A stretch of 64,000 nt of DNA from Gammaproteobacteria bacterium (GTDB taxonomy: Bacteria > Pseudomonadota > Gammaproteobacteria > SZUA-229), in assembly GCA_013041745.1 (NCBI GenBank), contig JABDRN010000031.1, positions 1 to 64,000 on the forward strand, in the 5' to 3' direction. This document shows, one piece after another, positions 1-64,000 of the stretch. Position 1 is the first letter of the stretch; each line of letters starts with the position of its first letter. A model generated the notes under the pieces. That model saw nothing but the letters and a program-made list of their open reading frames with translations, was not told the DNA's origin and did not search any database. The translations under genes and the position numbers were made by a program.

Positions 1-190
1 ACCCTGTCCACCGCGACCATATCCCTGACCTTCCTGTCCGTAACCACCCTGGCCGCCGCGACCATAACCCTGACCGTCCTGTCCGTAACCACCCTGGCCG
101 CCGCGACCATATCCTTGACCGCCCTGGCCATAGCCGCCTTGTCCACGGCGATCATAACCTCGATTGCCCTGGCTATAACCGCCCTGTCCG
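1..190 (-). repeat. 45-bp tandem coding repeat
   Basis: Units begin at about 11, 56, 101 and 146, each 45 bp (15 codons). The first three are nearly identical (ccgcgaccat starts) and the fourth is diverged. The array continues past the left edge, so its copy number cannot be counted. Because the period is a multiple of three, copy-number changes keep the frame. Confidence 0.85.
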
Positions 191-306
191 CCTTTATTAT
201 AGCCACCACCCTGACCACCGCCGCCTTTAGCGGAAACACCTGGTGCTGATGCTACAGCTAACGACACTAAGATTGTGCCAATTGTAGTTTTAATTTTTGA
301 ATTCAT
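1..306 (-). CDS. Glycine-rich secreted repeat protein (partial, cut by window edge)
   Basis: Reading leftward from an ATG at 306-304, an AGGAG ribosome site precedes the start. The N-terminus (MNSKIKTTIGTILVSLAVAS) is a signal peptide ending near VSAKGGGG, so the protein should be exported. The mature part is almost only Gly, Gln, Tyr, Arg and Asp, arranged in 15-residue units of the type QGGYGQDGQGYGRGG. The C-terminus lies outside the window. The protein at 19211-19525 has the same start and the same AKGGGG(G)GQGGG junction, so the two are paralogs. Function is unknown; low-complexity Gly/Tyr/Gln proteins of this kind may be matrix or surface components, but that is inference. Confidence 0.75.
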   Translation of the reverse strand, partial: MNSKIKTTIGTILVSLAVASAPGVSAKGGGGQGGGYNKGGQGGYSQGNRGYDRRGQGGYGQGGQGYGRGGQGGYGQDGQGYGRGGQGGYGQEGQGYGRGGQG

Positions 307-510
307 GAGGTTAACTCCTGGTTAGATTTAAAGGATTTAGAGATGACTAATACATTGTCGACACATAATGAGATGATGTCTTACTGGATGTCCCCAGTGT
401 ATCAATACCTCAAAATTTAAGCATTGACCAATGTCATATGTATTTTCTTGAATTGATGGCAGGAAACTGCAAGTCATATACGACATCAATGAAGAAAGTT
501 AAGCTATCAG

Positions 511-1149
511 CTATGGTGCGAGCCGATCACTTCTCCATTCACCTTTTTCATTTCTACTATAAATAAAGCGATCATGCAGCCGACTCTCTCTCGCCTGCCA
601 GAATTCTATCGTTTTCGGAATCACTCGATACCCGCCCCAGAATGGTGGTAGAGGAACTTCCTGGTTTTCATATTTCTGCTTCATCTTGTCGACCATGGAC
701 TCGAGGATAGAACGGGAATTAATCATCTGGCTCTGATGTGATGCCCAGGCACCGATCTGGCTTCCTCGTGGCCTGGTAACAAAATATTTCAACGATTCTG
801 CTGTCGAAATCTTTTTCGCCTGCCCGGTCACTTTTACCTGGCGGCCGAGTATGTGCCATGGAAATAAAAGGCTTACGTTGGCATTGACCGCAATCTGCCC
901 TGCTTTTCGACTCTCATAATTAGTAAAAAAGACGAACCCTTTTTCATCGAAAAGTTTCAACAAAACGATGCGCTGCCATGGCTGATCGTTTTCATCGACT
1001 GTCGCTAGAGACATGGCACCGGGTTCATGCACCTGTGCATCGATTATCTCTTTATACCACTGTTGAAACTGATGTACAGGATCAGGCGCCATATCACTAT
1101 GGCTTATACCCTCATCCATCAATTTCTGGCGTAAATCATCTTTATTCAT
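511..1149 (-). CDS. pdxH: Pyridoxamine 5'-phosphate oxidase
   Basis: A 212-residue protein, the usual length for PdxH, which uses FMN to oxidise pyridoxine or pyridoxamine 5'-phosphate to pyridoxal 5'-phosphate, the last step of vitamin B6 synthesis and salvage. Visible hallmarks are PGAMSLATVD near the N-terminus, QRIVLLKLFDEKGFVFFTN (FMN-binding split barrel), the SRKAGQIA helix, RPRGSQIGAWAS, and the C-terminal EFWQ...RLHDR...RLAP substrate/FMN site. It is monocistronic. The upstream 198 bp carries the regulatory box of the divergent His-rich gene. The call is secure. Confidence 0.97.
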   Translation of the reverse strand: MNKDDLRQKLMDEGISHSDMAPDPVHQFQQWYKEIIDAQVHEPGAMSLATVDENDQPWQRIVLLKLFDEKGFVFFTNYESRKAGQIAVNANVSLLFPWHILGRQVKVTGQAKKISTAESLKYFVTRPRGSQIGAWASHQSQMINSRSILESMVDKMKQKYENQEVPLPPFWGGYRVIPKTIEFWQARESRLHDRFIYSRNEKGEWRSDRLAP

Positions 1150-1262
1150 GATGTCATCATTGTATTGCTTATTGTTTTTGAGATGTTAATGCAAGTCAAT
1201 TTTTACATAAAAAAATTTCAACAGATACACTCGACAGGCCTTTATCACTAATTTACTGGTTC

Positions 1263-1296
1263 GTTCAGCTTACGTTCAGCCGCCTGGCGTTAGATT
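1263..1296 (+). promoter_or_regulatory. Direct-repeat regulator box and -10 upstream of the His-rich gene
   Basis: GTTCAGC at 1263-1269 is repeated at 1274-1280, an 11-bp phase (7 + 4) typical of OmpR/PhoP-family tandem sites that replace a -35 element. A -10-like TAGATT lies at 1291-1296, 10 bp after the box. The same arrangement recurs before the gene at 4328. Seen: repeats and spacing. Inferred: binding by the regulator encoded at 2196-2876. Confidence 0.6.
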
Positions 1297-1347
1297 ACAG
1301 GCATCGGGACACAACCCGGTGTTCAATATAACGATCTGGAGATTAAG

Positions 1348-1803
1348 ATGAACATTATACATAAGGTAAAAACACTACCTGTAATCGGACTTATAACGAT
1401 AGGCCTGGTGCTGTCATCAAATACAGCGATGGCAGACAAAGCTGATCGTGATAGTAGAAAAGGTCAGATTGCGCAGCAGTTTTCGCAGGAGTTAAACAAA
1501 CCCTATGGTAAAACACATAGACATACTAAACGACATAAAGGGCAACGTTATGACAGAGGTCGATATAGCAATGGCCACAGTAAACATAGTCATAAGCACC
1601 ATGGTCGTAATCATGGTCACAAACACCAGAGCCATAAGGCACATGGTCACAGGGACTATCACAGACATGGATATAGAGGACATTCACATAGCTACAGTGC
1701 TCTGAGTCATGTGGGTCATGGTCATCATTATGTCGATTTCGACGATCTTCACTTCATGATCGGCCTGCATACTGATCGATTCGATATAATCTTGCGTGAT
1801 TAG
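1348..1803 (+). CDS. Histidine-rich periplasmic protein
   Basis: A 151-residue protein with an N-terminal signal peptide (hydrophobic VIGLITIGLVLSS, cleavage near TAMA-DK). About 25 of its residues are histidine, concentrated between residues 55 and 125 in HGH, HKH and HHG runs mixed with Arg, Lys, Ser and Tyr. This composition suits binding of Zn, Ni or Cu in the periplasm, but no named family is recognised. A GGAG-like site precedes the ATG. It heads the cluster that continues with PepSY, response regulator and kinase genes. A hairpin with a T-run follows, so it is probably transcribed mainly alone. The stated role is inference from composition and context. Confidence 0.75.
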   Translation: MNIIHKVKTLPVIGLITIGLVLSSNTAMADKADRDSRKGQIAQQFSQELNKPYGKTHRHTKRHKGQRYDRGRYSNGHSKHSHKHHGRNHGHKHQSHKAHGHRDYHRHGYRGHSHSYSALSHVGHGHHYVDFDDLHFMIGLHTDRFDIILRD

Positions 1804-1831
1804 TGTTAACCATACCGGCTGAGAACCTGTT

Positions 1832-1860
1832 GACTGACCAGGTTTTCAGTCGATTTTTGT
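1832..1860 (+). terminator. Probable intrinsic terminator after the His-rich gene
   Basis: GACTGA (1832-1837) pairs with TCAGTC (1846-1851) around an 8-nt loop, followed by the T-rich gatttttgtt. The stem is short, so strength is uncertain. Confidence 0.45.
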
Positions 1861-1933
1861 TCTCCTGTTTCTATTTTGTGGAGTGTACGACTTCAGTGTA
1901 AGCTTGACCTGTTGAATGCTAACGGTTCTATAC

Positions 1934-2194
1934 ATGAAAAATTATATCAAAACCTCTACATTGGTCTTTACACTGGCTGTCACCCTGTTTTCATCTGCTG
2001 TCATACCAGCAGAGACTGAGTTAAGCGTCACTAAACAACAGGCAGTAAAAATCGCACAGCAGTACTATCCAGGCCGCGTGCTCGCAGTGAAACTCAAGGG
2101 TAATACCTACCAGGTGAAGACACTGAATGATCGAGGTGAAGTACGTATTATCGCTGTCGATGCAGAAACGGGAAAAATACTTTCTGAACAATAA
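1934..2194 (+). CDS. PepSY domain periplasmic protein
   Basis: The ATG at 1934 gives an 86-residue protein with a signal peptide (MKNYIKTSTLVFTLAVTLFS, cleavage near IPA-ET). An in-frame ATG at 1916 would lengthen it by six residues. The mature part is one PepSY module: VTKQQAVKIAQQYYPGRVLAVKLKG, then YQVKTLNDRGEVRIIAVDAETGKIL. Small PepSY proteins are common next to OmpR/PhoPQ-type two-component genes and are thought to modulate a protease or sensor in the periplasm. The stop codon is followed after one base by the regulator's ATG, so the two are translationally coupled. Confidence 0.85.
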   Translation: MKNYIKTSTLVFTLAVTLFSSAVIPAETELSVTKQQAVKIAQQYYPGRVLAVKLKGNTYQVKTLNDRGEVRIIAVDAETGKILSEQ

Positions 2195-2195
2195 A

Positions 2196-2876
2196 ATGCG
2201 CATCCTTGTAATAGAAGATGAATTGAACCTGCAGGCAGATATCAGGACGGCCCTCGAAGCTGAATCATATTATGTTGACAGCAGTGCTGACGGTAAAGAA
2301 GGCTACTATTTTGCTAACGAATATCCGCATGATGCTGCCATCATCGATATCGGTCTGCCCGGGATGAGCGGTATAGAGATCATTCGGGCATTACGTGAAC
2401 AGGGCAGCACTTTGCCAGTGTTGATCTTGACTGCGAGAAGCCGCTGGCAGGAAAAGGTCGAAGGCCTGGAAGCGGGTGCTGATGACTACCTGGTCAAACC
2501 TTTCCAGATGGAGGAATTGCTGGCAAGAGTAAAAGCACTGTTGCGTCGTGCCAGCGGAACGGCGACGACTGAACTCAGGTGTGGATCCATATCATTAAAT
2601 CTGGGCACTCAACAAGTATCACTCGATGAAAAAGCTATAGAGGTGACAGCGTTTGAATACAAAATGCTGGAATACCTGATGCGCCATTCGCATGAAGCAG
2701 TATCGAAGACTAGACTATCTGACTACCTGTATCCGCATGATGATGATCGTGACAGTAATGTCATCGAGGTTCTCATTGGCAGACTTCGTAAGAAACTGGA
2801 TCCCGCTGGTACACTTAAACCGATAGAGACCTTACGTAACCGCGGTTATCGCTTTACCCTGTGTGATAATAATTAA
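2196..2876 (+). CDS. OmpR/PhoP-family response regulator
   Basis: Start chosen at ATG 2196, where MRILVIEDE opens a canonical receiver domain; an upstream in-frame ATG at 2127 would lie inside the PepSY gene. Of about 226 residues, 1-120 form the receiver (acidic pair ED, phosphoacceptor Asp51 in IIDIGLPGMSG, Thr in LTARSRW, Lys in YLVKPFQ). The C-terminal half is a winged-helix DNA-binding domain (LTAFEYKMLEYLMRH-type helix, VIEVLIGRLRKKL, GYRF). It is the partner of the kinase that starts 23 bp downstream. Likely targets are the 11-bp-phased TTCAGC repeats before 1348 and 4328. Confidence 0.95.
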   Translation: MRILVIEDELNLQADIRTALEAESYYVDSSADGKEGYYFANEYPHDAAIIDIGLPGMSGIEIIRALREQGSTLPVLILTARSRWQEKVEGLEAGADDYLVKPFQMEELLARVKALLRRASGTATTELRCGSISLNLGTQQVSLDEKAIEVTAFEYKMLEYLMRHSHEAVSKTRLSDYLYPHDDDRDSNVIEVLIGRLRKKLDPAGTLKPIETLRNRGYRFTLCDNN

Positions 2877-2899
2877 GCAACGCACAAGGATACGAGCTG

Positions 2900-4219
2900 A
2901 TGTCCCTTAACCTTCGAATAATCCTTAGTGCAACCCTGGTACTGGCAATATTTATCAGCATGACTGCCGTCACACTGGAGCGCGCTTTTGTCGAAAGTAG
3001 TGAGAGTGCATTACGTGACAAGCTGACCAGCCAGTTATATGCACTGATGGCCGCTGCAGATGTCGCAGACGATGCTGTGACCATGCCGTCCAGTGAGCTA
3101 GATGCCCTGCTCGGCGTGCCCAGTTCCGGGGTATATGCCTATGTCGCAGACCAGCATGGCAATGCAATGTGGAGTTCATCTTCCGTTCTCGGAGCAAAGC
3201 TGCCGCTGCCGACAACTCTGCCAAGCGGTGAGCAGCGATTTATCAAAACAGTGGTCGGTGATGTCGAGTTCTACAGCTTCGTTTACGGCGTTAGCTGGGC
3301 AACCGGTAATACAGAGCTGGCACTGAGCTTTAATATTATCACCGACCTGCAGTCGTTCGACAGGCAGCTTACAGAATATCGTACCACGCTGCTTACCTGG
3401 CTAGTCGCAATGGCATTATTACTACTGGTCACACAGGCATTGATCCTGCGCTGGGGCCTGTCTCCACTGCGTAAGGTCGGACGAGAACTGAGTCTTATCG
3501 AGAACGGCAAACAACAGAAGATCGAGGAAGAATATCCGCAGGAGATCGAACGCCTGACCGACAATATCAATATCCTGTTGCAACAGGAGCGTGAACAGAA
3601 GACGCGTTATCGAAATGCACTTGGTGACCTAGCGCATAGCCTTAAAACTCCACTCGCTGTGCTACAGAATGCGCTCGCTGGCCACGGCGGTAATCAGTCG
3701 AAAGACTCGATGCAGCAACAGATAGTGCGTATGAACTCTATCGTTGAGTACCAGTTGCAACGCGCGGCAACGGCAGGAGCAGCCAGTATCGGGAAGTCTG
3801 TCGACGTCTGCTCTGTCATCGAACGGATCCTGGAATCATTACACAAGGTCCACCAGGATAAATCTATCAATGTCATGCTCGACATCGAAAGAGATACCGT
3901 GTTCAAAGGCGATGAAGGTGACCTCATGGAAGTACTGGGTAATCTTTTTGAAAATGCTTTCAAATGGGCACAACAGGCGATAGAGATTAAAGCTTGTAAT
4001 GAAGATGGGAAATGCCATATATCAGTCGCTGATGATGGCCCCGGTGTCGCCGAGTATGAGGTCTATAATATTCTTAAACGTGGTGTGCGCGCTGACGAGT
4101 CTATAGCGGGCCATGGTATCGGTCTATCGATCGTACAGAATATCGTCGATGCATATCATGGCAGTTTAAAGATCAGCCGGAGTCAGTGGAATGGTGCTGA
4201 AGTTCATGTCGTGCTGTGA
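2900..4219 (+). CDS. PhoQ-like sensor histidine kinase
   Basis: 439 residues with an AAGGA ribosome site. Domain order: TM1 (about residues 5-25), a periplasmic sensor of about 130 residues, TM2 (about 160-182, LTWLVAMALLLLVTQALIL), HAMP-like linker, dimerisation domain with the phosphoacceptor in LGDLAHSLKTPLAVL (His about 246), and an HATPase domain (N-box GNLFENAFKWA, G1 DDGPGV, G2 GHGIGLSIV). The N-box and the LKTPLAVLQ stretch resemble PhoQ. The sensor is neutral to acidic, compatible with cation or peptide sensing, but the ligand is not known. It phosphorylates the regulator encoded just upstream. Confidence 0.95.
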   Translation: MSLNLRIILSATLVLAIFISMTAVTLERAFVESSESALRDKLTSQLYALMAAADVADDAVTMPSSELDALLGVPSSGVYAYVADQHGNAMWSSSSVLGAKLPLPTTLPSGEQRFIKTVVGDVEFYSFVYGVSWATGNTELALSFNIITDLQSFDRQLTEYRTTLLTWLVAMALLLLVTQALILRWGLSPLRKVGRELSLIENGKQQKIEEEYPQEIERLTDNINILLQQEREQKTRYRNALGDLAHSLKTPLAVLQNALAGHGGNQSKDSMQQQIVRMNSIVEYQLQRAATAGAASIGKSVDVCSVIERILESLHKVHQDKSINVMLDIERDTVFKGDEGDLMEVLGNLFENAFKWAQQAIEIKACNEDGKCHISVADDGPGVAEYEVYNILKRGVRADESIAGHGIGLSIVQNIVDAYHGSLKISRSQWNGAEVHVVL

Positions 4220-4248
4220 TCTGAATAACTGACAAAATCCATCCTGTC

Positions 4249-4282
4249 ATTCAGCAGCTGTTCAGCTGCATGATGTTGAAAT
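4249..4282 (+). promoter_or_regulatory. Second copy of the direct-repeat regulator box
   Basis: ATTCAGC (4249-4255) and GTTCAGC (4260-4266) are phased by 11 bp, as at 1263-1280. A -10-like TGAAAT occupies 4277-4282, again 10 bp after the box. The identical geometry before two separate genes of the same cluster argues for a real operator. Confidence 0.6.
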
Positions 4283-4327
4283 AGTCCCGTGTTTTAAATA
4301 ACTATTAACAAGGCGGGAGACAATATC

Positions 4328-5140
4328 ATGTCATCATTAACTATCAAACAATGGGTTTTATCTATAGCTACCTGTACTCTACCAGTTATACTGGCCGCAC
4401 CAGTAACAGCCGAAGAGAGTGAAGATAAGCGCATCTCAAGGTCGGTGACTTTCAGTAAAGCGGCAGAGCTCGATACGAATGCCAAGGACACGCTATTAAA
4501 ACAGGCTGAAGCAGAAGAGTTTCCTGTTCTTGTCAGCCAGGGATTCCGCCAGGAATCGATAGCGATGGCTGCACATATCATTACCACAGAACATGTCATC
4601 CATGATGATGTGTTCATCTATGACGTCTCAACCGACCTGATCAGTGACTTCGATTACGACGGTTTCTATCATCGCTACAGTGTTACTATCGATGCTGATA
4701 CGATGTTTCATTCTTCTTATATCTATGCAGAGTTATACCTGAGCTATGAAGGCGGACCATGGAATTACTATTCAAGCAGTGATAACTATCTGATTCATGG
4801 TGATAGTGAGATGGATACTTTTATCATCGAAACAGAGCTGGCTGACGGTTATCCGACCGGTTACTATGACCTGCGTATCGAGATATATGATGTAGAGACA
4901 GGGGCCTGGCTGACCAGTTATGGCCCCTATGATGATACTTCGTTAGCTGCATTGCCCCTCGAAGACAGTTATGATGATAGTATTTATGAGACTGTCTGGT
5001 ACCCTGTTGAGACCGAAATTATCGTTGCCTCACATGGTGGTTCGTTGAGCTGGCTGACGATGTCCTTATCCATCCTGATCTTGATCATCAGGCGATTTGC
5101 GATGAAATATAGTTACTGTAACAGCGCTAAACCTGATTAG
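4328..5140 (+). CDS. Exported protein with GlyGly-CTERM-like C-terminal anchor (choice-of-anchor H type)
   Basis: 270 residues. An N-terminal signal peptide (about residues 10-27, ending near VTA-EES) is followed by an acidic, Tyr/Asp-rich domain with beta-strand character (YSVTIDADTMFHSSYIYAELYLSYEG, YYDLRIEIYDVETG). It ends in GGSLSWLTMSLSILILIIRR: a Gly pair, one hydrophobic helix and an Arg pair, the layout of GlyGly-CTERM sorting tails processed by rhombosortase. I associate it with the choice-of-anchor H family from memory of that layout, so family membership is tentative. It has its own regulator box and ribosome site (GCGGGAG). Its last 4 bp overlap the convergent DUF502 gene. Confidence 0.7.
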   Translation: MSSLTIKQWVLSIATCTLPVILAAPVTAEESEDKRISRSVTFSKAAELDTNAKDTLLKQAEAEEFPVLVSQGFRQESIAMAAHIITTEHVIHDDVFIYDVSTDLISDFDYDGFYHRYSVTIDADTMFHSSYIYAELYLSYEGGPWNYYSSSDNYLIHGDSEMDTFIIETELADGYPTGYYDLRIEIYDVETGAWLTSYGPYDDTSLAALPLEDSYDDSIYETVWYPVETEIIVASHGGSLSWLTMSLSILILIIRRFAMKYSYCNSAKPD

Positions 5141-5724
5141 TCTGCGTTCTTGCCAGTGATGCCGGCTGTCAGGGCAAATCGCATGGCTTCCTCCATGCTC
5201 ATCTTGATCGGCCTGACATGTTCACGCGGGATGAACACGGTAAAGCCGCCGATCATGTAACTCATCGGCAGATAGACCAGGACCTTATCCTGTTCACGAA
5301 ATGACTCAGGCAGCTTCTTCTGATCTGTCTGCGTGATGAAACCGATCATCTCGGCACCGTTATAGGTCACGGCGACCACCTCACCGAGACCCTGGTCTTT
5401 CGGAGTGAAGAAGTCGAATAGATCTCGCATGGCGCGATAGACCGTTTTGATCAACGGCAACTGGTACAGGATTTTCTCACCGAAAGAAAACAACTGACGG
5501 ACCAGGATGGCCTTCATCAACAGGCCGACGATGAACACGACAACCAGCCCTGCGATCATTCCCAGGCCTGGGAAATAAGTCGCATTGGGCATGACCCAGC
5601 GCAAAGCAGTACCCATGACATTCTCGGAAGAAACAGCCAGCCAGTACAGCAGGTAGACAGTGAGGATGACAGGCAATAATGTGATAAAGCCGGTAAGCAA
5701 TATCTTGCTGATAGATTTAAACAT
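5137..5724 (-). CDS. DUF502 family membrane protein
   Basis: 195 residues with two N-terminal transmembrane helices (about 8-28 and 56-76) and a cytoplasmic remainder. Typical DUF502 strings are FITLLPVILTVYLLYWL, GLGMIAGLVVVFIVGLLM, LPLIKTVYRAMRDLFDFF, and YLPMSYMIGGFTVFIPREHV. The biochemical role of the family is unknown. It starts 27 bp after the universal stress gene and is probably co-transcribed with it. Confidence 0.9.
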   Translation of the reverse strand: MFKSISKILLTGFITLLPVILTVYLLYWLAVSSENVMGTALRWVMPNATYFPGLGMIAGLVVVFIVGLLMKAILVRQLFSFGEKILYQLPLIKTVYRAMRDLFDFFTPKDQGLGEVVAVTYNGAEMIGFITQTDQKKLPESFREQDKVLVYLPMSYMIGGFTVFIPREHVRPIKMSMEEAMRFALTAGITGKNAD

Positions 5725-5751
5725 GAAAAGAACCTTATCGTGATACAGTAT

Positions 5752-6195
5752 TTATTGTTCTACTTTGATAGTCAGTATATCGCAGGGCATGGCATGCAAT
5801 ACTGCATTAGCTGTCGAACCTAACAGGATATTTAATCCATGACGGCCATGAGAACTCATTACCACCAGGTCGCATTGATGTTTGGCGACATAACTCACTA
5901 TCTCCTGTTTAGGCAGGCCAAGCTCTACTGCCAGTTCGGTATTCTTTAACTTATGATGCTCACTCATCTTTTGCAGCGATTGCCTGGCATTATCCACCAG
6001 TACGTCTTCATCGAGCCCCCAGTCTCCCGCAGGCATGGAATCAAAAGCAGTATCGATCGGCGGCATATATTCGACGACATGCAACAGGCTGAGTTTCGCA
6101 TTATTTCGCAGCGCGATCTCACTCGCCTTATTAAGTACGTGATCTGCAGCAGCTGAAAAATCGACGGCCGCCAGTATATGTGTATATTCACTCAT
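5752..6195 (-). CDS. uspA: Universal stress protein, UspA family
   Basis: The start is placed at the ATG of MSEYTHILAAVDFS (6195), with a GGGTGA ribosome site; four extra codons upstream are possible. About 147 residues, one Usp domain: N-terminal strand ILAAVDFS, LLHVVEYM, VVMSSHGRHGLNILLGSTANAVL (the G-x2-G-x9-G-S/T nucleotide-binding loop), C-terminal CDILTIKV. Cytoplasmic stress protein, probably ATP-binding because the loop is intact. It sits between rlmA and DUF502 on the same strand. Confidence 0.93.
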   Translation of the reverse strand: MSEYTHILAAVDFSAAADHVLNKASEIALRNNAKLSLLHVVEYMPPIDTAFDSMPAGDWGLDEDVLVDNARQSLQKMSEHHKLKNTELAVELGLPKQEIVSYVAKHQCDLVVMSSHGRHGLNILLGSTANAVLHAMPCDILTIKVEQ

Positions 6196-6256
6196 GTCGT
6201 CACCCAAATTATTTACCTGGCTTAATTATAAGCCAGATTGCCTGGCCAATGCTTGT

Positions 6257-7111
6257 TTAACTCTTTTGCAACACTCTGAATAAGACGCTTACGGTTATAT
6301 CGAGTTTGCTTAATGCCTCAGCTCGTAGCCTGCCTTCTTTTGATGCCCTGTAGAAATGAGGTGTCATCAGCAGGAGATGCTTAATCAGCTCATTACTATC
6401 AATCATGGTACGGTATGTCAGCACTTCTTTTTTAAGCATGGTGAAACCGGACTTTTCTGCAATAGTTTCCTGCGCTTCCGTTTTATTTACCTCAGGATAA
6501 ATGATCTCTCGCAACTCCTTTAGATGTTCTGCTCCCGGATCGACCAGGATAAGCAGACCACCGGGTTTTAATACTTTACTGAACGCTTCCCTGTTTACGA
6601 AGCCAAATAAACACAGGATGATATCGATACTCTCAGTCACGACCGGAGGTTGTCGATTGGTACCCACCAGCCAGCATATCTGCTTATTTCGTCTGCTCGA
6701 CTGGATGATGGCGTCTTTAGAAATATCGAGACCGATAAAGCTCACATTTCTGTCACAGTCCTGCATTTTTAAAAAGTGACATAAACTGTCCAGATAATAG
6801 CCTTCACCACATCCTGCATCGAGGATGCAATGGTCTTTCTCTTCCCTCATCTGCGACAGAACCAGTGCGTTTAATGTCTCTGAGATGGGCTCATATATAC
6901 CAGAATCGAGAAATTCGCTCCTGGCTAGTACCATTGCTTTACTGTCCCCCGGCTGTTTTGAGCGTTTATGCTGTACCGGTAGCAGGTTGACATAGCCCTG
7001 CCTTGCTATATCGAAGCTATGACCATTACTGCAATTGAGCTGTTTGCCTGATGATACGAGCTTCTCACCATCGATGGGACAGGCGATATTTTTTACTTCT
7101 ATGACATTCAT
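6257..7111 (-). CDS. rlmA: 23S rRNA (guanine745-N1)-methyltransferase
   Basis: 284 residues. The N-terminal zinc-finger region and GYVNLLPVQHKRSKQPGDS are diagnostic of RlmA, followed by a class I SAM fold (ILDAGCGEGYYLDSL, VSFIGLDISKDA, LKPGGLLILVDPG, EHLKELREIIYPEV). RlmA methylates N1 of G745 in 23S rRNA helix 35. In the metal site only C11, C28 and H32 are evident: the position expected to be a second Cys (CPxC) reads CPID, so Asp may substitute or the finger may be weakened. It is divergent from yhiN. Confidence 0.93.
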   Translation of the reverse strand: MNVIEVKNIACPIDGEKLVSSGKQLNCSNGHSFDIARQGYVNLLPVQHKRSKQPGDSKAMVLARSEFLDSGIYEPISETLNALVLSQMREEKDHCILDAGCGEGYYLDSLCHFLKMQDCDRNVSFIGLDISKDAIIQSSRRNKQICWLVGTNRQPPVVTESIDIILCLFGFVNREAFSKVLKPGGLLILVDPGAEHLKELREIIYPEVNKTEAQETIAEKSGFTMLKKEVLTYRTMIDSNELIKHLLLMTPHFYRASKEGRLRAEALSKLDITVSVLFRVLQKS

Positions 7112-7223
7112 GAGTATTCATTGGCTGAAGTTGTTTCATTACTTACTCCTTATCTACCATGGTAAGCGATAATTATGATTAAACCATGGATATCGCAGCC
7201 CTTGCTGTATATGATTCGCCCCT

Positions 7224-8417
7224 ATGTCAAATAAAACCATTACATCAGATGTCATTATCATCGGTGCCAGTGCTTCAGGTCTAATGTGTGCCATAGAAGC
7301 CGGCAAGCGGGGTCGCAGGGTTATCGTACTCGACCATGCTAACAGAGCAGGTAAAAAGATACTCATGTCCGGTGGCGGGCGATGTAATTTTACCAATATG
7401 GATATCGATGCGGCTAATTTTATCTCACATAATCAGCATTTTTGTAAGTCTGCCCTCAGCAGGTACACACAATGGGATTTTATAGCGATGGTCAAGGCAC
7501 ACGATATCCCCTACCACGAACGTGATCTCGGCAAACTGTTCTGTGATGATAGCGCGAAAGACATCCTCAATATGCTGCTGCAAGAGTGTAAAAAAGCCAG
7601 GGCGAAGGTACAGCTTAACTGTGATATCAAAGATATCGAACGAAGTGCAGATAAACTGTTTAAGGTTCGTACTTCAACAGGCAACTACTCGGCTGAGTCG
7701 CTGGTCATCGCCAGTGGCGGCCTGTCAATACCAAAGATGTGCGCCAGCCCGCTGGGTTATAAGATTGCCGAGCAGTTCGGCCATCATATCTGGCCAACCT
7801 CCCCCGGACTGGTACCATTTACACTACAGCCAGATGATAAACAGAGACTGGAGGTGCTCTCCGGGATATCCGTGGAATGCCTGGTAAGCAATGAACGAAT
7901 GCAGTTCAATGAGAATATCCTGTTCACACACCGTGGCTTGAGCGGACCCGCGATCCTGCAGATCTCCTCTTACTGGCAGCCGGGAGAATCGATAACGATC
8001 AACCTTCTGCCCGATCTGTCAGTGGTCGACCTGCTGACAGCGAAGAGAGAAAAACAGCCGCAGCTAAAGTTGAAAAATGTCCTTGCCGATGTCTTACCCA
8101 GGCGTCTGTTGACTGTTTTGTTGGAAGCCGACACCATCGAACAGCCACTGCAGAATCTTTCCAGAGACAGTATCAGTGCGATCGCAGATAAACTACAGCA
8201 CTGGATGATCAAGCCTAACGCCACAGAAGGTTATCGGACCGCTGAAGTAACGCTGGGTGGCGTAGATTGCGATCAGCTATCATCGAAAACCATGGAGTCA
8301 AAAATTACACCGGGGCTGTATTTTATCGGTGAAGTGGTCGATGTGACCGGCTGGCTGGGCGGATACAACTTTCAGTGGGCCTGGTCATCAGGCTGGTGTG
8401 CAGGACAGGTAGTCTGA
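7224..8417 (+). CDS. yhiN: NAD(P)/FAD-dependent oxidoreductase, HI0933/YhiN family
   Basis: 397 residues. The N-terminus has a dinucleotide-binding motif (VIIIGASASGLMCAIEAG; the usual GxGxxG has Ser in place of the second Gly). It is followed by the family signature RAGKKILMSGGGRCNFTN, a central GGLSIPKM stretch, FTHRGLSGPAILQISSYW, and the C-terminal FAD motif GLYFIGEVVDVTGWLGGYNFQWAWSSG. These flavoproteins of the BaiN/RdsA group have an unassigned physiological substrate in proteobacteria. Only 9 bp separates its stop from the convergent small gene at 8427. Confidence 0.92.
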   Translation: MSNKTITSDVIIIGASASGLMCAIEAGKRGRRVIVLDHANRAGKKILMSGGGRCNFTNMDIDAANFISHNQHFCKSALSRYTQWDFIAMVKAHDIPYHERDLGKLFCDDSAKDILNMLLQECKKARAKVQLNCDIKDIERSADKLFKVRTSTGNYSAESLVIASGGLSIPKMCASPLGYKIAEQFGHHIWPTSPGLVPFTLQPDDKQRLEVLSGISVECLVSNERMQFNENILFTHRGLSGPAILQISSYWQPGESITINLLPDLSVVDLLTAKREKQPQLKLKNVLADVLPRRLLTVLLEADTIEQPLQNLSRDSISAIADKLQHWMIKPNATEGYRTAEVTLGGVDCDQLSSKTMESKITPGLYFIGEVVDVTGWLGGYNFQWAWSSGWCAGQVV

Positions 8418-8426
8418 TCTTCGCGT

Positions 8427-8618
8427 CTATTTACTGCCAAACTCATCGGCCATGCGATCGACGATGCCCCTGATAAATGCGATGAATTCGTCGACACCTG
8501 CCTGATCCTTGTTGCGGCGACATTCGTTCATTGCTGAGATAGCAAGGTTGATCGCGGCATGGTAATTGCCTTTATCGAGGTGTGTCTGGATACCACTTTT
8601 TTCTGCCTGTATATCCAT
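8427..8618 (-). CDS. Small conserved-looking helical protein, unknown function
   Basis: 63 residues with an AGGATGG ribosome site 5 bp before the ATG. The sequence is helical and charged, with a tetratricopeptide-like first half (HLDKGNYHAAINLAISAMNECRR) and no signal peptide or membrane segment. It lies between convergent yhiN and upstream icd on the same strand as icd. I do not recognise a named family; a single TPR-like hairpin is the most that can be said. Confidence 0.65.
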   Translation of the reverse strand: MDIQAEKSGIQTHLDKGNYHAAINLAISAMNECRRNKDQAGVDEFIAFIRGIVDRMADEFGSK

Positions 8619-8730
8619 AGTCCATCCTGTGTCTAGATAGTATTGAAAGCCCTGACTACCAGTGTACTGAATTCAACTTGGCGAGCAAGATTTATTGCCG
8701 GTGTTCAAACTTAAGACAGAAACTGCATCG

Positions 8731-10974
<2,244 letters not shown>

Positions 10975-11103
10975 TCAAGATTGAAATTATGGCGTGTTCT
11001 TATATAAGTCACGCATTATATTCCAGAATGCTGATAGAAGCACGCGGTATTGGCCTGATACGGCGATTCAGACATTACTGTCAGCGCATCAATGAAGAGA
11101 GTT

Positions 11104-11634
11104 TTATTTTTTCAGTTTAAGCAGGGATAGCAATGTCATGCAGGAAGTGAACAGCAGCAGCAGGATCGATAGCACCATCAGTGATTCAGCTATAGTAATT
11201 CCGAAGACGATCTCGGGCGTATAACCACAGGTGGTCTCTACACGAAACAACCATGGCAGCCATTCATCCAGTGCCAGCCATGCTGGTAGTCCCAGGTCAA
11301 AACCGCAGTCACTGAAGACGAAACCCCGTTCCGTACCCAGCAGCTGATATGCGCGTTCGCTCATGCTGACTGCGACAAAGACTGTCGTTATGTTCACCAG
11401 TGCATTCAGCAGCGGATACTTCCTTGTGGATAGTCCGATAATTGCCAGGATTATCAATAATGACAATAACATCCGTACCTGGATACACATCAGACAAGGC
11501 AGTGCTTCACGGACATACTGGAAATATAAAGCTGCGGCAATTAACAACAGGCTGCCTGCTATATACAGCAGCCAGTATCCACGGCCCTGCTGTAGATGTT
11601 GCAGTCGATTGAGCATATTCATGGTCATAGTCAT
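11104..11634 (-). CDS. dsbB: Disulfide bond formation protein B
   Basis: 176 residues, four transmembrane helices, inner membrane. DsbB reoxidises periplasmic DsbA and passes electrons to quinone. The first redox pair is in the EALPCLMCIQVRML loop (CxxC). The second periplasmic loop holds one Cys in FSDCGFDLGLPAW and one in ETTCGYTPE, the expected spacing. Several Met codons lie at the N-terminus (MTMTMNMLNRL), so the exact start is uncertain by up to six residues. Divergent from the gene at 11775. Confidence 0.93.
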   Translation of the reverse strand: MTMTMNMLNRLQHLQQGRGYWLLYIAGSLLLIAAALYFQYVREALPCLMCIQVRMLLSLLIILAIIGLSTRKYPLLNALVNITTVFVAVSMSERAYQLLGTERGFVFSDCGFDLGLPAWLALDEWLPWLFRVETTCGYTPEIVFGITIAESLMVLSILLLLFTSCMTLLSLLKLKK

Positions 11635-11774
11635 AGGTATCTTTTCTTAGCGTTATCAGTATGAAGTTCTTTAGTATTTACTAATATAGACCATATTCGC
11701 GATAACATCATCATCAATTATCATGTATTATTATCTGTTACACGATCGTTTAAATGATGCATATAGGTGAAATC

Positions 11775-12029
11775 ATGCGCTACACAGAAGAACAAATGGC
11801 TGAGATGGATATTCTGATTCGCTATAACCTGCAGAGTACACAACAAGGTATCAAGGTACACTCACGCGCCAATAAGGAACAGATTGCGGCTGTGCAGCGT
11901 TTATTTGATAAGGGGCTGGTCACTGCCGTCGATGGTGGTTACCTCACCGATCTGGGAAGAAAGGCTGCTGAACATGCACAGGCGCTGTTATTGATGCTGG
12001 CGCCGCATCAGCATAGCATGGCCAGTTAA
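11775..12029 (+). CDS. TIGR02647 family protein
   Basis: The ATG at 11775 (MRYTEEQMAEMDILIRYNL) has an AGGTGA ribosome site; an in-frame ATG at 11754 is less likely. 84 residues. Family pattern: NLQSTQQGIKVHSRA, IAAVQRLFDKGLVTAVDGGYLTDLGRKAAEHAQAL. The second half looks like a small winged-helix or helix-turn-helix domain. Known in pseudomonads and relatives; role unknown. Its stop is 4 bp from the convergent phosphoesterase. Confidence 0.85.
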   Translation: MRYTEEQMAEMDILIRYNLQSTQQGIKVHSRANKEQIAAVQRLFDKGLVTAVDGGYLTDLGRKAAEHAQALLLMLAPHQHSMAS

Positions 12030-12033
12030 CGGC

Positions 12034-12669
12034 TTAACAATCCTTCTTGCCAGCATAGATTACATGCTCCCCCCAGTTCCATGTTCGCTGGATCTTTTTA
12101 CCTGCTAACGGATATAAATCTACAGACATCTCAGGTAAGCGAAGTATTGCACAGCAGTTATTGAATGCTGTGCTACCTGGATTAATCACCAGCGTATCTG
12201 CAATCTTTTCGACGAAGACCTGGTGTGTATGACCGACTATCAATATGTCGTAATCGAATGATGATAGCGTTTCAGCCCATTGTTCGAGCCTGTGGTCAAT
12301 AAGTTGACCATTTTTATCTAACAGTTTGATGCCGCCATGGCAGCCATCGGGCGGCTGCGCATGGACCAGAAATATTTTCTTGCCTTCGATGAATGCTTCA
12401 TATGACACCGGCAGTTTTTTCAGATAAGAAATGGAATCGTTGGATTCACCCTCGTTATTTTGCAGATAGGTAAGATCGTGGTTACCAACGACGGTCTTGC
12501 AATCATGTTCGATCAGCAGCTTAATGGTCTGATCAAGCTTATCCATATAACCTGCTATATCACCAGCACAGAAAATATCGTCGACGCCAGCCTGCATAAA
12601 GATAGAGAAAGCTTCGGCGAGCGCTTCTGGTTCTGCGTGGATATCGCTAATTAAGCCAATCGATGTCAT
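12034..12669 (-). CDS. Metallophosphoesterase (calcineurin-like, YfcE type)
   Basis: The start is placed at MTSIGLISDIHA (12669) because the fold begins there; an upstream ATG at 12729 would add 20 residues without obvious structure. About 211 residues with all metal-site motifs: SDIHAEPEAL (DxH), FCAGDIAGY (GD), VVGNHDLTY (GNHD), LVHAQPPDG, and VGHTHQVF (GHxH), then NPGSTAF. A single-domain cytosolic phosphodiesterase; the substrate cannot be read from sequence. It is divergent from the Old Yellow Enzyme gene. Confidence 0.9.
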   Translation of the reverse strand: MTSIGLISDIHAEPEALAEAFSIFMQAGVDDIFCAGDIAGYMDKLDQTIKLLIEHDCKTVVGNHDLTYLQNNEGESNDSISYLKKLPVSYEAFIEGKKIFLVHAQPPDGCHGGIKLLDKNGQLIDHRLEQWAETLSSFDYDILIVGHTHQVFVEKIADTLVINPGSTAFNNCCAILRLPEMSVDLYPLAGKKIQRTWNWGEHVIYAGKKDC

Positions 12670-12749
12670 CACAAGGTTTGAGATACAGTCATATGTTACG
12701 ATTCTGCGGTATTGTATGCGATGTCGCAATCTCTATACAGGGCTACTGC

Positions 12750-12803
12750 TTGACATAATTAGACAATTGCATTACTTTATCTTCAACTTTAGGACAACTG
12801 TCC
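12750..12803 (+). promoter_or_regulatory. Promoter with palindromic operator before the Old Yellow Enzyme gene
   Basis: A consensus -35 TTGACA (12750-12755) is followed after 17 bp by a weak -10 TACTTT (12773-12778). Just downstream, GGACA-AC-TGTCC (12792-12803) is a perfect palindrome, flanked by TTAG and CTAA. The position over the initial transcribed region suits a repressor such as a TetR/NemR-type protein, but no repressor gene is adjacent, so this is inference. Confidence 0.45.
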
Positions 12804-12830
12804 AACTAATATCGAATAAAGGGTCATAAC

Positions 12831-13916
12831 ATGAGCAACAAAGAGCTGTTTGATGAAGTAACCATAGGTAACCTCAAGCTGAGCAACAGGATAGTCATGG
12901 CGCCGATGACGCGAAACCGGGCTGCTGAAGGAAATGTCCCGCAAGCGATAAATGCTGAATATTACCGACAGCGTGCCAGTGCCGGTCTGATTATCACTGA
13001 AGCATCGCAGGTATCACCCGAGGGCGTTGGTTATCCGGCAACTCCTGGCATACACAATCAACAACAGGTCGACGGCTGGAAGATGGTGACTGATGCGGTG
13101 CATGAGGAAGGTGGTCATATCTATCTACAGTTATGGTATTGCGGACGCATATCACACCCCGACCTGCTGCCGGATAACCAGACGCCCGTGGCGCCATCAG
13201 CCATAAGACCAGATGGAGAAGCCGTGACATTTGAAGGCATGAAAGCTTTTGTCGAGCCGCGTGCGTTAACAATTGATGAGATCAAGGACATCGTAAGCCA
13301 ATACAAGGGTGCCGCTGAGAAGGCAAAACAGGCAGGTTTTGACGGTATAGAAGTCCATGCTGCTAACGGTTACCTGATCGACCAGTTCCTGCGTGACGGC
13401 AGCAACCATCGAAGCGATGAATATGGCGGTAGCGTGGAAAATCGTATGCGACTGCTGGATGAAGTACTCGATGTCGTCTCTGAGGTCTGGGACAGCAGAT
13501 CTATCGGTGTTCGCCTGTCACCTGAGAACAGTTATAATTCGATGTCTGACTCTGATCCGCAGTCGCACTTTGAATACTTTATTACGCAACTCAATAAACG
13601 CGACCTGGCTTATATACACCTGCTCGAGGGTGATATGATGAGTGAGTCAAGAGATGTTGACTACCGTGCGCTGCGAGATACATATGATGGGATATATATG
13701 GCAAACAATGGTTACGATAAGCAACGCGCGCAGACCGCGCTGACTAACGGTGATTGTGACCTGGTCGCTATCGGTGTGCCTTTCCTGGCAAATCCTGACC
13801 TGGTATATCGCTATGAAAATGACCTGCCACTGAATGAAGCAGACCAGGCGACTTTTTATGGCGGTGACGAAACCGGATATACAGACTACCCCTTCGCAGA
13901 TAAAGAGGTTGCATAA
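12831..13916 (+). CDS. nemA: Alkene reductase, Old Yellow Enzyme family (NemA-like)
   Basis: 361 residues, one FMN TIM barrel. Motifs: NRIVMAPMTRNRA at the N-terminus, YYRQRASAGLIITEA, HIYLQLWYCGRISHP, GFDGIEVHAANGYLIDQFLRDGSNHRSDEYGGSVENR (substrate and FMN site, here with the His/Asn catalytic pair), and the C-terminal GDCDLVAIGVPFLANPDLV. Such enzymes use NADPH to reduce electrophilic alkenes, maleimides and nitroesters. The usual LWHxGRISH appears as LWYCGRISH. A 27-bp spacer separates its start from the operator. Confidence 0.92.
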   Translation: MSNKELFDEVTIGNLKLSNRIVMAPMTRNRAAEGNVPQAINAEYYRQRASAGLIITEASQVSPEGVGYPATPGIHNQQQVDGWKMVTDAVHEEGGHIYLQLWYCGRISHPDLLPDNQTPVAPSAIRPDGEAVTFEGMKAFVEPRALTIDEIKDIVSQYKGAAEKAKQAGFDGIEVHAANGYLIDQFLRDGSNHRSDEYGGSVENRMRLLDEVLDVVSEVWDSRSIGVRLSPENSYNSMSDSDPQSHFEYFITQLNKRDLAYIHLLEGDMMSESRDVDYRALRDTYDGIYMANNGYDKQRAQTALTNGDCDLVAIGVPFLANPDLVYRYENDLPLNEADQATFYGGDETGYTDYPFADKEVA

Positions 13917-14035
13917 ACAGCTTGAACTTCAGCAGCCATGCTTCAGTAATATGAAGGATGGCTATCGCTGTATCAATTGTTATCCATCGGAATTCTTTCC
14001 TTGAATTTTTCTCTACAGGGCTCTATCTTATTGCC

Positions 14036-14764
14036 ATGCCAGCAAAACATATATTCCTACTGCTAATCACACAACTGTTGTGCGTAGCTAACGCAGTTGC
14101 TGATGAATATATTTTACAACGCCAGCAAATGATCGCAGAGATTGAGGATGATGTTGAGATAACATCAAAGTACCTCAAAAAACAGTCATTTGATGCTTCT
14201 GTGATGCAGGCTATGCAGGAGGTTCCCCGGCATGAGTTTGTACCGCCGGGCAGGCGTACAGAGGCATATGAAAACCGGCCATTGCCTATCGGGCACGGCC
14301 AGACTATATCTCAACCCTATATCGTCGCACTTATGACTGATTTACTGGCACCTGAACCAGGTCAGTCAGTATTGGAGATAGGTACCGGATCAGGCTACCA
14401 GGCTGCCGTGCTCTCGAAGCTGGTCGCTCGGGTATACAGTATCGAAATCATCGAACCGTTGGGTGAAGTTACCTCAGGTTTATTTAAAAAACTGGGTTAT
14501 AACAATATTGAAACACGCATAGCCGACGGTTATGATGGCTGGCCACAACATGCGCCTTTTGACAGCATCGTGGTAACCGCTGCTATCAGTCATATTCCTC
14601 CGCCACTGGTAAAACAACTGAAAAAAGGCGGACGCATGGTGATACCTGTTGGTACACAATTCCAGACGCAGTACCTGACACTGGTGCAAAAGGATATGCA
14701 GGGAAAAGTCACCAGCCGGCAAATATTACCGGTTTATTTCGTGCCATTTACCGGCGGCCACTAG
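14036..14764 (+). CDS. pcm: Periplasmic protein-L-isoaspartate O-methyltransferase
   Basis: The ATG at 14036 (MPAKHIFLLLITQLLCVANA) gives a clear signal peptide, so the enzyme is probably exported. A longer reading from 13958 has no such benefit. The mature part has PIMT blocks: VMQAMQEVPRHEFVPPGRR, NRPLPIGHGQTISQPYIVALM, VLEIGTGSGYQAAVLS (SAM motif I), VYSIEIIEPL, FDSIVVTAAISHIPPPLVKQLKKGGRMVIPVG. It methylates L-isoaspartyl residues to begin repair. Export is unusual because SAM is cytoplasmic. The next gene starts 18 bp later and is probably in the same operon. Confidence 0.9.
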   Translation: MPAKHIFLLLITQLLCVANAVADEYILQRQQMIAEIEDDVEITSKYLKKQSFDASVMQAMQEVPRHEFVPPGRRTEAYENRPLPIGHGQTISQPYIVALMTDLLAPEPGQSVLEIGTGSGYQAAVLSKLVARVYSIEIIEPLGEVTSGLFKKLGYNNIETRIADGYDGWPQHAPFDSIVVTAAISHIPPPLVKQLKKGGRMVIPVGTQFQTQYLTLVQKDMQGKVTSRQILPVYFVPFTGGH

Positions 14765-14782
14765 GGCTGTTTCCATCATCTT

Positions 14783-17248
14783 ATGTTTCAACTGGCTGGC
14801 AATCGATCTGCTACACCGCCGCTGGTTTCTATATTTATCCTGTCCGCAGCCGCCCTGGCATATGAAGTTTTATTGATAAGACTGTTTTCGATCATTCACT
14901 GGCATCACTTTGCTTTCATGGTGATCAGTATTGCACTGCTCGGTTATGGCGCCAGCGGTAGTTTCATTACCGTATTCAGGCATAGGATGCTGAACAATTT
15001 TGATAGCGTATTTATTATTAATACCGTATTTTTCGGGCTTTCCGCCATTGCCTGTTTTATCGCCGTGCAGCAGCTGCCGTTCAATGCTCTTGAGATACTG
15101 TGGGATAGCTCACAGTGGCAACGACTATTATTAAGTTATCTACTGCTGACCCTGCCCTTTTTCTTTGTCGCCAATGCTATCGCGCTTACTCTGATGCGCT
15201 ATCATAACAAGATATCATTGGTTTATGGCGTCGATCTCATCGGTGCAGGTATAGGCGCGATACTGGTGATGTTATTACTGCAGTATTTTACCCCTGTTAC
15301 CATAATACGCGTTTTGGCTATCAGCGGAATTACCGCCGGTATTTTTGCGTTCCATAATCTGGCCGGCGTAAATAGAAAGTTATTCGCTACGCTGCTTTTA
15401 CTCAGTATGCTCGCTGTTTATCTGACACCGCATAAATGGCTTGATCTGCGTCCTTCCGAATATAAAGGGCTGACACAAACATTACAGATGAAGGAAGCTT
15501 CTCTGCTGTATTCACACAGCTCACCAGTATCACAGACCGATGTCGTACAGAGTCCATTTATACCGTTTCGTAATGCCCCTGGTATGAGCCTGCAAAGCGA
15601 GGCTAAAACACCCGAACAGCTGGCGGTATTCAGAGATGGCGGTGAGATGACCACCATCGATCATGTGACAGACATAAGCGCACTTGAGTATCATGATTTT
15701 TTGAGCTCAGCGCTGCCTTATCACTTGCATGATTCAGCAGAAAAGTTGTTGATACTTTCCTCGGCGACGGGTGCCGCGATATTACAGGCAGACTACCATG
15801 AGCTACCACAGATAGATGCGGTCGAGCCAGACGAGCAGCTGAGCCTGCTGATCACAGAGAGGTTTGCGGAGTATTTTGGCTGGCACAGGATAAAGCATAA
15901 GGTAGAAATTCATACTATTGCACCACGCGGCTTTGCCGCATCAGATAATGACTATGACCTGGTTGTAATGGGACCATCCGGTGCATCGGCTGGCGGTTCA
16001 GCTGGAGTGTATGCGCTTTCTACCTCCTATGATTACACCGTCGAAGCGCTGCAGTCCTATCTGGAGTTGCTGGCAGATGACGGTCTGCTGAGTATCACCA
16101 TGTGGACCAGTACACCAGAACGCGGCAACCTTAAATTGTTCACTACCGCAGTAGCAGCAATGAACAATACCGGCATTAGCGAACCGCAAAATAACATCGC
16201 ATGGATCAGAAGCTGGAATACTGCGACATTAATACTAAAGAAAACCGCATTAACAGCAGAACAGATCAAGCGGGTACGAGAATTCAGCCTATCTCGAAGT
16301 TTTGACCTGGCCTGGCTGCCCGGTATCACGCCGAATGATGTCAACCAGTTCCAGTTATTGCAGGAACCGGTGTTTTACCTTGCTGCTCGATCTGTGCTGC
16401 AACAGCAAAGCCCAGTCCCGGAATACAATTTTATCGAGCAGTATAAATTCGACATCAGGCCGACCACGGATAACAGGCCTTACTTCAACAATTTTTTCAT
16501 GTGGTCCAGCTTCGATGAGTTTCTTGCAATGCCGGGGCAAGCCGGTATATCGATGATAGGTGTAGGTTATCCGACACTGCTGTTCACCCTGGTGCAGGCA
16601 TCTATGGCAGCCGTCGTTTTGATACTACTGCCACTACTGTTGCTGCGCAGCGTGAAAGTAAAAACGGAGATAAAAAGAGAAGCTGGCAAGCGAAAAAATA
16701 TAGTTATCTACTTCATGGCGATTGGCCTGGCATTCCTCTTCATCGAGATCGCATTCATCCAGAAGTTCACCCTGATACTGAGTCAGCCGCTTTATGCGGT
16801 CGCGGTAGCACTCTGTGCCTTCCTGATCTTTTCTGGGTGCGGCAGTCTCTATGTACAACGACTCATGGAAACTGCAGAATCATCGGTCATTCCCGACTTA
16901 ATTCGCCGTTCGGTCATACTGATAGCGGTGATCGTTATTCTATATATTACCGTGTTGCCATCACTCAGCAGCACGATCATGGCGCTACCGGAAACGGTAA
17001 GGATTATTTCAGCTTTCATAATGGCAGCACCATTAGCCTTTGTCATGGGCATGCCGTTCCCTCTGGGCATGGCTGTGCTACAGCAGAACCATCCTCACCT
17101 CATGCCCTGGGCCTGGGGTATAAATGGTTGCGCCTCCGTATTAAGCGCGGTGCTGGCCGTTTTACTTGCGATGGAGATCGGTTTTAGCGGCATCATGTTA
17201 TGTGCAGTTATTCTCTACCTGATCGCATGGCGCAGTAACAGGATGTAG
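14783..17248 (+). CDS. Polytopic membrane protein with spermidine-synthase-like domain
   Basis: 821 residues in three parts. Residues 1-215 contain about seven transmembrane helices. Residues 290-470 resemble the Rossmann fold of spermidine synthases (IDAVEPDEQLSLLITERF, DYDLVVMGPSGASAGG, YTVEALQSYLELLADDGLLSI). Residues 595-820 contain further membrane helices (IGLAFLFIEIAFIQKFTLIL, FVMGMPFPLGMAVL). The glycine loop expected for SAM binding is altered (LILSSATGAAIL), so aminopropyl transfer is doubtful. Similar spermine-synthase-fold membrane proteins exist in many proteobacteria without assigned function. It lies 18 bp after pcm. Confidence 0.8.
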   Translation: MFQLAGNRSATPPLVSIFILSAAALAYEVLLIRLFSIIHWHHFAFMVISIALLGYGASGSFITVFRHRMLNNFDSVFIINTVFFGLSAIACFIAVQQLPFNALEILWDSSQWQRLLLSYLLLTLPFFFVANAIALTLMRYHNKISLVYGVDLIGAGIGAILVMLLLQYFTPVTIIRVLAISGITAGIFAFHNLAGVNRKLFATLLLLSMLAVYLTPHKWLDLRPSEYKGLTQTLQMKEASLLYSHSSPVSQTDVVQSPFIPFRNAPGMSLQSEAKTPEQLAVFRDGGEMTTIDHVTDISALEYHDFLSSALPYHLHDSAEKLLILSSATGAAILQADYHELPQIDAVEPDEQLSLLITERFAEYFGWHRIKHKVEIHTIAPRGFAASDNDYDLVVMGPSGASAGGSAGVYALSTSYDYTVEALQSYLELLADDGLLSITMWTSTPERGNLKLFTTAVAAMNNTGISEPQNNIAWIRSWNTATLILKKTALTAEQIKRVREFSLSRSFDLAWLPGITPNDVNQFQLLQEPVFYLAARSVLQQQSPVPEYNFIEQYKFDIRPTTDNRPYFNNFFMWSSFDEFLAMPGQAGISMIGVGYPTLLFTLVQASMAAVVLILLPLLLLRSVKVKTEIKREAGKRKNIVIYFMAIGLAFLFIEIAFIQKFTLILSQPLYAVAVALCAFLIFSGCGSLYVQRLMETAESSVIPDLIRRSVILIAVIVILYITVLPSLSSTIMALPETVRIISAFIMAAPLAFVMGMPFPLGMAVLQQNHPHLMPWAWGINGCASVLSAVLAVLLAMEIGFSGIMLCAVILYLIAWRSNRM

Positions 17249-17255
17249 TGCTTAG

Positions 17256-17609
17256 CTATTCGTCTGGCAGAGCATATTCAGTCTGTGTGCCGACATTGGA
17301 CTGGTCATCGAATACCCTGTACTCATAACTGCATATCTTGATCGCGTCTCCATGCTTTAACTCTTTTTCTTTCACCATGATATTATTAACATAAGTGCCA
17401 TTGGTACTATTCAGGTCAAAAATGGTCATATCCAGTTGTTGCGGAAGATACTTATTTGGGACGAGCCTTATCAGCGCATGCTCTCCGCTGACCTCGCCAT
17501 CATCCAGCTGTAAACTGTTACCGTGGTTGCGTCCAATAGTAAATTCGCCAGCCGATAGATCGATATCAGACACCACAGCACCATTTATTATATGTTTAAG
17601 TTTTATCAA
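17256..17609 (-). CDS. FHA domain protein
   Basis: 117 residues, essentially a lone forkhead-associated domain that binds phosphothreonine peptides. Visible: FTIGRNHGNSLQLDDGEVSGEHALIRL (GR, S and H of the phosphopeptide pocket) and FDLNSTNGTYVNNIMVKEKELKHGDAIKI (the STNGTYVN signature). Cytoplasmic, no kinase nearby, so its partner is unknown. Divergent from the microprotein gene at 17819. Confidence 0.93.
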   Translation of the reverse strand: MIKLKHIINGAVVSDIDLSAGEFTIGRNHGNSLQLDDGEVSGEHALIRLVPNKYLPQQLDMTIFDLNSTNGTYVNNIMVKEKELKHGDAIKICSYEYRVFDDQSNVGTQTEYALPDE

Positions 17610-17724
17610 GATTAGCTCCTAAAACGACTATACAAATACTGTAGCTTAACCATAGACCAATTAGACATTATTGGGCATCAAATTAGTTTATAACGTTTTA
17701 GATTTTTTCTAAATGATAGAAATT

Positions 17725-17791
17725 TTGACAAATGTCACAATTCTTTTTAAAACTCGGCGATAGTATTACAGTTGTTAGCAGTAGCTAACAA
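17725..17791 (+). promoter_or_regulatory. Promoter region and 5' hairpin of microprotein gene 1
   Basis: TAGTAT (17761-17766) aligns with the -10 of the paralogous gene. Five bases later lies a perfect 8-bp hairpin, TTGTTAGC-AGTA-GCTAACAA (17772-17791), so the transcript probably starts at or near the stem. Further up, TTGACA overlaps a TGACA-AA-TGTCA palindrome (17726-17737) that could be an operator or an alternative -35 (paired with TAAAAC at 17748-17753). Confidence 0.5.
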
Positions 17792-17818
17792 TAAATGTGA
17801 CTAAAAAAGGAGAGTTGT

Positions 17819-17926
17819 ATGGAAGATAAGAAACAACAGGAAGATGAAACGAGGAAGCTGACATTTGTTGTTATTTTTATGTCATTATTTGTAATAGTAT
17901 TATTTGGTCTGGGACCTCTGATATAG
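17819..17926 (+). CDS. 35-residue single-pass membrane microprotein, copy 1
   Basis: A short reading frame behind a strong ribosome site (AAAAAAGGAG, 6 bp before the ATG). It has a charged 14-residue head (MEDKKQQEDETRKL), then one hydrophobic helix (FVVIFMSLFVIVLFGL), and ends GPLI. It is paralogous to 18911-19018: same length, same layout, about two thirds identical. The conserved leader (AATAAATGTG followed by an A-run) also matches. A positive-head N-in orientation in the inner membrane is likely. No known family recognised; size and shape suit a subunit or regulator of a larger membrane complex. Confidence 0.8.
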   Translation: MEDKKQQEDETRKLTFVVIFMSLFVIVLFGLGPLI

Positions 17927-17972
17927 TGTAGTAGCCTGTGGAGATGGTACTCTCCATCATATTATTATGAAC

Positions 17973-18003
17973 TACGGCGGCTGATATGGTCGCCGTATTT
18001 TAT
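17973..18003 (+). terminator. Intrinsic terminator after microprotein gene 1
   Basis: TACGGCG (17973-17979) pairs with CGCCGTA (17991-17997), followed by TTTTATTT. A smaller stem, GATGG/CCATC, precedes it at about 17943-17958. This stem ends 25-30 bp before the Mut7-C start, so that gene must have its own promoter or rely on read-through. Confidence 0.7.
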
Positions 18004-18027
18004 TTACCTATCCAGCATCATAACCGT

Positions 18028-18789
18028 ATGTCTCCACCGATCAGCATCCATTTTCACGGCCAACTTAATGATTTTCTGCCGCTGCAGTTACATGATGAAA
18101 CATTTGATATAGAGCACAAAAAAAACCGCTCAGTAAAAGATCTTATCGAATCGACAGGAATACCTCATACAGAGGTCGATGTGATCATAAGCAACGGCAA
18201 CGCGGTAGATCTGAACTACCTGGTTAAAGCAGGAGAGCGAATAGAGGTTTACCCGGTTTCTGTATCTTTAGATTTAATAAGATCTGATAATGCATTGCTA
18301 CACTGTCAACCCGAACCACCTTCTGATTATCGTTTCGTGCTGGACGTACATCTTGGCAAACTGGCTACATACCTGCGTATGCTTGGATTTGATACTCTCT
18401 ATCGTAATGACTACGATGACCCTGCACTGGCAAATATATCTGCTGCTGAACGACGTATTCTATTAACCTGTGACAGGAGGTTACTCATGCGTAAACAGGT
18501 CAGCTATGGTTATTTTGTACGCAACAGAATGCCTCGACAGCAGATCATCGAGATATTGAGACGTTATCAGTTATACCATGAGATAAAACCATTCAGTCGA
18601 TGCATTAACTGTAATGGCGCCACACGCTCTGTCAGTAAACAGTCTATCGAATCAGAGTTACTCACTAAGACAAAAAAGTACTACACAGATTTTTACCAGT
18701 GTGATTCCTGTAAAAAAATTTACTGGAAAGGAAGTCATTATCAGCAGATGATGAAATTAATCGATCAGCTTAAATCGGCTGATATATAA
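18028..18789 (+). CDS. Mut7-C RNase domain protein with N-terminal ubiquitin/MoaD-like domain
   Basis: The start at 18028 (MSPPISIHFHGQLNDFLP) is preferred to an in-frame upstream codon that lies in the terminator. 253 residues. Residues 1-85 form a ThiS/MoaD-like beta-grasp domain (VKDLIESTGIPHTEVDVII, VKAGERIEVYPV). Residues 100-180 are a PIN-like Mut7-C nuclease fold (FVLDVHLGKLATYLRMLGFDTLYRND, RILLTCDRRLL). The C-terminus is a zinc ribbon with CINC and CDSC pairs and YWKGSHY. Widespread bacterial family, predicted RNase, cellular role not established. It is flanked by the two microprotein genes. Confidence 0.9.
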   Translation: MSPPISIHFHGQLNDFLPLQLHDETFDIEHKKNRSVKDLIESTGIPHTEVDVIISNGNAVDLNYLVKAGERIEVYPVSVSLDLIRSDNALLHCQPEPPSDYRFVLDVHLGKLATYLRMLGFDTLYRNDYDDPALANISAAERRILLTCDRRLLMRKQVSYGYFVRNRMPRQQIIEILRRYQLYHEIKPFSRCINCNGATRSVSKQSIESELLTKTKKYYTDFYQCDSCKKIYWKGSHYQQMMKLIDQLKSADI

Positions 18790-18826
18790 GCAAACTCTTA
18801 ATAATTAAAATTTATTCACTTACAAC

Positions 18827-18884
18827 TTGTATATTACTGAAGATCGGACGTATAATGATTTTTGCTGCGCTGAAAAGCTGGCAA
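18827..18884 (+). promoter_or_regulatory. Promoter and 5' hairpin of microprotein gene 2
   Basis: A perfect -10 TATAAT (18851-18856) with -35 TTGTAT (18827-18832) at 18-bp spacing. Five bases after the -10, TTGC (18862-18865) pairs with GCAA (18881-18884), extended by wobble pairs. This is the same position as the hairpin of copy 1, with changed bases but retained pairing. The AATAAATGTG motif and A-rich tract before the GGAGG site follow. Confidence 0.6.
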
Positions 18885-18910
18885 TAAATGTGCGAAAAAA
18901 GGAGGATGGA

Positions 18911-19018
18911 ATGGATAATAAGAAGGCAATAGAAGATGAGACTAAAAAACTTAAATTCGCTGTTATTTATATGTCTATGTTCGTACTTGTATTATTCGGC
19001 CTGGGGCCGATGATATGA
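18911..19018 (+). CDS. 35-residue single-pass membrane microprotein, copy 2
   Basis: ATG at 18911 with an AAAAAAGGAGG ribosome site. The charged head MDNKKAIEDETKKLK is followed by one helix (FAVIYMSMFVLVLFGL) and GPMI. Differences from copy 1 are mostly conservative (Ile/Val/Leu/Met, Lys/Arg, Phe/Tyr), which indicates selection on a protein and not a random frame. A longer in-frame reading from 18827 includes the promoter and is rejected. Two stem-loops with T-runs follow. Function unknown. Confidence 0.82.
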   Translation: MDNKKAIEDETKKLKFAVIYMSMFVLVLFGLGPMI

Positions 19019-19031
19019 ATGATCGGAGATG

Positions 19032-19108
19032 AAAGACGACCGTCTTTTTCAATAGTCTCCATCAAAATGGATATCATATTTCGACGACTTTAAGGTCGTC
19101 GTTTTTTT
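19032..19108 (+). terminator. Tandem terminators after microprotein gene 2
   Basis: First stem AAAGAC/GTCTTT (19032-19037, 19042-19047), followed by a few T. Second stem CGACGAC (19082-19088) with GTCGTCG (19095-19101), 7 perfect pairs, 6-nt loop, then seven T. The second is a textbook intrinsic terminator. Confidence 0.8.
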
Positions 19109-19145
19109 GTCTACTACAAGATTAAAGCTACATTTCATGTAACCA

Positions 19146-19177
19146 AAAACGGCAGCCACTATGGTTGCCGTTTTTTT
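19146..19177. terminator. Bidirectional terminator between convergent genes
   Basis: AACGGCAGCC pairs with GGTTGCCGTT (one G-T pair) around a 6-nt loop, with an A-run on the left and seven T on the right, so it can work on both strands. It separates microprotein gene 2 from the leftward Gly/Gln-rich gene. Confidence 0.8.
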
Positions 19178-19210
19178 GTAGCCACATCATGTGAAGACTA
19201 ACTTCAGTTT

Positions 19211-19525
19211 TTACTCGGCAGGGCCAGGTGCAGGTGCCTGTTGCGGTGTTTCCTGCTGTACAGCCTGTCCGCTGCCTTTCTGATTTCTATACTGGTTCTG
19301 CTTCTGATTTTGATGCTGGTACTGCCTGGACTCAGCATCACCCTTACCGCTTTGCTCGGATTTACTCTGGCTGCGGCTATAGCTTTGACTGGTTTGCCCG
19401 CCCTTGTCGGCCTGGCCACCACCCTGTCCGCCGCCTCCGCCACCTTTAGCGAATGCACTATATGAAGTCGCTACAGCAAGAGCAACGATTAAACTGCCGA
19501 TGATATCTTTTGTTGTTGAATTCAT
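19211..19525 (-). CDS. Gly/Gln-rich secreted protein, paralog of the protein at 1-306
   Basis: The ATG at 19525 has an AAAGGAG ribosome site; a longer reading to 19669 crosses a Fur-like site and has no signal peptide at its own start. 104 residues: signal peptide MNSTTKDIIGSLIVALAVAT..SAFA, a KGGGGGGQGGG junction, then a Gln/Ser/Asn-rich hydrophilic tail (KQNQYRNQKGSGQ) ending in Pro/Ala (QAPAPGPAE). The start and glycine junction match the gene at 1-306, but the tails differ completely. Probably periplasmic or surface low-complexity protein; function unknown. Confidence 0.75.
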   Translation of the reverse strand: MNSTTKDIIGSLIVALAVATSYSAFAKGGGGGGQGGGQADKGGQTSQSYSRSQSKSEQSGKGDAESRQYQHQNQKQNQYRNQKGSGQAVQQETPQQAPAPGPAE

Positions 19526-19648
19526 GACTGATAACTCCTTTCTGAATTTGCTGCAATGCATTAGAAGATGAAGTATTCGAAATATAAATCTAATAACTCC
19601 ATATCCCACCGAGTAAAATCTTAACAATAAATCATACATAAAGAATTG

Positions 19649-19669
19649 ATGATTATCATTCCAGGTCAA
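19649..19669 (-). promoter_or_regulatory. Candidate Fur box and -35 for the Gly/Gln-rich gene
   Basis: On the minus strand AATGATAATCAT (19649-19660) matches 12 contiguous bases in the centre of the Fur consensus GATAATGATAATCATTATC. TTGACC (19664-19669) lies just upstream and could be the -35, so the box would fall in the spacer. The flanks match poorly and no clear -10 was found. Confidence 0.4.
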
Positions 19670-19675
19670 TAAAAT

Positions 19676-20527
19676 TTACTCGCCTTCCCAGCCATTCTCT
19701 ACGGTAAAACCTGCCGCGTTTTTGTGTCCGCCGCCGCCATATAGCTTCGCTACTTCGGCGACATTGATACTGCTGTTGTCTAGACCGTTTGAACGCAAGC
19801 TAAACGAGCGGCCATCGCTATGATCCCAGTAGCATGCTGCGAAAGGTTCACCGACAGACATCAGGTGTCCGGCATCAGAAACATAGGCTGAAGAGACATT
19901 CAATACCGGCACATCATATCCTGCTATTGTCATGCGTCTGACACCGGATGCGATGAGCTGTTTGATATCTTTTTGCAGTTTCCGTTCTATCGCTTCACCC
20001 TCGATCTTTAGCTTTGCTAGTTCCTCAGAAGAAGCCGTCATCAGTTTATCCCACACCTCGAAATCCAATGCATAAGATGATATCGCCGAGGTTATCTCCC
20101 TGGAGCCGTCGAGCTTGAATGTCCACAAGTCCCGGTCCTGGATATGTTCGATCAATCCAGGTGCAGGCTGTCCCGGATTAAACCATTGCCAGGTTATCAT
20201 GGCACCTGAGCGATACATATCGAAGACACCATCGATAGCTCCTTGAGCCATGAGTTCTGCAAGATCTTCTGCCGCCGATATATGATGGTCGAGAATGGTG
20301 ATACTTGATGCTGCCCGTGCCATCTTTTCTAATACAGTTCTCTTATACGAAAAATCTACCAGGATGACATCCCTGTTATCGACATCAGGTGGTGGATTTT
20401 GATGGATGCCTTCATAGAACTCGACCTCCTCTCCCAGGGAATGGCGCACTACCCAGGCAGCAGCAAAACCATCAATACAGTTACCATGGTAGATGCATAG
20501 TTTTTTCAAGCTTGTATCAGCTTGCAA
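19676..20527 (-). CDS. DHH/DHHA1 phosphoesterase (NrnB-like)
   Basis: 283 residues. The DHH domain has YHGNCIDGFAAAWVV (metal Asp), ILVDFSYKR and ITILDHHISA (the DHH motif). The C-terminal DHHA1 domain ends AKLYGGGGHKNAAGFTVENG (GGGH substrate loop). All metal ligands are present, so it should be active, most likely on short oligonucleotides or cyclic-nucleotide-derived pApA/pGpG-type products by analogy with NrnA/NrnB. Its first 11 bp overlap the end of the upstream membrane-protein gene, indicating one operon. Confidence 0.88.
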   Translation of the reverse strand: MQADTSLKKLCIYHGNCIDGFAAAWVVRHSLGEEVEFYEGIHQNPPPDVDNRDVILVDFSYKRTVLEKMARAASSITILDHHISAAEDLAELMAQGAIDGVFDMYRSGAMITWQWFNPGQPAPGLIEHIQDRDLWTFKLDGSREITSAISSYALDFEVWDKLMTASSEELAKLKIEGEAIERKLQKDIKQLIASGVRRMTIAGYDVPVLNVSSAYVSDAGHLMSVGEPFAACYWDHSDGRSFSLRSNGLDNSSINVAEVAKLYGGGGHKNAAGFTVENGWEGE

Positions 20528-21386
20528 AACGAAACGAGAAATTGGCCTTGATCAACTTCATCGATAGCCAGATAAAGATTAAGGGAAAAAGGATCGTCTG
20601 CATGGTGAAGACAACGATGAGATCGATGATATGATTTGTCAGGTTATCTGCTTCGACCTTTAGCTGCTCATAATATCGATCGACATCTAGAGATTCCATG
20701 GCAGAATCTATGCTGCTGCTTAAAACCTCATACCAAGACATATCGGCAGCTTCCTTGTTTATCTTCTGGTTATCACTGAGATTAGCAATGGCGGTGTTGG
20801 ACTGTTCCAGCTGCTGTTTTGATTCGATGTAGGTCGGCTCAAGAAAGGCTTTGTATAAGGCCTCACTGGAAATAGCCATCAAAGGGATAAAGAAGCGGAG
20901 AATGATGAGAAAGATCGCCAGTCTATAGAATATATTTTTAAGTTCAGCAGAAGTCTGTGGCCGTCCCCAGATAAACAGCACTAGCAGGAATAGTGTCGAT
21001 GCAACGATTATCGAAAAATAATAGGAAGAAAAGATGCTCAGCAGGATAGACTGGATGCCGAGAGATGTCGTGCATATGAGCATCACCCATGAAAACCGTT
21101 CGATCAGGTCATTCACCGGGTCAAGTATCTGGCCTGGCGTGAGGATGACTCCGACACCGACAGGTTCCACTGCAACCTCTGTGCCCTGTACCACAGAAAT
21201 CAAACCATTGAGGCCTTTCGCGATACCGAAGGCTGCCAGTGAACGAGTGAGCCCTTGTTCCGTATATTTTTCTCCAAAGGTATCGAATGAAAATGTATCG
21301 AAGAGTTTTGATACGGAAAAGAAGGCTAGTAACAGTAACAATACTGTTATGATTATTTTCTGATATTTACCTTTTAATAAATTCAT
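20517..21386 (-). CDS. Polytopic membrane protein, unknown function
   Basis: 289 residues with an N-terminal hydrophobic helix (about 10-30), helices around 100-155 (SWVMLICTTSLGIQSILLS, SIIVASTLFLLVLFIW), around 172-190, and a final pair near 255-278. Between lies a charged extramembrane helix region (about 190-250). A conserved-looking stretch, VEPVGVGVILTPGQILDPVN, precedes the second helix. No recognised family. It overlaps the DHH phosphoesterase by 11 bp, so a functional link is plausible but unproven. Confidence 0.75.
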   Translation of the reverse strand: MNLLKGKYQKIIITVLLLLLAFFSVSKLFDTFSFDTFGEKYTEQGLTRSLAAFGIAKGLNGLISVVQGTEVAVEPVGVGVILTPGQILDPVNDLIERFSWVMLICTTSLGIQSILLSIFSSYYFSIIVASTLFLLVLFIWGRPQTSAELKNIFYRLAIFLIILRFFIPLMAISSEALYKAFLEPTYIESKQQLEQSNTAIANLSDNQKINKEAADMSWYEVLSSSIDSAMESLDVDRYYEQLKVEADNLTNHIIDLIVVFTMQTILFPLIFIWLSMKLIKANFSFRFAS

Positions 21387-21449
21387 CTGCCTACCTGGTC
21401 AATATCTTCAGAAACATTTAACCATTGTGAATATCCACGACTACCGGTC

Positions 21450-24317
21450 TCAATGCAAACCGGCCCTGGCAGCATCGAACACATCACTCAGTGGCCTGGG
21501 TTCATTGATATGGTATCCCTGGGCGTAGTTTACTCCCAGCTTTCGTAGTTCCTGCAAGATTTCTTCACTCTCGACAAATTCGGCAATGGTCTTGATCCCC
21601 ATCTTGTGTCCTATCTCATTGATCGCTGAAACCATGGCTGCATCGATAGGATCACTGACCATATCTTTGACAAAGAAGCCATCGATCTTGAGATAATCGA
21701 TCGGCAACTGTTTCAGGTAGCCAAAAGAGGAAACACCGCTGCCAAAATCATCCAGTGAGAACTGGAAACCCACTTTATGCAGTTTCTCTATAAATTTCAG
21801 TGCTTCGGTAAAGTTTGCTATCGCAGCTGTCTCTGTTATCTCGAAACAAAAATTTGAAGTATCCAGTTTCAAGTCTGCGGCCTGTTCGAGGATAAATCTC
21901 ATGAAGCTCTTGTCACATATAGAGTTGCCCGAGATATTTATCGATAACATCGTACCATCAGGTATCTTTTTCTCATAAACCTGTGTGAATACATTTTCCA
22001 CGACATACTTATCGATATCAACGATGACATCATATCGTTCCGCGGCAGGTATGAAACTGCCGGGCAGGATAAAGCTGCCGTCTTCCTGCCGCATTCGCGA
22101 TAAGATCTCAAAGTGGCTGTTTGATCCATTATGCAATGAGACGATCTCTTGAGCGAAAAGGATGATCTCTTTCTTTTCTATGGCATGTTTGACACGCGTC
22201 GCCCAATGCATTTCGACCTGACGTTGTTCCAGGAAGATATCATCCTTGGTATAGACATGGATACGATTTCGACCCTGATCCTTGGCCGCATAGCAGGCGA
22301 TGTCTGCCTCTTTCATCACTGTGTTGATATTTTCTGTTTCTGGAGTTATCTCGACGACCCCGACGCTGGCACCGACATGGAAGAACTTGCCTTCCCATGC
22401 AAATCGAAAGTCCTGTACAGCCTGGATTATCTTCTTTGCCGTCGTCTGAGCGACGCTCGCATCACAACCGCGCAATAGAACGCCAAACTCATCACCACCT
22501 AGACGTGCAAGGGTATCTGCCTGCCGCGTGGTATCACTGATTATGAGTGTAACCTGACGTAGCAATTCATCACCAGCGGTATGACCACAGGTATCATTGA
22601 CCACCTTAAACTGATCAAGATCGATGTATAACAATGCGTTATTCTTATTTTCCTGCTTGGCTATCTTGATGAGCTGTTGCAGCTGAAGCTCGAACTCTCT
22701 GCGGTTGACAAGCCCGGTCAGTGAATCATGGGTTGCCTGCCAGGACATCTGCCTGGCCATCTCGCGCGTATCACTGACATCACGGAATACAACGACCACA
22801 CCGAGCAGCTGGTTTTTACTATTTTTTATCGGGGAGATCGACGATTCGATATCTGAAACTTTTCCCTGTAGATCGGTAATACTTATATTTCCAGTACCGA
22901 GCACGCTGTGACCGCTGCTCAAACATTTTTCAACGGCCTCCTGCAACGACCCGTTCTCATTACTGTCATTCTCCTTACATACCTCGTTGAGATGTTTGCC
23001 GATCGATTGAGACATCGACCAGCCTGTGAGCTTTTCTGCGACCGGGTTCATATAGTTGATATACCCGTTTGAATCTGTAGTAATCACTGCATCAGCTATC
23101 GAGTGAAGTGTTACCTGCGCCCTTTCCTTCTCATTGATCAGTTGATCATGGATACTCTGGCGTTCTAATTCGGCACTGGCACGTGCCGCAAATACCGGCA
23201 GGATGGCACGTGCAAGAGCTGTTTTCCATGCGGGGGCTTTATGAGAATCAACCAGGACCAGGACGCCGATAACTTCACCTCCATGATCTTTCATGGCAAC
23301 GCCCATGTAGCTCTCAGCATCCAGCCTCTTCAACATCTCATCCTGTGGAAACAAGCTCCGTAGGTCAGATTTGATATAATGTTCGCCCTCACTGACGGTT
23401 AGCTCGCAAGGCGTACCGGAAACACTGCAATTACCACATTTTTCATTGAATTGACTGTCCCAGGCAGCGAGCGGTTTGAGCAGATCACGATTAGACTCAT
23501 CCAGCTTTGCCAGCAGCACAAAGCGGGTCCTTAGAACATCTGAAAGGGTATGAGCGAGGCGTTTGAAGAAGTCCACGCCGATACTATCTGAAGTTCCAGC
23601 AAGTAAAGATTGAAGTGCGCTCTCGATGCGTTTACGATCACTGATGTCCGTCATCGTGCCAACAGCACGTATCGGAGCCCCAGAATCATCAAATTCAACG
23701 ACCTGTCCTCGTCCCTGTACCCATATCCAGTCGCCTGCTGCATTGCGCAGACGAAATTCATCAAAGAACCTTGGTGACTGACCAAACAGATGCAGTTCGA
23801 GAACATCTAAAACCCGTTTTGCATCATCGGGATGAAGGGAGCTCCTCCAGCTATCAAGGTTCCGCGCGACAGAATGTTCTTCATAACCAAGAATCTGCTC
23901 CCAGCGTGGGCTGTAATAAACCTTATCTGTCTTAATATTCCAGTCCCAGAGACCGTCCTGGGAAGCATTGATGGCATAAGAAAGGCGTTGCTCCTTTCTT
24001 TCATGCTTTTTGCGCTGCCTGATCTCGTTGAGCAGTCGTGCTTCTTTATCAACTAATTCGAGATATTGCTTTTTTTGCTCATCCTGCATGAGGCGAATGG
24101 TTGTGTAAAAAAAGCCAATTCCTGCACCGACCAGCATCGGGATAAAAAAGATGTGTAGCTTCAATTGTTGTAACGGGATAGCCAGTACCCAGAGATGTTG
24201 CCCCAGAGCCATGATCAGAACAACGGTGACCGACAATACTATACGCCAGAGGTAACCTTTCCAATGCCTTTTGATAAGTGCCAGAATTCCAGATTTTCTT
24301 GCAGGGCTGTTTGTCAT
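21450..24317 (-). CDS. PAS-GAF-PAS-GGDEF-EAL c-di-GMP signalling protein
   Basis: 955 residues, inner-membrane anchored. Order: two transmembrane helices (about 20-75), short coil, PAS/PAC (about 105-230, WDWNIKTDKVYYSPRWEQILGYEE), GAF (about 240-390), PAS (about 395-510), GGDEF (about 515-680) and EAL (about 690-945). The cyclase motif RLGGDEFGVLL is intact, preceded by the RxxD inhibitory site (RQAD). The phosphodiesterase domain has EILSR (ExLxR), SLDDFGSG, YLKIDGFFVKDM, and AEFVES, so both activities look possible. It senses an unknown signal and sets c-di-GMP levels. Monocistronic. Confidence 0.95.
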   Translation of the reverse strand: MTNSPARKSGILALIKRHWKGYLWRIVLSVTVVLIMALGQHLWVLAIPLQQLKLHIFFIPMLVGAGIGFFYTTIRLMQDEQKKQYLELVDKEARLLNEIRQRKKHERKEQRLSYAINASQDGLWDWNIKTDKVYYSPRWEQILGYEEHSVARNLDSWRSSLHPDDAKRVLDVLELHLFGQSPRFFDEFRLRNAAGDWIWVQGRGQVVEFDDSGAPIRAVGTMTDISDRKRIESALQSLLAGTSDSIGVDFFKRLAHTLSDVLRTRFVLLAKLDESNRDLLKPLAAWDSQFNEKCGNCSVSGTPCELTVSEGEHYIKSDLRSLFPQDEMLKRLDAESYMGVAMKDHGGEVIGVLVLVDSHKAPAWKTALARAILPVFAARASAELERQSIHDQLINEKERAQVTLHSIADAVITTDSNGYINYMNPVAEKLTGWSMSQSIGKHLNEVCKENDSNENGSLQEAVEKCLSSGHSVLGTGNISITDLQGKVSDIESSISPIKNSKNQLLGVVVVFRDVSDTREMARQMSWQATHDSLTGLVNRREFELQLQQLIKIAKQENKNNALLYIDLDQFKVVNDTCGHTAGDELLRQVTLIISDTTRQADTLARLGGDEFGVLLRGCDASVAQTTAKKIIQAVQDFRFAWEGKFFHVGASVGVVEITPETENINTVMKEADIACYAAKDQGRNRIHVYTKDDIFLEQRQVEMHWATRVKHAIEKKEIILFAQEIVSLHNGSNSHFEILSRMRQEDGSFILPGSFIPAAERYDVIVDIDKYVVENVFTQVYEKKIPDGTMLSINISGNSICDKSFMRFILEQAADLKLDTSNFCFEITETAAIANFTEALKFIEKLHKVGFQFSLDDFGSGVSSFGYLKQLPIDYLKIDGFFVKDMVSDPIDAAMVSAINEIGHKMGIKTIAEFVESEEILQELRKLGVNYAQGYHINEPRPLSDVFDAARAGLH

Positions 24318-24615
24318 TGTCCTTGATACGTCGTTGTATTATGGACAGGATAAATTGTCCTGAAAATGGATAACCGCTTGATCATCATTTTAAAGTTTTG
24401 CTGCATGCGTCAATAACCGATATCAATCAAATTAAGCCCACAGATAAACGCAGATATTTATATTGAGTATGGTTTAGTTTGAACATTTAATCCATTAAGT
24501 TACTGAAATCACGCATAAATTTCCTGACCATATTTCAATAGTTTGAAGAGATAGCTGGCAACCTGCAAAAACATCATGAAACTGGCACTTATTGTTCCTT
24601 ATTAACCGCTTCACT
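24318..24615. other. Intergenic stretch without a gene
   Basis: 298 bp between the GGDEF-EAL gene and the small gene at 24616, both leftward. It is AT-rich with stops in all frames. The only structure noticed is the inverted GGACA...TGTCC at about 24351-24361, which is short. It should contain the promoter of the GGDEF-EAL gene. Confidence 0.5.
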
Positions 24616-24828
24616 TCACTTTAAGTGATTTTTATTTGCTTTTATACAAAACATTATAAAAAAGGCGTTCCAGTTGTCGTAGCCATCGATATCAGAGATA
24701 TCAGATAATGATGACTGGCTCTTCAGATATGTGAGTGACTCTTCGATCTGCCTGTCTTCAATACCATTCAACCTGATCAGGTCGAGCGCAGATTCCGATG
24801 GCGACCATTCACTTATCAGAGTACACAT
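24616..24828 (-). CDS. Small protein resembling a lone DnaT-like ssDNA-binding domain
   Basis: 70 residues. The pattern EWSPSESALDLIRLNGIEDRQIEESL then a hydrophobic/charged stretch and NWNAFFIMF follows the DnaT DNA-binding domain (WxPS...L..L...GI....I...L......W...WN..F). The usual domain sits at the end of larger primosomal proteins; here it is alone, with an acidic insert (SDISDIDGYD) replacing the YW...G turn. It starts 7 bp after the AsmA-like gene stop, whose AACAGG doubles as a ribosome site, so it is translationally coupled. Family assignment is moderate; DNA binding is inference. Confidence 0.55.
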   Translation of the reverse strand: MCTLISEWSPSESALDLIRLNGIEDRQIEESLTYLKSQSSLSDISDIDGYDNWNAFFIMFCIKANKNHLK

Positions 24829-24835
24829 GCTTGAA

Positions 24836-25651
24836 TTACCTGTTAAACATATCTTTTAATTTATCTTCAGCTTTTTTCTTCTCTTCTTCTTTTCTTGCAT
24901 CTAGCTGAGCTTCAAGCTTCGCCTTTTCTTCATCGACTTTTGCCCGCGCCTTATCCTTGAGTTTGTTCAGTTCGGCGTCGATGATATCTTTTTGTACGAC
25001 CTCAGTGGCACGGTCGGTTAAACGCTTCAGGATCTCATTGGCCAGTTCCGACCCGGTCGCCCCATTGCTGCCACCAAGATCCTTCATATCCAGACCAGGC
25101 AGCTTGAGCTGATACTCCTTATTCTGCAGAGCAGCTACCCTTGCCTGTATGGTGCCATCTGCAAATGTTACTCTTCGGATGATCAGACGCGGCTCTTTCG
25201 CATTATCGCCAGCAGGTGCCTTTTCTTTGTTATCTTTTGTCGTGCTGCTAGAACCGGATACGAGGTTTTTCTTTATTTCATTCAGGTTTGTCTTATTTCC
25301 CTCATTGATCTCAACGAATACCTGAGGCGCAAGGATGGTGACCTCATCGATGATATAGGGCTCTTCTTTTAACGATTGCAGATCGATTCCGGTACGTACT
25401 TCAGCAAGTGAAAAAGCATAAGGCAGAGCAAAGCCAGACGGGTTAGCGATAGTCAAACCACTGATACCGCCGGCACCATTACTGAGATCGATCTTTACAC
25501 TATCGACACGTACGGCTGTCTGCGTCGCCTCGCTGCCATGTTTTTCGATAGCCGCTTCGACCAGTGCATCGAGATTAGTCAGAACATAATAAACAGCTCC
25601 GATGATTGCGATGACGATGACCAGTAGCAGACCAAAAATAACTTTTTTCAT
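24836..25651 (-). CDS. AsmA-like membrane-anchored protein with C-terminal coiled coil
   Basis: 271 residues. One N-terminal transmembrane helix (about 3-26, VIFGLLLVIVIAIIGAVYYV) anchors a periplasmic part. Residues 27-125 resemble the start of AsmA/DUF748 proteins (VRVDSVKIDLSNGAGGISGLTIANPSGF, EVTILAPQVFVEI). A low-complexity Ser/Lys linker follows (about 130-155), then a beta segment (LIIRRVTFADGTIQARV). Residues 200-271 are a Lys/Glu/Ala coiled coil. Likely part of envelope lipid homeostasis, by family only. First gene of a two-gene operon. Confidence 0.75.
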   Translation of the reverse strand: MKKVIFGLLLVIVIAIIGAVYYVLTNLDALVEAAIEKHGSEATQTAVRVDSVKIDLSNGAGGISGLTIANPSGFALPYAFSLAEVRTGIDLQSLKEEPYIIDEVTILAPQVFVEINEGNKTNLNEIKKNLVSGSSSTTKDNKEKAPAGDNAKEPRLIIRRVTFADGTIQARVAALQNKEYQLKLPGLDMKDLGGSNGATGSELANEILKRLTDRATEVVQKDIIDAELNKLKDKARAKVDEEKAKLEAQLDARKEEEKKKAEDKLKDMFNR

Positions 25652-25726
25652 GTTTTAACCTGTGTTTATGTAAATGTGATTTGCAATTAACAGCGAGATT
25701 ATCAGATAGGTGCTCACTGAGTATTT

Positions 25727-26431
25727 TTATTTCTGCAGCAGATCGACACGTATCGGCATCGAAAAATGGGCACCATCATCGCCGACATGCTGATCAAAAC
25801 GTTGTTTCACCAGTGCGTACAACTCATCATCAAGATCATGCTCAGAATGGGTCGCCTTGATGGTGTTGTTTTCAAACGCCTGGAAATCTTCGAACCGCAT
25901 CGGTGAATTAAAAAATGTTTCTTCGACCAGTTCGAAGATGCCATCATCAACTGATTTCTTAACGGTATCAAATGCTGCCTGACGCACTTTCTGCTCGTCG
26001 TGGAAAAGACGCAACACTTCATTGAAATCGCCGGCAAATACAGGTTCCGAGATATAAGCCAGACCGCCCGGTTTCAAAACACGGTGAATCTCATGCATCG
26101 AAGCCTGCATCAACTCTACAGGTACATGATGCAGAGATTTAAACAGCAACACGATATCGACCGACTCATCTTCAAGTGGTATTTCCTGTGCCCCTGCCAG
26201 CGAGAATGTCACGTTAGGCAGATCTGTGATCTGCATGTTTTTATCATGGGCGATCTGGTCGACTTCGAGAGCGGTTACCCTGCGATCTTTGCCGCTTGTA
26301 GCGATATCTCGAGTAATGTCAGCATTACCACAGCCCAACTCCAGGATGTGCTTTCCATCAAACATTAATAAGTTGTTGTATATATCTGATTCTAAACAGT
26401 TTAATTCAATATTATTTTTTGATATTTCCAT
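25727..26431 (-). CDS. Class I SAM-dependent methyltransferase
   Basis: 234 residues with a Methyltransf_11-type fold: ILELGCGNADITRDIA (motif I), VTALEVDQIAH (motif II acidic residue), EDESVDIVLLFKSLHHVP (motif IV), HRVLKPGGLAYISEPVF (motif V/VI). The C-terminal third (about 150-234) is a helical lid with FDQHVGDDGAHFSMPIRVDLLQK. No substrate-specific signature is visible. Monocistronic on the minus strand. Confidence 0.88.
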   Translation of the reverse strand: MEISKNNIELNCLESDIYNNLLMFDGKHILELGCGNADITRDIATSGKDRRVTALEVDQIAHDKNMQITDLPNVTFSLAGAQEIPLEDESVDIVLLFKSLHHVPVELMQASMHEIHRVLKPGGLAYISEPVFAGDFNEVLRLFHDEQKVRQAAFDTVKKSVDDGIFELVEETFFNSPMRFEDFQAFENNTIKATHSEHDLDDELYALVKQRFDQHVGDDGAHFSMPIRVDLLQK

Positions 26432-26530
26432 CCAGGTGCAATCTCTAACAAGTCATAAGGGTTAGTACATATTTCGAATATGTTTAACGTTAGCAGAATT
26501 GCTTACAAGCTGTAAAACCATAAAACCAGG

Positions 26531-27646
26531 CTACTCCTTCGATGATTCCTGGTATATGAATTTAAGCTGCATCATCACAGCGCCAAGGCCCAGCAGCAAC
26601 AGCACAAAGTTCAAAAGACCGCCGATAAGCGGTATGTTACTCAATATTCCCAGGACGATGATTACCAGTGAGACCGAGATAAATCTTTTGCCGCTTGTAG
26701 ATATATCTTTATTCAGGCGTCTCGCTGCCAGGTCGGCGATAAAGTAACAAGTGGTGATAAAACCAGCGATCAAGGCGACCAGGTAAAGTGACATGATACT
26801 CAGGCCGACCCATAATCCAAGGACAATTCCTATCAATACGGCAGCTAATAACGGTGTCGCGATCAGTACCAGTAAACCTGCTCCCAGGCTATTTAATGGC
26901 TCAGCAGAAATCCTGGCAACGGAAGACATGGTGAATACAGGAAACAGTCTATACTGGACGAAGCTGGCAACGATGATGGTGATGACAAAGAAAAAGCCGA
27001 AACCACTATGAGGCTGCTGCCATTCGACCTGCTCAAAGATGACATCGCCACTTATCCTGGCATCAGCATGTATATTGGCTTCATGCGGACTCCGGTAATG
27101 TAGATCGCCATCGATAAATGCGCCTTCAAGTATATATATCTCGCCGGCTTCTATCGCCACATCGCCATGCACGAATCCTGATATCCTGACGCTACCAGCC
27201 GCGACGTTTACATTGTTGTTTACCGTGCCGGCGATGTTTACATCACCACCTGCCAGCCAGGCTTCTCCAGCTACTGCAGAACTTGAGGAGACATTGACCC
27301 TGCCACCAGTCGCGATCAGGTCATCGCCGATATTGGCATCGATCAAGATGTCGCCACCGGCAACACGCACATCATCCTGAATGTCACCACGCAGGTTGAT
27401 CGAACCACCCGCAGCGATGACATCACCCTTGATATGGTGAGCGATGAAGAGTTCACCACCGGCAATCACGACATCGCCCGAGATCAGAGCATTGATATCG
27501 ATGTTGCCGCCTGCGGCATAATAATCATCGTCGACTGAACCTCGTTGAGTCACTATCTCACCATACTCAGGCATAGCAAATAGCGATGAAGGTAGCAGCA
27601 GGAGAAAAACAACAGATAAGCTTATGATATTATTTCGTATACGCAT
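26531..27646 (-). CDS. Bactofilin-like beta-solenoid protein with C-terminal membrane helices
   Basis: 371 residues. Signal peptide (about 5-24, IISLSVVFLLLLPSSLFA), then about eleven short repeats of the type GGDVNIAGTVNNNVNVAAG (about 35-205) that form a right-handed beta solenoid like the polymer-forming bactofilin/CcmA family, followed by four membrane helices (about 218-240, 258-290, 295-320, 340-362). The solenoid would face the periplasm. Soluble bactofilins scaffold cell shape; this exported, membrane-fused version is of unknown role. Divergent from the amidohydrolase. Confidence 0.8.
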   Translation of the reverse strand: MRIRNNIISLSVVFLLLLPSSLFAMPEYGEIVTQRGSVDDDYYAAGGNIDINALISGDVVIAGGELFIAHHIKGDVIAAGGSINLRGDIQDDVRVAGGDILIDANIGDDLIATGGRVNVSSSSAVAGEAWLAGGDVNIAGTVNNNVNVAAGSVRISGFVHGDVAIEAGEIYILEGAFIDGDLHYRSPHEANIHADARISGDVIFEQVEWQQPHSGFGFFFVITIIVASFVQYRLFPVFTMSSVARISAEPLNSLGAGLLVLIATPLLAAVLIGIVLGLWVGLSIMSLYLVALIAGFITTCYFIADLAARRLNKDISTSGKRFISVSLVIIVLGILSNIPLIGGLLNFVLLLLGLGAVMMQLKFIYQESSKE

Positions 27647-27787
27647 TTGGTCACCACATATGTGATTTTTATAAGAACAACTTTTAATACGATACCCTTT
27701 TTTATAATAATGTAAATATAAACAGAACGATGATGCCAGTTGATAAAAATATATCGGTTTACCGTTGACGGGATCGGGAGAGACACT

Positions 27788-28663
27788 TTGAATAAAATTT
27801 TTCAGTCATTATTTATTTTGATCATACCGCTAGGCAATGTTTTCGCAGCGGAAAAATTTGCTGACAGTCATATCCATTACAACTGGGATCACCGCAAAGA
27901 AACCTCCTCAGAGGAAGTGGTCGAGATATTGAAGCAGCATAATGTCGGTCTAACAATAGTCGCTGGCACCCCTAGCGAGCTAGCGTTGGAACTCAGAGAG
28001 AAAGGCGGCGACTGGATCATCCCCTTCTTCAGCCCTTATATACATGAACTGGGCAAGCGTGACTGGTATCTGGATGAGCAGGTGGTGAAAGATGCCGAGC
28101 AAGGTTTAAAGGATGGACTTTACTACGGCATCGGCGAAGTCCACTTCATGAATGGTTTTAAACCTAAAACAGATAACAGGATCTTCCTGCAGCTGATAGC
28201 GCTGGCAGAAGAATACCAGGTACCGATGATGATCCACATCGACTCGGGAAATGAAATAACCTTCCAGAAGTTATGCCAGGCAAATCCGAAGCTCAGGATG
28301 ATCTTCGCCCATGCCGGCGGCAACCTCCGTCCCGATCACATAGAAAAGATACTCAACAGTTGTGATAATGTCTGGGTAGACTTTGCGGCACGTGATCCAT
28401 GGCGATATGACGGCATCAGTAAACCCGATCACACCCTGCTGCCTGAATGGAAAAAGCTGGTATTGAAATACCCGGACCGGTTTATCACCGGCACAGATCC
28501 TGTGTGGAAAGTGACGCGCTGGTCAACCTGGGATACCGATGATGAAGGCTGGACACACTACCAGAAACTATACGACTATCACTGGGCCTGGCTGAATGAT
28601 CTGCCTGCAGATGTGAGAAAAAAGATCGCCTGGCAGAACACGCAGATCCTGCTGAAAAGATAG
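27788..28663 (+). CDS. Exported amidohydrolase-family (TIM-barrel) protein
   Basis: A TTG start at 27788 is chosen because GGGAG lies 7 bp upstream and it yields a clean signal peptide (NKIFQSLFILIIPLGNVFA-AEK). An upstream TTG at 27740 lacks a site. 291 residues. Metal-site features of Amidohydro_2 proteins: DSHIHYNW (HxH), GIGEVHF (Glu), PMMIHIDSG (His), MIFAHAGGN (His) and FITGTDPVWK (Asp). Likely a periplasmic metal-dependent hydrolase or lactonase; substrate unknown. It converges on ybbP. Confidence 0.82.
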   Translation: MNKIFQSLFILIIPLGNVFAAEKFADSHIHYNWDHRKETSSEEVVEILKQHNVGLTIVAGTPSELALELREKGGDWIIPFFSPYIHELGKRDWYLDEQVVKDAEQGLKDGLYYGIGEVHFMNGFKPKTDNRIFLQLIALAEEYQVPMMIHIDSGNEITFQKLCQANPKLRMIFAHAGGNLRPDHIEKILNSCDNVWVDFAARDPWRYDGISKPDHTLLPEWKKLVLKYPDRFITGTDPVWKVTRWSTWDTDDEGWTHYQKLYDYHWAWLNDLPADVRKKIAWQNTQILLKR

Positions 28664-28679
28664 ATCAGTAAAAATTGAC

Positions 28680-31205
28680 TCAGGCCCGGCCTTCTCGCAG
28701 GGTCTGCACCGGTGGCGTGGTTAATACGCTCCTCGTGCCCAGTAAGCCAGCGATGACGACGATCAGGATTCCACTGACCAGTCCTGTCAATGCGACGCTG
28801 ATATCGAACTGGTAATCAAACCTGAATATGAATTCGGCGAGCAGCCAGGCCAGTGATGTGGCTGACAGGCCTGCGAGTAGACCGGATAATGCACCGAGCA
28901 TGGTAAATTCCGCGAACAGGCCGAGCATCAGTACTTTCTTACTGGCGCCGAACGTACGTAATACGGCACTCTCAAAACGACGCTCATCCTGGTTAGATTG
29001 TATGGCTGCATAAAGAACAGCAAGCCCTGCCATTAAGGTAAACAGGAAGATAAACTCGACGGCCAGTGAAACACGCTCGATGATACCGCGTACCCGTTGC
29101 ATGATAGTCTCGATGTCGATCAGGGTGATATTAGTAAATTCACGAACAAGCTTGTCCAGCTGTTTACGCTGTTCTTTATCGAGATACACGCTGGTGATCC
29201 AGTTGGCCGGCTGATCTTCAAGTACTCCAGGTGAGACTACGGTGAAAAAATTCACGTTGAACGTATCCCAGTCGACACTGCGCAGGTTGCTGATAGTGAA
29301 ATCCATCAAACTGCCATTGATATCGAAACTGACAACATCATCCACCGCCAGTTTCAGTGTCTGTGCCAGTTTCGTTTCAAATGAGATCAATGGTTTGTTA
29401 TGGTCTTGCTGCCGCCACCACTGCCCCATCACTAGCTCATTACCGGGCTGCATCTCTTCGGCCCATGACAGGTTAAATTCTCTAGTGACAAATCGCTTGG
29501 CACGCTCACTCTCGTAATCCGAAGTACTGATCTTGCGGCCGTTAACCTCGACCAGGCGTGCACGCACCATGGGGTACAGCTTTGTTTTAACCACCCCCAT
29601 CTCGTCAAAGTTTTCCATTATTTTTTCGACCTGGTCAGATTGCACATTGATGACGAAATAATTTGGCGCGTCATCTGGCAGACTGCTCTGCCAGTTATCC
29701 AGCAGATCGGAACGTACCGTCGACAATAACAACAGCACCATGATACCCAGACCAAAAGCCACGATCTGTATCACGCTGCTGCCAGGTCGTCGCGAGATAT
29801 TTGCCAGTCCAAAGCGCCAGGCCACACCGACTCGTGCCCGCAGGCGGTTTAACAGCAATATCAACAGGTAAGCAGCTGAAGCCAGTGCTGCCAGTGTAGC
29901 GACGATGCCGCCGATGACGATGCTTACCAGTCGCAGATCTCCGATCTGCCAATACAATAGCAGCGACATACAAAACACCACGGCAAGGTAGACCGTCCAG
30001 ACACTCGGTGGACGTGTTGGCACGTCCTTGCGCAGTACATGTATTGGCGGCACCCTGCGCAGGGACAGCAGTGGTGGCAGGGCAAATCCGATCAGCATGA
30101 CGATGCCTGTCGCATATCCCAGTACCAGCGATTGCAATGAAGGCGGCGGCAGTTGTTTCAAAACCAGTTGATCCAGCAGTTCGGTGATAACGAACTGTGT
30201 CAGTATCCCCAGCAGGCAACCTACCGTGCTGGCAAGTAATGACAGCCACAGCATTTCCATGGTAAAAAGCCTGATGATAGTATCCTGTGAGGCGCCCAGA
30301 CAACGCATCATGGCACTGGTATTCAGGTGCCGGTTGCTGAAACGGTTGGCTACCGTCGCTACTGCCACGCCGGCAAGCAATACACTGATCAGTGCAGCCA
30401 GCCCCAGGAACTGTTGTGCACTTTTCAATGCGGTATTTAGTTCTGGCCTTCCTTCCTCGACACTAAGTACCTGCTCACCCGCTCTAAGCTGCTGTTTAAG
30501 ATGTGCTTGATATTTCACGATTCTGTCACTATCACCGGCGATTAGAACACGGTAGTTGACCAGGGCACCGGTGCTGATCAAGCCGGTAGCATCAAGATCA
30601 GCACTGTTCATCATCACCCGTGGCGCGACACTGAACAGATCGCCAGCGCGGTCAGGCTCATAACGGATAAACTTTCGAATAGTGAAAGTCGATGTACCAA
30701 GATCGACGCTATCACCGATCTCAAGGTCGAGTAACTGTAACAAGCGGGGCTCTACCCAGAGCTCGCCTGGTGCTGGAATACCAGTAGTGGCTTCATCATC
30801 ACCGAAAGCTGTGTCACTGGTACGGACCACACCGCGCAATGGATAAGCGTCGCTGACCGCTTTCACTTCAGTCAGTTGCAGGCGCTCATCGGCCAGCACC
30901 ACGCTGCGAAACTGCTGAGTCGTAGCCACTCTGAAATCATTCGATCGGGCCTCCGCGATGTAATCATAGATATCAGCACGTCCCGAGGTTAATACCAGGT
31001 CGCCGGCGATCAGCTCAGCGGACTGCATTTGCAGGCCACGCTCGATACGGTCAGTAAAAAATCCGACGGCAGTGATGCTGGTCACCGCGATGATGAGGCC
31101 GATGGCCAGGATAGTGAGTTCCCCGCCACGCCAGTCACGCCATAACATGCGCCACGATGTATACCAGTAGAAACTGAAACCCTGCTCTTTTTTTGATAGA
31201 GACAC
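28680..31205 (-). CDS. ybbP: ABC transporter permease, FtsX/LolC-like (YbbP)
   Basis: 841 residues, about ten transmembrane helices in two FtsX-type modules: an N-terminal helix (about 30-50), a large periplasmic MacB-like domain (residues 55-255), three helices (260-390), and four further helices in the middle (400-500), a second periplasmic domain (510-700) and three C-terminal helices (715-835). The last residues, TPPVQTLREG, are typical. With YbbA it forms a MacB-type complex near tesA, as in E. coli; the cargo is unknown. The ATPase stop is 4 bp upstream of its start. Confidence 0.92.
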   Translation of the reverse strand: MSLSKKEQGFSFYWYTSWRMLWRDWRGGELTILAIGLIIAVTSITAVGFFTDRIERGLQMQSAELIAGDLVLTSGRADIYDYIAEARSNDFRVATTQQFRSVVLADERLQLTEVKAVSDAYPLRGVVRTSDTAFGDDEATTGIPAPGELWVEPRLLQLLDLEIGDSVDLGTSTFTIRKFIRYEPDRAGDLFSVAPRVMMNSADLDATGLISTGALVNYRVLIAGDSDRIVKYQAHLKQQLRAGEQVLSVEEGRPELNTALKSAQQFLGLAALISVLLAGVAVATVANRFSNRHLNTSAMMRCLGASQDTIIRLFTMEMLWLSLLASTVGCLLGILTQFVITELLDQLVLKQLPPPSLQSLVLGYATGIVMLIGFALPPLLSLRRVPPIHVLRKDVPTRPPSVWTVYLAVVFCMSLLLYWQIGDLRLVSIVIGGIVATLAALASAAYLLILLLNRLRARVGVAWRFGLANISRRPGSSVIQIVAFGLGIMVLLLLSTVRSDLLDNWQSSLPDDAPNYFVINVQSDQVEKIMENFDEMGVVKTKLYPMVRARLVEVNGRKISTSDYESERAKRFVTREFNLSWAEEMQPGNELVMGQWWRQQDHNKPLISFETKLAQTLKLAVDDVVSFDINGSLMDFTISNLRSVDWDTFNVNFFTVVSPGVLEDQPANWITSVYLDKEQRKQLDKLVREFTNITLIDIETIMQRVRGIIERVSLAVEFIFLFTLMAGLAVLYAAIQSNQDERRFESAVLRTFGASKKVLMLGLFAEFTMLGALSGLLAGLSATSLAWLLAEFIFRFDYQFDISVALTGLVSGILIVVIAGLLGTRSVLTTPPVQTLREGRA

Positions 31206-31209
31206 AGCG

Positions 31210-31905
31210 CTAGTCCATCTCGTTATCTAACATACTTCCGGCCTTGAGTCGTATGCGCTGACGACACAGCTTCGAAAGCTCGATATCATGTGTCGCCATG
31301 ATCAGGGTCGTACCGTGTTCTGAATTGAGCTCAAAAAGCAACTCGATGATACGCTTGCCGGTCTCACTGTCCAGGTTGCCTGTCGGTTCATCAGCGAACA
31401 GACAGCGCGGCCGCGTCGAGAAAGCACGTGCGATGGCACAGCGTTGTTGTTCACCACCGGACAATTGATTCGGGTAATGATGCAGGCGTTCCTGCAGACC
31501 GACACGGCTCAGCAGTTCTTCTGCTGTCTTACGTGGGTGCGGAGCCTGTGCCAGTTCCAGCGGCAACATCACGTTTTCCAGTGCAGTCAGACCGAATAAT
31601 AGCTGGAAGTTCTGAAATACGAATCCAACCAGTTCTGCCCTGAGTGACGCCCGGCCATCTTCATCGAAGTCATTGAGGTTGTGATCGTCGAGGTAAACTG
31701 CACCATCTGTAGGTGTATCCAGTCCCGCCAGTAAGCCCAGCAGTGTCGTCTTACCTGAACCTGAAGCACCGAGAATAGCGACAGAAGTACCCGCTTCAAT
31801 GTTAAAATTGATATCATGTAACAGTGTCAGCATCCCGTCTCGGGTTGTTACTTGTTTGCCTAACTGACGGGCCTCTACAAAAGACCTGGAAACATCATTC
31901 GTCAT
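31210..31905 (-). CDS. ybbA: ABC transporter ATP-binding protein (YbbA)
   Basis: 231 residues, one ATPase domain of the LolD/MacB class: Walker A AILGASGSGKTTLLG, Q-loop FVFQNFQLL, signature LSGGEQQRCAIARAF, Walker B CLFADEPTGNLD, and H-loop MATHDIEL. Partner of YbbP downstream. Its start codon overlaps that of divergent tesA by two bases, so each gene's ribosome site would lie inside the other's coding region, unless one starts further in. Confidence 0.94.
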   Translation of the reverse strand: MTNDVSRSFVEARQLGKQVTTRDGMLTLLHDINFNIEAGTSVAILGASGSGKTTLLGLLAGLDTPTDGAVYLDDHNLNDFDEDGRASLRAELVGFVFQNFQLLFGLTALENVMLPLELAQAPHPRKTAEELLSRVGLQERLHHYPNQLSGGEQQRCAIARAFSTRPRCLFADEPTGNLDSETGKRIIELLFELNSEHGTTLIMATHDIELSKLCRQRIRLKAGSMLDNEMD

Positions 31906-32599
31906 GATAAAACACTACTCCGATTACCTGGTTTCAAAACTCTCTCCCGTATTGCTCCTGATAATGACAGGTACAATCGTAATAGGTTCAAGCCTGGTGG
32001 TATACCCTACTGCATATGCTGCGACTAAAACACCAGAAACCATCCTGGTTTTAGGTGACAGTCTCAGCGGCTCCTATGGCATCAATGCCGATGAAGGCTG
32101 GGTAGCTCTGTTACAGCAACAGGTTAGCAAGCATGGTTTTAATTACAAGGTGATCAACGCCAGCGTCAGCGGTGATACTACACGAACCGGGCTCAGCCGG
32201 ATCGAACCAGCACTCAGAACACACCAGCCTGATGTCGTTATCATTGCGCTCGGTGGAAACGATGGTCTTCGCGGGCTGCCATTCAGTGAGATCGAAAACA
32301 GCCTGGCCAGGATCATCGAGCTATGTAAAACACAGGATGCAGATATGCTTCTGGTCGGTGTTCGACTGCCACCAAATTACGGCCAGGCATACACCGATAA
32401 ATTTGCACAACTTTACCGGCGCCTCGCTGACAGATATGAAATACCATTAGTGCCCAAGATGCTCGCTCAGGTGGCTGATAATCGAGAACTGATGCAGCAG
32501 GACGGTATACACCCCACAGCTGAAGCACAACCATTGGTGATGGAAAATGTCTGGGCAGGTCTGAAACCGTTGCTTAATCAAAGCAAAGCTGAGATCTAG
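31904..32599 (+). CDS. tesA: Periplasmic acyl-CoA thioesterase I / arylesterase
   Basis: 231 residues including a long signal peptide (about 1-40, cleavage near AYA-ATK). SGNH hydrolase blocks: block I ILVLGDSLSGSYGI (nucleophile Ser), block II INASVSGDTTRTGLSRI (oxyanion Gly), block III VVIIALGGNDGLRG (Asn), and block V QQDGIHPTAEAQ (Asp/His). TesA cleaves medium- to long-chain thioesters and esters in the periplasm. Divergent pairing with ybbA-ybbP is the conserved gammaproteobacterial arrangement. The TIGR02450 gene follows after 4 bp. Confidence 0.95.
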   Translation: MIKHYSDYLVSKLSPVLLLIMTGTIVIGSSLVVYPTAYAATKTPETILVLGDSLSGSYGINADEGWVALLQQQVSKHGFNYKVINASVSGDTTRTGLSRIEPALRTHQPDVVIIALGGNDGLRGLPFSEIENSLARIIELCKTQDADMLLVGVRLPPNYGQAYTDKFAQLYRRLADRYEIPLVPKMLAQVADNRELMQQDGIHPTAEAQPLVMENVWAGLKPLLNQSKAEI

Positions 32600-32603
32600 A
32601 TCG

Positions 32604-32819
32604 ATGAATCGAATCAATCCGAAAAAATTATTGTTATCGAAATGGACCGCAGTTAAGCCTGAAAATAAAGAGCGTCATTTTATCGTCACCAAACTGTTAC
32701 GAGGTGATGATGAACAGATCACCGGCTGTCAACTGGAAGCCGTGATCAATAAAAAAAGCTGTGTTATAGACTGGCAACAGCTGAGAGATTCATCCAACTG
32801 GATTATGGGGTGGAAATAA
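32604..32819 (+). CDS. TIGR02450 family small protein
   Basis: 71 residues starting MNRINPKKLLLSKWTAVKP and ending IDWQQLRDSSNWIMGWK, both conserved in TIGR02450 (one domain, Trp-rich end, about 70 residues). Basic, soluble, no catalytic motif. It begins 4 bp after tesA and is probably in the same transcript. Function unknown. Confidence 0.88.
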   Translation: MNRINPKKLLLSKWTAVKPENKERHFIVTKLLRGDDEQITGCQLEAVINKKSCVIDWQQLRDSSNWIMGWK

Positions 32820-32840
32820 TACTGCAAACCATCGAACGTG

Positions 32841-33692
32841 TTAGCGGTTTTCAGCCAGTTCGGTAAAAATACGGATATAGTCGTCTGTAACATTAATAAA
32901 ATGCTGTTTTTGTTCGTCAGTTGCAGCGTGCACCAGTTCAACTGTCAGCCATGCGATCACTTGTTTGTTGGCTTTATCCGCTTCATATAAAACATCTTCT
33001 CGTTGACTATTGAATGCCTTGAAGAAAACCCTTAAGCGTTCTGATTTTATATCTGCGGTATCATCAGAATAGAGGATCTGTCGAATGTTAATCTGCCATT
33101 TCCTCCTCTGTTCAAGTCGCAAGTGGGCACTGGTCTTAAACTTGTAGGCCGCTTTTTCTATGATGACTTCCTGCTCTTTAGTCAGGTCACCCAGCCAGCT
33201 CTCATAATTGTCGAACAACTTCTCTGAGTATTCTTCGATGAGTTGTTCCTCATCGAGATCAACATACTCATCATAAAATTCTTTATTCTTTTCATCGATG
33301 CTATCGAATAGCTCCTCTAGCTGCTCATCATTAAGCAGGGGCAGTAATAGTGCCATCTCTTCATTCAGCTTTTCACTCAGTGGCTGCCATAACGCTTTCA
33401 CCGTAGTCATATGCTGGAACACGCGTTTTTCTGTCAGCTGTGGCCCAAAGTCTCGCTGAAAGCTGCTCAGCAACGCTGCATATTGTTCAAGCTGGGTATT
33501 ACGGTGCCAGTTGATGAGCACCTGAGAACGTTGTTCGACGCGTTCTTCCAGTATGTCATCGAGTGAGACCATACCCTCGACATAAGACGGGATAAGGTAG
33601 TCCAGATTGTTATACACAGACTTGAGTGAACACGCACTGATAATGGCTGTCAGCGTGATAACGAGAATGTATTTTGGAATTAGCCTGTTCAA
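32841..33692 (-). CDS. DUF6279 family lipoprotein
   Basis: A TTG at 33692 preceded by GAGG at 6 bp is chosen: it gives NRLIPKYILVITLTAIISAC, a normal lipoprotein signal with the lipobox ending at Cys. An ATG at 33749 would add 19 residues before the signal and lacks a ribosome site. About 283 residues. The mature helical protein starts SLKSVYNNLDYLIPSYVEGMVSL, the DUF6279 opening. Likely lipid-anchored in the periplasm; function unknown. Confidence 0.8.
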   Translation of the reverse strand: MNRLIPKYILVITLTAIISACSLKSVYNNLDYLIPSYVEGMVSLDDILEERVEQRSQVLINWHRNTQLEQYAALLSSFQRDFGPQLTEKRVFQHMTTVKALWQPLSEKLNEEMALLLPLLNDEQLEELFDSIDEKNKEFYDEYVDLDEEQLIEEYSEKLFDNYESWLGDLTKEQEVIIEKAAYKFKTSAHLRLEQRRKWQINIRQILYSDDTADIKSERLRVFFKAFNSQREDVLYEADKANKQVIAWLTVELVHAATDEQKQHFINVTDDYIRIFTELAENR

Positions 33693-33858
33693 AATCGACC
33701 TCAGCGATGCTTCACTATGTACGCTGATCTGTTCTGTGGTTGCATCCATTGATCAACATATGAACTGCACAGTGATGTTACTGGCAGCTATCACTACTAA
33801 AAGTTCAATGTATTTCAGCTAGTCAGTGTATGAAGAGCGCTTATGAAATATTTGCAGA

Positions 33859-34650
33859 CTATGAAAAAGTTACGCTATCGAGCCTTGCAGAACGTGTACC
33901 GGGAATCGGGTGGTTATCTGCATCGTGGTAGCTAAATACCAGCGAGTACTTGGGCTCTTTGGTCTTATTTGCTCCAGCGACATGAAATGTCCGACAATGA
34001 AAAAAAAGCACGTCGCCGGCATTCAGTTTTGCATCCACTGCCTGGTCCATTAATTGCTGGTTTTCCGGCAGGTCATCACGCAGGAACAATTCCGCATCAA
34101 ATCTTCCCCGATCCAGCTCCAGCTTGTGAGAGCCGGGGATAAACTTCATACCGCCCTTCTCTGCATATTCATCACCCAGCGCCAGCCAGACATTGATCAG
34201 CTCAGGTCGGTCAAAGCTCCAGTAACGGATATCCTGGTGCCAGCCGGTGCGGGTACTATAGGTCGGCATTTTGGTCATGATGCAATTATGGTGATTCTGA
34301 GTTAGACATAGTTTCTCTGTTCCGATCAGCTGCTTCAGCGCAGCCACTACAACTGGATTAGCGGCCCACTCACGAAACACGGCGTCGCGCGCATAGGCAT
34401 TCAACAGGCGTCGTGGCGTGGTACCACCAGGGGATAACAGGTCCTGTGGCGCACCTGGATATGACAGATCGGTTTCATATTCGAGTGGTCCCAGTGCCGG
34501 TGCCATGGATGACTCTACGGCTTCGATCATGCGGCGACGCAAGCTCTCATCGGCAAGGCTACGGACGATGAGGTAGCCGTCTCGCTTGAATTGCTGCACC
34601 TGCAGCTCGGACAGGCCTTCACCTAAAACAGTATTATGTGATTCAGTCAT
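33859..34650 (-). CDS. Phytanoyl-CoA dioxygenase (PhyH) family protein
   Basis: 263 residues. A double-stranded beta-helix Fe(II)/2-oxoglutarate oxygenase: the iron ligands are in TGWHQDIRYW (HxD) and CRTFHVAGANKT (distal His), with NVWLALGDEYAEKGGMKFIPGSHKLE typical for PhyH and a 2-oxoglutarate-binding region near the end. N-terminal FKRDGYLIVRSL is also characteristic. Substrate cannot be predicted; relatives hydroxylate lipids, ectoine or secondary metabolites. Monocistronic. Confidence 0.9.
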   Translation of the reverse strand: MTESHNTVLGEGLSELQVQQFKRDGYLIVRSLADESLRRRMIEAVESSMAPALGPLEYETDLSYPGAPQDLLSPGGTTPRRLLNAYARDAVFREWAANPVVVAALKQLIGTEKLCLTQNHHNCIMTKMPTYSTRTGWHQDIRYWSFDRPELINVWLALGDEYAEKGGMKFIPGSHKLELDRGRFDAELFLRDDLPENQQLMDQAVDAKLNAGDVLFFHCRTFHVAGANKTKEPKYSLVFSYHDADNHPIPGTRSARLDSVTFS

Positions 34651-34706
34651 AGCCCTATTATAAAATCTAGGGGTTACTCACACCAGCACTTTAAATAGCC
34701 GAAAGA

Positions 34707-35051
34707 TCATTTTTCAATCTTGTTACCATCTTCGGGGTCTGGCTTATCTGCATCATCAAGTTCATATGCGTCGGCTACAAATGCCGGTCCTTTCATCAAC
34801 ATGATGGTAATACAGCCAATCGCAACAGTTATGACTGCGCTTGAAACGGCAAAAAATAATGAGATTGACAGGATGTCGATACCTGTTTGCCACTTCGAGA
34901 TATCGTGTTCAGACCAGAAGAAAGGAAAAATTCGTACGAAAGCTGACAAAAAAAGTGGTACAAAAATACCCGCCGCCATTATCATCGGCAGCATCTTGAG
35001 TATGCGCCACTCCAGTCCTGGCGGATGATGATTATTATGTAATTTTTTCAC
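34707..35051 (-). CDS. Two-helix membrane protein, unknown function
   Basis: 114 residues. Two transmembrane helices (about 18-40, MLPMIMAAGIFVPLFLSAFV, and 57-85, ISLFFAVSSAVITVAIGCITIMLM) joined by a short loop, with an acidic C-terminal tail (ELDDADKPDPEDGNKIEK). No recognised domain. Its RBS region is weak. It precedes the PhyH gene on the same strand with 56 bp between. Confidence 0.65.
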   Translation of the reverse strand: MKKLHNNHHPPGLEWRILKMLPMIMAAGIFVPLFLSAFVRIFPFFWSEHDISKWQTGIDILSISLFFAVSSAVITVAIGCITIMLMKGPAFVADAYELDDADKPDPEDGNKIEK

Positions 35052-35115
35052 TGATATCTCATCTTTCGATTAGCACCAAGTAACAGGAATGATGAAAAGC
35101 TTATCATTATGGTAT

Positions 35116-35667
35116 TTAAAATTTTACCCGCTTCAGCTCGGTCTGTATCCTGTTGATCACCTGTGAATCCAGAGGATCGATGGAGCTCTTATAGCTGGTA
35201 ACGAACTCGCCTTCGCTGTCGATCAGGTATTTGTGAAAATTCCATTGTGGAAAAGTACCAGATACCTCGGCCAGCTTACGATAAAATGGATCAGCATTCC
35301 TGTAAGCTACCCGTGTCTTACCGAACATTGGAAATTCAACACCATAGGTGGTTCGGCAAAAAGATTTTATCTCTTTTTCAGTACCAGGCTCCTGGTTACC
35401 AAAATCATTAGATGGAAAACCTAAAACTACAAGCCCGCTGTCTTTGTATTCTGTATACAGTTTTTCCAGAGAATCATATTGATCGGTATATGCACATTTA
35501 CTGGCAGTATTTACCACGAGTATCACATTGCCCTGATATTCTTCGCAGAGATTTACCAGCTGTCCTTTGGATAAGGTTTTAACATTAAAATCAAGGAGCT
35601 CTGAACAATCTTTTGCTAATAGCGGTGAAGACAACAGCAGTGTAATTGTGAATAAGATAGTTTTCAT
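35116..35667 (-). CDS. Periplasmic glutathione-peroxidase family protein
   Basis: 183 residues with a signal peptide (MKTILFTITLLLSSPLLA-KD). GPx blocks: VNTASKCAYTDQYDSL (active Cys in place of selenocysteine), VLGFPSNDFGNQEPGTEKEIKSFC, FPMFGKTRV, and PQWNFHKYLID (catalytic Trp/Asn). The second Cys in SFCRTTYG suits a thioredoxin-type rather than a glutathione-type mechanism. It would detoxify peroxides in the periplasm. It lies 98 bp after the regulator's promoter-distal end on the same strand. Confidence 0.93.
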   Translation of the reverse strand: MKTILFTITLLLSSPLLAKDCSELLDFNVKTLSKGQLVNLCEEYQGNVILVVNTASKCAYTDQYDSLEKLYTEYKDSGLVVLGFPSNDFGNQEPGTEKEIKSFCRTTYGVEFPMFGKTRVAYRNADPFYRKLAEVSGTFPQWNFHKYLIDSEGEFVTSYKSSIDPLDSQVINRIQTELKRVKF

Positions 35668-35701
35668 CTGTTACCTCAAAAAGTAATAATTTTTTGCCAG
35701 A

Positions 35702-36565
35702 TCAAAACGGCAACTTATCGAAGGAAGTGAACCTGGTAACACCTTTGGGCAGCTTACGCATACGTTTTACGCCTTCACCGCCTAACCATATATCTACATT
35801 TGCTGGTATCGAATCTCGCAGTTGATTCATATTGCTTCGAATATTCTCATATTGATACGCACCGCTGAAGGTAATTCCCAGAACATCCGCGTTCAGTCGT
35901 TCAACCGCTAATACGATCTGATCAAGCGGTACTTCCCCGCCCAGGTTGGTCACGCATATATTTCGTGATGATAACAGTGCAGCGAACATCAACAGGCCAA
36001 GTGTATGTTCTTCTCCTGGCAGAGTAGCGAGTAATACCCGCGGTTTTCTCGTGTTCTTCTGTAATTTGGAGATCTCACTGTTGAGAAAACGTGTCAGAAC
36101 TTCTGATAGCAGATGTTCTTCAAATATCTGTAACTTGCCTTTTGCCCAACGTTCACCGACGGTATACAACAGTGGTATGACTGTTTCAGTGATGAACGGC
36201 TCCATGCCTTGCTGCTGATAGAGCTGTGACAGTCTGGCTTCGAGTTCTGAGCTATCACTGCTCTGTAAGACGGTCAATATATGCTCGATTGAATCACTTG
36301 TTGACTGATCAGGATACAGCTCAGATTCCAGCACATCGAGGTCTGCATCATTCAGCACTACTACTTTTCCGGGGCGAAGCCCCTGATCGAGCAATCGACG
36401 GATTCTCTGCAGTCGGCGTAACTGGCCCTCAGGGTATATCCGCTCGCCTTTATCGTTGCGTAGCGGCTCAGGAAAGCCATATCGTCGCTCCCAGACACGC
36501 AGAGTATCTCGCGCTATACCACTGTCACGCTCGACAGCACCTATGGACAAATATTGATGATTCAT
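35702..36565 (-). CDS. litR: MerR-family B12-binding (LitR/CarH-type) transcriptional regulator
   Basis: 287 residues. Residues 1-70 are a MerR helix-turn-helix (YLSIGAVERDSGIARDTLRVWERRYGFPEP). Residues about 85-165 form the helical cap with the CarH hallmark W-x9-EH (residues in ERWAKGKLQIFEEHLLSE). The B12-binding Rossmann part follows, with the lower-ligand motif ExHxxG in LPGEEHTLGLLM, then LGGEVPLDQIV and ITFSGAYQY. Proteins of this class bind adenosylcobalamin, repress in the dark and release DNA when light breaks the Co-C bond. No Shine-Dalgarno is seen; the promoter places the transcript start at the ATG. Divergent from the genes at 36724 on. Confidence 0.9.
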   Translation of the reverse strand: MNHQYLSIGAVERDSGIARDTLRVWERRYGFPEPLRNDKGERIYPEGQLRRLQRIRRLLDQGLRPGKVVVLNDADLDVLESELYPDQSTSDSIEHILTVLQSSDSSELEARLSQLYQQQGMEPFITETVIPLLYTVGERWAKGKLQIFEEHLLSEVLTRFLNSEISKLQKNTRKPRVLLATLPGEEHTLGLLMFAALLSSRNICVTNLGGEVPLDQIVLAVERLNADVLGITFSGAYQYENIRSNMNQLRDSIPANVDIWLGGEGVKRMRKLPKGVTRFTSFDKLPF

Positions 36566-36571
36566 GGAATA

Positions 36572-36599
36572 ACTATAACAAAATTAGAAATAAATGCAA
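36572..36599 (-). promoter_or_regulatory. litR promoter, predicted leaderless
   Basis: On the minus strand TTGCAT (36594-36599) and TATAGT (36572-36577) are separated by 16 bp. Six bases separate the -10 from the ATG at 36565, so the expected transcript start is the A of the start codon or the base before it. There is no purine-rich ribosome site upstream, which agrees with a leaderless mRNA. Confidence 0.55.
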
Positions 36600-36610
36600 T
36601 TTTAATGCTA

Positions 36611-36645
36611 TTTGTCCTAGACAAAAAAGTATTAATCCATATAAT
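36611..36645 (+). promoter_or_regulatory. Strong promoter with palindromic operator over the -35 (candidate LitR site)
   Basis: -35 TAGACA (36618-36623) and a perfect -10 TATAAT (36640-36645) at 16-bp spacing. The palindrome TTTGTC-CTA-GACAAA (36611-36625) covers the whole -35. A bound repressor here would block RNA polymerase, the way CarH works. Binding by the neighbouring LitR-like protein is inference from position. Confidence 0.6.
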
Positions 36646-36723
36646 GAAGTTATGGGTCGGATAAACAGAGCACTAAAGCCCATCGTTAGAAAGTTCGAAA
36701 AAACCATATACCGGAGAAAAGTT

Positions 36724-36888
36724 ATGAGTAATTATGAAGAACACAATCTAGCTATTGAAGAATTTTATGACAAAGCCATACTGGCAGCAGAAGCAGAAGA
36801 CATCGAGATTCTGTCATCTGTAGTACCTGGTAGTAGACTGCACGAGATCATCCACAATCCGATCGATAGTGGAATTGATGAAGGTTAA
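36724..36888 (+). CDS. 54-residue acidic protein, unknown function
   Basis: The ATG at 36724 has a GGAG site (CCGGAGAAAAGTT). The sequence is MSNYEEHNLAIEEFYDKAIL followed by AAEAEDIEILSS and a Pro/Gly-containing tail. It is strongly acidic and helical at first, without signal peptide or membrane segment. A longer in-frame reading to 36226 crosses the promoter and litR and is rejected. It is the first gene under the palindrome-controlled promoter and is followed by a strong terminator, so it is likely the most highly regulated product here. Confidence 0.7.
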   Translation: MSNYEEHNLAIEEFYDKAILAAEAEDIEILSSVVPGSRLHEIIHNPIDSGIDEG

Positions 36889-36961
36889 TCTCCCTAGTAG
36901 GGCTCAGGTATCAACACACATTTCAATATTTCATACGCACTCAGTTGACTACTTTGAGCCC

Positions 36962-36997
36962 ACCGGAGACGGTCCTGTGCCTCTCCGGTTTTTTTTA
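36962..36997 (+). terminator. Intrinsic terminator after the 54-residue gene
   Basis: ACCGGAGA (36962-36969) pairs perfectly with TCTCCGGT (36982-36989), 12-nt loop, followed by eight T. An additional stem, GGGCTCA (36900-36906) with TGAGCCC (36955-36961), encloses the preceding 48 nt and stacks directly on the terminator. Confidence 0.85.
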
Positions 36998-37030
36998 ACA
37001 ATAAGCAACACATTATAGAGAGAAACGAAT

Positions 37031-37255
37031 ATGAGAATTTCAACACTTGATCCTATTTCAATGAATGATGTTAATGATATAGATTCTGCACCTTATGTTA
37101 TCGAGGGCGAAGGTCCGAATGCATTAAAGATATACTTCGAGAACGAGGAAAATAAAGCTGTATACATGGATATACCTCTGCATACATCAAATGCAACTCT
37201 ATCATCAGCTTACGCATTGTGTGCTGACTCGGATATTACGGGCACCATTAACTAG
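37031..37255 (+). CDS. 74-residue acidic protein, unknown function
   Basis: ATG at 37031 behind an AGAGAGAAA site. The protein is acidic (MRISTLDPISMNDVNDIDSA, then YVIEGEGPNALKIYFENEENKAVYMDIPL) with predicted beta strands and no signal peptide. No family recognised. It stands 15 bp before the DCC-family gene and is probably its operon partner. Confidence that it is translated comes from the ribosome site and context only. Confidence 0.6.
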   Translation: MRISTLDPISMNDVNDIDSAPYVIEGEGPNALKIYFENEENKAVYMDIPLHTSNATLSSAYALCADSDITGTIN

Positions 37256-37269
37256 TTATCTGCGGTCTC

Positions 37270-37668
37270 ATGAAACTAAAAATATTTTATGATGGGCTTT
37301 GTCCATTATGTAGTATGGAAATAAACCAGTTGAGGGCTTATGACACTAATAACCAGCTCTCATTTGAAAACATCCACGCACCGGATTTTGTCAAGCGCTA
37401 TCCCTACATCGACCAGGTAAGAGCAAACAAGATCTTGCACGGTCAGGTCAGTGACGGCGGATTGATCTACGGTCTGGATGTTACCTGTATGGCATGGAAC
37501 ACGGTCGGCAAACATCGTTGGTTATCCGTATTGCGATGGCCAGTCATACGCTGGTTTGCCGACCTGGGCTATCTGTTCTTTGCACGTCACAGAAACTTTA
37601 TCTCAGGCTTTTTTACTGGTAAGAAAGACCTGGAATGTCAGGCTTGCAAAATCAAATCAACTGACTAA
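37270..37668 (+). CDS. DCC-family thiol-disulfide oxidoreductase-like protein (DUF393)
   Basis: 132 residues. The defining DxxCxxC motif is in FYDGLCPLCSMEINQL at the N-terminus. The rest has the family pattern (SFENIHAPDFVKRYP, HGQVSDGGLIYGLDVTCMAWNTVG, WPVIRWFADLGYLFFARHR). A C-terminal CQAC adds another Cys pair. Cytoplasmic, thioredoxin-like fold; substrates unknown. Confidence 0.9.
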   Translation: MKLKIFYDGLCPLCSMEINQLRAYDTNNQLSFENIHAPDFVKRYPYIDQVRANKILHGQVSDGGLIYGLDVTCMAWNTVGKHRWLSVLRWPVIRWFADLGYLFFARHRNFISGFFTGKKDLECQACKIKSTD

Positions 37669-37712
37669 TCCTGATCTAGACAGCGATATTCGTTGATCGA
37701 TGATAATGATCC

Positions 37713-38342
37713 ATGAAATTACAAATTATCAGGCACTCAGAACATTCATCAAAATTAGTGGTGATATCAGCATTGTGTGCTGCACTCACGAATACTGCCT
37801 TGGCAGAAAACATGCCACTAGATATGAATGCTGATCTTGTAATAGATGATCGCAGCAATAACGATGATACATCTAACCTTGGTACAAAGTGGCAGCTGGT
37901 GACGGATAATGTCATGGGCGGGCTATCTCAAGGCCGGCTAACGCTGGATAGTTACCAGGGTAAAATGTGCTTACGCATGCGTGGTGACGTCACCACTGAA
38001 AACAATGGTGGCTTTGTACAGATTGCTCTACCCCTATCAGAAGAGGGTGTTTTTGATGCTTCTGCATACAGCGGTGTCGAGATCGAGGTAGCAGGCAACA
38101 ACGAAGTTTATAATATACACTTTCGTACCGGTGATCTCTGGTTTCCCTGGCAATCATACCGATACAGTTTTAACGCATCCAGTGACTGGCAGAAATATCG
38201 CATACCTTTTTCAGAGCTGGAAAAATATAAAACCTTCCATAGCTTTTCCCAGGATCAGATCAAACGCATCGGACTGGTTGCCATAGGAAGAGAATTTCAG
38301 GCAGATCTATGTCTGTCCGATATCAGGTTCTACCATGAGTGA
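37713..38342 (+). CDS. CIA30-family protein, exported
   Basis: 209 residues with a signal-like N-terminus (about 12-31, SKLVVISALCAALTNTALA-EN). The body matches CIA30/NDUFAF1-like domains: WQLVTDNVMGGLSQGRLTL, NGGFVQIALPL, YSGVEIEVAGN, YNIHFRTGDLWFPWQSYRYSF, DWQKYRIPFSELEKYK. Eukaryotic members assist complex I assembly; bacterial ones are of unknown function. It overlaps the SDR gene by 8 bp, so the two are in one operon. Confidence 0.87.
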   Translation: MKLQIIRHSEHSSKLVVISALCAALTNTALAENMPLDMNADLVIDDRSNNDDTSNLGTKWQLVTDNVMGGLSQGRLTLDSYQGKMCLRMRGDVTTENNGGFVQIALPLSEEGVFDASAYSGVEIEVAGNNEVYNIHFRTGDLWFPWQSYRYSFNASSDWQKYRIPFSELEKYKTFHSFSQDQIKRIGLVAIGREFQADLCLSDIRFYHE

Positions 38343-39084
38343 TTCGGCAGCGGTAATTATCGGCGCTGGAAGCAGTATCGGCTCTGCCCTGTGCCAGCGA
38401 TGGCAACGGGATGATGCGGTCAGCCGCGTCTTTGCTGTTAGCAGAAAGCTGGAGGCAGACGATGAAAATAACGAAGAGTCTTCGATAATCAAGATACACA
38501 GTGATTATACAGAGGCGTCAATATATAAAGCCCTGGAGACGATAAAAACGCTGATGCTCGAGAATCATCTGCAGACGATAAGCCGTGTATGTATCTGTAA
38601 CGGTATTCTACATAATGATAATGTCTGGCCCGAGAAACGAATAGAAGAGCTGACTGCCGACTCCCTGCTGGAAGTCTTTACCATCAACAGTGTGACTCCC
38701 ATGCTCTGGTTGAAAGCATTGATCACTATGGTGAAATCACCATCAGATTGTGTAATCACCGTGTTTAATGCCAGGATAGGCAGCATCGGTGATAATCGTT
38801 CTGGTGGCTGGTACAGTTACCGCGCATCAAAAGCGGCATTGAACATGCTGCTGAAAACGGCTGCCATCGAATATGCCAGGCGAGCAAAAAATGTAAAGCT
38901 GATCTCGTTCCATCCCGGCACCACAGATACAGCATTATCCAAACCTTTTCAGGGTTCTGTCAAAAAGGAGAACCTGTTCACTCCTGATTATGTTGCAGAA
39001 CACCTCGTAGCCATCATGAATACACAGCAAGTTGATGGCGAATTATCATTCATCGACTGGGAGAATAAAGCAATTGTCTGGTAA
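38335..39084 (+). CDS. Short-chain dehydrogenase/reductase (C-factor-like)
   Basis: 249 residues. Rossmann start AVIIGAGSSIGSALCQRW (the TGxxxGxG loop reads GAGSSIG), NGILHN in the NNAG position, catalytic Ser region VFNARIGSIGDN, and YRASKAALNMLLKTAAIEYARR (YxxxK). The motif set agrees with C-factor-like SDRs often found near photolyase or LitR genes. NAD(P)-dependent; substrate unknown. It overlaps both neighbours. Confidence 0.88.
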   Translation: MSDSAAVIIGAGSSIGSALCQRWQRDDAVSRVFAVSRKLEADDENNEESSIIKIHSDYTEASIYKALETIKTLMLENHLQTISRVCICNGILHNDNVWPEKRIEELTADSLLEVFTINSVTPMLWLKALITMVKSPSDCVITVFNARIGSIGDNRSGGWYSYRASKAALNMLLKTAAIEYARRAKNVKLISFHPGTTDTALSKPFQGSVKKENLFTPDYVAEHLVAIMNTQQVDGELSFIDWENKAIVW

Positions 39085-39511
39085 AGTGTTGACAGCGAAA
39101 TCGCTCGGTTATGCTGGCCTCATTCCGTTTATCGTATTCAGCATCGGCAGTTGGTTGCCGTTACCGTTGATAACAGATGCGACGTTTCTATTGACTGCCT
39201 ATGCGGCGATGATACTGTCATTCATGGGTGCGATACACTGGGGTGTCGCCATGGCGAACACCGAAGATAAAAACGGTAAATATTATATTGCCAGTGTCAT
39301 ACCGGCTCTGAGCGCATGGCTAGCCCTGATCATACCTCAGAATTATGCGATCATCCTGTTGATGACCGGTTTTATTGGACTGATTATCTATGACTGGTCA
39401 GTAGAGAGAGCGCAACGCCTGCCTGACTGGTATATCCCTATGCGAAACAAGCTGACGCTGGTCGTCGTTATCTGTCTTATGGTGACGCAGCTATCACATG
39501 GCATGCCTTAA
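39074..39511 (+). CDS. DUF3429 family membrane protein
   Basis: Start placed at TTG 39074, in frame, 10 bp after GGGAG and overlapping the SDR stop; a longer reading from 39032 overlaps more. About 145 residues with five membrane helices: GLIPFIVFSIGSWLPLPLI, LLTAYAAMILSFMGAIHWGVAM (the family's FxGAIHWG signature), YIASVIPALSAWLALIIP, YAIILLMTGFIGLIIYDW, and LTLVVVICLMVTQL. Function of DUF3429 is unknown. Confidence 0.85.
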   Translation: MSGKVLTAKSLGYAGLIPFIVFSIGSWLPLPLITDATFLLTAYAAMILSFMGAIHWGVAMANTEDKNGKYYIASVIPALSAWLALIIPQNYAIILLMTGFIGLIIYDWSVERAQRLPDWYIPMRNKLTLVVVICLMVTQLSHGMP

Positions 39512-39529
39512 ACCTGGCTTATCATAGCA

Positions 39530-40174
39530 ATGCGATTGAATACTGAACAGATCGAAGCACTGGATAATCGATATCGGGCACTTTTCATAAACGCACTGAG
39601 CGGCTTCAAGGGTGCAAATCTGATCGCCACATGTGACGACAGGAAAAACACCAACCTGGCAATATTCACATCAGTGTTTCATATCGGCTCGATGCCGCCG
39701 CTGCTCGGCATGATATCTCGACCGCATAGCGTGACCCGCGATACACTTGAGAATATAGTGCAGACCGGACACTACACTATCAACCATGTGAATGCGTCAA
39801 TCGTCCAGCAATCACACCAGTCATCGGCACGCTATGATAAAGATATATCTGAATTTCATGCAACCGGTCTGAAAGAACAATGGCTTGATGACTTTCCCGT
39901 ACCTTTTGTGCAGCAGAGTCGCATCCAACTGGGTATGAAATTGCGCGAACAACATCAGCTGGAGATCAATAACACGGTGATGATTATCGGAGAGATTATC
40001 TATATCAATATTAAAGATGATGTCGTCCATCAGGATGGTTATGTTGATATTGAACGAGCTGGCAGTATCGCGACAAGCAGTCTGGACAGTTATCACCGCA
40101 CCGATATGCTAACCCAGCTCAGTTATGCCAAACCGGATAAGCTCGCTGAACAGCTGACGCATCGGAAAAAATAA
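39530..40174 (+). CDS. Flavin reductase-like, FMN-binding protein
   Basis: 214 residues with a flavin-reductase split barrel: YRALFINALSGFKGANLIAT, NLAIFTSVFHIGSMPPLLGMISRP, ETGHYTINHV-type core (here QTGHYTINHV), and NTVMIIGEIIYINI. The GSMPP and TINHV segments bind FMN in relatives. It may supply reduced flavin or act as an uncharacterised flavoprotein. It is the last gene of the rightward litR-linked set, 18 bp after DUF3429, and converges on tas. Confidence 0.88.
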   Translation: MRLNTEQIEALDNRYRALFINALSGFKGANLIATCDDRKNTNLAIFTSVFHIGSMPPLLGMISRPHSVTRDTLENIVQTGHYTINHVNASIVQQSHQSSARYDKDISEFHATGLKEQWLDDFPVPFVQQSRIQLGMKLREQHQLEINNTVMIIGEIIYINIKDDVVHQDGYVDIERAGSIATSSLDSYHRTDMLTQLSYAKPDKLAEQLTHRKK

Positions 40175-40183
40175 CACTCAGTA

Positions 40184-41227
40184 TTACGGGCTCGGGTTGG
40201 CGTGATTATTATGGATCGCTTCGATCGAGGATAATATTTCGTCTGATAACGTCAGCTTGATACTGTCGATGTTACTTCGCAGCTGTTCCATGGTAGTAGC
40301 ACCGATAATAGTGCTGGTAAGAAATGGCCGGCTATTGACGTAGGCTAGCGCCATCTGAGCCGGATCGAGGTCATGTTCTCTGGCCAGAGATACATAAGCC
40401 TGAGTCGCTGCCACAGCCGCAGGATTGCTGTAACGTGTATAGTCAGGCCACAGCGTGATGCGTGCACCTTCGGGGTTTGTGCCAGCCAGATATTTGCCTG
40501 ATAACACACCAAAACCCAACGGCGAATAAGACAGCAGGCCAACATTTTCACGCCATGATACTTCCGCCATACCGACTTCGTAGAGCCTGTTCAACAGACT
40601 GTAAGGGTTCTGTACGCTGACGATTCTGGGTAAGCCGGCCTGCTCGGCATAATGCAGGAACTGCATCATGCCCCACGGCGTTTCGTTTGACAGACCGATC
40701 TGCCGGATCTTGCCGGCTTTGACCTGTTCGGCGAGTGCTTCCAGGGTTTCCAGTACAGGTGTTACCTGCTCATCTGTCGGCGCTTCAAAACCGAGCTTAC
40801 CGAAAAAGTTGGCTTCACGCTGCGGCCAGTGTAGCTGATACAGGTCGAGGTAATCCGTCTGTAACCGTTTCAGGCTGGCATCCAGCGCCTGCGGGATATC
40901 ATTTTTATCAAAGAGGGTCTTACCACCACGGATATGCGGTATCCAGTCTTCTCCGGGACCGGCAATCTTGCTTGCCAGCACGATGCTGTCACGTGTACCG
41001 CGTGACTGTAACCATTCACCGATGATCTCTTCCGTACGGCCATATGTTTCGGCTTTCGGTGGAATCGCATAGAGCTCTGCAGTATCAAAAAAATTCACCC
41101 CCTGGGTAAGAGCATAATCCATCTGTTCGAATGCCTGCTCAGGTGTATTCTGCTGACCCCAGGTCATGGTGCCCAGGCAGATGACACTTACCTCGATGTC
41201 TGACTTTCCAAGTTTGCGATATTGCAT
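40184..41227 (-). CDS. tas: NADP(H)-dependent aldo/keto reductase, Tas type
   Basis: 347 residues. Highly like E. coli Tas: LGTMTWGQQNTPEQAFEQMDYA, NFFDTAELYAIPPKAETYGRTEEIIGEWL, LKRLQTDYLDLYQLHWPQR, IGLSNETPWGMMQFLHYAE, IVSVQNPYSLLNRLYEVGMAEV, ATTMEQLRSNI. Catalytic Asp, Tyr, Lys and His of the AKR barrel are present (DTAELY, LASKIAG, LHWPQ). Physiological substrate undefined. Alone on the minus strand. Confidence 0.93.
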   Translation of the reverse strand: MQYRKLGKSDIEVSVICLGTMTWGQQNTPEQAFEQMDYALTQGVNFFDTAELYAIPPKAETYGRTEEIIGEWLQSRGTRDSIVLASKIAGPGEDWIPHIRGGKTLFDKNDIPQALDASLKRLQTDYLDLYQLHWPQREANFFGKLGFEAPTDEQVTPVLETLEALAEQVKAGKIRQIGLSNETPWGMMQFLHYAEQAGLPRIVSVQNPYSLLNRLYEVGMAEVSWRENVGLLSYSPLGFGVLSGKYLAGTNPEGARITLWPDYTRYSNPAAVAATQAYVSLAREHDLDPAQMALAYVNSRPFLTSTIIGATTMEQLRSNIDSIKLTLSDEILSSIEAIHNNHANPSP

Positions 41228-41320
41228 GATTGTGTCGGTCTCAATTATCTGATTGATGCAGATATTATTTTGTTCTGGGGAATACTTTACCAGCAGGTAC
41301 CAGCAAAATAACCATATAAA

Positions 41321-41731
41321 TCACTGCTCTGTACTCAACACGGTAACTACGATACGTCGCTCCTGGCGTGGCCCATCATATTCACAGAAGAAGATATTCT
41401 GCCAGGTAGAGAGCCCCATCTCGCCATCGATAATCGGTATCGATTCGGAAGGCCCGACCAGCCCGGATTTCAGATGTGCATCACCATTACCATCCTGCCT
41501 GTCATGCAGCCATACACCATTAGGAATCATCTTTGCTAACAGGTTGATGACATCGGTCTGTACACTGTCATCCCAGTTCTCCTGTATCATTATCGCTGCC
41601 GTCGCGCCCTGGGCATAGACGTTCACCAGGCCCTGACGTACGCCGCTATCATGGATGACCGTTTTCACCTGAGCGGTAATATCGATCAGGACTTCCCGTT
41701 GGTGTGTCTGGACGGTGATGGTCTTATGCAT
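41321..41731 (-). CDS. yjbQ: YjbQ-family protein (UPF0047; secondary thiamine-phosphate synthase)
   Basis: 136 residues, single-domain family of unchanging length. Motifs: GLVNVYAQGATAAIMIQENWDDSV, WLHDRQDGNGDAHLKSGLVGPSESIPI (conserved GNGDAHLKS site with His/Asp), STWQNIFFCEYDGPRQERRIVV. Reported low-level thiamine-phosphate synthase activity exists for relatives; main role unsettled. Confidence 0.92.
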   Translation of the reverse strand: MHKTITVQTHQREVLIDITAQVKTVIHDSGVRQGLVNVYAQGATAAIMIQENWDDSVQTDVINLLAKMIPNGVWLHDRQDGNGDAHLKSGLVGPSESIPIIDGEMGLSTWQNIFFCEYDGPRQERRIVVTVLSTEQ

Positions 41732-41802
41732 GGAAACCTGGTCTATAAAGAGTTTTAAAGATAGTCACATAATGATAACGTTATTGCTCGGAAGCTGTCA
41801 CC

Positions 41803-42294
41803 TTGCCAGTTCAATTTATGCGATATTCACTTTTAGCCATAATTCTCATTACCGCCACATTATTCAGCAGCAGCATCGTCTGCTCATCTGAGATTGATGA
41901 TATCATCGCACGGAAGCAGGCACCTGCAGGTGTCATGTTTGAGATAGTCAGTGATGAAGAAAATCTTCTCGGCGAGTTACTGCCGTCAGTCAAGGCCGAT
42001 ATCTCAAAGTTACGGCAACGTTTCCCCGGCATTCCGATCGCCATCGTGACTCATGGCACAGAGCAGTTCGCCCTGACCAGTAAAAATCGCAGTAGCGAGA
42101 TAAAGGCACATGACCTGGTGAAAACACTGGTCGAGTCGGAAGATGTCGACGTTCATGTCTGTGGCACACATGCCGGATGGTATGGTGTTACAGCAGAAGA
42201 TTTTCCTGATTATGTCGACGTAACGGCAGCAGCACCGACGCAGATCGATGACTATGAAGCCATCGGTTATGAGCTTATCGTCTTGACTGATTGA
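41803..42294 (+). CDS. Exported DsrE-like family protein
   Basis: A TTG at 41803 has GGAAG 8 bp upstream; an ATG at 41818 is the alternative. About 163 residues: signal peptide (MRYSLLAIILITATLFSSSIVCSS), then a DsrE/F-type fold with VMFEIVSDEENLL, LRQRFPGIPIAIVTHGTEQFAL, VHVCGTHAGWYGVTAEDFPDYVDVTAAAP, and IGYELIVL. One Cys (VHVCGTHAG) sits where DsrE-like proteins have their reactive position, in the periplasm. Role unknown. Convergent with the CBS gene 3 bp away. Confidence 0.82.
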   Translation: MPVQFMRYSLLAIILITATLFSSSIVCSSEIDDIIARKQAPAGVMFEIVSDEENLLGELLPSVKADISKLRQRFPGIPIAIVTHGTEQFALTSKNRSSEIKAHDLVKTLVESEDVDVHVCGTHAGWYGVTAEDFPDYVDVTAAAPTQIDDYEAIGYELIVLTD

Positions 42295-42297
42295 AGC

Positions 42298-42735
42298 TCA
42301 TCGTAATTCGCTCTTGGCACGCTTCCCTGTAGTCTTATGGTTCGGTGTCGGCGCGTTCTTCATTACGAAACGATGATCCTCTACCAGAGTGAGAAGATCA
42401 AACGAACTGATGATACCGATGACTTTCTGCTCTTTAGTGACGATGAGGTGATGTATCTTATGATTATTCATCATCCGTGCCGCTACAGAGACATCTTCAT
42501 ACTCGGGGATGGTATAGACTTTCTCTGCCATGATATTAGATATCGGTGTGCCCTCTTTCTTTGCAGCAAGAAGATCAGATGCTGAGACCACGCCGACTGC
42601 GCCATGTTCGGTGGAGACGACCGGGATACTATTGACACTACGTTTTGCCATCTTTTCCTTGATATGTCCAACAGTGTGATGAGGTTGTGCAGTGGTGACA
42701 TCTCTCGTCATCAGATCTATTACTTTTACAGCCAT
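42298..42735 (-). CDS. Tandem CBS-domain protein
   Basis: 145 residues with two CBS motifs: VIDLMTRDVTTAQPHHTVGHIKEKMAKRSVNSIPVVSTEHGAVGVVSASDLL and ISNIMAEKVYTIPEYEDVSVAARMMNNHKIHHLIVTKEQKVIGIISSFDLL in outline, separated by a short linker. The C-terminal 25 residues are basic and flexible. Stand-alone CBS pairs bind adenine nucleotides and regulate partners; none is adjacent. The ligand is not predictable. Confidence 0.92.
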   Translation of the reverse strand: MAVKVIDLMTRDVTTAQPHHTVGHIKEKMAKRSVNSIPVVSTEHGAVGVVSASDLLAAKKEGTPISNIMAEKVYTIPEYEDVSVAARMMNNHKIHHLIVTKEQKVIGIISSFDLLTLVEDHRFVMKNAPTPNHKTTGKRAKSELR

Positions 42736-42856
42736 TATCCGGTTTCCGCTAGTTAGTATTCAATCTACGTATTCTGGCAGGGTTTTATTAAAAAAACACC
42801 GATAGTTGAGTGAAATTCTCCTATTTCCGATGAAATTCGCAGATCTACAGTAAACA

Positions 42857-43018
42857 GGACAGGATTACTCGGTCCAATACCCTCGCCTTCGGGTCATCAC
42901 AAAAAACGTGATGATCAAATCTGTTGCAGACAGATTTGTCGAACCGTTCGAACCCCGTCTACGTCAAGCTGTATGGTGTTAGATCGCTGCAGGTTGGTTG
43001 CTATATGAAATTTAATAA
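42857..43018 (-). repeat. 173-bp tRNA-linked repeat, distal (degenerate) copy
   Basis: From 42891 to 43018 this copy differs from its neighbour at only two positions (aaaaaa/agaaaa and gaacccc/gatcccc). Its far end, at 42857-42889, is diverged, and the tRNA-like tail is reduced to the aaacaggacaggatt region. The same two hairpins occur: TCATCAC/GTGATGA and CAAATCTGT-TGCAG-ACAGATTTG. Confidence 0.9.
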
Positions 43019-43191
43019 TGGCGGACCGGACGGGATTACTCGGGCATCCAGCCCTCGCCCTTCGGGTCATCACAGAAAACGTGATGATCAAATCTGTTGC
43101 AGACAGATTTGTCGAACCGTTCGATCCCCGTCTACGTCAAGCTGTATGGTGTTAGATCGCTGCAGGTTGGTTGCTATATGAAATTTAATAA
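43019..43191 (-). repeat. 173-bp tRNA-linked repeat, proximal copy
   Basis: The unit begins at 43019 with a 19-bp copy of the tRNA-Asp 3' end including CCA (tggcggaccggacgggatt on the plus strand), and the next such sequence is the real tRNA end at 43192, giving a 173-bp period. It would be transcribed after tRNA-Asp. It contains a 9-bp stem with 5-nt loop (about 43090-43112) and a 7-bp stem over an A-rich loop. A complete 19-bp tRNA-tail copy followed by repeat matches the layout of rtT repeats at E. coli tyrT. Confidence 0.9.
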
Positions 43192-43268
43192 TGGCGGACC
43201 GGACGGGATTCGAACCCGCGACCTCCGGCGTGACAGGCCGGCATTCTAACCAGCTGAACTACCGGTCC
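43192..43268 (-). tRNA. tRNA-Asp (GTC)
   Basis: 77 nt on the minus strand, with CCA encoded (43192-43194), discriminator G, acceptor GGACCGG pairing CCGGTCC, D-arm GTTC...GAAT, anticodon stem CCGGC/GCCGG with loop CTGTCAC (anticodon GTC), and T-arm GCGGG-TTCGAAT-CCCGT. All arms pair. It lies 19 bp after tRNA-Val in the same transcript. Confidence 0.97.
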
Positions 43269-43287
43269 GTAGAATGAGATGCACTAA

Positions 43288-43363
43288 TGGTGGGTGCTGA
43301 GGGAGTCGAACCCCCGACATTCGCCTTGTAAGGGCGACGCTCTACCAGCTGAGCTAAGCACCC
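43288..43363 (-). tRNA. tRNA-Val (TAC)
   Basis: 76 nt on the minus strand, CCA encoded (43288-43290), discriminator A, acceptor GGGTGCT/AGCACCC, D-arm GCTC..GAGC, anticodon stem CGCCC-type with loop CTTACAA (anticodon TAC), T-arm GGGGG-TTCGACT-CCCTC. First gene of the two-tRNA operon. Confidence 0.97.
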
Positions 43364-43379
43364 TGAAACAAGCGGCGAA

Positions 43380-43408
43380 ATTGTATATTACCGTGCGCTA
43401 ATAAACAA
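43380..43408 (-). promoter_or_regulatory. tRNA operon promoter
   Basis: On the minus strand TTGTTT (43403-43408), 17-bp spacer, TACAAT (43380-43385), then the GC-rich discriminator TTCGCCGC before tRNA-Val. A GC discriminator is typical of stringently controlled stable-RNA promoters. Confidence 0.65.
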
Positions 43409-43491
43409 TAACCTGTAGGTGATTTTCTACTGAATTATTGAATTATCCTGTCGCTGTCGACTGCTACCGAGCAGAAACGGTCTTATTCTAC

Positions 43492-43956
43492 CTAGAGAGC
43501 TTTAACCGTCTCCAGCATCTTCTGCGCGTGACCGTCAGGGTCAACACCATAGATAGCCTCGACCAGCACTCCCTGTTTATCGATGACAAAGGTGGAGCGG
43601 ACGATGCCCATCTTCTTCACTCCATTTTTCTCTTTTTCCTGCCACACAGCATAGGCATCACAGAGCTTGCCCTCGATATCGGCTAGCAGCTCCACTCTCA
43701 GGCCAAATTTATCGATGAACGCCTGGTGGCTCTGGCAGGAATCTTTACTGACACCGAGAACCACGGTATCGGCTTCGGCAAACTCACTGGCCAGTGCAGT
43801 GAACTGATTGGCTTCTATGGTGCATCCCGGAGTGTCATCTTTCGGGTAAAAATAGAGAACGACATTTTTTTTACCAAGGTAATCGGTCAGATTAACTATC
43901 TCGTCGTGCTGGTTCGGTGTACTGAAAACGGGTGCGGTCTGGTTTTTCTCTAGCAT
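43492..43956 (-). CDS. bcp: Thioredoxin-dependent peroxiredoxin, BCP/PrxQ type
   Basis: 154 residues. Peroxidatic site FYPKDDTPGCTIEANQFTAL (TxxC); the second Cys usually five residues later is absent (Ala-Asn here), so this is a 1-Cys or distant-resolving-Cys type. Other blocks: LVNLTDYLGKKNVVLYFYP, VLGVSKDSCQSHQAFIDKFGL (a later Cys that could resolve), RSTFVIDKQG. Cytoplasmic peroxide and hydroperoxide reduction. Alone between the tRNA operon and glgC. Confidence 0.94.
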   Translation of the reverse strand: MLEKNQTAPVFSTPNQHDEIVNLTDYLGKKNVVLYFYPKDDTPGCTIEANQFTALASEFAEADTVVLGVSKDSCQSHQAFIDKFGLRVELLADIEGKLCDAYAVWQEKEKNGVKKMGIVRSTFVIDKQGVLVEAIYGVDPDGHAQKMLETVKAL

Positions 43957-44195
43957 GGTCTAGGCTCTCTGAAATTATTATGCACAATGATAGCAACTAC
44001 AGGCTTCGATAACACTGACGAAATATACTGTTATAGGCATGTACTACGATATGAGATAGCGAATATCTTGTTTTTATAAACGGTTAATCCACGTTAGCGA
44101 AATTAACCCGGTATTGTTAATTTTATGCAGCATCAGCTATATACATACCCAGTAAAAAATGGCACCCTGAGCATGTTGTTTCGAATGAGACGATT

Positions 44196-45434
44196 ATGAT
44201 CAAAAACATTCAGGATAAGACATTTACTATCGTACTGGCAGGTGGACGCGGCGCACGCCTGCAACCACTGACCGAGGAACGTACCAAACCGGCTGTCCCT
44301 TTCGCCGGTAAGTATCGGATCATCGATTTCACCTTATCTAACTGCCTGCATTCGGGTCTGCGCAGGATCCTGGTGTTAACACAGTATAAGTCACAGTCAC
44401 TGCAAGAGCACCTTAGAGATGGCTGGTCCATCCTCAATCCCGAACTCAACGAATATATCACCCCGGTTCCGCCACAGATGCGTACCGGTGAAAACTGGTA
44501 TGCCGGTACTGCCGACGCAATCTACCAGAACCTCAACCTGCTGGAAGAAAGCGGTGCCCAGTTCGTACTGATCCTTTCCGGCGACCACATCTATCGCATG
44601 GATTATGCCTCGATACTTGAGCACCATACCAAGCATAACGCAGCCGCCACCGTAGCCTGCATGGAGGTGGGACTGGAAGAAGCCCGTGGATTCGGCGTAC
44701 TGTCAGTCGACCAGGATAAAAAGATCCTGTCTTTCATCGAAAAACCGGACAACCCCCAGGGCCTGCCAGATAATCCCGACTGTACCCTGGCCTCGATGGG
44801 TATCTATGTCTTCAGCATGGAGGCACTACGGCGCGAGCTGAATATCGATTACGAAGACGATAACTCCAGCCATGACTTCGGCAAAGATATCCTGCCACGT
44901 ATGATCGGACAACAAGAGGTATTTGCTTTTCGATTTGGCTCACACGAAGGCCGTGTCTCCCAGGATCGTTACTGGAAAGATGTCGGTACCCTGGATGCCT
45001 ACTATGATGCGAATATGACCTTACTGGACCCGGTTCCGCCGCTGAATCTGTATCAGCGAGACTGGGCGATACGCAGCTATCTGCCGCAGAGCCCGCCTGC
45101 CCGCACCGTGCCAGGACCTGACGGACACGATGGCATTATCTATAATTCGTCTATCGCTGGCGGTACGGTGATCAATGGTGGTACCGTACGACACTCTATT
45201 CTTTCAGCCTGGGTCAAAGTCGAACATGCTGCCCTGGTCGAGGACTGTATCCTTTTCAACAACGTTACCGTCGGTTCCGGAGCAAAACTTAAGCGTTGTA
45301 TCGTTGATAAACATGTACGGATACCCGAGGGAGAAACCATCGGTTATGATCTTGAACGTGACAGACATCGTTTTACCGTGACAGATGATGGCGTCGTAGT
45401 CGTAGGACGACGTGTTACATTCGATAACGCCTGA
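44196..45434 (+). CDS. glgC: Glucose-1-phosphate adenylyltransferase (ADP-glucose pyrophosphorylase)
   Basis: 412 residues. First step of glycogen synthesis: ATP + glucose-1-phosphate to ADP-glucose. N-terminal nucleotidyltransferase (VLAGGRGARLQPLTEERTKPAVPFAGKYRIIDF, LILSGDHIYRMDY, ILSFIEKPDNPQG, YWKDVGTLDAYYDANM) and C-terminal left-handed beta helix (GTVINGGTVRHSILS, ALVEDCILFNNVTVGSGAKLKRCIVDKHVRIPEGETIG). No glgA/glgB/glgP genes adjoin it in this window. A clear spacer of 239 bp upstream should hold its promoter. Confidence 0.97.
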   Translation: MIKNIQDKTFTIVLAGGRGARLQPLTEERTKPAVPFAGKYRIIDFTLSNCLHSGLRRILVLTQYKSQSLQEHLRDGWSILNPELNEYITPVPPQMRTGENWYAGTADAIYQNLNLLEESGAQFVLILSGDHIYRMDYASILEHHTKHNAAATVACMEVGLEEARGFGVLSVDQDKKILSFIEKPDNPQGLPDNPDCTLASMGIYVFSMEALRRELNIDYEDDNSSHDFGKDILPRMIGQQEVFAFRFGSHEGRVSQDRYWKDVGTLDAYYDANMTLLDPVPPLNLYQRDWAIRSYLPQSPPARTVPGPDGHDGIIYNSSIAGGTVINGGTVRHSILSAWVKVEHAALVEDCILFNNVTVGSGAKLKRCIVDKHVRIPEGETIGYDLERDRHRFTVTDDGVVVVGRRVTFDNA

Positions 45435-45488
45435 TCGCTTTATTTACATCCTGTTGATTACTATAGCATTTGTCTGTAATGTAAAAGC

Positions 45489-46100
45489 ATGTCAAATACA
45501 TCTGCTGCAAACGGGCTGAAAGGTCTCGAAGGAATGATCTTACTGAAACAGGGTAAGATCGGTGTGTTGACGAATAACCGGCAGTTTATCCCTTATACCA
45601 GTTTCAATACTGATTTTTCAGATGAGATAGAACAATTCTGTAAGGAATATGAACAGGATCCTGATCGTTACAAACTCGGCTCATTCAATTTTGATTCATA
45701 CAGCCACCTTGAAGAGATAGACTGGGATAACGCAAACCTGATATTAGCTGGTAATGTCTTTAAAAAAATAAAGATACTTGAAGATAGTCTGCCTGCCGAG
45801 ATAAAGCAGATGAGAAAACTGCCTGTAGAAAAGTGCATGTCTTCCTACATGGGGATGCGGAGACTGTCCATCTTTGGCTGCAAGTTAAAATATTACCCTG
45901 TTCTGATGATCCAGGACAAGGACCCTATTGTCATAAATTTCTATACCGCCACTGCCAAACCTGGTTTTGAAGACGAAGTCAGACAGCTGATATTAACGAG
46001 CCCTGTTTTTACCAAGTGCAAGAGTGAAGATTTTAAAAATAGCGTCTTGAACCATAGCTTCGATGATCTAGATATCGACGAGCTCAGCAAACATATATAA
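45489..46100 (+). CDS. Hypothetical soluble protein
   Basis: 203 residues, no signal peptide or membrane helix, mixed alpha/beta. Recognisable stretches: MILLKQGKIGVLTNNRQFIPYTSFN, FDSYSHLEEIDWDNANLILAGNVF, MRRLSIFGCKLKYYPVLMIQDKDPIVINFYTATAKPGFEDEVRQLI. I do not recognise a family. It follows glgC by 54 bp and converges on rlmJ. Two Cys in CMSSYMGMRRLSIFGC might be a redox or metal pair, but this is speculative. Confidence 0.75.
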   Translation: MSNTSAANGLKGLEGMILLKQGKIGVLTNNRQFIPYTSFNTDFSDEIEQFCKEYEQDPDRYKLGSFNFDSYSHLEEIDWDNANLILAGNVFKKIKILEDSLPAEIKQMRKLPVEKCMSSYMGMRRLSIFGCKLKYYPVLMIQDKDPIVINFYTATAKPGFEDEVRQLILTSPVFTKCKSEDFKNSVLNHSFDDLDIDELSKHI

Positions 46101-46114
46101 TTGCTATGTGACAG

Positions 46115-46951
46115 TTACACTTTCTCAAGATCATCACATAAAAAGAATGCACCTTCTCCTGTAGCCAGCGTCGTTACCAGTCGAGGCAATAGCTTTGACA
46201 TCTTTGCTATCAGTGGCGATGGTGGATTAATCACGATCAAGCCTGAAGCAGTCATTTCTCTCCCAGTCGAATCGGCTGTTATGCCCAGTTCGAACCGCTG
46301 AATATTTTTTATTCCACTGTTTACAAAGCTATCATATAACTGATCGGTAAGACATCGCTGCACCACGGGATACCAGAGAACATATGTGCCGGCAGCAAAC
46401 CTGTCATATGCCTGCCTGACTGCACTAGCAGCCATATCGTAATCAGTTTTCATCTCATAAGGCGGATCGATCAAAACGAGGCGTCTACCTGCAGATGGCG
46501 ACACCAGGTCTGACAGACCCTTGAATCCATCTGCCAGTAACAATCGTATACGGCTATCACTACCGAGGTTGTTATTCAGTGACTCAAACTCTGCCGGGTT
46601 TAGCTCATATAGACGGGCTTTGTCATGAGTACGCAACAGCTGCCTGGCGATGACAGGTGAACCGGGATAAAACGCCAGTAAATCATCCGGGTTTACCGAA
46701 TCGATACATGCAAAATAACTGGAAAGTTCGGGCCAGTCGTCCGCTTCTAGTCTGGCTATACCATTACTGCAAGCAGGCCGCTTATCAGTAATTTCAGTAT
46801 CTAGCTGGTACAGTCCAGCCCCCGCATGGCTATCGATATATTCAATCCTGCTATCACTCTGGCAGAGGTACTCAAAGATTTCGATAAGGATGATATGTTT
46901 TAGCACATCGCCAAAGTTGCCAGCATGATTTGAATGACGATAGTTTAACAA
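46115..46951 (-). CDS. rlmJ: 23S rRNA (adenine(2030)-N6)-methyltransferase
   Basis: 278 residues. Opening MLNYRHSNHAGNFGDVLKH is diagnostic for RlmJ. Then IEYIDSHAGAGLYQL (SAM motif), YPGSPVIARQLLR, RLYELNPAEFESL, and VLIDPPYEMKTDY (DPPY catalytic loop). A final GRREMTASGLIVINPP-like region (TGREMTASGLIVINPPSPL) completes the family. Methylates N6 of A2030 in 23S rRNA. Lies 108 bp after tal on the same strand. Confidence 0.96.
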   Translation of the reverse strand: MLNYRHSNHAGNFGDVLKHIILIEIFEYLCQSDSRIEYIDSHAGAGLYQLDTEITDKRPACSNGIARLEADDWPELSSYFACIDSVNPDDLLAFYPGSPVIARQLLRTHDKARLYELNPAEFESLNNNLGSDSRIRLLLADGFKGLSDLVSPSAGRRLVLIDPPYEMKTDYDMAASAVRQAYDRFAAGTYVLWYPVVQRCLTDQLYDSFVNSGIKNIQRFELGITADSTGREMTASGLIVINPPSPLIAKMSKLLPRLVTTLATGEGAFFLCDDLEKV

Positions 46952-47059
46952 GGGGTTTAACTTTTCAATAAATGCTTTGATGTGAGCATACGATGTTCTT
47001 CAGAGAAAAGCGCGTATAGGTGTAAGATCGATATCGTAGTGCAACGTCTTATGGAAATG

Positions 47060-48046
47060 CTAAGTGCCCGCATGCGAGTCATCGCATTTCTGGCAGGCAA
47101 AATCCTCCAGTTTTGCCGCGTCTTTGGCAAAGTTACGAATACCCTCTGACAGTTTTTCAGTCGCCATTGCATCTTCGTTCATCATCCAGCGGAATACAGA
47201 TTCGTTCATCACGATAGTCTTGATACCCATCGCCCTGGCTTTTTCAGCGTCGAGGTAACGTACTACCTCACCTTCTGCTCCGCGCAACTCCTGCATCAGG
47301 TCTGGCGATATCGTTAACAGGTCACAGCCGGCAAGCTGCAGTATCTCATCGCTGTTACGAAAACTGGCACCCATAACCACCGTAGAGTAACCGTGGTATT
47401 TGTAATAGTTATATATCGTCGTCACTGATTTAACGCCGGGGTCATCCGCTGCCGCATATCTGTCGACGCCTTCCGCTTTCTTGTACCAGTCCATGATGCG
47501 GCCGACAAATGGCGAGATCAAGGTGGCATCTGCCTCGGCAGCAGCGATCGCCTGCGCCAGGCTGAACATCAAAGTCAGGTTACAGTGTATGCCGCGTCGC
47601 TCCAGTTCTGCGGCCGCCTGAATACCTTCCCAGGTAGAGGCTATCTTGATCAGGATTCTCGATGTATCGATGCCTGCCTGTTTATAGAGATCGATCAGGC
47701 TCTCGGCACGGGCGACCGTGGCTTCAGTGTCGAAAGATAAACGTGCATCGACCTCGGTGGATATACGACCGGGAATGATACTGAGGATCTCAACACCGAA
47801 ATTGACCGCCAGTTTGTCCATCATATCGATCGCGCGGCTTTCCATCTTCGAACTACGTGACATCGCGTAGTCGATGGCATCCTGCAGCAGGTGTCCATAC
47901 TGAGGTTGCTGCGCAGCCTTGAACAATAACGATGGATTTGTGGTTGCATCGGTAGGAGTATAAGCGCTGATAGCATCGATATCGCCGGTATCTGCTACCA
48001 CGATAGTCATCTTCTTTAACTGGTCTAGTTTATTCATTTCTGGCAT
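47060..48046 (-). CDS. tal: Transaldolase, TalB type
   Basis: 328 residues, normal length. Non-oxidative pentose phosphate pathway: transfers a dihydroxyacetone unit from sedoheptulose-7-phosphate. Motifs: [46 protein letters not shown] ([14 protein letters not shown]), [15 protein letters not shown] (Schiff-base Lys), [52 protein letters not shown]. The C-terminus ends [12 protein letters not shown]-like ([13 protein letters not shown]), an extra short Cys-containing tail. Confidence 0.97.
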
Positions 48047-48140
48047 TACCTGGCTGTATGGTGAGAGTCGATAGTCACTGGAATCATCCGCCTGGCATTG
48101 TGCTACTGAATAAAAAAATATTCAAATACCAATCTAATTC

Positions 48141-48176
48141 ACGAGTAGTTGCGGTACTATTACTGTACTCGTTTTT
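48141..48176 (+). terminator. Orphan terminator-like hairpin
   Basis: ACGAGTA (48141-48147) pairs with TACTCGT (48166-48172) with an 18-nt loop (which can form an inner GTAC pairing), followed by five T. It points rightward, but no rightward gene precedes it, so it could end an unannotated small RNA or act as a leader attenuator for the gene at 48256. Confidence 0.4.
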
Positions 48177-48255
48177 ATCTACATATAAAACCTACATTAA
48201 ATATAGAAATCATGTCTTTCTCTATTTTTCAGAGACTGATTAATTCAATGGAGAT

Positions 48256-49680
48256 ATGGTGAGCATTCGGATCAACAACAAGTTTCCCATAGTAAAACTC
48301 GGTTTAACCTGCCTGCTTGTTCTGTCTCTAAACTGTTCAGCAGATACGCTGCTTACACTTCCCGAACTCATCCATGATTCGAGTGAGCATTTTTACGACA
48401 TCGATTCTGCCGACCTCGATGGCCTGTTGAAACGTATCGGTGATTCGCGTGTGGTGTTACTGGGGGAGTCATCTCATGGAACTGCCGAGTTCTATGACAT
48501 GCGTGCACGCATCACCAGGGAACTGATCGAAAAAAAGGGCTTTACTATCGTCGCAGTAGAAGCCGACTGGCCAGATGCTGAAATAATCGATGATTATATC
48601 CATAATGCGCCTTCTGCTAGCAAGCAAGGTATAGGCGACCGAAAAATAAACCTTAAAAAACCATTCACAGGATTTCCACGCTGGATGTGGGCGAATCATT
48701 CTGTTTATGGTTTTACAAAATGGTTAACAGACTATAACCGGTCGATAATATCTGCAGAAGATAAAGTCGGCTTCTATGGACTGGACCTTTATGACCTATC
48801 AGGATCAATCGATAACGTAATTGAGTATCTACAGTACATTGATGCAAAAGCAGCGCAAGCAGCACGCAGGCATTACGCTTGCCTGGCACCATGGGCACAT
48901 GATCCGTCGTTATATAGCCGGGATATGCGATCAGGCAGATATACTGGGTGCGAGTACGATGTATACGCCGTCTGGCGAGAGCTTCGAAACAAAAGGTTGC
49001 AGTACATAACAAGCCACCGAGGTGTCGATAACAGATCATATCGAGAACGGTATTTTAAAGCGGAACAGAATGCACGACTGGCGATTAAAGGCGAACGTTA
49101 TTTTCGCACTATGTACGACTCCAGCAGTGAGTCATGGAATCAGCGTGATAACAGCATGTTCGAGACCTTGCTTAGTGTCATGAACTTTCACGGCAAAACT
49201 TCGAAAGCAGTAGTCTGGGCACATAATTCGCATATCGGTGATGCCCGGGCGACAGAGAGGAGCGAACATAATGAGTTTAACCTCGGCCAAAAAGTTCGAG
49301 AGGCATTCGCAGATAACGCCTACCTGATCGGTTTCGCAACAGACCATGGCACGGTCGCAGCCGCATCAGAATGGGGAGGCCCGATGCTGGTAATGCAAAT
49401 ACCGCCGTCCCATAGAGACAGTTATGGGTACCTGTTCCACCAGGTCAAAGCCGACAATTTCCTGCTGCCGTTAAGAGATACTGGTTCACGTGATTCGATA
49501 CAGGATAAAACGCGCAAGAAACTGCTGACAGAAAGGCTGCAGCGAGCAATCGGTACGTCATATGATCCCGAAGATGAATTAAGAAAACATTATATCCGTG
49601 CCTCACTGCCAGCTCAGTTTGATGAAATCATCTGGTTCGACGAAACCCAGGCGGTCAAACCGTTGCACAGAGAACGGTAA
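48256..49680 (+). CDS. Exported erythromycin-esterase-family protein
   Basis: 474 residues with a signal peptide (about 12-31, VKLGLTCLLVLSLNCSA-DT). The EreA/EreB-like fold is seen in VVLLGESSHGTAEFYDMRARITRELIEKKGFTIVAVEADWPDAEIIDDYIH (catalytic Glu-His), WMWANHSVYGFTKWLTDYN, VVWAHNSHIGDARATE (catalytic His), and LIGFATDHGTVAAASEWGGP. Many homologs are not macrolide esterases; periplasmic location and the neighbouring hydrolase suggest another ester or peptide substrate. The hydrolase starts 8 bp downstream. Confidence 0.9.
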   Translation: MVSIRINNKFPIVKLGLTCLLVLSLNCSADTLLTLPELIHDSSEHFYDIDSADLDGLLKRIGDSRVVLLGESSHGTAEFYDMRARITRELIEKKGFTIVAVEADWPDAEIIDDYIHNAPSASKQGIGDRKINLKKPFTGFPRWMWANHSVYGFTKWLTDYNRSIISAEDKVGFYGLDLYDLSGSIDNVIEYLQYIDAKAAQAARRHYACLAPWAHDPSLYSRDMRSGRYTGCEYDVYAVWRELRNKRLQYITSHRGVDNRSYRERYFKAEQNARLAIKGERYFRTMYDSSSESWNQRDNSMFETLLSVMNFHGKTSKAVVWAHNSHIGDARATERSEHNEFNLGQKVREAFADNAYLIGFATDHGTVAAASEWGGPMLVMQIPPSHRDSYGYLFHQVKADNFLLPLRDTGSRDSIQDKTRKKLLTERLQRAIGTSYDPEDELRKHYIRASLPAQFDEIIWFDETQAVKPLHRER

Positions 49681-49688
49681 AAAGCCTT

Positions 49689-50534
49689 ATGATGATATCA
49701 AGAAGCTGGCAATTAATGATATGCACCCTGATCATTGCCGGTTTTTCAGGTATGGCATTCTGCGCTGACAATGCGCCAGTTCAAGCCAGATCCTTGCATG
49801 TGCCTTATAGTATTCCGCTCAAAGATATAACGCTTGAAGGCTACCTGGTCAGCTCTGATAATACATCATATGCTTCAACAGTCATCATCATATTACACGG
49901 ATGGTTTTCTGAAGATGTCAATGGTGCTCGTGCTTACCTGTCTTATGCCAACAGACTGGCCAGCGCCGGCTTCACTGCTATTACCGTTTCAATGCGAGGC
50001 TGGCCCGACACCGGCGGTATAGATGACTGTGGTCATAAGCAATCACTCGACCTGGTAGAAGCAGTCGAATGGCTAAAAAACCGCTCAGCATTACAACTCA
50101 GCAATATCGGTATCGTCGGCTTCTCTCAGGGCGGACAAGTATCATTGTTGACCACGGCGAAGTCTGATCAGCTCGATTTTACTGTTGCATACTTCCCTGT
50201 CACCGATATCAATGCCTGGCAGAAGAGCTCCAATATAAAAGGTATTACTCATGATTATATTCCAAATACCTGTGCTCAGGCGCCTGGTAAAGAGCTCAAA
50301 TCACCGATCAATCACGTCAGATCAATCTCAACACCGGTGCTGTTCATACACGGTGACGAAGACTTACGGGTACCGACGGAACAGTCGATCTCGATGGTAG
50401 ATAAGATGAAGCAGATGAATAAATATAGCGAATTGCTCATCATTAAAGCAGCCGGTCACGGTGATTTTTCAGCTGAGCAGAGCCAGCTTGCTTTTGATAC
50501 GGCAGTGGATTTCATTCACCGCAGTATAGAGTGA
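49689..50534 (+). CDS. Exported alpha/beta hydrolase (dienelactone-hydrolase-like)
   Basis: 281 residues with a signal peptide (about 8-25, cleavage near AFC-AD). Full catalytic set: oxyanion region VIIILHGWFSED, nucleophile GIVGFSQGGQVSLL (GxSxG), Asp in VLFIHGDEDLRVPTEQS, and His in IIKAAGHGDFSAEQS. Probably an esterase or peptidase in the periplasm, co-transcribed with the Ere-like gene. Confidence 0.9.
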   Translation: MMISRSWQLMICTLIIAGFSGMAFCADNAPVQARSLHVPYSIPLKDITLEGYLVSSDNTSYASTVIIILHGWFSEDVNGARAYLSYANRLASAGFTAITVSMRGWPDTGGIDDCGHKQSLDLVEAVEWLKNRSALQLSNIGIVGFSQGGQVSLLTTAKSDQLDFTVAYFPVTDINAWQKSSNIKGITHDYIPNTCAQAPGKELKSPINHVRSISTPVLFIHGDEDLRVPTEQSISMVDKMKQMNKYSELLIIKAAGHGDFSAEQSQLAFDTAVDFIHRSIE

Positions 50535-50580
50535 GTGGGGTAGCCTGTAGACAGGCATATGTGTCCGGCAATTCAGCCGA

Positions 50581-51132
50581 TTATTTTTTATCGATCAGGT
50601 GCAGGAACTCTTGCCGGGTTCGGTGATTCTCACGAAATGAGCCAAGCATCATTGAGGAGATGGTCCAGGAGTTCTGCTTCTGTACGCCGCGCATCATCAT
50701 GCAGAAATGCTGTGCCTCTATCACTACGCCGACACCCGCGGCATTGGTCACTTCCATTATCGCATCAGCGATCTGCTTGGTCATCTGCTCCTGGATCTGC
50801 AGACGTCGGGCATACATATCGGTGATACGGGCAATTTTCGAAAGGCCGATCACTTTACCTTGAGGCAGGTATGCGACATGGGCCTTGCCGACGAATGGCA
50901 GCAGGTGGTGTTCGCACATGGAATATATTTCGATATCTTTAACGATCACCATCTCATCATTCTCTGAATCAAAGATAGCATCATTGACTATCTCTTCCAG
51001 AGACTGCTCATACCCCTGAGTCAGGAAATCAAAAGCTTTAGCAGCGCGTTCCGGTGTTTTAATCAGCCCGTCACGCTTTGTATCCTCACCGGCATTAGCA
51101 ATCAGCTGTTTATATAATTCTGAGGTTTTCAT
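50581..51132 (-). CDS. folE: GTP cyclohydrolase I
   Basis: 183 residues. Converts GTP to 7,8-dihydroneopterin triphosphate, entry to folate. Zinc and catalytic residues: [29 protein letters not shown] (Cys and two His) and [13 protein letters not shown] (second Cys). [20 protein letters not shown] is the usual N-terminal block. Divergent from the RND pump across a 391-bp spacer containing inverted repeats. Confidence 0.97.
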
Positions 51133-51523
51133 TATTGAGTACCTGTTTTTAGCGTCACGATAATATCGACTATGTCAGAGGTTGGACGAAGTGTCTAGCC
51201 TGATTTCATTTTCATCGATTGATGAAACTATCAATGTTCTAGACAGTCACCATATTTATGTTTTGACTTTTTAAATACCACATCGATGTTGTGGCAAAAA
51301 GACAACTGAAAAATCACACAGATAAAAAATAACAAGTAACGCACACTGCTAATCAGCTTCTTATCATTATACTGGTGTATAGCCACATCCTCACCGTATT
51401 GTGTTGCAATTGAACAGAGAGTAGGATGCATCGAATACAAGCCTCAAACGAACAGAGTCACAGATGTTAATAGATCAAGGCCCTTATCGAGATACACCTA
51501 GAAATCACCCACATCAAAATCAG
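51133..51523. other. Intergenic region between folE and the RND pump
   Basis: 391 bp with no supportable gene. A leftward 69-codon reading (51231-51440) has no ribosome site or family features. The region contains the nested inverted repeats listed separately and should hold both divergent promoters. Confidence 0.6.
51192..51245. promoter_or_regulatory. Nested inverted repeats (candidate operator) between folE and the RND pump
   Basis: Outer arms TGTCTAG (51192-51198) and CTAGACA (51239-51245); inner arms TTTCATC (51210-51216) and GATGAAA (51221-51227) with GATT between. The layout could bind a dimeric repressor or form a cruciform. No pump regulator gene is adjacent. Confidence 0.45.
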
Positions 51524-52612
51524 ATGTATAAATGGCTGGCTTACCTGATCACACCATTGCTGTTACTGATAACAGCTAGCATTAGCGTTGCTGCGCCGCC
51601 TGCAAAAGACAAACCGAAACATGTCATCGTTGCTCCGGTAACTTTGAAACAGATATCTGATCGTGTTGAAGCACTGGGCACAGCGCGTGCTACTGAATCG
51701 GTCAACATCACCAGCAACGTCACGGAAAAGATTACCCGTATCGATTTTGAGGATGGTCAACTGGTCAAGACTGGTACAGTCCTCGTTGAGCTCGACCAGG
51801 CTGAAGAACGCGCAGAACTGAAACGTGCTCAAGCGGTGCGTGGCGAACGTAAACTTGCACTCGAGCGTTTGCAGCAGCTCGAAGAGAGACAACTGACCTC
51901 ACCTGATGAGATCGATCGTACCCGGCTTGAACTGGAACAGGCAGAAGCGACCATCACAGCGATCAGAACACGCATCAGCGACCGTGTGATCCGGGCACCG
52001 TTTGACGGTGTCGTCGGTCTGCGCGATATCAGTGTCGGTGCGCTGGTTGAAACCGGTGACCTCATCGCGACACTCGACGATACCAGCAAGATAAAACTCG
52101 ACTTCAGTGTACCTTCGGTGTTTCTAACAGAACTCAGTCCCGGGCTGAAGATCAAGGCGCGTGCAGCTGCACTCGGCAATAGCGAGTATAGCGGTGAAGT
52201 AAAGAGCATCGACAGCCGTGTTGATCCCCTGACCCGCTCTATCCAGGTGCGCGCCCTGCTGCCGAATCCCGATGGCAGCATTATTCCGGGCATCCTGATG
52301 CAGGTCGACCTGCTGCGAAATACCCGTCAGGCACTGGTAATACCCGAGGCCTCATTGGTGCCGCTGGCAGATAAGCAATTTGTCATGTTGCGAATCGAAA
52401 AAGATGGTAAGGATACGGTGGAGAAAAAGCAGGTGCAGATAGGTCTGCGACTACCGGGTTATGTTGAAATCCTCGACGGCCTCGAGGAAGGCCAGCAGGT
52501 TGTGACCCACGGTAATAGCAAGGTACAACCGGGTGACACACTCGATGTCATGGCAGTCGATGATGGCAGCATCGATATCGCAGATGTCATCAAAAAACAG
52601 AAAGGTAGCTAA
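51524..52612 (+). CDS. RND efflux pump periplasmic adaptor (membrane fusion protein)
   Basis: The ATG at 51524 is preferred because MYKWLAYLITPLLLLITASI starts a signal peptide; an ATG at 51464 adds 20 hydrophilic residues. About 362 residues of the HlyD/AcrA type: barrel-sandwich ends VEALGTARATESVNITSNVTEKI and DRVIRAPFDGVVGLRDISVGALVETGDLIATL, with an alpha-hairpin between (QAVRGERKLALERLQQLEE...RLELEQAEATITAI), then beta-barrel and membrane-proximal domains (IPGILMQVDLLR, VIPEASLVPLADKQFV). Its stop is 2 bp before the pump start codon. Confidence 0.94.
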   Translation: MYKWLAYLITPLLLLITASISVAAPPAKDKPKHVIVAPVTLKQISDRVEALGTARATESVNITSNVTEKITRIDFEDGQLVKTGTVLVELDQAEERAELKRAQAVRGERKLALERLQQLEERQLTSPDEIDRTRLELEQAEATITAIRTRISDRVIRAPFDGVVGLRDISVGALVETGDLIATLDDTSKIKLDFSVPSVFLTELSPGLKIKARAAALGNSEYSGEVKSIDSRVDPLTRSIQVRALLPNPDGSIIPGILMQVDLLRNTRQALVIPEASLVPLADKQFVMLRIEKDGKDTVEKKQVQIGLRLPGYVEILDGLEEGQQVVTHGNSKVQPGDTLDVMAVDDGSIDIADVIKKQKGS

Positions 52613-52614
52613 AC

Positions 52615-55600
52615 TTGATCCTCTCTGATGTCTCGGTCAAACGTCCGGTACTGGCAGCAGTATTATCGCTGCTGCTGATCGCATTCGGCCTGGTCGCTTT
52701 CGACCGGCTGCCATTACGCGAATATCCCAATATCGATCCTCCAATAGTATCGATCGATACAGTATATCCAGGTGCATCCGCGGATGTCGTCGAAAGTCGT
52801 ATCACTCGTATCATCGAAGACCGCATTGCTGGCATCGAAGGCATGCGTTTCATCGAGTCCAGTAGCGAAGACGGACGCTCCAGGATCTCTGTCGAATTCG
52901 ATGTCGATCGTGATGTCGACGCTGCGGCTAATGATATCCGCGACCGTGTTTCCGGCGTGCTCGACAACCTGCCACAGGAAGCAGAACCGCCTGACATACA
53001 GAAAGCCAGCAGCGATGACGACGTCATCATGTGGCTCAACCTCTCCAGCGACCGACTCACTGTGCCGGCATTGACTGACTATGCCGAACGCTATCTGCTG
53101 GACCGGTTCTCGGTACTCGACGGTGTCGCGCGTGTCCGCATCGGTGGCAAGCAGTCCTATGCCATGCGTGTCTGGCTAGACCGAAATAAACTGGCAGCAC
53201 GTGGTATCACCGTCGCCGATGTCGAGAGCGCCTTACGCAGCGAGAATGTGGAATTGCCGGCCGGCAGCATCGACTCAGAAGAACGGCAGTTTACAATGCG
53301 CATCAAGCGCACATTCCTCACTGCGCAGGATTTCTCACAGCTGGTCATTAGCAAGGGCGGAGATAATCACCTCACCCGCCTCGGCGATGTCGCTCGCGTC
53401 GAACGCACCGCCGAAGAAAATCGGCTGTTCTTTCGTGGTAACGGTATTCCCATGGTGGGTATCGGCATCATCAAACAGTCGACGGCCAATACCCTGGAGG
53501 TTACCCGGGCAGCCAAGGCAGAGATGCGGCGACTAAACCCCACGCTGCCAACGGGGATGAAGATCAACCAGAGTTATGACACATCGGTATTCATCGAAGG
53601 CGCTATCAAAGAAGTATACAAGACACTCGGCATCGCCATATTACTGGTGATAACGGTCATCTACCTGTTTCTCGGCAGCCTGCGTGCAACCCTGATACCA
53701 GCCGTTACCGTACCTGTGTCACTGGTCGCGACTTCACTGGTGCTGCTGATGCTGGATTACTCGGTCAATATGCTGACATTGCTGGCGCTGGTACTTGCCA
53801 TCGGTCTGGTGGTCGACGATGCCATCGTCGTTCTGGAAAACATCCACCGGCGCATGCATAAATATGGCGAGTCCGCCCTGGTCGCGGCCTTTCGCGGTAC
53901 ACGCCAGGTTGGCTTCGCCGTTGTCGCTACCACCGTGGTGCTTGTCTCGGTATTTGTTCCCATCGCTTTTCTGCAGGGTGACGTCGGCCGGCTTTTCTCC
54001 GAGTTCGCCATCACCATGGCAGCAGCAGTGGCTTTTTCCAGTTTTGTCGCACTGTCGTTGTCTCCGATGCTGGCCTCCAAGGTATTACGCGCCAGCGACG
54101 ACGAGAACTTCGCTACCAGAGCCGTCGATGCAGCTTTCACAGGCCTGCAGTGTGGTTACCATGCTGTTCTTGCCGGCGCCCTCAAACACAAGTGGATCAT
54201 CGTACTGGTGTTTATCGGTGTCGGCGCCTCTTCTTCCTGGTTGCTGACACACATACCCGACGAGTACACACCGAAAGAAGACCGCGGCGCTTTTTTCGTG
54301 CTGGTCAATGGCCCTGAAGGAGCATCCTACGAATACATCAAGAAGTACATGAACGAAGCAGAGAGCCGTTTGATGCCGCTGGTTGAAGACGGTGAAGTCA
54401 CCCGCCTGCTGGTGCGTGCACCGCGCAGTTTCGGTAATGTCGCTATCTTCAACAATGGCATCATCATCATGGTATTGAACGAGTGGGATTCACGCCGTTC
54501 TGCCTGGGAGATCATGGCTGACGTCCGTGCCAGGCTCGGTGACCTGCCAGGGGTTAAAGCCTTCCCTGTCATGCGCCAGGGCTTCGGTGCACGTATTCAG
54601 AAGCCGGTACAGTTCGTCATCGGCGGTGGTACTTATGAACAGCTCGCACAATGGCGAGATATCCTGCTGGCAAAGATCAAGCAGGACAACCCGGGCCTCA
54701 TCGGGCTGGACTATGACTATAAAGAGACCAAACCGCAGATGCAGGTAGTCATCGATTATGACCGTGCCGCTGACCTGGGTGTCACCGTGAGCAATATCGG
54801 CCGCACCCTGGAGACCATGCTTGGTTCGAGACGGGTGACCACCTATATCGATGAAGGCCAGGAATATTACGTCCTGCTAGAAGGCGAGCGCGAGTCACAA
54901 CGGACGCCTGACGACATACAGAACATCTATGTTCGTTCAGAACGCAGTGGTGAACTGATCCCCTTATCTAACCTGGTCAGCATCGTCGAATTTGCCGACT
55001 CGATAAAACTCAACCGCTACAACAGGGTGCGCTCCATCACCATCGAAGCAAACCTGGCAGATGGTTATTCCCTGGGTGAGGCGCTGACGCACCTCGAAGG
55101 TCTGGTCGATGAACATCTGCCCGCTGAGGCCGTCATCGACTACAAAGGTCAGTCTCGCGACTACAAGTTTGCTGGTGAGTCATTGCTGTTCATATTCATG
55201 CTCGGCATCATGGTGGTGTTCCTGGTCCTGGCGGCACAGTTCGAGAGCTGGATACATCCCTTCATCATCATGCTGACCGTACCGCTGGCGATGACAGGCG
55301 CCCTGCTCGGTATCTATCTCACCGGTCAGACGCTCAACCTGTACAGTCAGATAGGCCTGATCATGCTGGTCGGCCTGTCGGCAAAAAACGGTATCCTGAT
55401 CGTCGAATTCGCCAACCAGTTACGTGACCAGGGACGTGAATTCAGTGAAGCCCTGATCGAGGCCGCCGATACCCGATTCCGTCCGATCATCATGACCGGC
55501 ATCACTACAGCAGCCGGTTCGGTGCCGCTGTTGATCTCTTCAGGGGCCGGTACAGAAACCCGTTATGTTCTCGGTGTAGTGATACTGTCCGGCGTCATTG

Positions 55601-55728
55601 CCGGTACCCTGTTCACCCTGTTCATCGTACCTGTCGCCTATGATCTGGTCGGCAGGTTCACTGCTTCTCCAAAAGCAGTAACACAGAAGCTGGAAAAAGA
55701 GTTGCAACAATCGAGTGATAAGACATAG
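52615..55728 (+). CDS. RND multidrug efflux transporter (HAE1 family)
   Basis: 1037 residues, full-length AcrB/MexF-type inner-membrane proton antiporter, 12 helices. It starts with TTG (52615) coupled to the adaptor stop. Features: LILSDVSVKRPVLAAVLSLLLIAFGL at the start, RLPLREYPNIDPPIVSIDTVYPGAS, IAGIEGMRFIESSSEDGRSRISVEFD (porter domain), LVLAIGLVVDDAIVVLENIHRRM (proton-relay Asp pair in TM4), and the C-terminal GITTAAGSVPLLISSGAG. No outer-membrane factor adjoins, so it probably borrows a TolC-like protein encoded elsewhere. Substrates unknown. Confidence 0.96.
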   Translation: MILSDVSVKRPVLAAVLSLLLIAFGLVAFDRLPLREYPNIDPPIVSIDTVYPGASADVVESRITRIIEDRIAGIEGMRFIESSSEDGRSRISVEFDVDRDVDAAANDIRDRVSGVLDNLPQEAEPPDIQKASSDDDVIMWLNLSSDRLTVPALTDYAERYLLDRFSVLDGVARVRIGGKQSYAMRVWLDRNKLAARGITVADVESALRSENVELPAGSIDSEERQFTMRIKRTFLTAQDFSQLVISKGGDNHLTRLGDVARVERTAEENRLFFRGNGIPMVGIGIIKQSTANTLEVTRAAKAEMRRLNPTLPTGMKINQSYDTSVFIEGAIKEVYKTLGIAILLVITVIYLFLGSLRATLIPAVTVPVSLVATSLVLLMLDYSVNMLTLLALVLAIGLVVDDAIVVLENIHRRMHKYGESALVAAFRGTRQVGFAVVATTVVLVSVFVPIAFLQGDVGRLFSEFAITMAAAVAFSSFVALSLSPMLASKVLRASDDENFATRAVDAAFTGLQCGYHAVLAGALKHKWIIVLVFIGVGASSSWLLTHIPDEYTPKEDRGAFFVLVNGPEGASYEYIKKYMNEAESRLMPLVEDGEVTRLLVRAPRSFGNVAIFNNGIIIMVLNEWDSRRSAWEIMADVRARLGDLPGVKAFPVMRQGFGARIQKPVQFVIGGGTYEQLAQWRDILLAKIKQDNPGLIGLDYDYKETKPQMQVVIDYDRAADLGVTVSNIGRTLETMLGSRRVTTYIDEGQEYYVLLEGERESQRTPDDIQNIYVRSERSGELIPLSNLVSIVEFADSIKLNRYNRVRSITIEANLADGYSLGEALTHLEGLVDEHLPAEAVIDYKGQSRDYKFAGESLLFIFMLGIMVVFLVLAAQFESWIHPFIIMLTVPLAMTGALLGIYLTGQTLNLYSQIGLIMLVGLSAKNGILIVEFANQLRDQGREFSEALIEAADTRFRPIIMTGITTAAGSVPLLISSGAGTETRYVLGVVILSGVIAGTLFTLFIVPVAYDLVGRFTASPKAVTQKLEKELQQSSDKT

Positions 55729-55766
55729 CGGCGTGAAACCGGTCAGGTGGATGCGGTCAAAACAAT

Positions 55767-55811
55767 CGGGGCCTGAATAAAACGATGATTGCTTGTTTTA
55801 TTCAGGCCCCG
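55767..55811. terminator. 17-bp perfect inverted repeat between convergent genes
   Basis: CGGGGCCTGAATAAAAC (55767-55783) is the exact reverse complement of GTTTTATTCAGGCCCCG (55795-55811), 11-nt loop. The stem contains an internal U-run but no strong T-tract follows on the plus strand; on the minus strand GATTGTTTTG follows. It separates the RND gene from the HD-GYP gene and may be a bidirectional terminator or RNA stabiliser. Confidence 0.65.
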
Positions 55812-55836
55812 CAGGATCTTGTGTACTGCTACTATT

Positions 55837-57087
55837 TTATGCTTTTAGTCTGATCTTCCTGATATCGACACCATAGGCATTATTCTCCAGACTCTTGGCG
55901 ATAAATAATGGTGTTTTTTTATGCGTTGCCAGATCGAAAACCCGCTGCTTTTTCAATGGCTGCTTTTTCTCATCGAGCAACATCAATAATCTCGGCTTTA
56001 TCTTCTGTTCTGTATTCTGCGACAGCACAGCCGCCACTGAACCGGATGTCAGTTCCACCAGGGAACCGGTTGGATACACCCCCATACACTGGATAAACTG
56101 CTCCACCAGGTCTTTTTGAAAAAGCTTATCACTCAGGTTATAGATATTCTGCAGTGCTTTATGCTCGGGTATCGCCTGCTTGTAAGGTGCCGACGAGATC
56201 ATGGAATCATAACAGTCGATGATCGCAGCCATACGGCCAAACGCCGGTGTCTGGGTGCCGACCAGGCCGTTGGGATAACCGCTGCCATCGTATCGTTCAT
56301 GGTGGGTCAGTGCGATATTGACGATATGCTCATTGATGTCTTTTGCCTTACGCAGGATATCAACACTGAAAGCGACATGCTTACGCATGATGGCTACTTC
56401 GTCCTTGCTCGGTGGCGTTGTTTTCGTCAGCAGTGCTTTTGGTAGTTTGACCTTGCCGACATCCATCAATAGTAAACCGGTGGCCAGTGTCGTCAGGTCT
56501 TTCCTGTTGAGGCCGATATGACGGCCAAATGTGATTCCCAGTGCACAGTTCTGCACAGAGTGGTCATAACTGTAGCTGTCATGATCCTGCATTTTCGATA
56601 GCCACATGAAGGCATCAGAATTTCTGATGACACTATCCAGAATAGGATCAACAGCTTCCCTGACCTTTGCAACATCCAGTTTGCCGTTAACAATATCCTT
56701 TTCCATTATCCGTGTGATGCAGCTCGATGCCTTGTCGATGGCGGCCCTGGCATCGGGTAACTCCTGAATGGTTGATTTCTGATCGATATAGGTAACTGCT
56801 TTTTTTCCGGTATTAAGAATATTCTCCAGCTGTCTGTTGACCGCCAGGCGCTGTTTTACCTGGAAACCCGGGACAGATGTCGGTGCCGTATCGAGATACA
56901 TCTCAGCCTTTTCACCCATCTCGATATCGATGTATACATATTCGCAATATTCGACTAATTTGCCGATCTGGCTTTCTTCTTCAATAAAAAATCCCTGAAT
57001 TAAAAAAGGCGTCTGCATCCATGGCCGGTCGAGCTTTGAGACATACATTCCAATTTTCAAATTAGCAGTACTAACTTTGCGATCCAT
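55837..57087 (-). CDS. HD-GYP domain c-di-GMP phosphodiesterase with DUF3391
   Basis: The start is placed at the ATG of MDRKVSTANLKIGMYVSKLD (57087), with GAGG 9 bp upstream; a first ATG at 57102 adds five residues. About 416 residues. Residues 1-130 are a DUF3391 domain (GMYVSKLDRPWMQTPFLIQGF). Residues 150-330 are HD-GYP with YSYDHSVQNCALGITFGRH (HD), LLMDVGKVKLP, LTHHERYDGSGYPNGLVG (HHExxDGxGYP signature), and IIDCYDSM. It should degrade c-di-GMP to pGpG or GMP. A 6+6 palindrome, GATGTT/AACATC (57154-57170), lies upstream. Confidence 0.95.
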   Translation of the reverse strand: MDRKVSTANLKIGMYVSKLDRPWMQTPFLIQGFFIEEESQIGKLVEYCEYVYIDIEMGEKAEMYLDTAPTSVPGFQVKQRLAVNRQLENILNTGKKAVTYIDQKSTIQELPDARAAIDKASSCITRIMEKDIVNGKLDVAKVREAVDPILDSVIRNSDAFMWLSKMQDHDSYSYDHSVQNCALGITFGRHIGLNRKDLTTLATGLLLMDVGKVKLPKALLTKTTPPSKDEVAIMRKHVAFSVDILRKAKDINEHIVNIALTHHERYDGSGYPNGLVGTQTPAFGRMAAIIDCYDSMISSAPYKQAIPEHKALQNIYNLSDKLFQKDLVEQFIQCMGVYPTGSLVELTSGSVAAVLSQNTEQKIKPRLLMLLDEKKQPLKKQRVFDLATHKKTPLFIAKSLENNAYGVDIRKIRLKA

Positions 57088-57102
57088 AACGGATAACCTC
57101 AT

Positions 57103-57395
57103 GAAATATAGATACTTTTTGGAATTTATGGATTTTTTATTTTTTCTGCGAACGATGTTATGAGAACATCATGTGCTACAGAATATTATTTTAAAAGTAT
57201 AGTCATAGACTTACGAGAAAGACAGGCTTTATGTCATTATTTCAACACTTTAGACGAACGGTAGTTAGAATCGTTCTATACCACAGGTCAACTGGAGAGG
57301 AGCTGACCATATAGTGCTGAGATTGTTGACATTGACGCACCCTGTCCAACAATCTTGTTAAACTAGAAACAACTTAGACTTTGAAGGAGATTGAG
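57103..57395. other. Intergenic region between HD-GYP and the small lipoprotein
   Basis: 293 bp with no gene. It holds the palindrome GATGTT-ATGAG-AACATC (57154-57170), an obvious hairpin AGATTGTTG (57320-57328)/CAACAATCT (57347-57355), and the divergent promoters. No sigma-70 pair of high quality was found for the lipoprotein. Confidence 0.5.
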
Positions 57396-57545
57396 ATGGA
57401 ATCCGTTACCAGAAACATACTTATATTGCTGACAACGTTGATGATAGCAGGCTGCTCAAGTCCCGCACCTCACAATGATCCTTATAACGATCCTGACTCG
57501 CAGAGGTCACGAGCTGATAAAGCACAGGATGAAATGGCCAGATAG
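57396..57545 (+). CDS. 49-residue small lipoprotein
   Basis: A short frame behind a GAAGGAGATTGAG ribosome site. MESVTRNILILLTTLMIAGC is a lipoprotein signal with lipobox ending at Cys20 (MIAGC), followed by a 29-residue polar tail rich in Asp, Asn, Arg and Pro. Expected to be lipid-anchored; Ser at +2 suggests outer-membrane sorting. No known family recognised. A 9-bp hairpin at 57320-57355 lies in its upstream region. Confidence 0.75.
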   Translation: MESVTRNILILLTTLMIAGCSSPAPHNDPYNDPDSQRSRADKAQDEMAR

Positions 57546-57610
57546 CAATGACTTACTCCCTCAGTGCCAGCGCCTGCATGCGGGCAGCACTTGAAGAGGG
57601 AGTATTGGTA

Positions 57611-58123
57611 TTATTTTGCCAGCGCTTTTAACTTATCAACCAGCTCGTCAGAATCCCATTCGACACCACCGAACAGGGTATATTTGATGTTACCATCAGG
57701 ACCGATGATGAAATTGGAAGGTGCAGCGAACACACGCCAGTCTTCGATACTCTTTCCTTCTTCGTCCATCAGTATGGTGAATTCAGGTTTTACTTCCTCA
57801 ACGAATGGTCTCACTTCCGCTTCGCTTTCCCCCATATCGACGGCAAGGATCTTGAAAGGAGTATCCCCCATCTTGCTCATCATCTTGTTCATCGAAGGCA
57901 TCTCTTTGCGACAGGGTCCACAGTAGGTCGCCCAGAACTGAACCAGTACCACCTGCCCCCTGTAATCCTTCAGATCATGGATATCACCCTGCAGGTCCTT
58001 GAGTGTCAATGATGGTGCAGCGACCTCATTAGTCACCGGTTTCAGGTTAGCCGCATGGACCATGCCCTGTGACAGTACAGAAAGAGTGAGTAATAAGATA
58101 GATAGATATATTTGCTTATACAT
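57611..58123 (-). CDS. TlpA/ResA-family thiol-disulfide protein
   Basis: 170 residues with a signal peptide (MYKQIYLSILLLTLSVLSQG, cleavage near HAA-NL). Thioredoxin fold with the active site VLVQFWATYCGPCRKEMPSMNKMM (CGPC) and the cis-Pro loop NFIIGPDGNIKYTLFGG. Periplasmic thiol reductase or cytochrome c maturation-type protein. The ATG overlaps the upstream gene's TAA by one base (TAATG), so translation is coupled. Confidence 0.93.
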   Translation of the reverse strand: MYKQIYLSILLLTLSVLSQGMVHAANLKPVTNEVAAPSLTLKDLQGDIHDLKDYRGQVVLVQFWATYCGPCRKEMPSMNKMMSKMGDTPFKILAVDMGESEAEVRPFVEEVKPEFTILMDEEGKSIEDWRVFAAPSNFIIGPDGNIKYTLFGGVEWDSDELVDKLKALAK

Positions 58124-58872
58124 TAGATTTCGCTCTCACCGAGATAAAATAAACTGACTTTGATCAAACCCGCCATCTGCGAGGTAACGACGTCTTCTGA
58201 GCGATTGGCATCCTGACGCTTGAAGAAATATCCTCTTACCTTGGGGATTACTTTTGAGGTGACATCACTGCCGCTCTTCTGCAGCTCATTGCTAAGCGTA
58301 TTAAGACCCCAACGGTTAGGTGTGCGCCCACCTTCAAGCAACATGATTGGCAGTTGTGTCTTGCCAACAGCATCGACATACTCAGGCACCTCACCCGGCA
58401 CCGGTGTATCTTTATATAGTCTCGGGAACATCAGGATAGCGCCGGCGACAGGCTCATGATCTTCCGCTTCCCACTGGCTGGCGGCACGTAACACCAGTTC
58501 GGTATCAGGGCCGCTGGCGATTAGGTAGACTTTTTTACCGGTCTTCAGCGCTTCGGCGATGATCGCGGTGATAGTCTCAGTAGGTATATCTGCCAGGCTG
58601 CTACGCACCTTGGGCAGCATGAAACCGCCGAGCATATCTGGCATCCAGACTTCTACACCATCTTCGGAAAGCGATTGGGCTGTTCTCTCTTCAGCTATGC
58701 TCTTTCCTTCATCACAGGGAAAACCCAGCAGCAGGACATTGCCTTCAGCTGGAAATACGCGTACTTCGATATCGGCGTCTTCAGTTTCGATGTTCTTGAT
58801 TACCTTGGCCTGCACGTTAGCTGCGAACAGAAGCAACAAGATATAGAGTAAAACTGTTCTGAAATTCATCAT
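58123..58872 (-). CDS. Exported alpha/beta-hydrolase-fold protein lacking the GxSxG nucleophile
   Basis: 249 residues with a signal peptide (about 4-22, VLLYILLLLFAANVQA-KV). The fold resembles small alpha/beta hydrolases (VFPAEGNVLLLGFPCDEG, VEVWMPDMLGG, KVYLIASGPDTELVLRAA, GAILMFPRLYKD, LPIMLLEGGRTPNRW). The usual GxSxG elbow reads IASGPDT, so a Ser nucleophile is missing at the normal spot and catalysis is doubtful. No named family recognised. Coupled to the TlpA gene, suggesting the pair works together. Confidence 0.7.
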   Translation of the reverse strand: MMNFRTVLLYILLLLFAANVQAKVIKNIETEDADIEVRVFPAEGNVLLLGFPCDEGKSIAEERTAQSLSEDGVEVWMPDMLGGFMLPKVRSSLADIPTETITAIIAEALKTGKKVYLIASGPDTELVLRAASQWEAEDHEPVAGAILMFPRLYKDTPVPGEVPEYVDAVGKTQLPIMLLEGGRTPNRWGLNTLSNELQKSGSDVTSKVIPKVRGYFFKRQDANRSEDVVTSQMAGLIKVSLFYLGESEI

Positions 58873-58963
58873 TGTTTGATTTGGGTTATTAATAATTAGC
58901 AGCGAGTAATGTTATGCTAGCCACAAATTTAACCACTCCTCTCATATTTATAAGAAAAAGAAT

Positions 58964-59650
58964 ATGTATTTCAGTCATTTAAAGGCAATAGTTAAACGTA
59001 AATGTCACTATAAGCGCCTACTTGCGAGCGCCATTTTAGCATTGGCAGGGTTCACACCTCTTTGCGCTATATCAACAAATGCTAATATAAGTGATGAAAT
59101 AATCCAGGCAATAGAGTTAAAGCCAGACCTGGAAAACGGTGAAAAGATCTATCGTTTATGCGCCAGTTGCCATCGCAAGAACGGCTGGGGCAAGGAAGAC
59201 GGTAGTTTTCCTGTAATCGCGGGACAACACCGCAATGTCCTGATCAAGCAGCTGGCCGATATCCGTTCGAAGAACCGTGTTAACCCGACGATGTACCCCT
59301 TCACCGACCCTGAATCAGTTGGCGGCATACAGGGAATAAGTGATGTTACTGCCTATATAGCCTCTATGGAGGAAGACCCGAGCCCTGGTGTCGGTGATGG
59401 AAAAAATATCAAAACGGGCAAAAATATTTACCAAAAGCGCTGTATTCAGTGTCATGGAAAAGCCGCTGAAGGTAACAATGAAGCGTTCTTCCCCAGCCTG
59501 AAAGGCCAGCATCATGCTTACCTGTTACGCCAGCTGAAGTGGATACAGGATGGCTACCGAAAGAATGCTAACGAGCAGATGGTAATTCAGCTGAAAGCAT
59601 TATCCGAAAGCGAACTGGATGCAGTAGCTGATTACCTGTCAAGGCTGTGA
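58964..59650 (+). CDS. Diheme cytochrome c (c4-like)
   Basis: 228 residues with an N-terminal signal (about 20-38, LLASAILALAGFTPLCA). Two class I heme sites: LCASCHRKNGWG and RCIQCHGKAAEG (CxxCH), with candidate axial Met in NPTMYPFT and NEQMVIQ. Each half ends with a VTAYIASM / VADYLSRL helix, the duplicated c4 layout. Periplasmic electron carrier, possibly to a terminal oxidase. Confidence 0.93.
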   Translation: MYFSHLKAIVKRKCHYKRLLASAILALAGFTPLCAISTNANISDEIIQAIELKPDLENGEKIYRLCASCHRKNGWGKEDGSFPVIAGQHRNVLIKQLADIRSKNRVNPTMYPFTDPESVGGIQGISDVTAYIASMEEDPSPGVGDGKNIKTGKNIYQKRCIQCHGKAAEGNNEAFFPSLKGQHHAYLLRQLKWIQDGYRKNANEQMVIQLKALSESELDAVADYLSRL

Positions 59651-59663
59651 CTTAGAGAAGAGC

Positions 59664-59741
59664 GTCATTGCGAGGCACGAAGCAATCTCTTCTGGATGTC
59701 TACAGCGCCTGAACAAGATTTCCGCTCGCGATAATGATGAC
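59664..59741. repeat. REP-like dispersed element (GTCATTGCGAG type)
   Basis: The left end GTCATTGCGAG (59664-59674) continues into an ATTGC...GCAAT stem (59667-59671 with 59682-59686). The right end CTCGCG..AATGATGAC (to 59741) is a degenerate inverse of the left. The phrase GTCATTGCGAGGCACGAAGC is familiar from dispersed repeats in many bacterial genomes. One copy in this window, located between convergent genes. Confidence 0.6.
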
Positions 59742-60706
59742 TAAAGATCATTTATATAGGCAAGCATCCTCTTTCGCATAACTTCATCGGGCAAAACCCC
59801 AAAACCCGCAGCAATATTTTCACGCAGATGCTCGATCTGTGAGGTTGCCGGTATGGCACAGCTTACAGCGGGATGAGAGATGATGAATTTCAAAAAAAAC
59901 TGTGCCCAGTTCATGCAATCTATCTCGTTCGCCCAGGCAGGTAACGGGTATCGTTCAAACTTTTTAAAAAGACCGCCACGCTGAAACGGGCGATTGATGA
60001 TCACCGCGATTCCCTTTTCCTTTGCCAGCGGAAGTAGTACCTCTTCAGCTTCGCGGTCGATGATATTATAGGTGAACTGTACAAAGTCCAGCTGTTGAGT
60101 ACGCATGATATGTTCCAGCTCTTCATGTCGGCGGCCATGTGAGGTAGTGACACCGAGATAACGGATATCTTTCTGTTGCTTCATCGCATGCAAGGTCGGC
60201 AGGTGCGTTTCCCAATCCAGCAGGTTATGCACCTGCATCAGGTCGAGCTGCTCCAGGCCCCATAGCTGGCGAGACGCTTCCATCTGGATAAAGCCCTGAC
60301 GGTTACCTGTGGTCCAGACCTTGGTCGCAGAAAACAGATCATCATGCCGACCGATACGTTTCAGACCTTTACCGATGACCTCCTGAGCAACGCCATACAT
60401 CGGTGAAGAATCCAGTACTCCGCCGCCTTGTTGCAGGAACTCACGCAGGATAGCGATACGTCTGGCAAGCTCATCTTCATCATCCACATCGATGGCAAAA
60501 GTCAGCCATGAGCCAAGACCGATAGCAGGAATCTTTTCACCGCTTGAAGGGATGATGCGCATATGTCTGCCGCTGGATGCCATAGCGGGAGATGAAGCGT
60601 TAGATGTGTCGCTGGCAGCCAGCAACGAGCCTGACAATGAACTGAGGGATGTGCCTGCGATAGCCAGGTACTGGATAAATTGTCGACGTTTAATTGACAC
60701 TGGCAT
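59741..60706 (-). CDS. Tat-exported aldo/keto reductase
   Basis: The ATG at 60706 is taken as start; GTG 60700 has better GGAG spacing (8 bp) and would give MSIKRRQFIQYLA. About 321 residues. Twin-arginine signal IKRRQFIQYLAIAGTSL, so it is folded with NADPH and exported, unusual for AKRs. AKR barrel motifs: IPAIGLGSWLTF, GVLDSSPMYGVAQEVIG (Asp, Tyr), ATKVWTTG (Lys), LMQVHNLLDWE (His), IRYLGVTTSH, NRPFQRG. The stop borders the REP-like element. Confidence 0.9.
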   Translation of the reverse strand: MPVSIKRRQFIQYLAIAGTSLSSLSGSLLAASDTSNASSPAMASSGRHMRIIPSSGEKIPAIGLGSWLTFAIDVDDEDELARRIAILREFLQQGGGVLDSSPMYGVAQEVIGKGLKRIGRHDDLFSATKVWTTGNRQGFIQMEASRQLWGLEQLDLMQVHNLLDWETHLPTLHAMKQQKDIRYLGVTTSHGRRHEELEHIMRTQQLDFVQFTYNIIDREAEEVLLPLAKEKGIAVIINRPFQRGGLFKKFERYPLPAWANEIDCMNWAQFFLKFIISHPAVSCAIPATSQIEHLRENIAAGFGVLPDEVMRKRMLAYINDL

Positions 60707-60825
60707 CACTCCGTGTAGTCAATCGGTTAATATATTCTACCCTTACTTAAAATATAGTAATAGCTATCATTTTTGGCACCAAATCTACATAATGTAAATA
60801 GCATTGTGTTTTTAGGGTAATAAAT

Positions 60826-62121
60826 ATGAAAGAACATACCGTAACTGTCACTGACAATAAGACTGGCAAACAGATCGAGCTGCCGGTAAAACATCCAACA
60901 CATGGCCCATATGCGGTAGACATTGGCCGCCTGTTCCGTGATGCCGGTTACTTTACTTATGATCCTGGTTTTCTATCTACCGCCAGCTGTCAGAGTTCAT
61001 TGACTTATCTTGATGGTGATAAAGGCGAACTGCTGTATCGTGGTTACCCGATCGAACAGCTGGCTGAAAAAAGCAGCTTTACCGAGGTTGCCTATCTGAT
61101 GTTATACGGTGAACTGCCTGAAAAACAGCAGCTGAAAGAGTTTAACGACGTCATCATCGGGCACAGCATGCTCAACGAATCATTGAGCAGCCTGTTTGGC
61201 GGTTTTTATCACGATGCACATCCGATGGCGATCATGGTCGGTGTCGTCGGTTCACTTTCTGCTTTCTATCATGACTCGACCGACATCAGTAATGCCTACC
61301 ACCGTGAGATTGCAGCACACAGGATGATCGCGAAGATGCCTACTATCGCTGCAGCAAGCTATAAACATTCGATAGGTGAACCGCAGGTATACCCCGATAA
61401 TTCCCTCAGTTACACCGGCAACCTGCTACGCATGATGTTCTCTGTGCCTTGCGAACCGTATGAAGTAGACCCTATCGCTGAAAAAGCACTCGATCTGATC
61501 TTCATCTTGCACATCGATCATGAGCAAAATGCCAGTACCTCAACGGTTCGCCTGGCTGGAAGCTCACGTGCCAACCCCTTTGCCTGCATTGCTTCCGGCA
61601 TAGCGGCTTTATGGGGGCCAGCGCATGGCGGCGCCAATGAAGCCGTGTTATCCATGTTAGATGAGATCGGAAGTATCGAAAACATACCCGGATTCATCGC
61701 TCGCGCAAAAGATAAGAACGATCCCTTCCGCCTGATGGGTTTTGGGCACCGTGTCTATAAAAATTATGATCCGCGGGCAAAGATCATCCGTCAGATGTGC
61801 TATGACGTGCTGGATAAGATCGGTGATAAAAATGATCCCTGTTTTGAGCTGGCGCTAAAACTGGAAGAGATTGCACTAAGCGACGAGTATTTCATACAGC
61901 GTAATCTTTACCCCAATGTTGATTTCTATTCCGGCTTAATTTACAAGGCCCTGGGTATCCCTAAAAATATGTTCACTGTGATGTTTGCCATCGCCAGAAC
62001 TGTCGGTTGGGTCTCACAATGGACGGAGATGATCGCCGAGGAAAATCAGCGTATCGGTCGTCCGCGCCAGTTATATGTTGGCCCGGCAAAACGTGACTAC
62101 ACCGATGTCAGCAGCAGGTAA
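60826..62121 (+). CDS. gltA: Citrate synthase (type II)
   Basis: 431 residues, usual length for the hexameric, NADH-sensitive GltA class. Catalytic residues are in [16 protein letters not shown] (His), [17 protein letters not shown] (His) and [14 protein letters not shown] (Asp). The N-terminal part (residues 1-60) is the NADH-binding domain with [18 protein letters not shown]. Condenses oxaloacetate and acetyl-CoA. It begins after an AGGGTAA ribosome site and forms the TCA entry partner of icd. Confidence 0.98.
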
Positions 62122-62154
62122 TGACGATAAAGCTGGCTGAAGAATAGACATCTT

Positions 62155-63405
62155 TTATCTGAGTTCTATCTTTACCGTCTTTTTGTCCTTATGACCTGAT
62201 TCAGCACTATCGATATAGTGAAGCTCGATAATGTCGCCGGGCTTTTTATCTAATACAGCCAGTTTAAAATCAGCAAAACTCTTCACCGCTACATCATCGA
62301 CTGCTATGATCACGTTACCTGCTTTCAGGCCGGCATCTTTTACCGCACTGTCAGCAGAAAAGTCTTTGATCGTCAGTAGTTTGCCTTCGGTTTCCAGAAA
62401 AGCACCGATGAGACCTGCAGGAGCCAGCGCCTGCACCGGTGACAGCACCAGGAAATCGGCACTTTCTTTAGACATCGTCAGGTAATCTTCTGAGATCAAT
62501 ATCGAATACTGCTCGACATCGATTCGACGTTTTATCCGGTTAGGGATACCCGAACCGTAAGCGATATGTCCACTGCCGGCCAGCACGAGCATACGAACAT
62601 CAGGATCACTCTGCAGATACTCAGCAGCACGTTCGGCCATACTCTCATCCCAGGTCAGTTGGCCACGAAGAAAATCTTCAAAGCCATCGGAATATTCGGG
62701 ATGCTGCTCAAAGACGACGCGCAGCCTCTGTTCGTATGCTTTGTCAGACCAGTCATAACTTTTGGGCAGCTGCTGCTTTAGTTCTTCGGGCAGATCATCG
62801 AAACCATTTTCTCTCAATGCCTCACTAAGTTCTTTCGAAGCATTGAGTGCGATAACGGGAATGTTATGTTCACGAGCATACTGCATGATCGGCCGATACA
62901 GACGGTAATCATATCGCCAGCGATCAAAGTAACCGGTCTGATGAAGCATCTCGGCTTCATCGATATCGCCGGTAATGTAAGCATCCAGATATTTCTGTAC
63001 AGGCTGCTGAAACCATTCGACGCCGATAGCAAGCTTTGATGGTTTCTGATATAACAGCTTCAATATTTCCAGCTGTACGAGGTGGTGGTCATACCTGGTG
63101 TGTGTTTCTCCAACAAGTATTACACGTGCTCTATCGATATCATCTATCATTTTCACCAGCGGATCAGTCTGCTCCATCTTTATCACAGGCAGGTTTGTCA
63201 CCGGTTTGATGCTCGGCGTTGTGGTGGAATGCAGCGCACTACTGAATGAAGTATTAACAATGGCGGACATTGCATAAACACTATTACTGATAAAAAAGAA
63301 GAGTATTGATGCAACCAATAACAACATCGAGCAACTAATAGCTGACTGCCGTAATCGAGGTTCAAAATGTTTAAGCCCAACAGATTCTTGCATCAATCGC
63401 GTCAT
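62155..63405 (-). CDS. ChaN-family protein fused to a PDZ domain
   Basis: 416 residues. N-terminal signal anchor (about 20-45, SCSMLLLVASILFFFISNSVYA). Residues 75-310 are a ChaN/DUF399 heme-binding-type domain: ARVILVGETHTRYDHHLVQLEILKLL, AIGVEWFQQPVQKYLDAYITG, WRYDYRLYRPIMQYAREHNIPVIALN, RMLVLAGSGHIAYGSGIPNRI. Residues 330-410 are a PDZ domain (GLIGAFLETEGKLLTIKDF, GLKAGNVIIAVDDVAVKSFADFKLAVL). The fusion suggests periplasmic iron or heme handling coupled to a protease-type PDZ partner. Its start overlaps the divergent gene by 39 bp. Confidence 0.9.
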   Translation of the reverse strand: MTRLMQESVGLKHFEPRLRQSAISCSMLLLVASILFFFISNSVYAMSAIVNTSFSSALHSTTTPSIKPVTNLPVIKMEQTDPLVKMIDDIDRARVILVGETHTRYDHHLVQLEILKLLYQKPSKLAIGVEWFQQPVQKYLDAYITGDIDEAEMLHQTGYFDRWRYDYRLYRPIMQYAREHNIPVIALNASKELSEALRENGFDDLPEELKQQLPKSYDWSDKAYEQRLRVVFEQHPEYSDGFEDFLRGQLTWDESMAERAAEYLQSDPDVRMLVLAGSGHIAYGSGIPNRIKRRIDVEQYSILISEDYLTMSKESADFLVLSPVQALAPAGLIGAFLETEGKLLTIKDFSADSAVKDAGLKAGNVIIAVDDVAVKSFADFKLAVLDKKPGDIIELHYIDSAESGHKDKKTVKIELR

Positions 63406-64000
63406 AAAGAGTCTCTCTGGTTATTATTATCGCTAGTACTTTGTTTAACGGTTTCTTCGGCTGTTGCGCAAGAAACCATGCATCATCAATTACATGTCAA
63501 GATACAGCCTGATGAGAACAGTATAAGTATCAGAGATAAAATACAATTGCCGGCAGGCACCTACAGTGCAGAATTTTCGCTGAGAAACAGCCTGACTGTC
63601 AAAGCAGTCGACGCTGAACTGATATTACTCGGTAAATCAGCCACAGGACGTTTGCATCACTATCGAATAAGCAGACTACCGCAAGATGGAAAGGTTCAAC
63701 TGGACTATCAAGGCAAGATAGTTTCAGAAAGGACAGTTGGGCCTTTCGAAATGCCAGAATCAGCCCTGGATAGTGATAACCTCTATCTCGATTCCGGCAG
63801 CGCCTGGTTACCCACGTTCAAAAGCTTTCCTTTATTTACTTTTAATATGCAGGTAGAAGCACCGAAAAAATGGCAGATCATAAGCCAGGGTAAACGTATC
63901 GCGACAGCAACCGGTCACACTTTTGATATGCCGCAGCCACAGGATGATATCTATCTTATAGGTGGAGCCTACCAGCGCTATGCAACAGATCACGACGGTA
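63367..64000 (+). CDS. M1-family aminopeptidase-like exported protein (partial, runs off the window)
   Basis: The ATG at 63367 has GAGG 6 bp upstream. The signal peptide is in SLWLLLSLVLCLTVSSAVA-QE after a 14-residue basic leader. The following 170 residues match the N-terminal beta domain of M1-type peptidases: SISIRDKIQLPAGTYSAEFSL, VQLDYQGKI, YLDSGSAWLPTFKSFPLFTF, QVEAPKKWQIISQG. The catalytic HExxH would be beyond the edge, so family is inferred from the N-terminal domain only. It shares 39 bp with the start of the divergent ChaN-PDZ gene. Confidence 0.65.
   Translation, partial: MFKPNRFLHQSRHKESLWLLLSLVLCLTVSSAVAQETMHHQLHVKIQPDENSISIRDKIQLPAGTYSAEFSLRNSLTVKAVDAELILLGKSATGRLHHYRISRLPQDGKVQLDYQGKIVSERTVGPFEMPESALDSDNLYLDSGSAWLPTFKSFPLFTFNMQVEAPKKWQIISQGKRIATATGHTFDMPQPQDDIYLIGGAYQRYATDHDG

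Follow-up and report, generated by a model that had tools for sequence, protein, structure and literature searches.

Tandem RtT/TLR units downstream of tRNA-Val and tRNA-Asp in a gammaproteobacterial genome: a putative processed small RNA with an imitation tRNA end

The window analysed here is the whole stretch of 64,000 nucleotides of a gammaproteobacterial genome (assembly GCA_013041745.1, contig JABDRN010000031.1, positions 1 to 64,000). On its minus strand two tRNA genes recognised by both ARAGORN and Rfam, tRNA-Val(UAC) at 43288-43363, the first gene of the putative transcript, and tRNA-Asp(GUC) at 43192-43268, are followed by two tandem units spaced 173 nt apart. Unit 1 (43191-43019, 173 nt) is intact and begins with the base next to the CCA of tRNA-Asp, on the same strand, which is the location characteristic of a tRNA-linked repeat (TLR), the name given to RtT elements in E. 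coli; unit 2 runs from 43018 to about 42848. The underlying direct repeat D1 (42886-43037 against 43059-43210) extends over 152 nt at 99% identity. Unit 1 is closed by a 19-nt tail at 43019-43037, TGGCGGACCGGACGGGATT on the plus strand, an exact copy of the 3' end of its parent tRNA-Asp (43192-43210) with CCA included, that is 19/19 positions where TLR tails have 18-19 bp. Unit 2 is near-identical to unit 1 in its upstream part and decayed in P5/P6 and in the tail, where 12/19 positions are retained (AATCCTGTCCTGTTTACTG vs AATCCCGTCCGGTCCGCCA) without CCA, and one base is deleted within the conserved CCCGAAGGGC hairpin. The window repeat also holds a 9-bp hairpin (CAAATCTGT-CTGCA-ACAGATTTG, 43089-43111) and a 7-bp one (TCATCAC/GTGATGA). 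The order of tRNAs and repeats, the 19-bp copy, the near-identity of the units and both stems had been described in an earlier sequence-only reading of this DNA, and all of them were borne out. No terminator was found within the window unit or after the two units. An open reading frame resembling glgC (ADP-glucose pyrophosphorylase; 44196-45434, plus strand) begins 0.8 kb away from the two tRNA genes; glgC is a CsrA target in E. coli, and this vicinity is likely a coincidence.

Knowledge of TLRs in E. coli dates back to 1978. Both window units align over the full length of the Rfam family RtT (RF00391), with 30.2 bits for unit 1 (43147-43019) and 22.5 bits for unit 2, below the gathering score of 45. 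This score is a database cut-off and not a biological feature: among 54 genomes of the same taxonomic family RF00391 matched 33, with 4 above the cut-off, and all 54 carry the core. A second covariance model, R1, was built from 26 aligned cores of relatives obtained by BLAST and Rfam; it spans GGTTC to GTAAT and excludes the tRNA tail and the 5' strand of the closing stem P1. With one window core in its training set, R1 gives 77.4 bits and E = 5e-22 for unit 1 (4.8e-22 over the core at 43035-43118) and 60.2 bits and E = 1e-16 for unit 2 (core at 42864-42945), values that place the window repeat far beyond chance. The same model recovers 4/4 units of E. coli K-12 tyrT, the annotated rttR included, at 32.6-45.7 bits, and the window element is therefore homologous to rtT and no independent case. 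A convergent origin of the Asp version was ruled out by the homology of its core to E. coli rtT, evident with RF00391 and with R1. The resemblance to tyrT repeats that the sequence-only reading had pointed out thus proved to be real homology. Its second suggestion, that a tRNA-Asp counterpart would stand as an independent case, failed on two counts, as in relatives members of this family are also found behind tRNA-Gln, Val, Pro, Arg, Ser, Tyr, Glu and Lys and behind tmRNA, and a cognate tail of 18-19 bp is the published hallmark of the 22 E. coli TLRs (PMC8144298). The comparison with the Rfam RtT model and the search for the repeat after tRNA-Asp elsewhere, both proposed in that reading, gave divided answers: the model matched both units in full and at scores under the cut-off, and the repeat was present in some genomes and missing at many Val-Asp loci. 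On the whole the earlier interpretation is partly supported.

The minus-strand core of unit 1 comprises GGUUCGA, the hairpins P3, P4, P5 (CCCGAAGGG) and P6, and the ending GAGUAAU. The P3 hairpin (43089-43111, 9 bp) has the loop CUGCA, the usual CNGGA being lost. The predicted P1 5' strand, GACGGGGAU at 43124-43132, is complementary to the tail segment AUCCCGUC. In the alignment of 26 cores the stems P3, P4, P5 and P6 show many compensatory changes. Among 207 distinct cores the paired columns read in the tRNA sense contain 124 G-U against 41 A-C cells, in an alignment fitted to the model; this excess favours a function of the transcribed strand, apparently as RNA and not as DNA. Two observations count against the reading preferred below: the minimum free energy of unit 1 surpasses that of shuffled sequences by no more than a moderate margin (z -2.5), and P1 of the model is not formed exactly in the corresponding fold. 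A terminator-like hairpin lies between tRNA and element in 23/81 related elements, an arrangement comparable to that between the rrnB terminators of E. coli.

The family is by no means restricted to this locus. R1 matches were obtained in 54/54 genomes of the taxonomic family, in 125/276 genomes of the class and in 67/299 genomes of a phylum sample, which outside the class is mostly empty save for one family (f183); in that family, of the same phylum (G335-G468), the core occurs in many genomes. The genome of the window contains about 26 cores. Two belong to tRNA-Asp; others accompany the genes for tRNA-Gln, Pro-TGG, Pro-GGG, Ser and Phe and for tmRNA, or are dispersed. One of them (L176, C14:90751-90836) lies downstream of tmRNA (ssrA) and bears the cognate tail ATTCCCGCCATCTCCACCA. 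The dispersed cores away from tRNAs (L178-L182, L186, L188, L190, L193) are parts of larger repeats, whose shared flanks span 500-700 bp and are 80-87% identical. For tRNA-linked cores of the family, the nearest core lies by the same tRNA type in another genome in 33/56 cases and by another type in the same genome in 4/56, and tRNA-linked copies are therefore considered to be mostly inherited in place. Recent spread within genomes was tried as the main process and found unsupported, because the closest counterpart of a core mostly sat in a different genome, at a tRNA of the same type. At the Val-Asp locus the element is present in G000, G004, G006, G008, G010, G017, G020 and G034 and absent at many others; as the tRNA-Asp-linked TLR is missing at the Val-Asp loci of most relatives and unit 2 is decayed, the window copy is dispensable, a further point against the reading preferred below. 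Contigs of metagenome-derived genomes (MAG) frequently end at TLR elements, and short-read assemblies therefore probably under-report TLRs and neighbours such as csrA.

Two properties outside the core, the tail and the P1 5' strand, were examined in tests independent of R1, which contains neither; the loci were picked from the best-scoring matches, and the percentages cover those and not all copies. Where a same-strand tRNA ends at most 130 nt upstream of a core, the tail agrees with it at 15/19 positions or more in 79/101 cases and at 19/19 in 62/101, non-cognate tails reaching 10.6 matches on average and 16 at maximum. When the tails of 16 gene types are compared as partners of the P1 5' strand, the cognate one is predicted to pair best in 40/81 elements, where 5.1 would be expected, and the predicted pairing energy of this strand averages -16.0 kcal/mol with cognate vs -11.3 kcal/mol with non-cognate tails. 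Such pairs are exemplified by Val (GCGCGAGUGGAU with AUCCACUCGCGC), Tyr (GGGGGAGGAU with AUCCUCCCCC), Gln (CGGCAGGAU with AUCCUGCCG) and Asp (L101; GGACGGGGUU with AUCCCGUCC), and where the T-loop of the tRNA has GGUUCAA for GGUUCGA the element mirrors this variant (L086, L091, L102). These figures come from the 5' flank only, since a scan of the whole element (19/34) also takes in the conserved core. P1 is formed in the minimum free energy fold of only 48/81 related elements, which again speaks against the preferred reading. Gene conversion could keep tails alike and does not rewrite a separate complementary strand, so that P1 looks maintained.

The position of the core is equally regular. 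In tRNA-linked copies it follows GGTTCGA and precedes AATCC, which are the two halves of the tRNA T-loop. In 19 mirror cases the left flank is instead the 5' half of a tRNA, intact or nearly so and mostly 100% identical, with the core in the T-loop; these copies, for example L199, L202, L257, L200, L219, L261 and L292, are followed downstream by an intact tRNA of matching type, have an altered acceptor 3' end and are devoid of CCA. As examples exist in single-contig genomes (G327, G126), they are no assembly artefacts. In a further type, found at tRNA-Ser in 11 cases, the core follows a copy of the tRNA 5' end through the D-loop. The genome of the window has D-loop-type cores upstream of real tRNA-Ser genes (L171, C28:19895-19986; L173, C35:18648 and 18826). 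It also has two inverted cores downstream of tRNA-Phe (L174, C92:15543-15625 and 15717-15798), beside which the 3' tail of tRNA-Phe persists on the tRNA strand. No published description of the 5'-half, D-loop or inverted forms was found in the RtT/TLR literature compared.

CsrA sites are characterised by a GGA within the loop of a hairpin. Among the 207 cores the P3 loop carries GGA in 189, mostly as CNGGA, and the P6 loop in 178, mostly as A(N)GGA, as compared with 1 for P4 and 16 for P5; both P3 and P6 have it in 166/207, at a median spacing of 50 nt, although R1 was trained on GGA-bearing cores and some ascertainment bias in these counts follows. P6 loops of the CAGGAUG type occur in relatives. 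Unit 1 of the window has CUGCA in P3 and UGGAU in P6, that is one GGA loop in place of several, and the units had no Rfam match to the CsrB, CsrC, RsmY and RsmZ families. The window copy is probably a weak or decaying binder of CsrA, and the case for CsrA titration by it is weak; in relatives the partner of TLRs is likely, in most cases, CsrA through the P3 and P6 loops. The genome of the window encodes csrA (C35:18327-18482). A csrA gene lies directly upstream of a TLR in this genome (C35:18648) and in G025, G033, G006, G004 and G005, probably owing to the conserved gene order csrA / tRNA-Ser / tRNA-Arg, which is also the order in E. coli; the vicinity would be intriguing if TLRs bind CsrA.

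From these observations it is considered fairly probable that the two units are RtT/TLR members of the tRNA-Val/tRNA-Asp transcription unit, processed to a small RNA with an imitation tRNA end. The units would be transcribed together with both tRNAs, and each would fold into a closed RNA with several hairpins. In the closing stem P1, the 3' strand would be the copy of the T-stem 3' strand, the acceptor 3' strand and CCA of the tRNA, the 5' strand would be rebuilt to pair with this copied tail, and hairpins P2-P6 would occupy the place of the T-loop. Such an imitation acceptor/T-stem end might be cut like a tRNA 3' end, a mechanism proposed for E. coli rrB, and release of the units by tRNA-processing enzymes is plausible. 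A discrete species, about 173 nt long and with CCA at its 3' end, would thereby be freed in an amount proportional to tRNA transcription, and in most relatives it may bind CsrA through the GGA loops of P3 and P6. At the level of sequence comparison, direct support is available for the homology to rtT, for structural conservation, for the cognate tail, for covariation of the closing strand with the parent tRNA and for a bias of base pairing towards the tRNA strand, and the window element is most likely a processed small RNA with a tail that imitates a tRNA 3'-processing site.

Several other readings of the same features have to be weighed. The units might act as a CsrA-titrating small RNA, a kind of minimal CsrB produced in proportion to tRNA transcription, with two GGA hairpins about 50 nt apart in each core and multiplied by tandem cores and units. 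The 166/207 cores with both loops class-wide, in the CNGGA and A(N)GGA forms, the CAGGAUG-type P6 loops, the presence of csrA in the genome and the binding of CsrA by E. coli rrB via GGA motifs (PMC8144298) all speak for it, yet the window copy has one GGA loop left per unit, the tRNA-linked TLRs of E. coli lack such loops, perturbation of rrB has modest effects (PMC8144298), and training of R1 on GGA cores leaves a bias even with 26 seeds taken from BLAST and Rfam. We regard this function as possible, somewhat short of even chances; it is compatible with a processed small RNA and could sit atop it without excluding it. A neutral or selfish dispersed structured repeat, some copies of which were trapped by tRNAs and kept their cognate tails by unequal crossing-over and gene conversion and not by function, would account for the same-genome dispersed cores off tRNAs with their common flank (500-700 bp, 80-87% identity), for identical scattered copies in G160 and G272, for the patchy occurrence at tRNA-Asp and for a tandem whose second unit is decayed. 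It is nevertheless unlikely, because gene conversion explains the tail and not the covariation of the P1 5' strand, which lies apart from that tail, the stems covary with an RNA-strand G-U bias while loops are conserved, and tRNA-linked copies are mainly inherited in place.

The fixed insertion point between GGTTCGA and AATCC, the mirror copies with exact 5' halves upstream of intact tRNAs, the D-loop type at tRNA-Ser and an inverted core at tRNA-Phe bring to mind site-specific integration, in which a tiny element carrying the tRNA 3' half (downstream) or 5' half (upstream) makes the tRNA whole again and, like a genomic island, leaves a direct repeat behind. That the units are relics of this process is quite improbable, since the P1 5' strand would be left unexplained and inheritance is mostly vertical; a non-systematic look revealed no linked recombinase. 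Least probable of all, and only slightly credible, is a cis element on the tRNA precursor, whose P1 5' strand, complementary to the T-arm and acceptor 3' strand of the parent, could disturb or time tRNA folding or end transcription. The antisense strand is indeed cognate, also for tRNAs with CAA in the T-loop (L086, L091, L102), and terminator-like hairpins precede 23/81 related elements, but the element's own tail competes for the P1 5' strand and the window unit is without a terminator.

The RtT/TLR kind and the cognate-tail rule were already known, and by sequence the window element is a member. What is added is the breadth of the core, tails matching the tRNA together with a covarying closing strand, the fixed T-loop position with its mirror copies, and GGA loops in P3 and P6, each in about 90% of cores. 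The broad family, which is widespread among Gammaproteobacteria and usually has two hairpins resembling CsrA sites, supplies the missing comparative material, namely a covariation-backed structure, a closing stem that tracks each parent tRNA, an exact T-loop site with its 5' mirror forms, and GGA loops whose conservation points to CsrA; the question of TLR function is thereby directly testable. A wider proposal is that beyond enterics TLRs are class-wide CsrA-binding modules in imitation tRNA ends, with a two-GGA core set into the T-loop site of an incomplete tRNA, which is a 3' half in downstream elements, a 5' half in upstream ones, or of the D-loop type, and CsrA-sequestering RNAs would be freed by tRNA transcription and processing; in this full form it is doubtful.

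The nearest known relative is E. coli rtT (rttR, RF00391) of the tyrT operon, which likewise stands after a tRNA as tandem units of about 175 bp with a 19-nt copy of the tRNA 3' end, and shares the P1/GA/GGUUCGA frame, the CCCGAAGGG hairpin and GAGUAAUCC ahead of the tail; rttR terminates at the tail. In RtT a tandem GA motif is supported by covariation (PMC7657543), and members near Asn and Lys tRNAs were described in Actinobacillus (PMC4986893). The window units differ in having Asp and not Tyr as parent, a longer, A/T-rich P3 and a P6 loop with GGA, and in scoring under the Rfam cut-off. E. coli possesses 22 TLRs at ten loci, each closing at its 3' end with 18-19 bp that match the preceding tRNA or rRNA exactly, and the repeated tail was proposed as an RNase E processing signal (PMC8144298). 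For the tyrT member, a part in the recovery of starved cells (stringent response) was reported and later withdrawn, leaving TLRs without known function (PMC8144298), and such a function was dropped here for that reason. The three members after 5S rRNA, rrA, rrB and rrF, bind Hfq and CsrA in vitro; rrB does so for CsrA through GGA motifs, is processed just past its tail, and causes modest effects only when deleted or overexpressed (PMC8144298). With these TLRs the window element has in common the cognate tail, the siting in stable-RNA transcripts and, as a family, the GGA loops seen in rrA, rrB and rrF (PMC8144298). It is unlike them in its association with tRNA-Asp and in its host, which is of a different gammaproteobacterial family, in that tRNA-linked members of relatives have GGA loops too, and in the 5'-half, D-loop, tmRNA-linked and inverted forms of relatives, whereas the 19 tRNA-linked TLRs of E. 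coli are without P3/P6 GGA loops and were predicted not to bind CsrA (PMC8144298), a point against the preferred reading. The 3'ETS-leuZ sponge RNA is similarly a functional by-product of a tRNA precursor (PMC8144298), but is not a repeat, has no tRNA-tail copy and acts through base pairing. CsrB, CsrC, RsmY and RsmZ also present GGA in hairpin loops, which the CAGGAUG-type P6 loops of relatives resemble; unlike them, a TLR unit has no more than two GGA hairpins, of which the window copy has a single one, and resides within tRNA transcripts.
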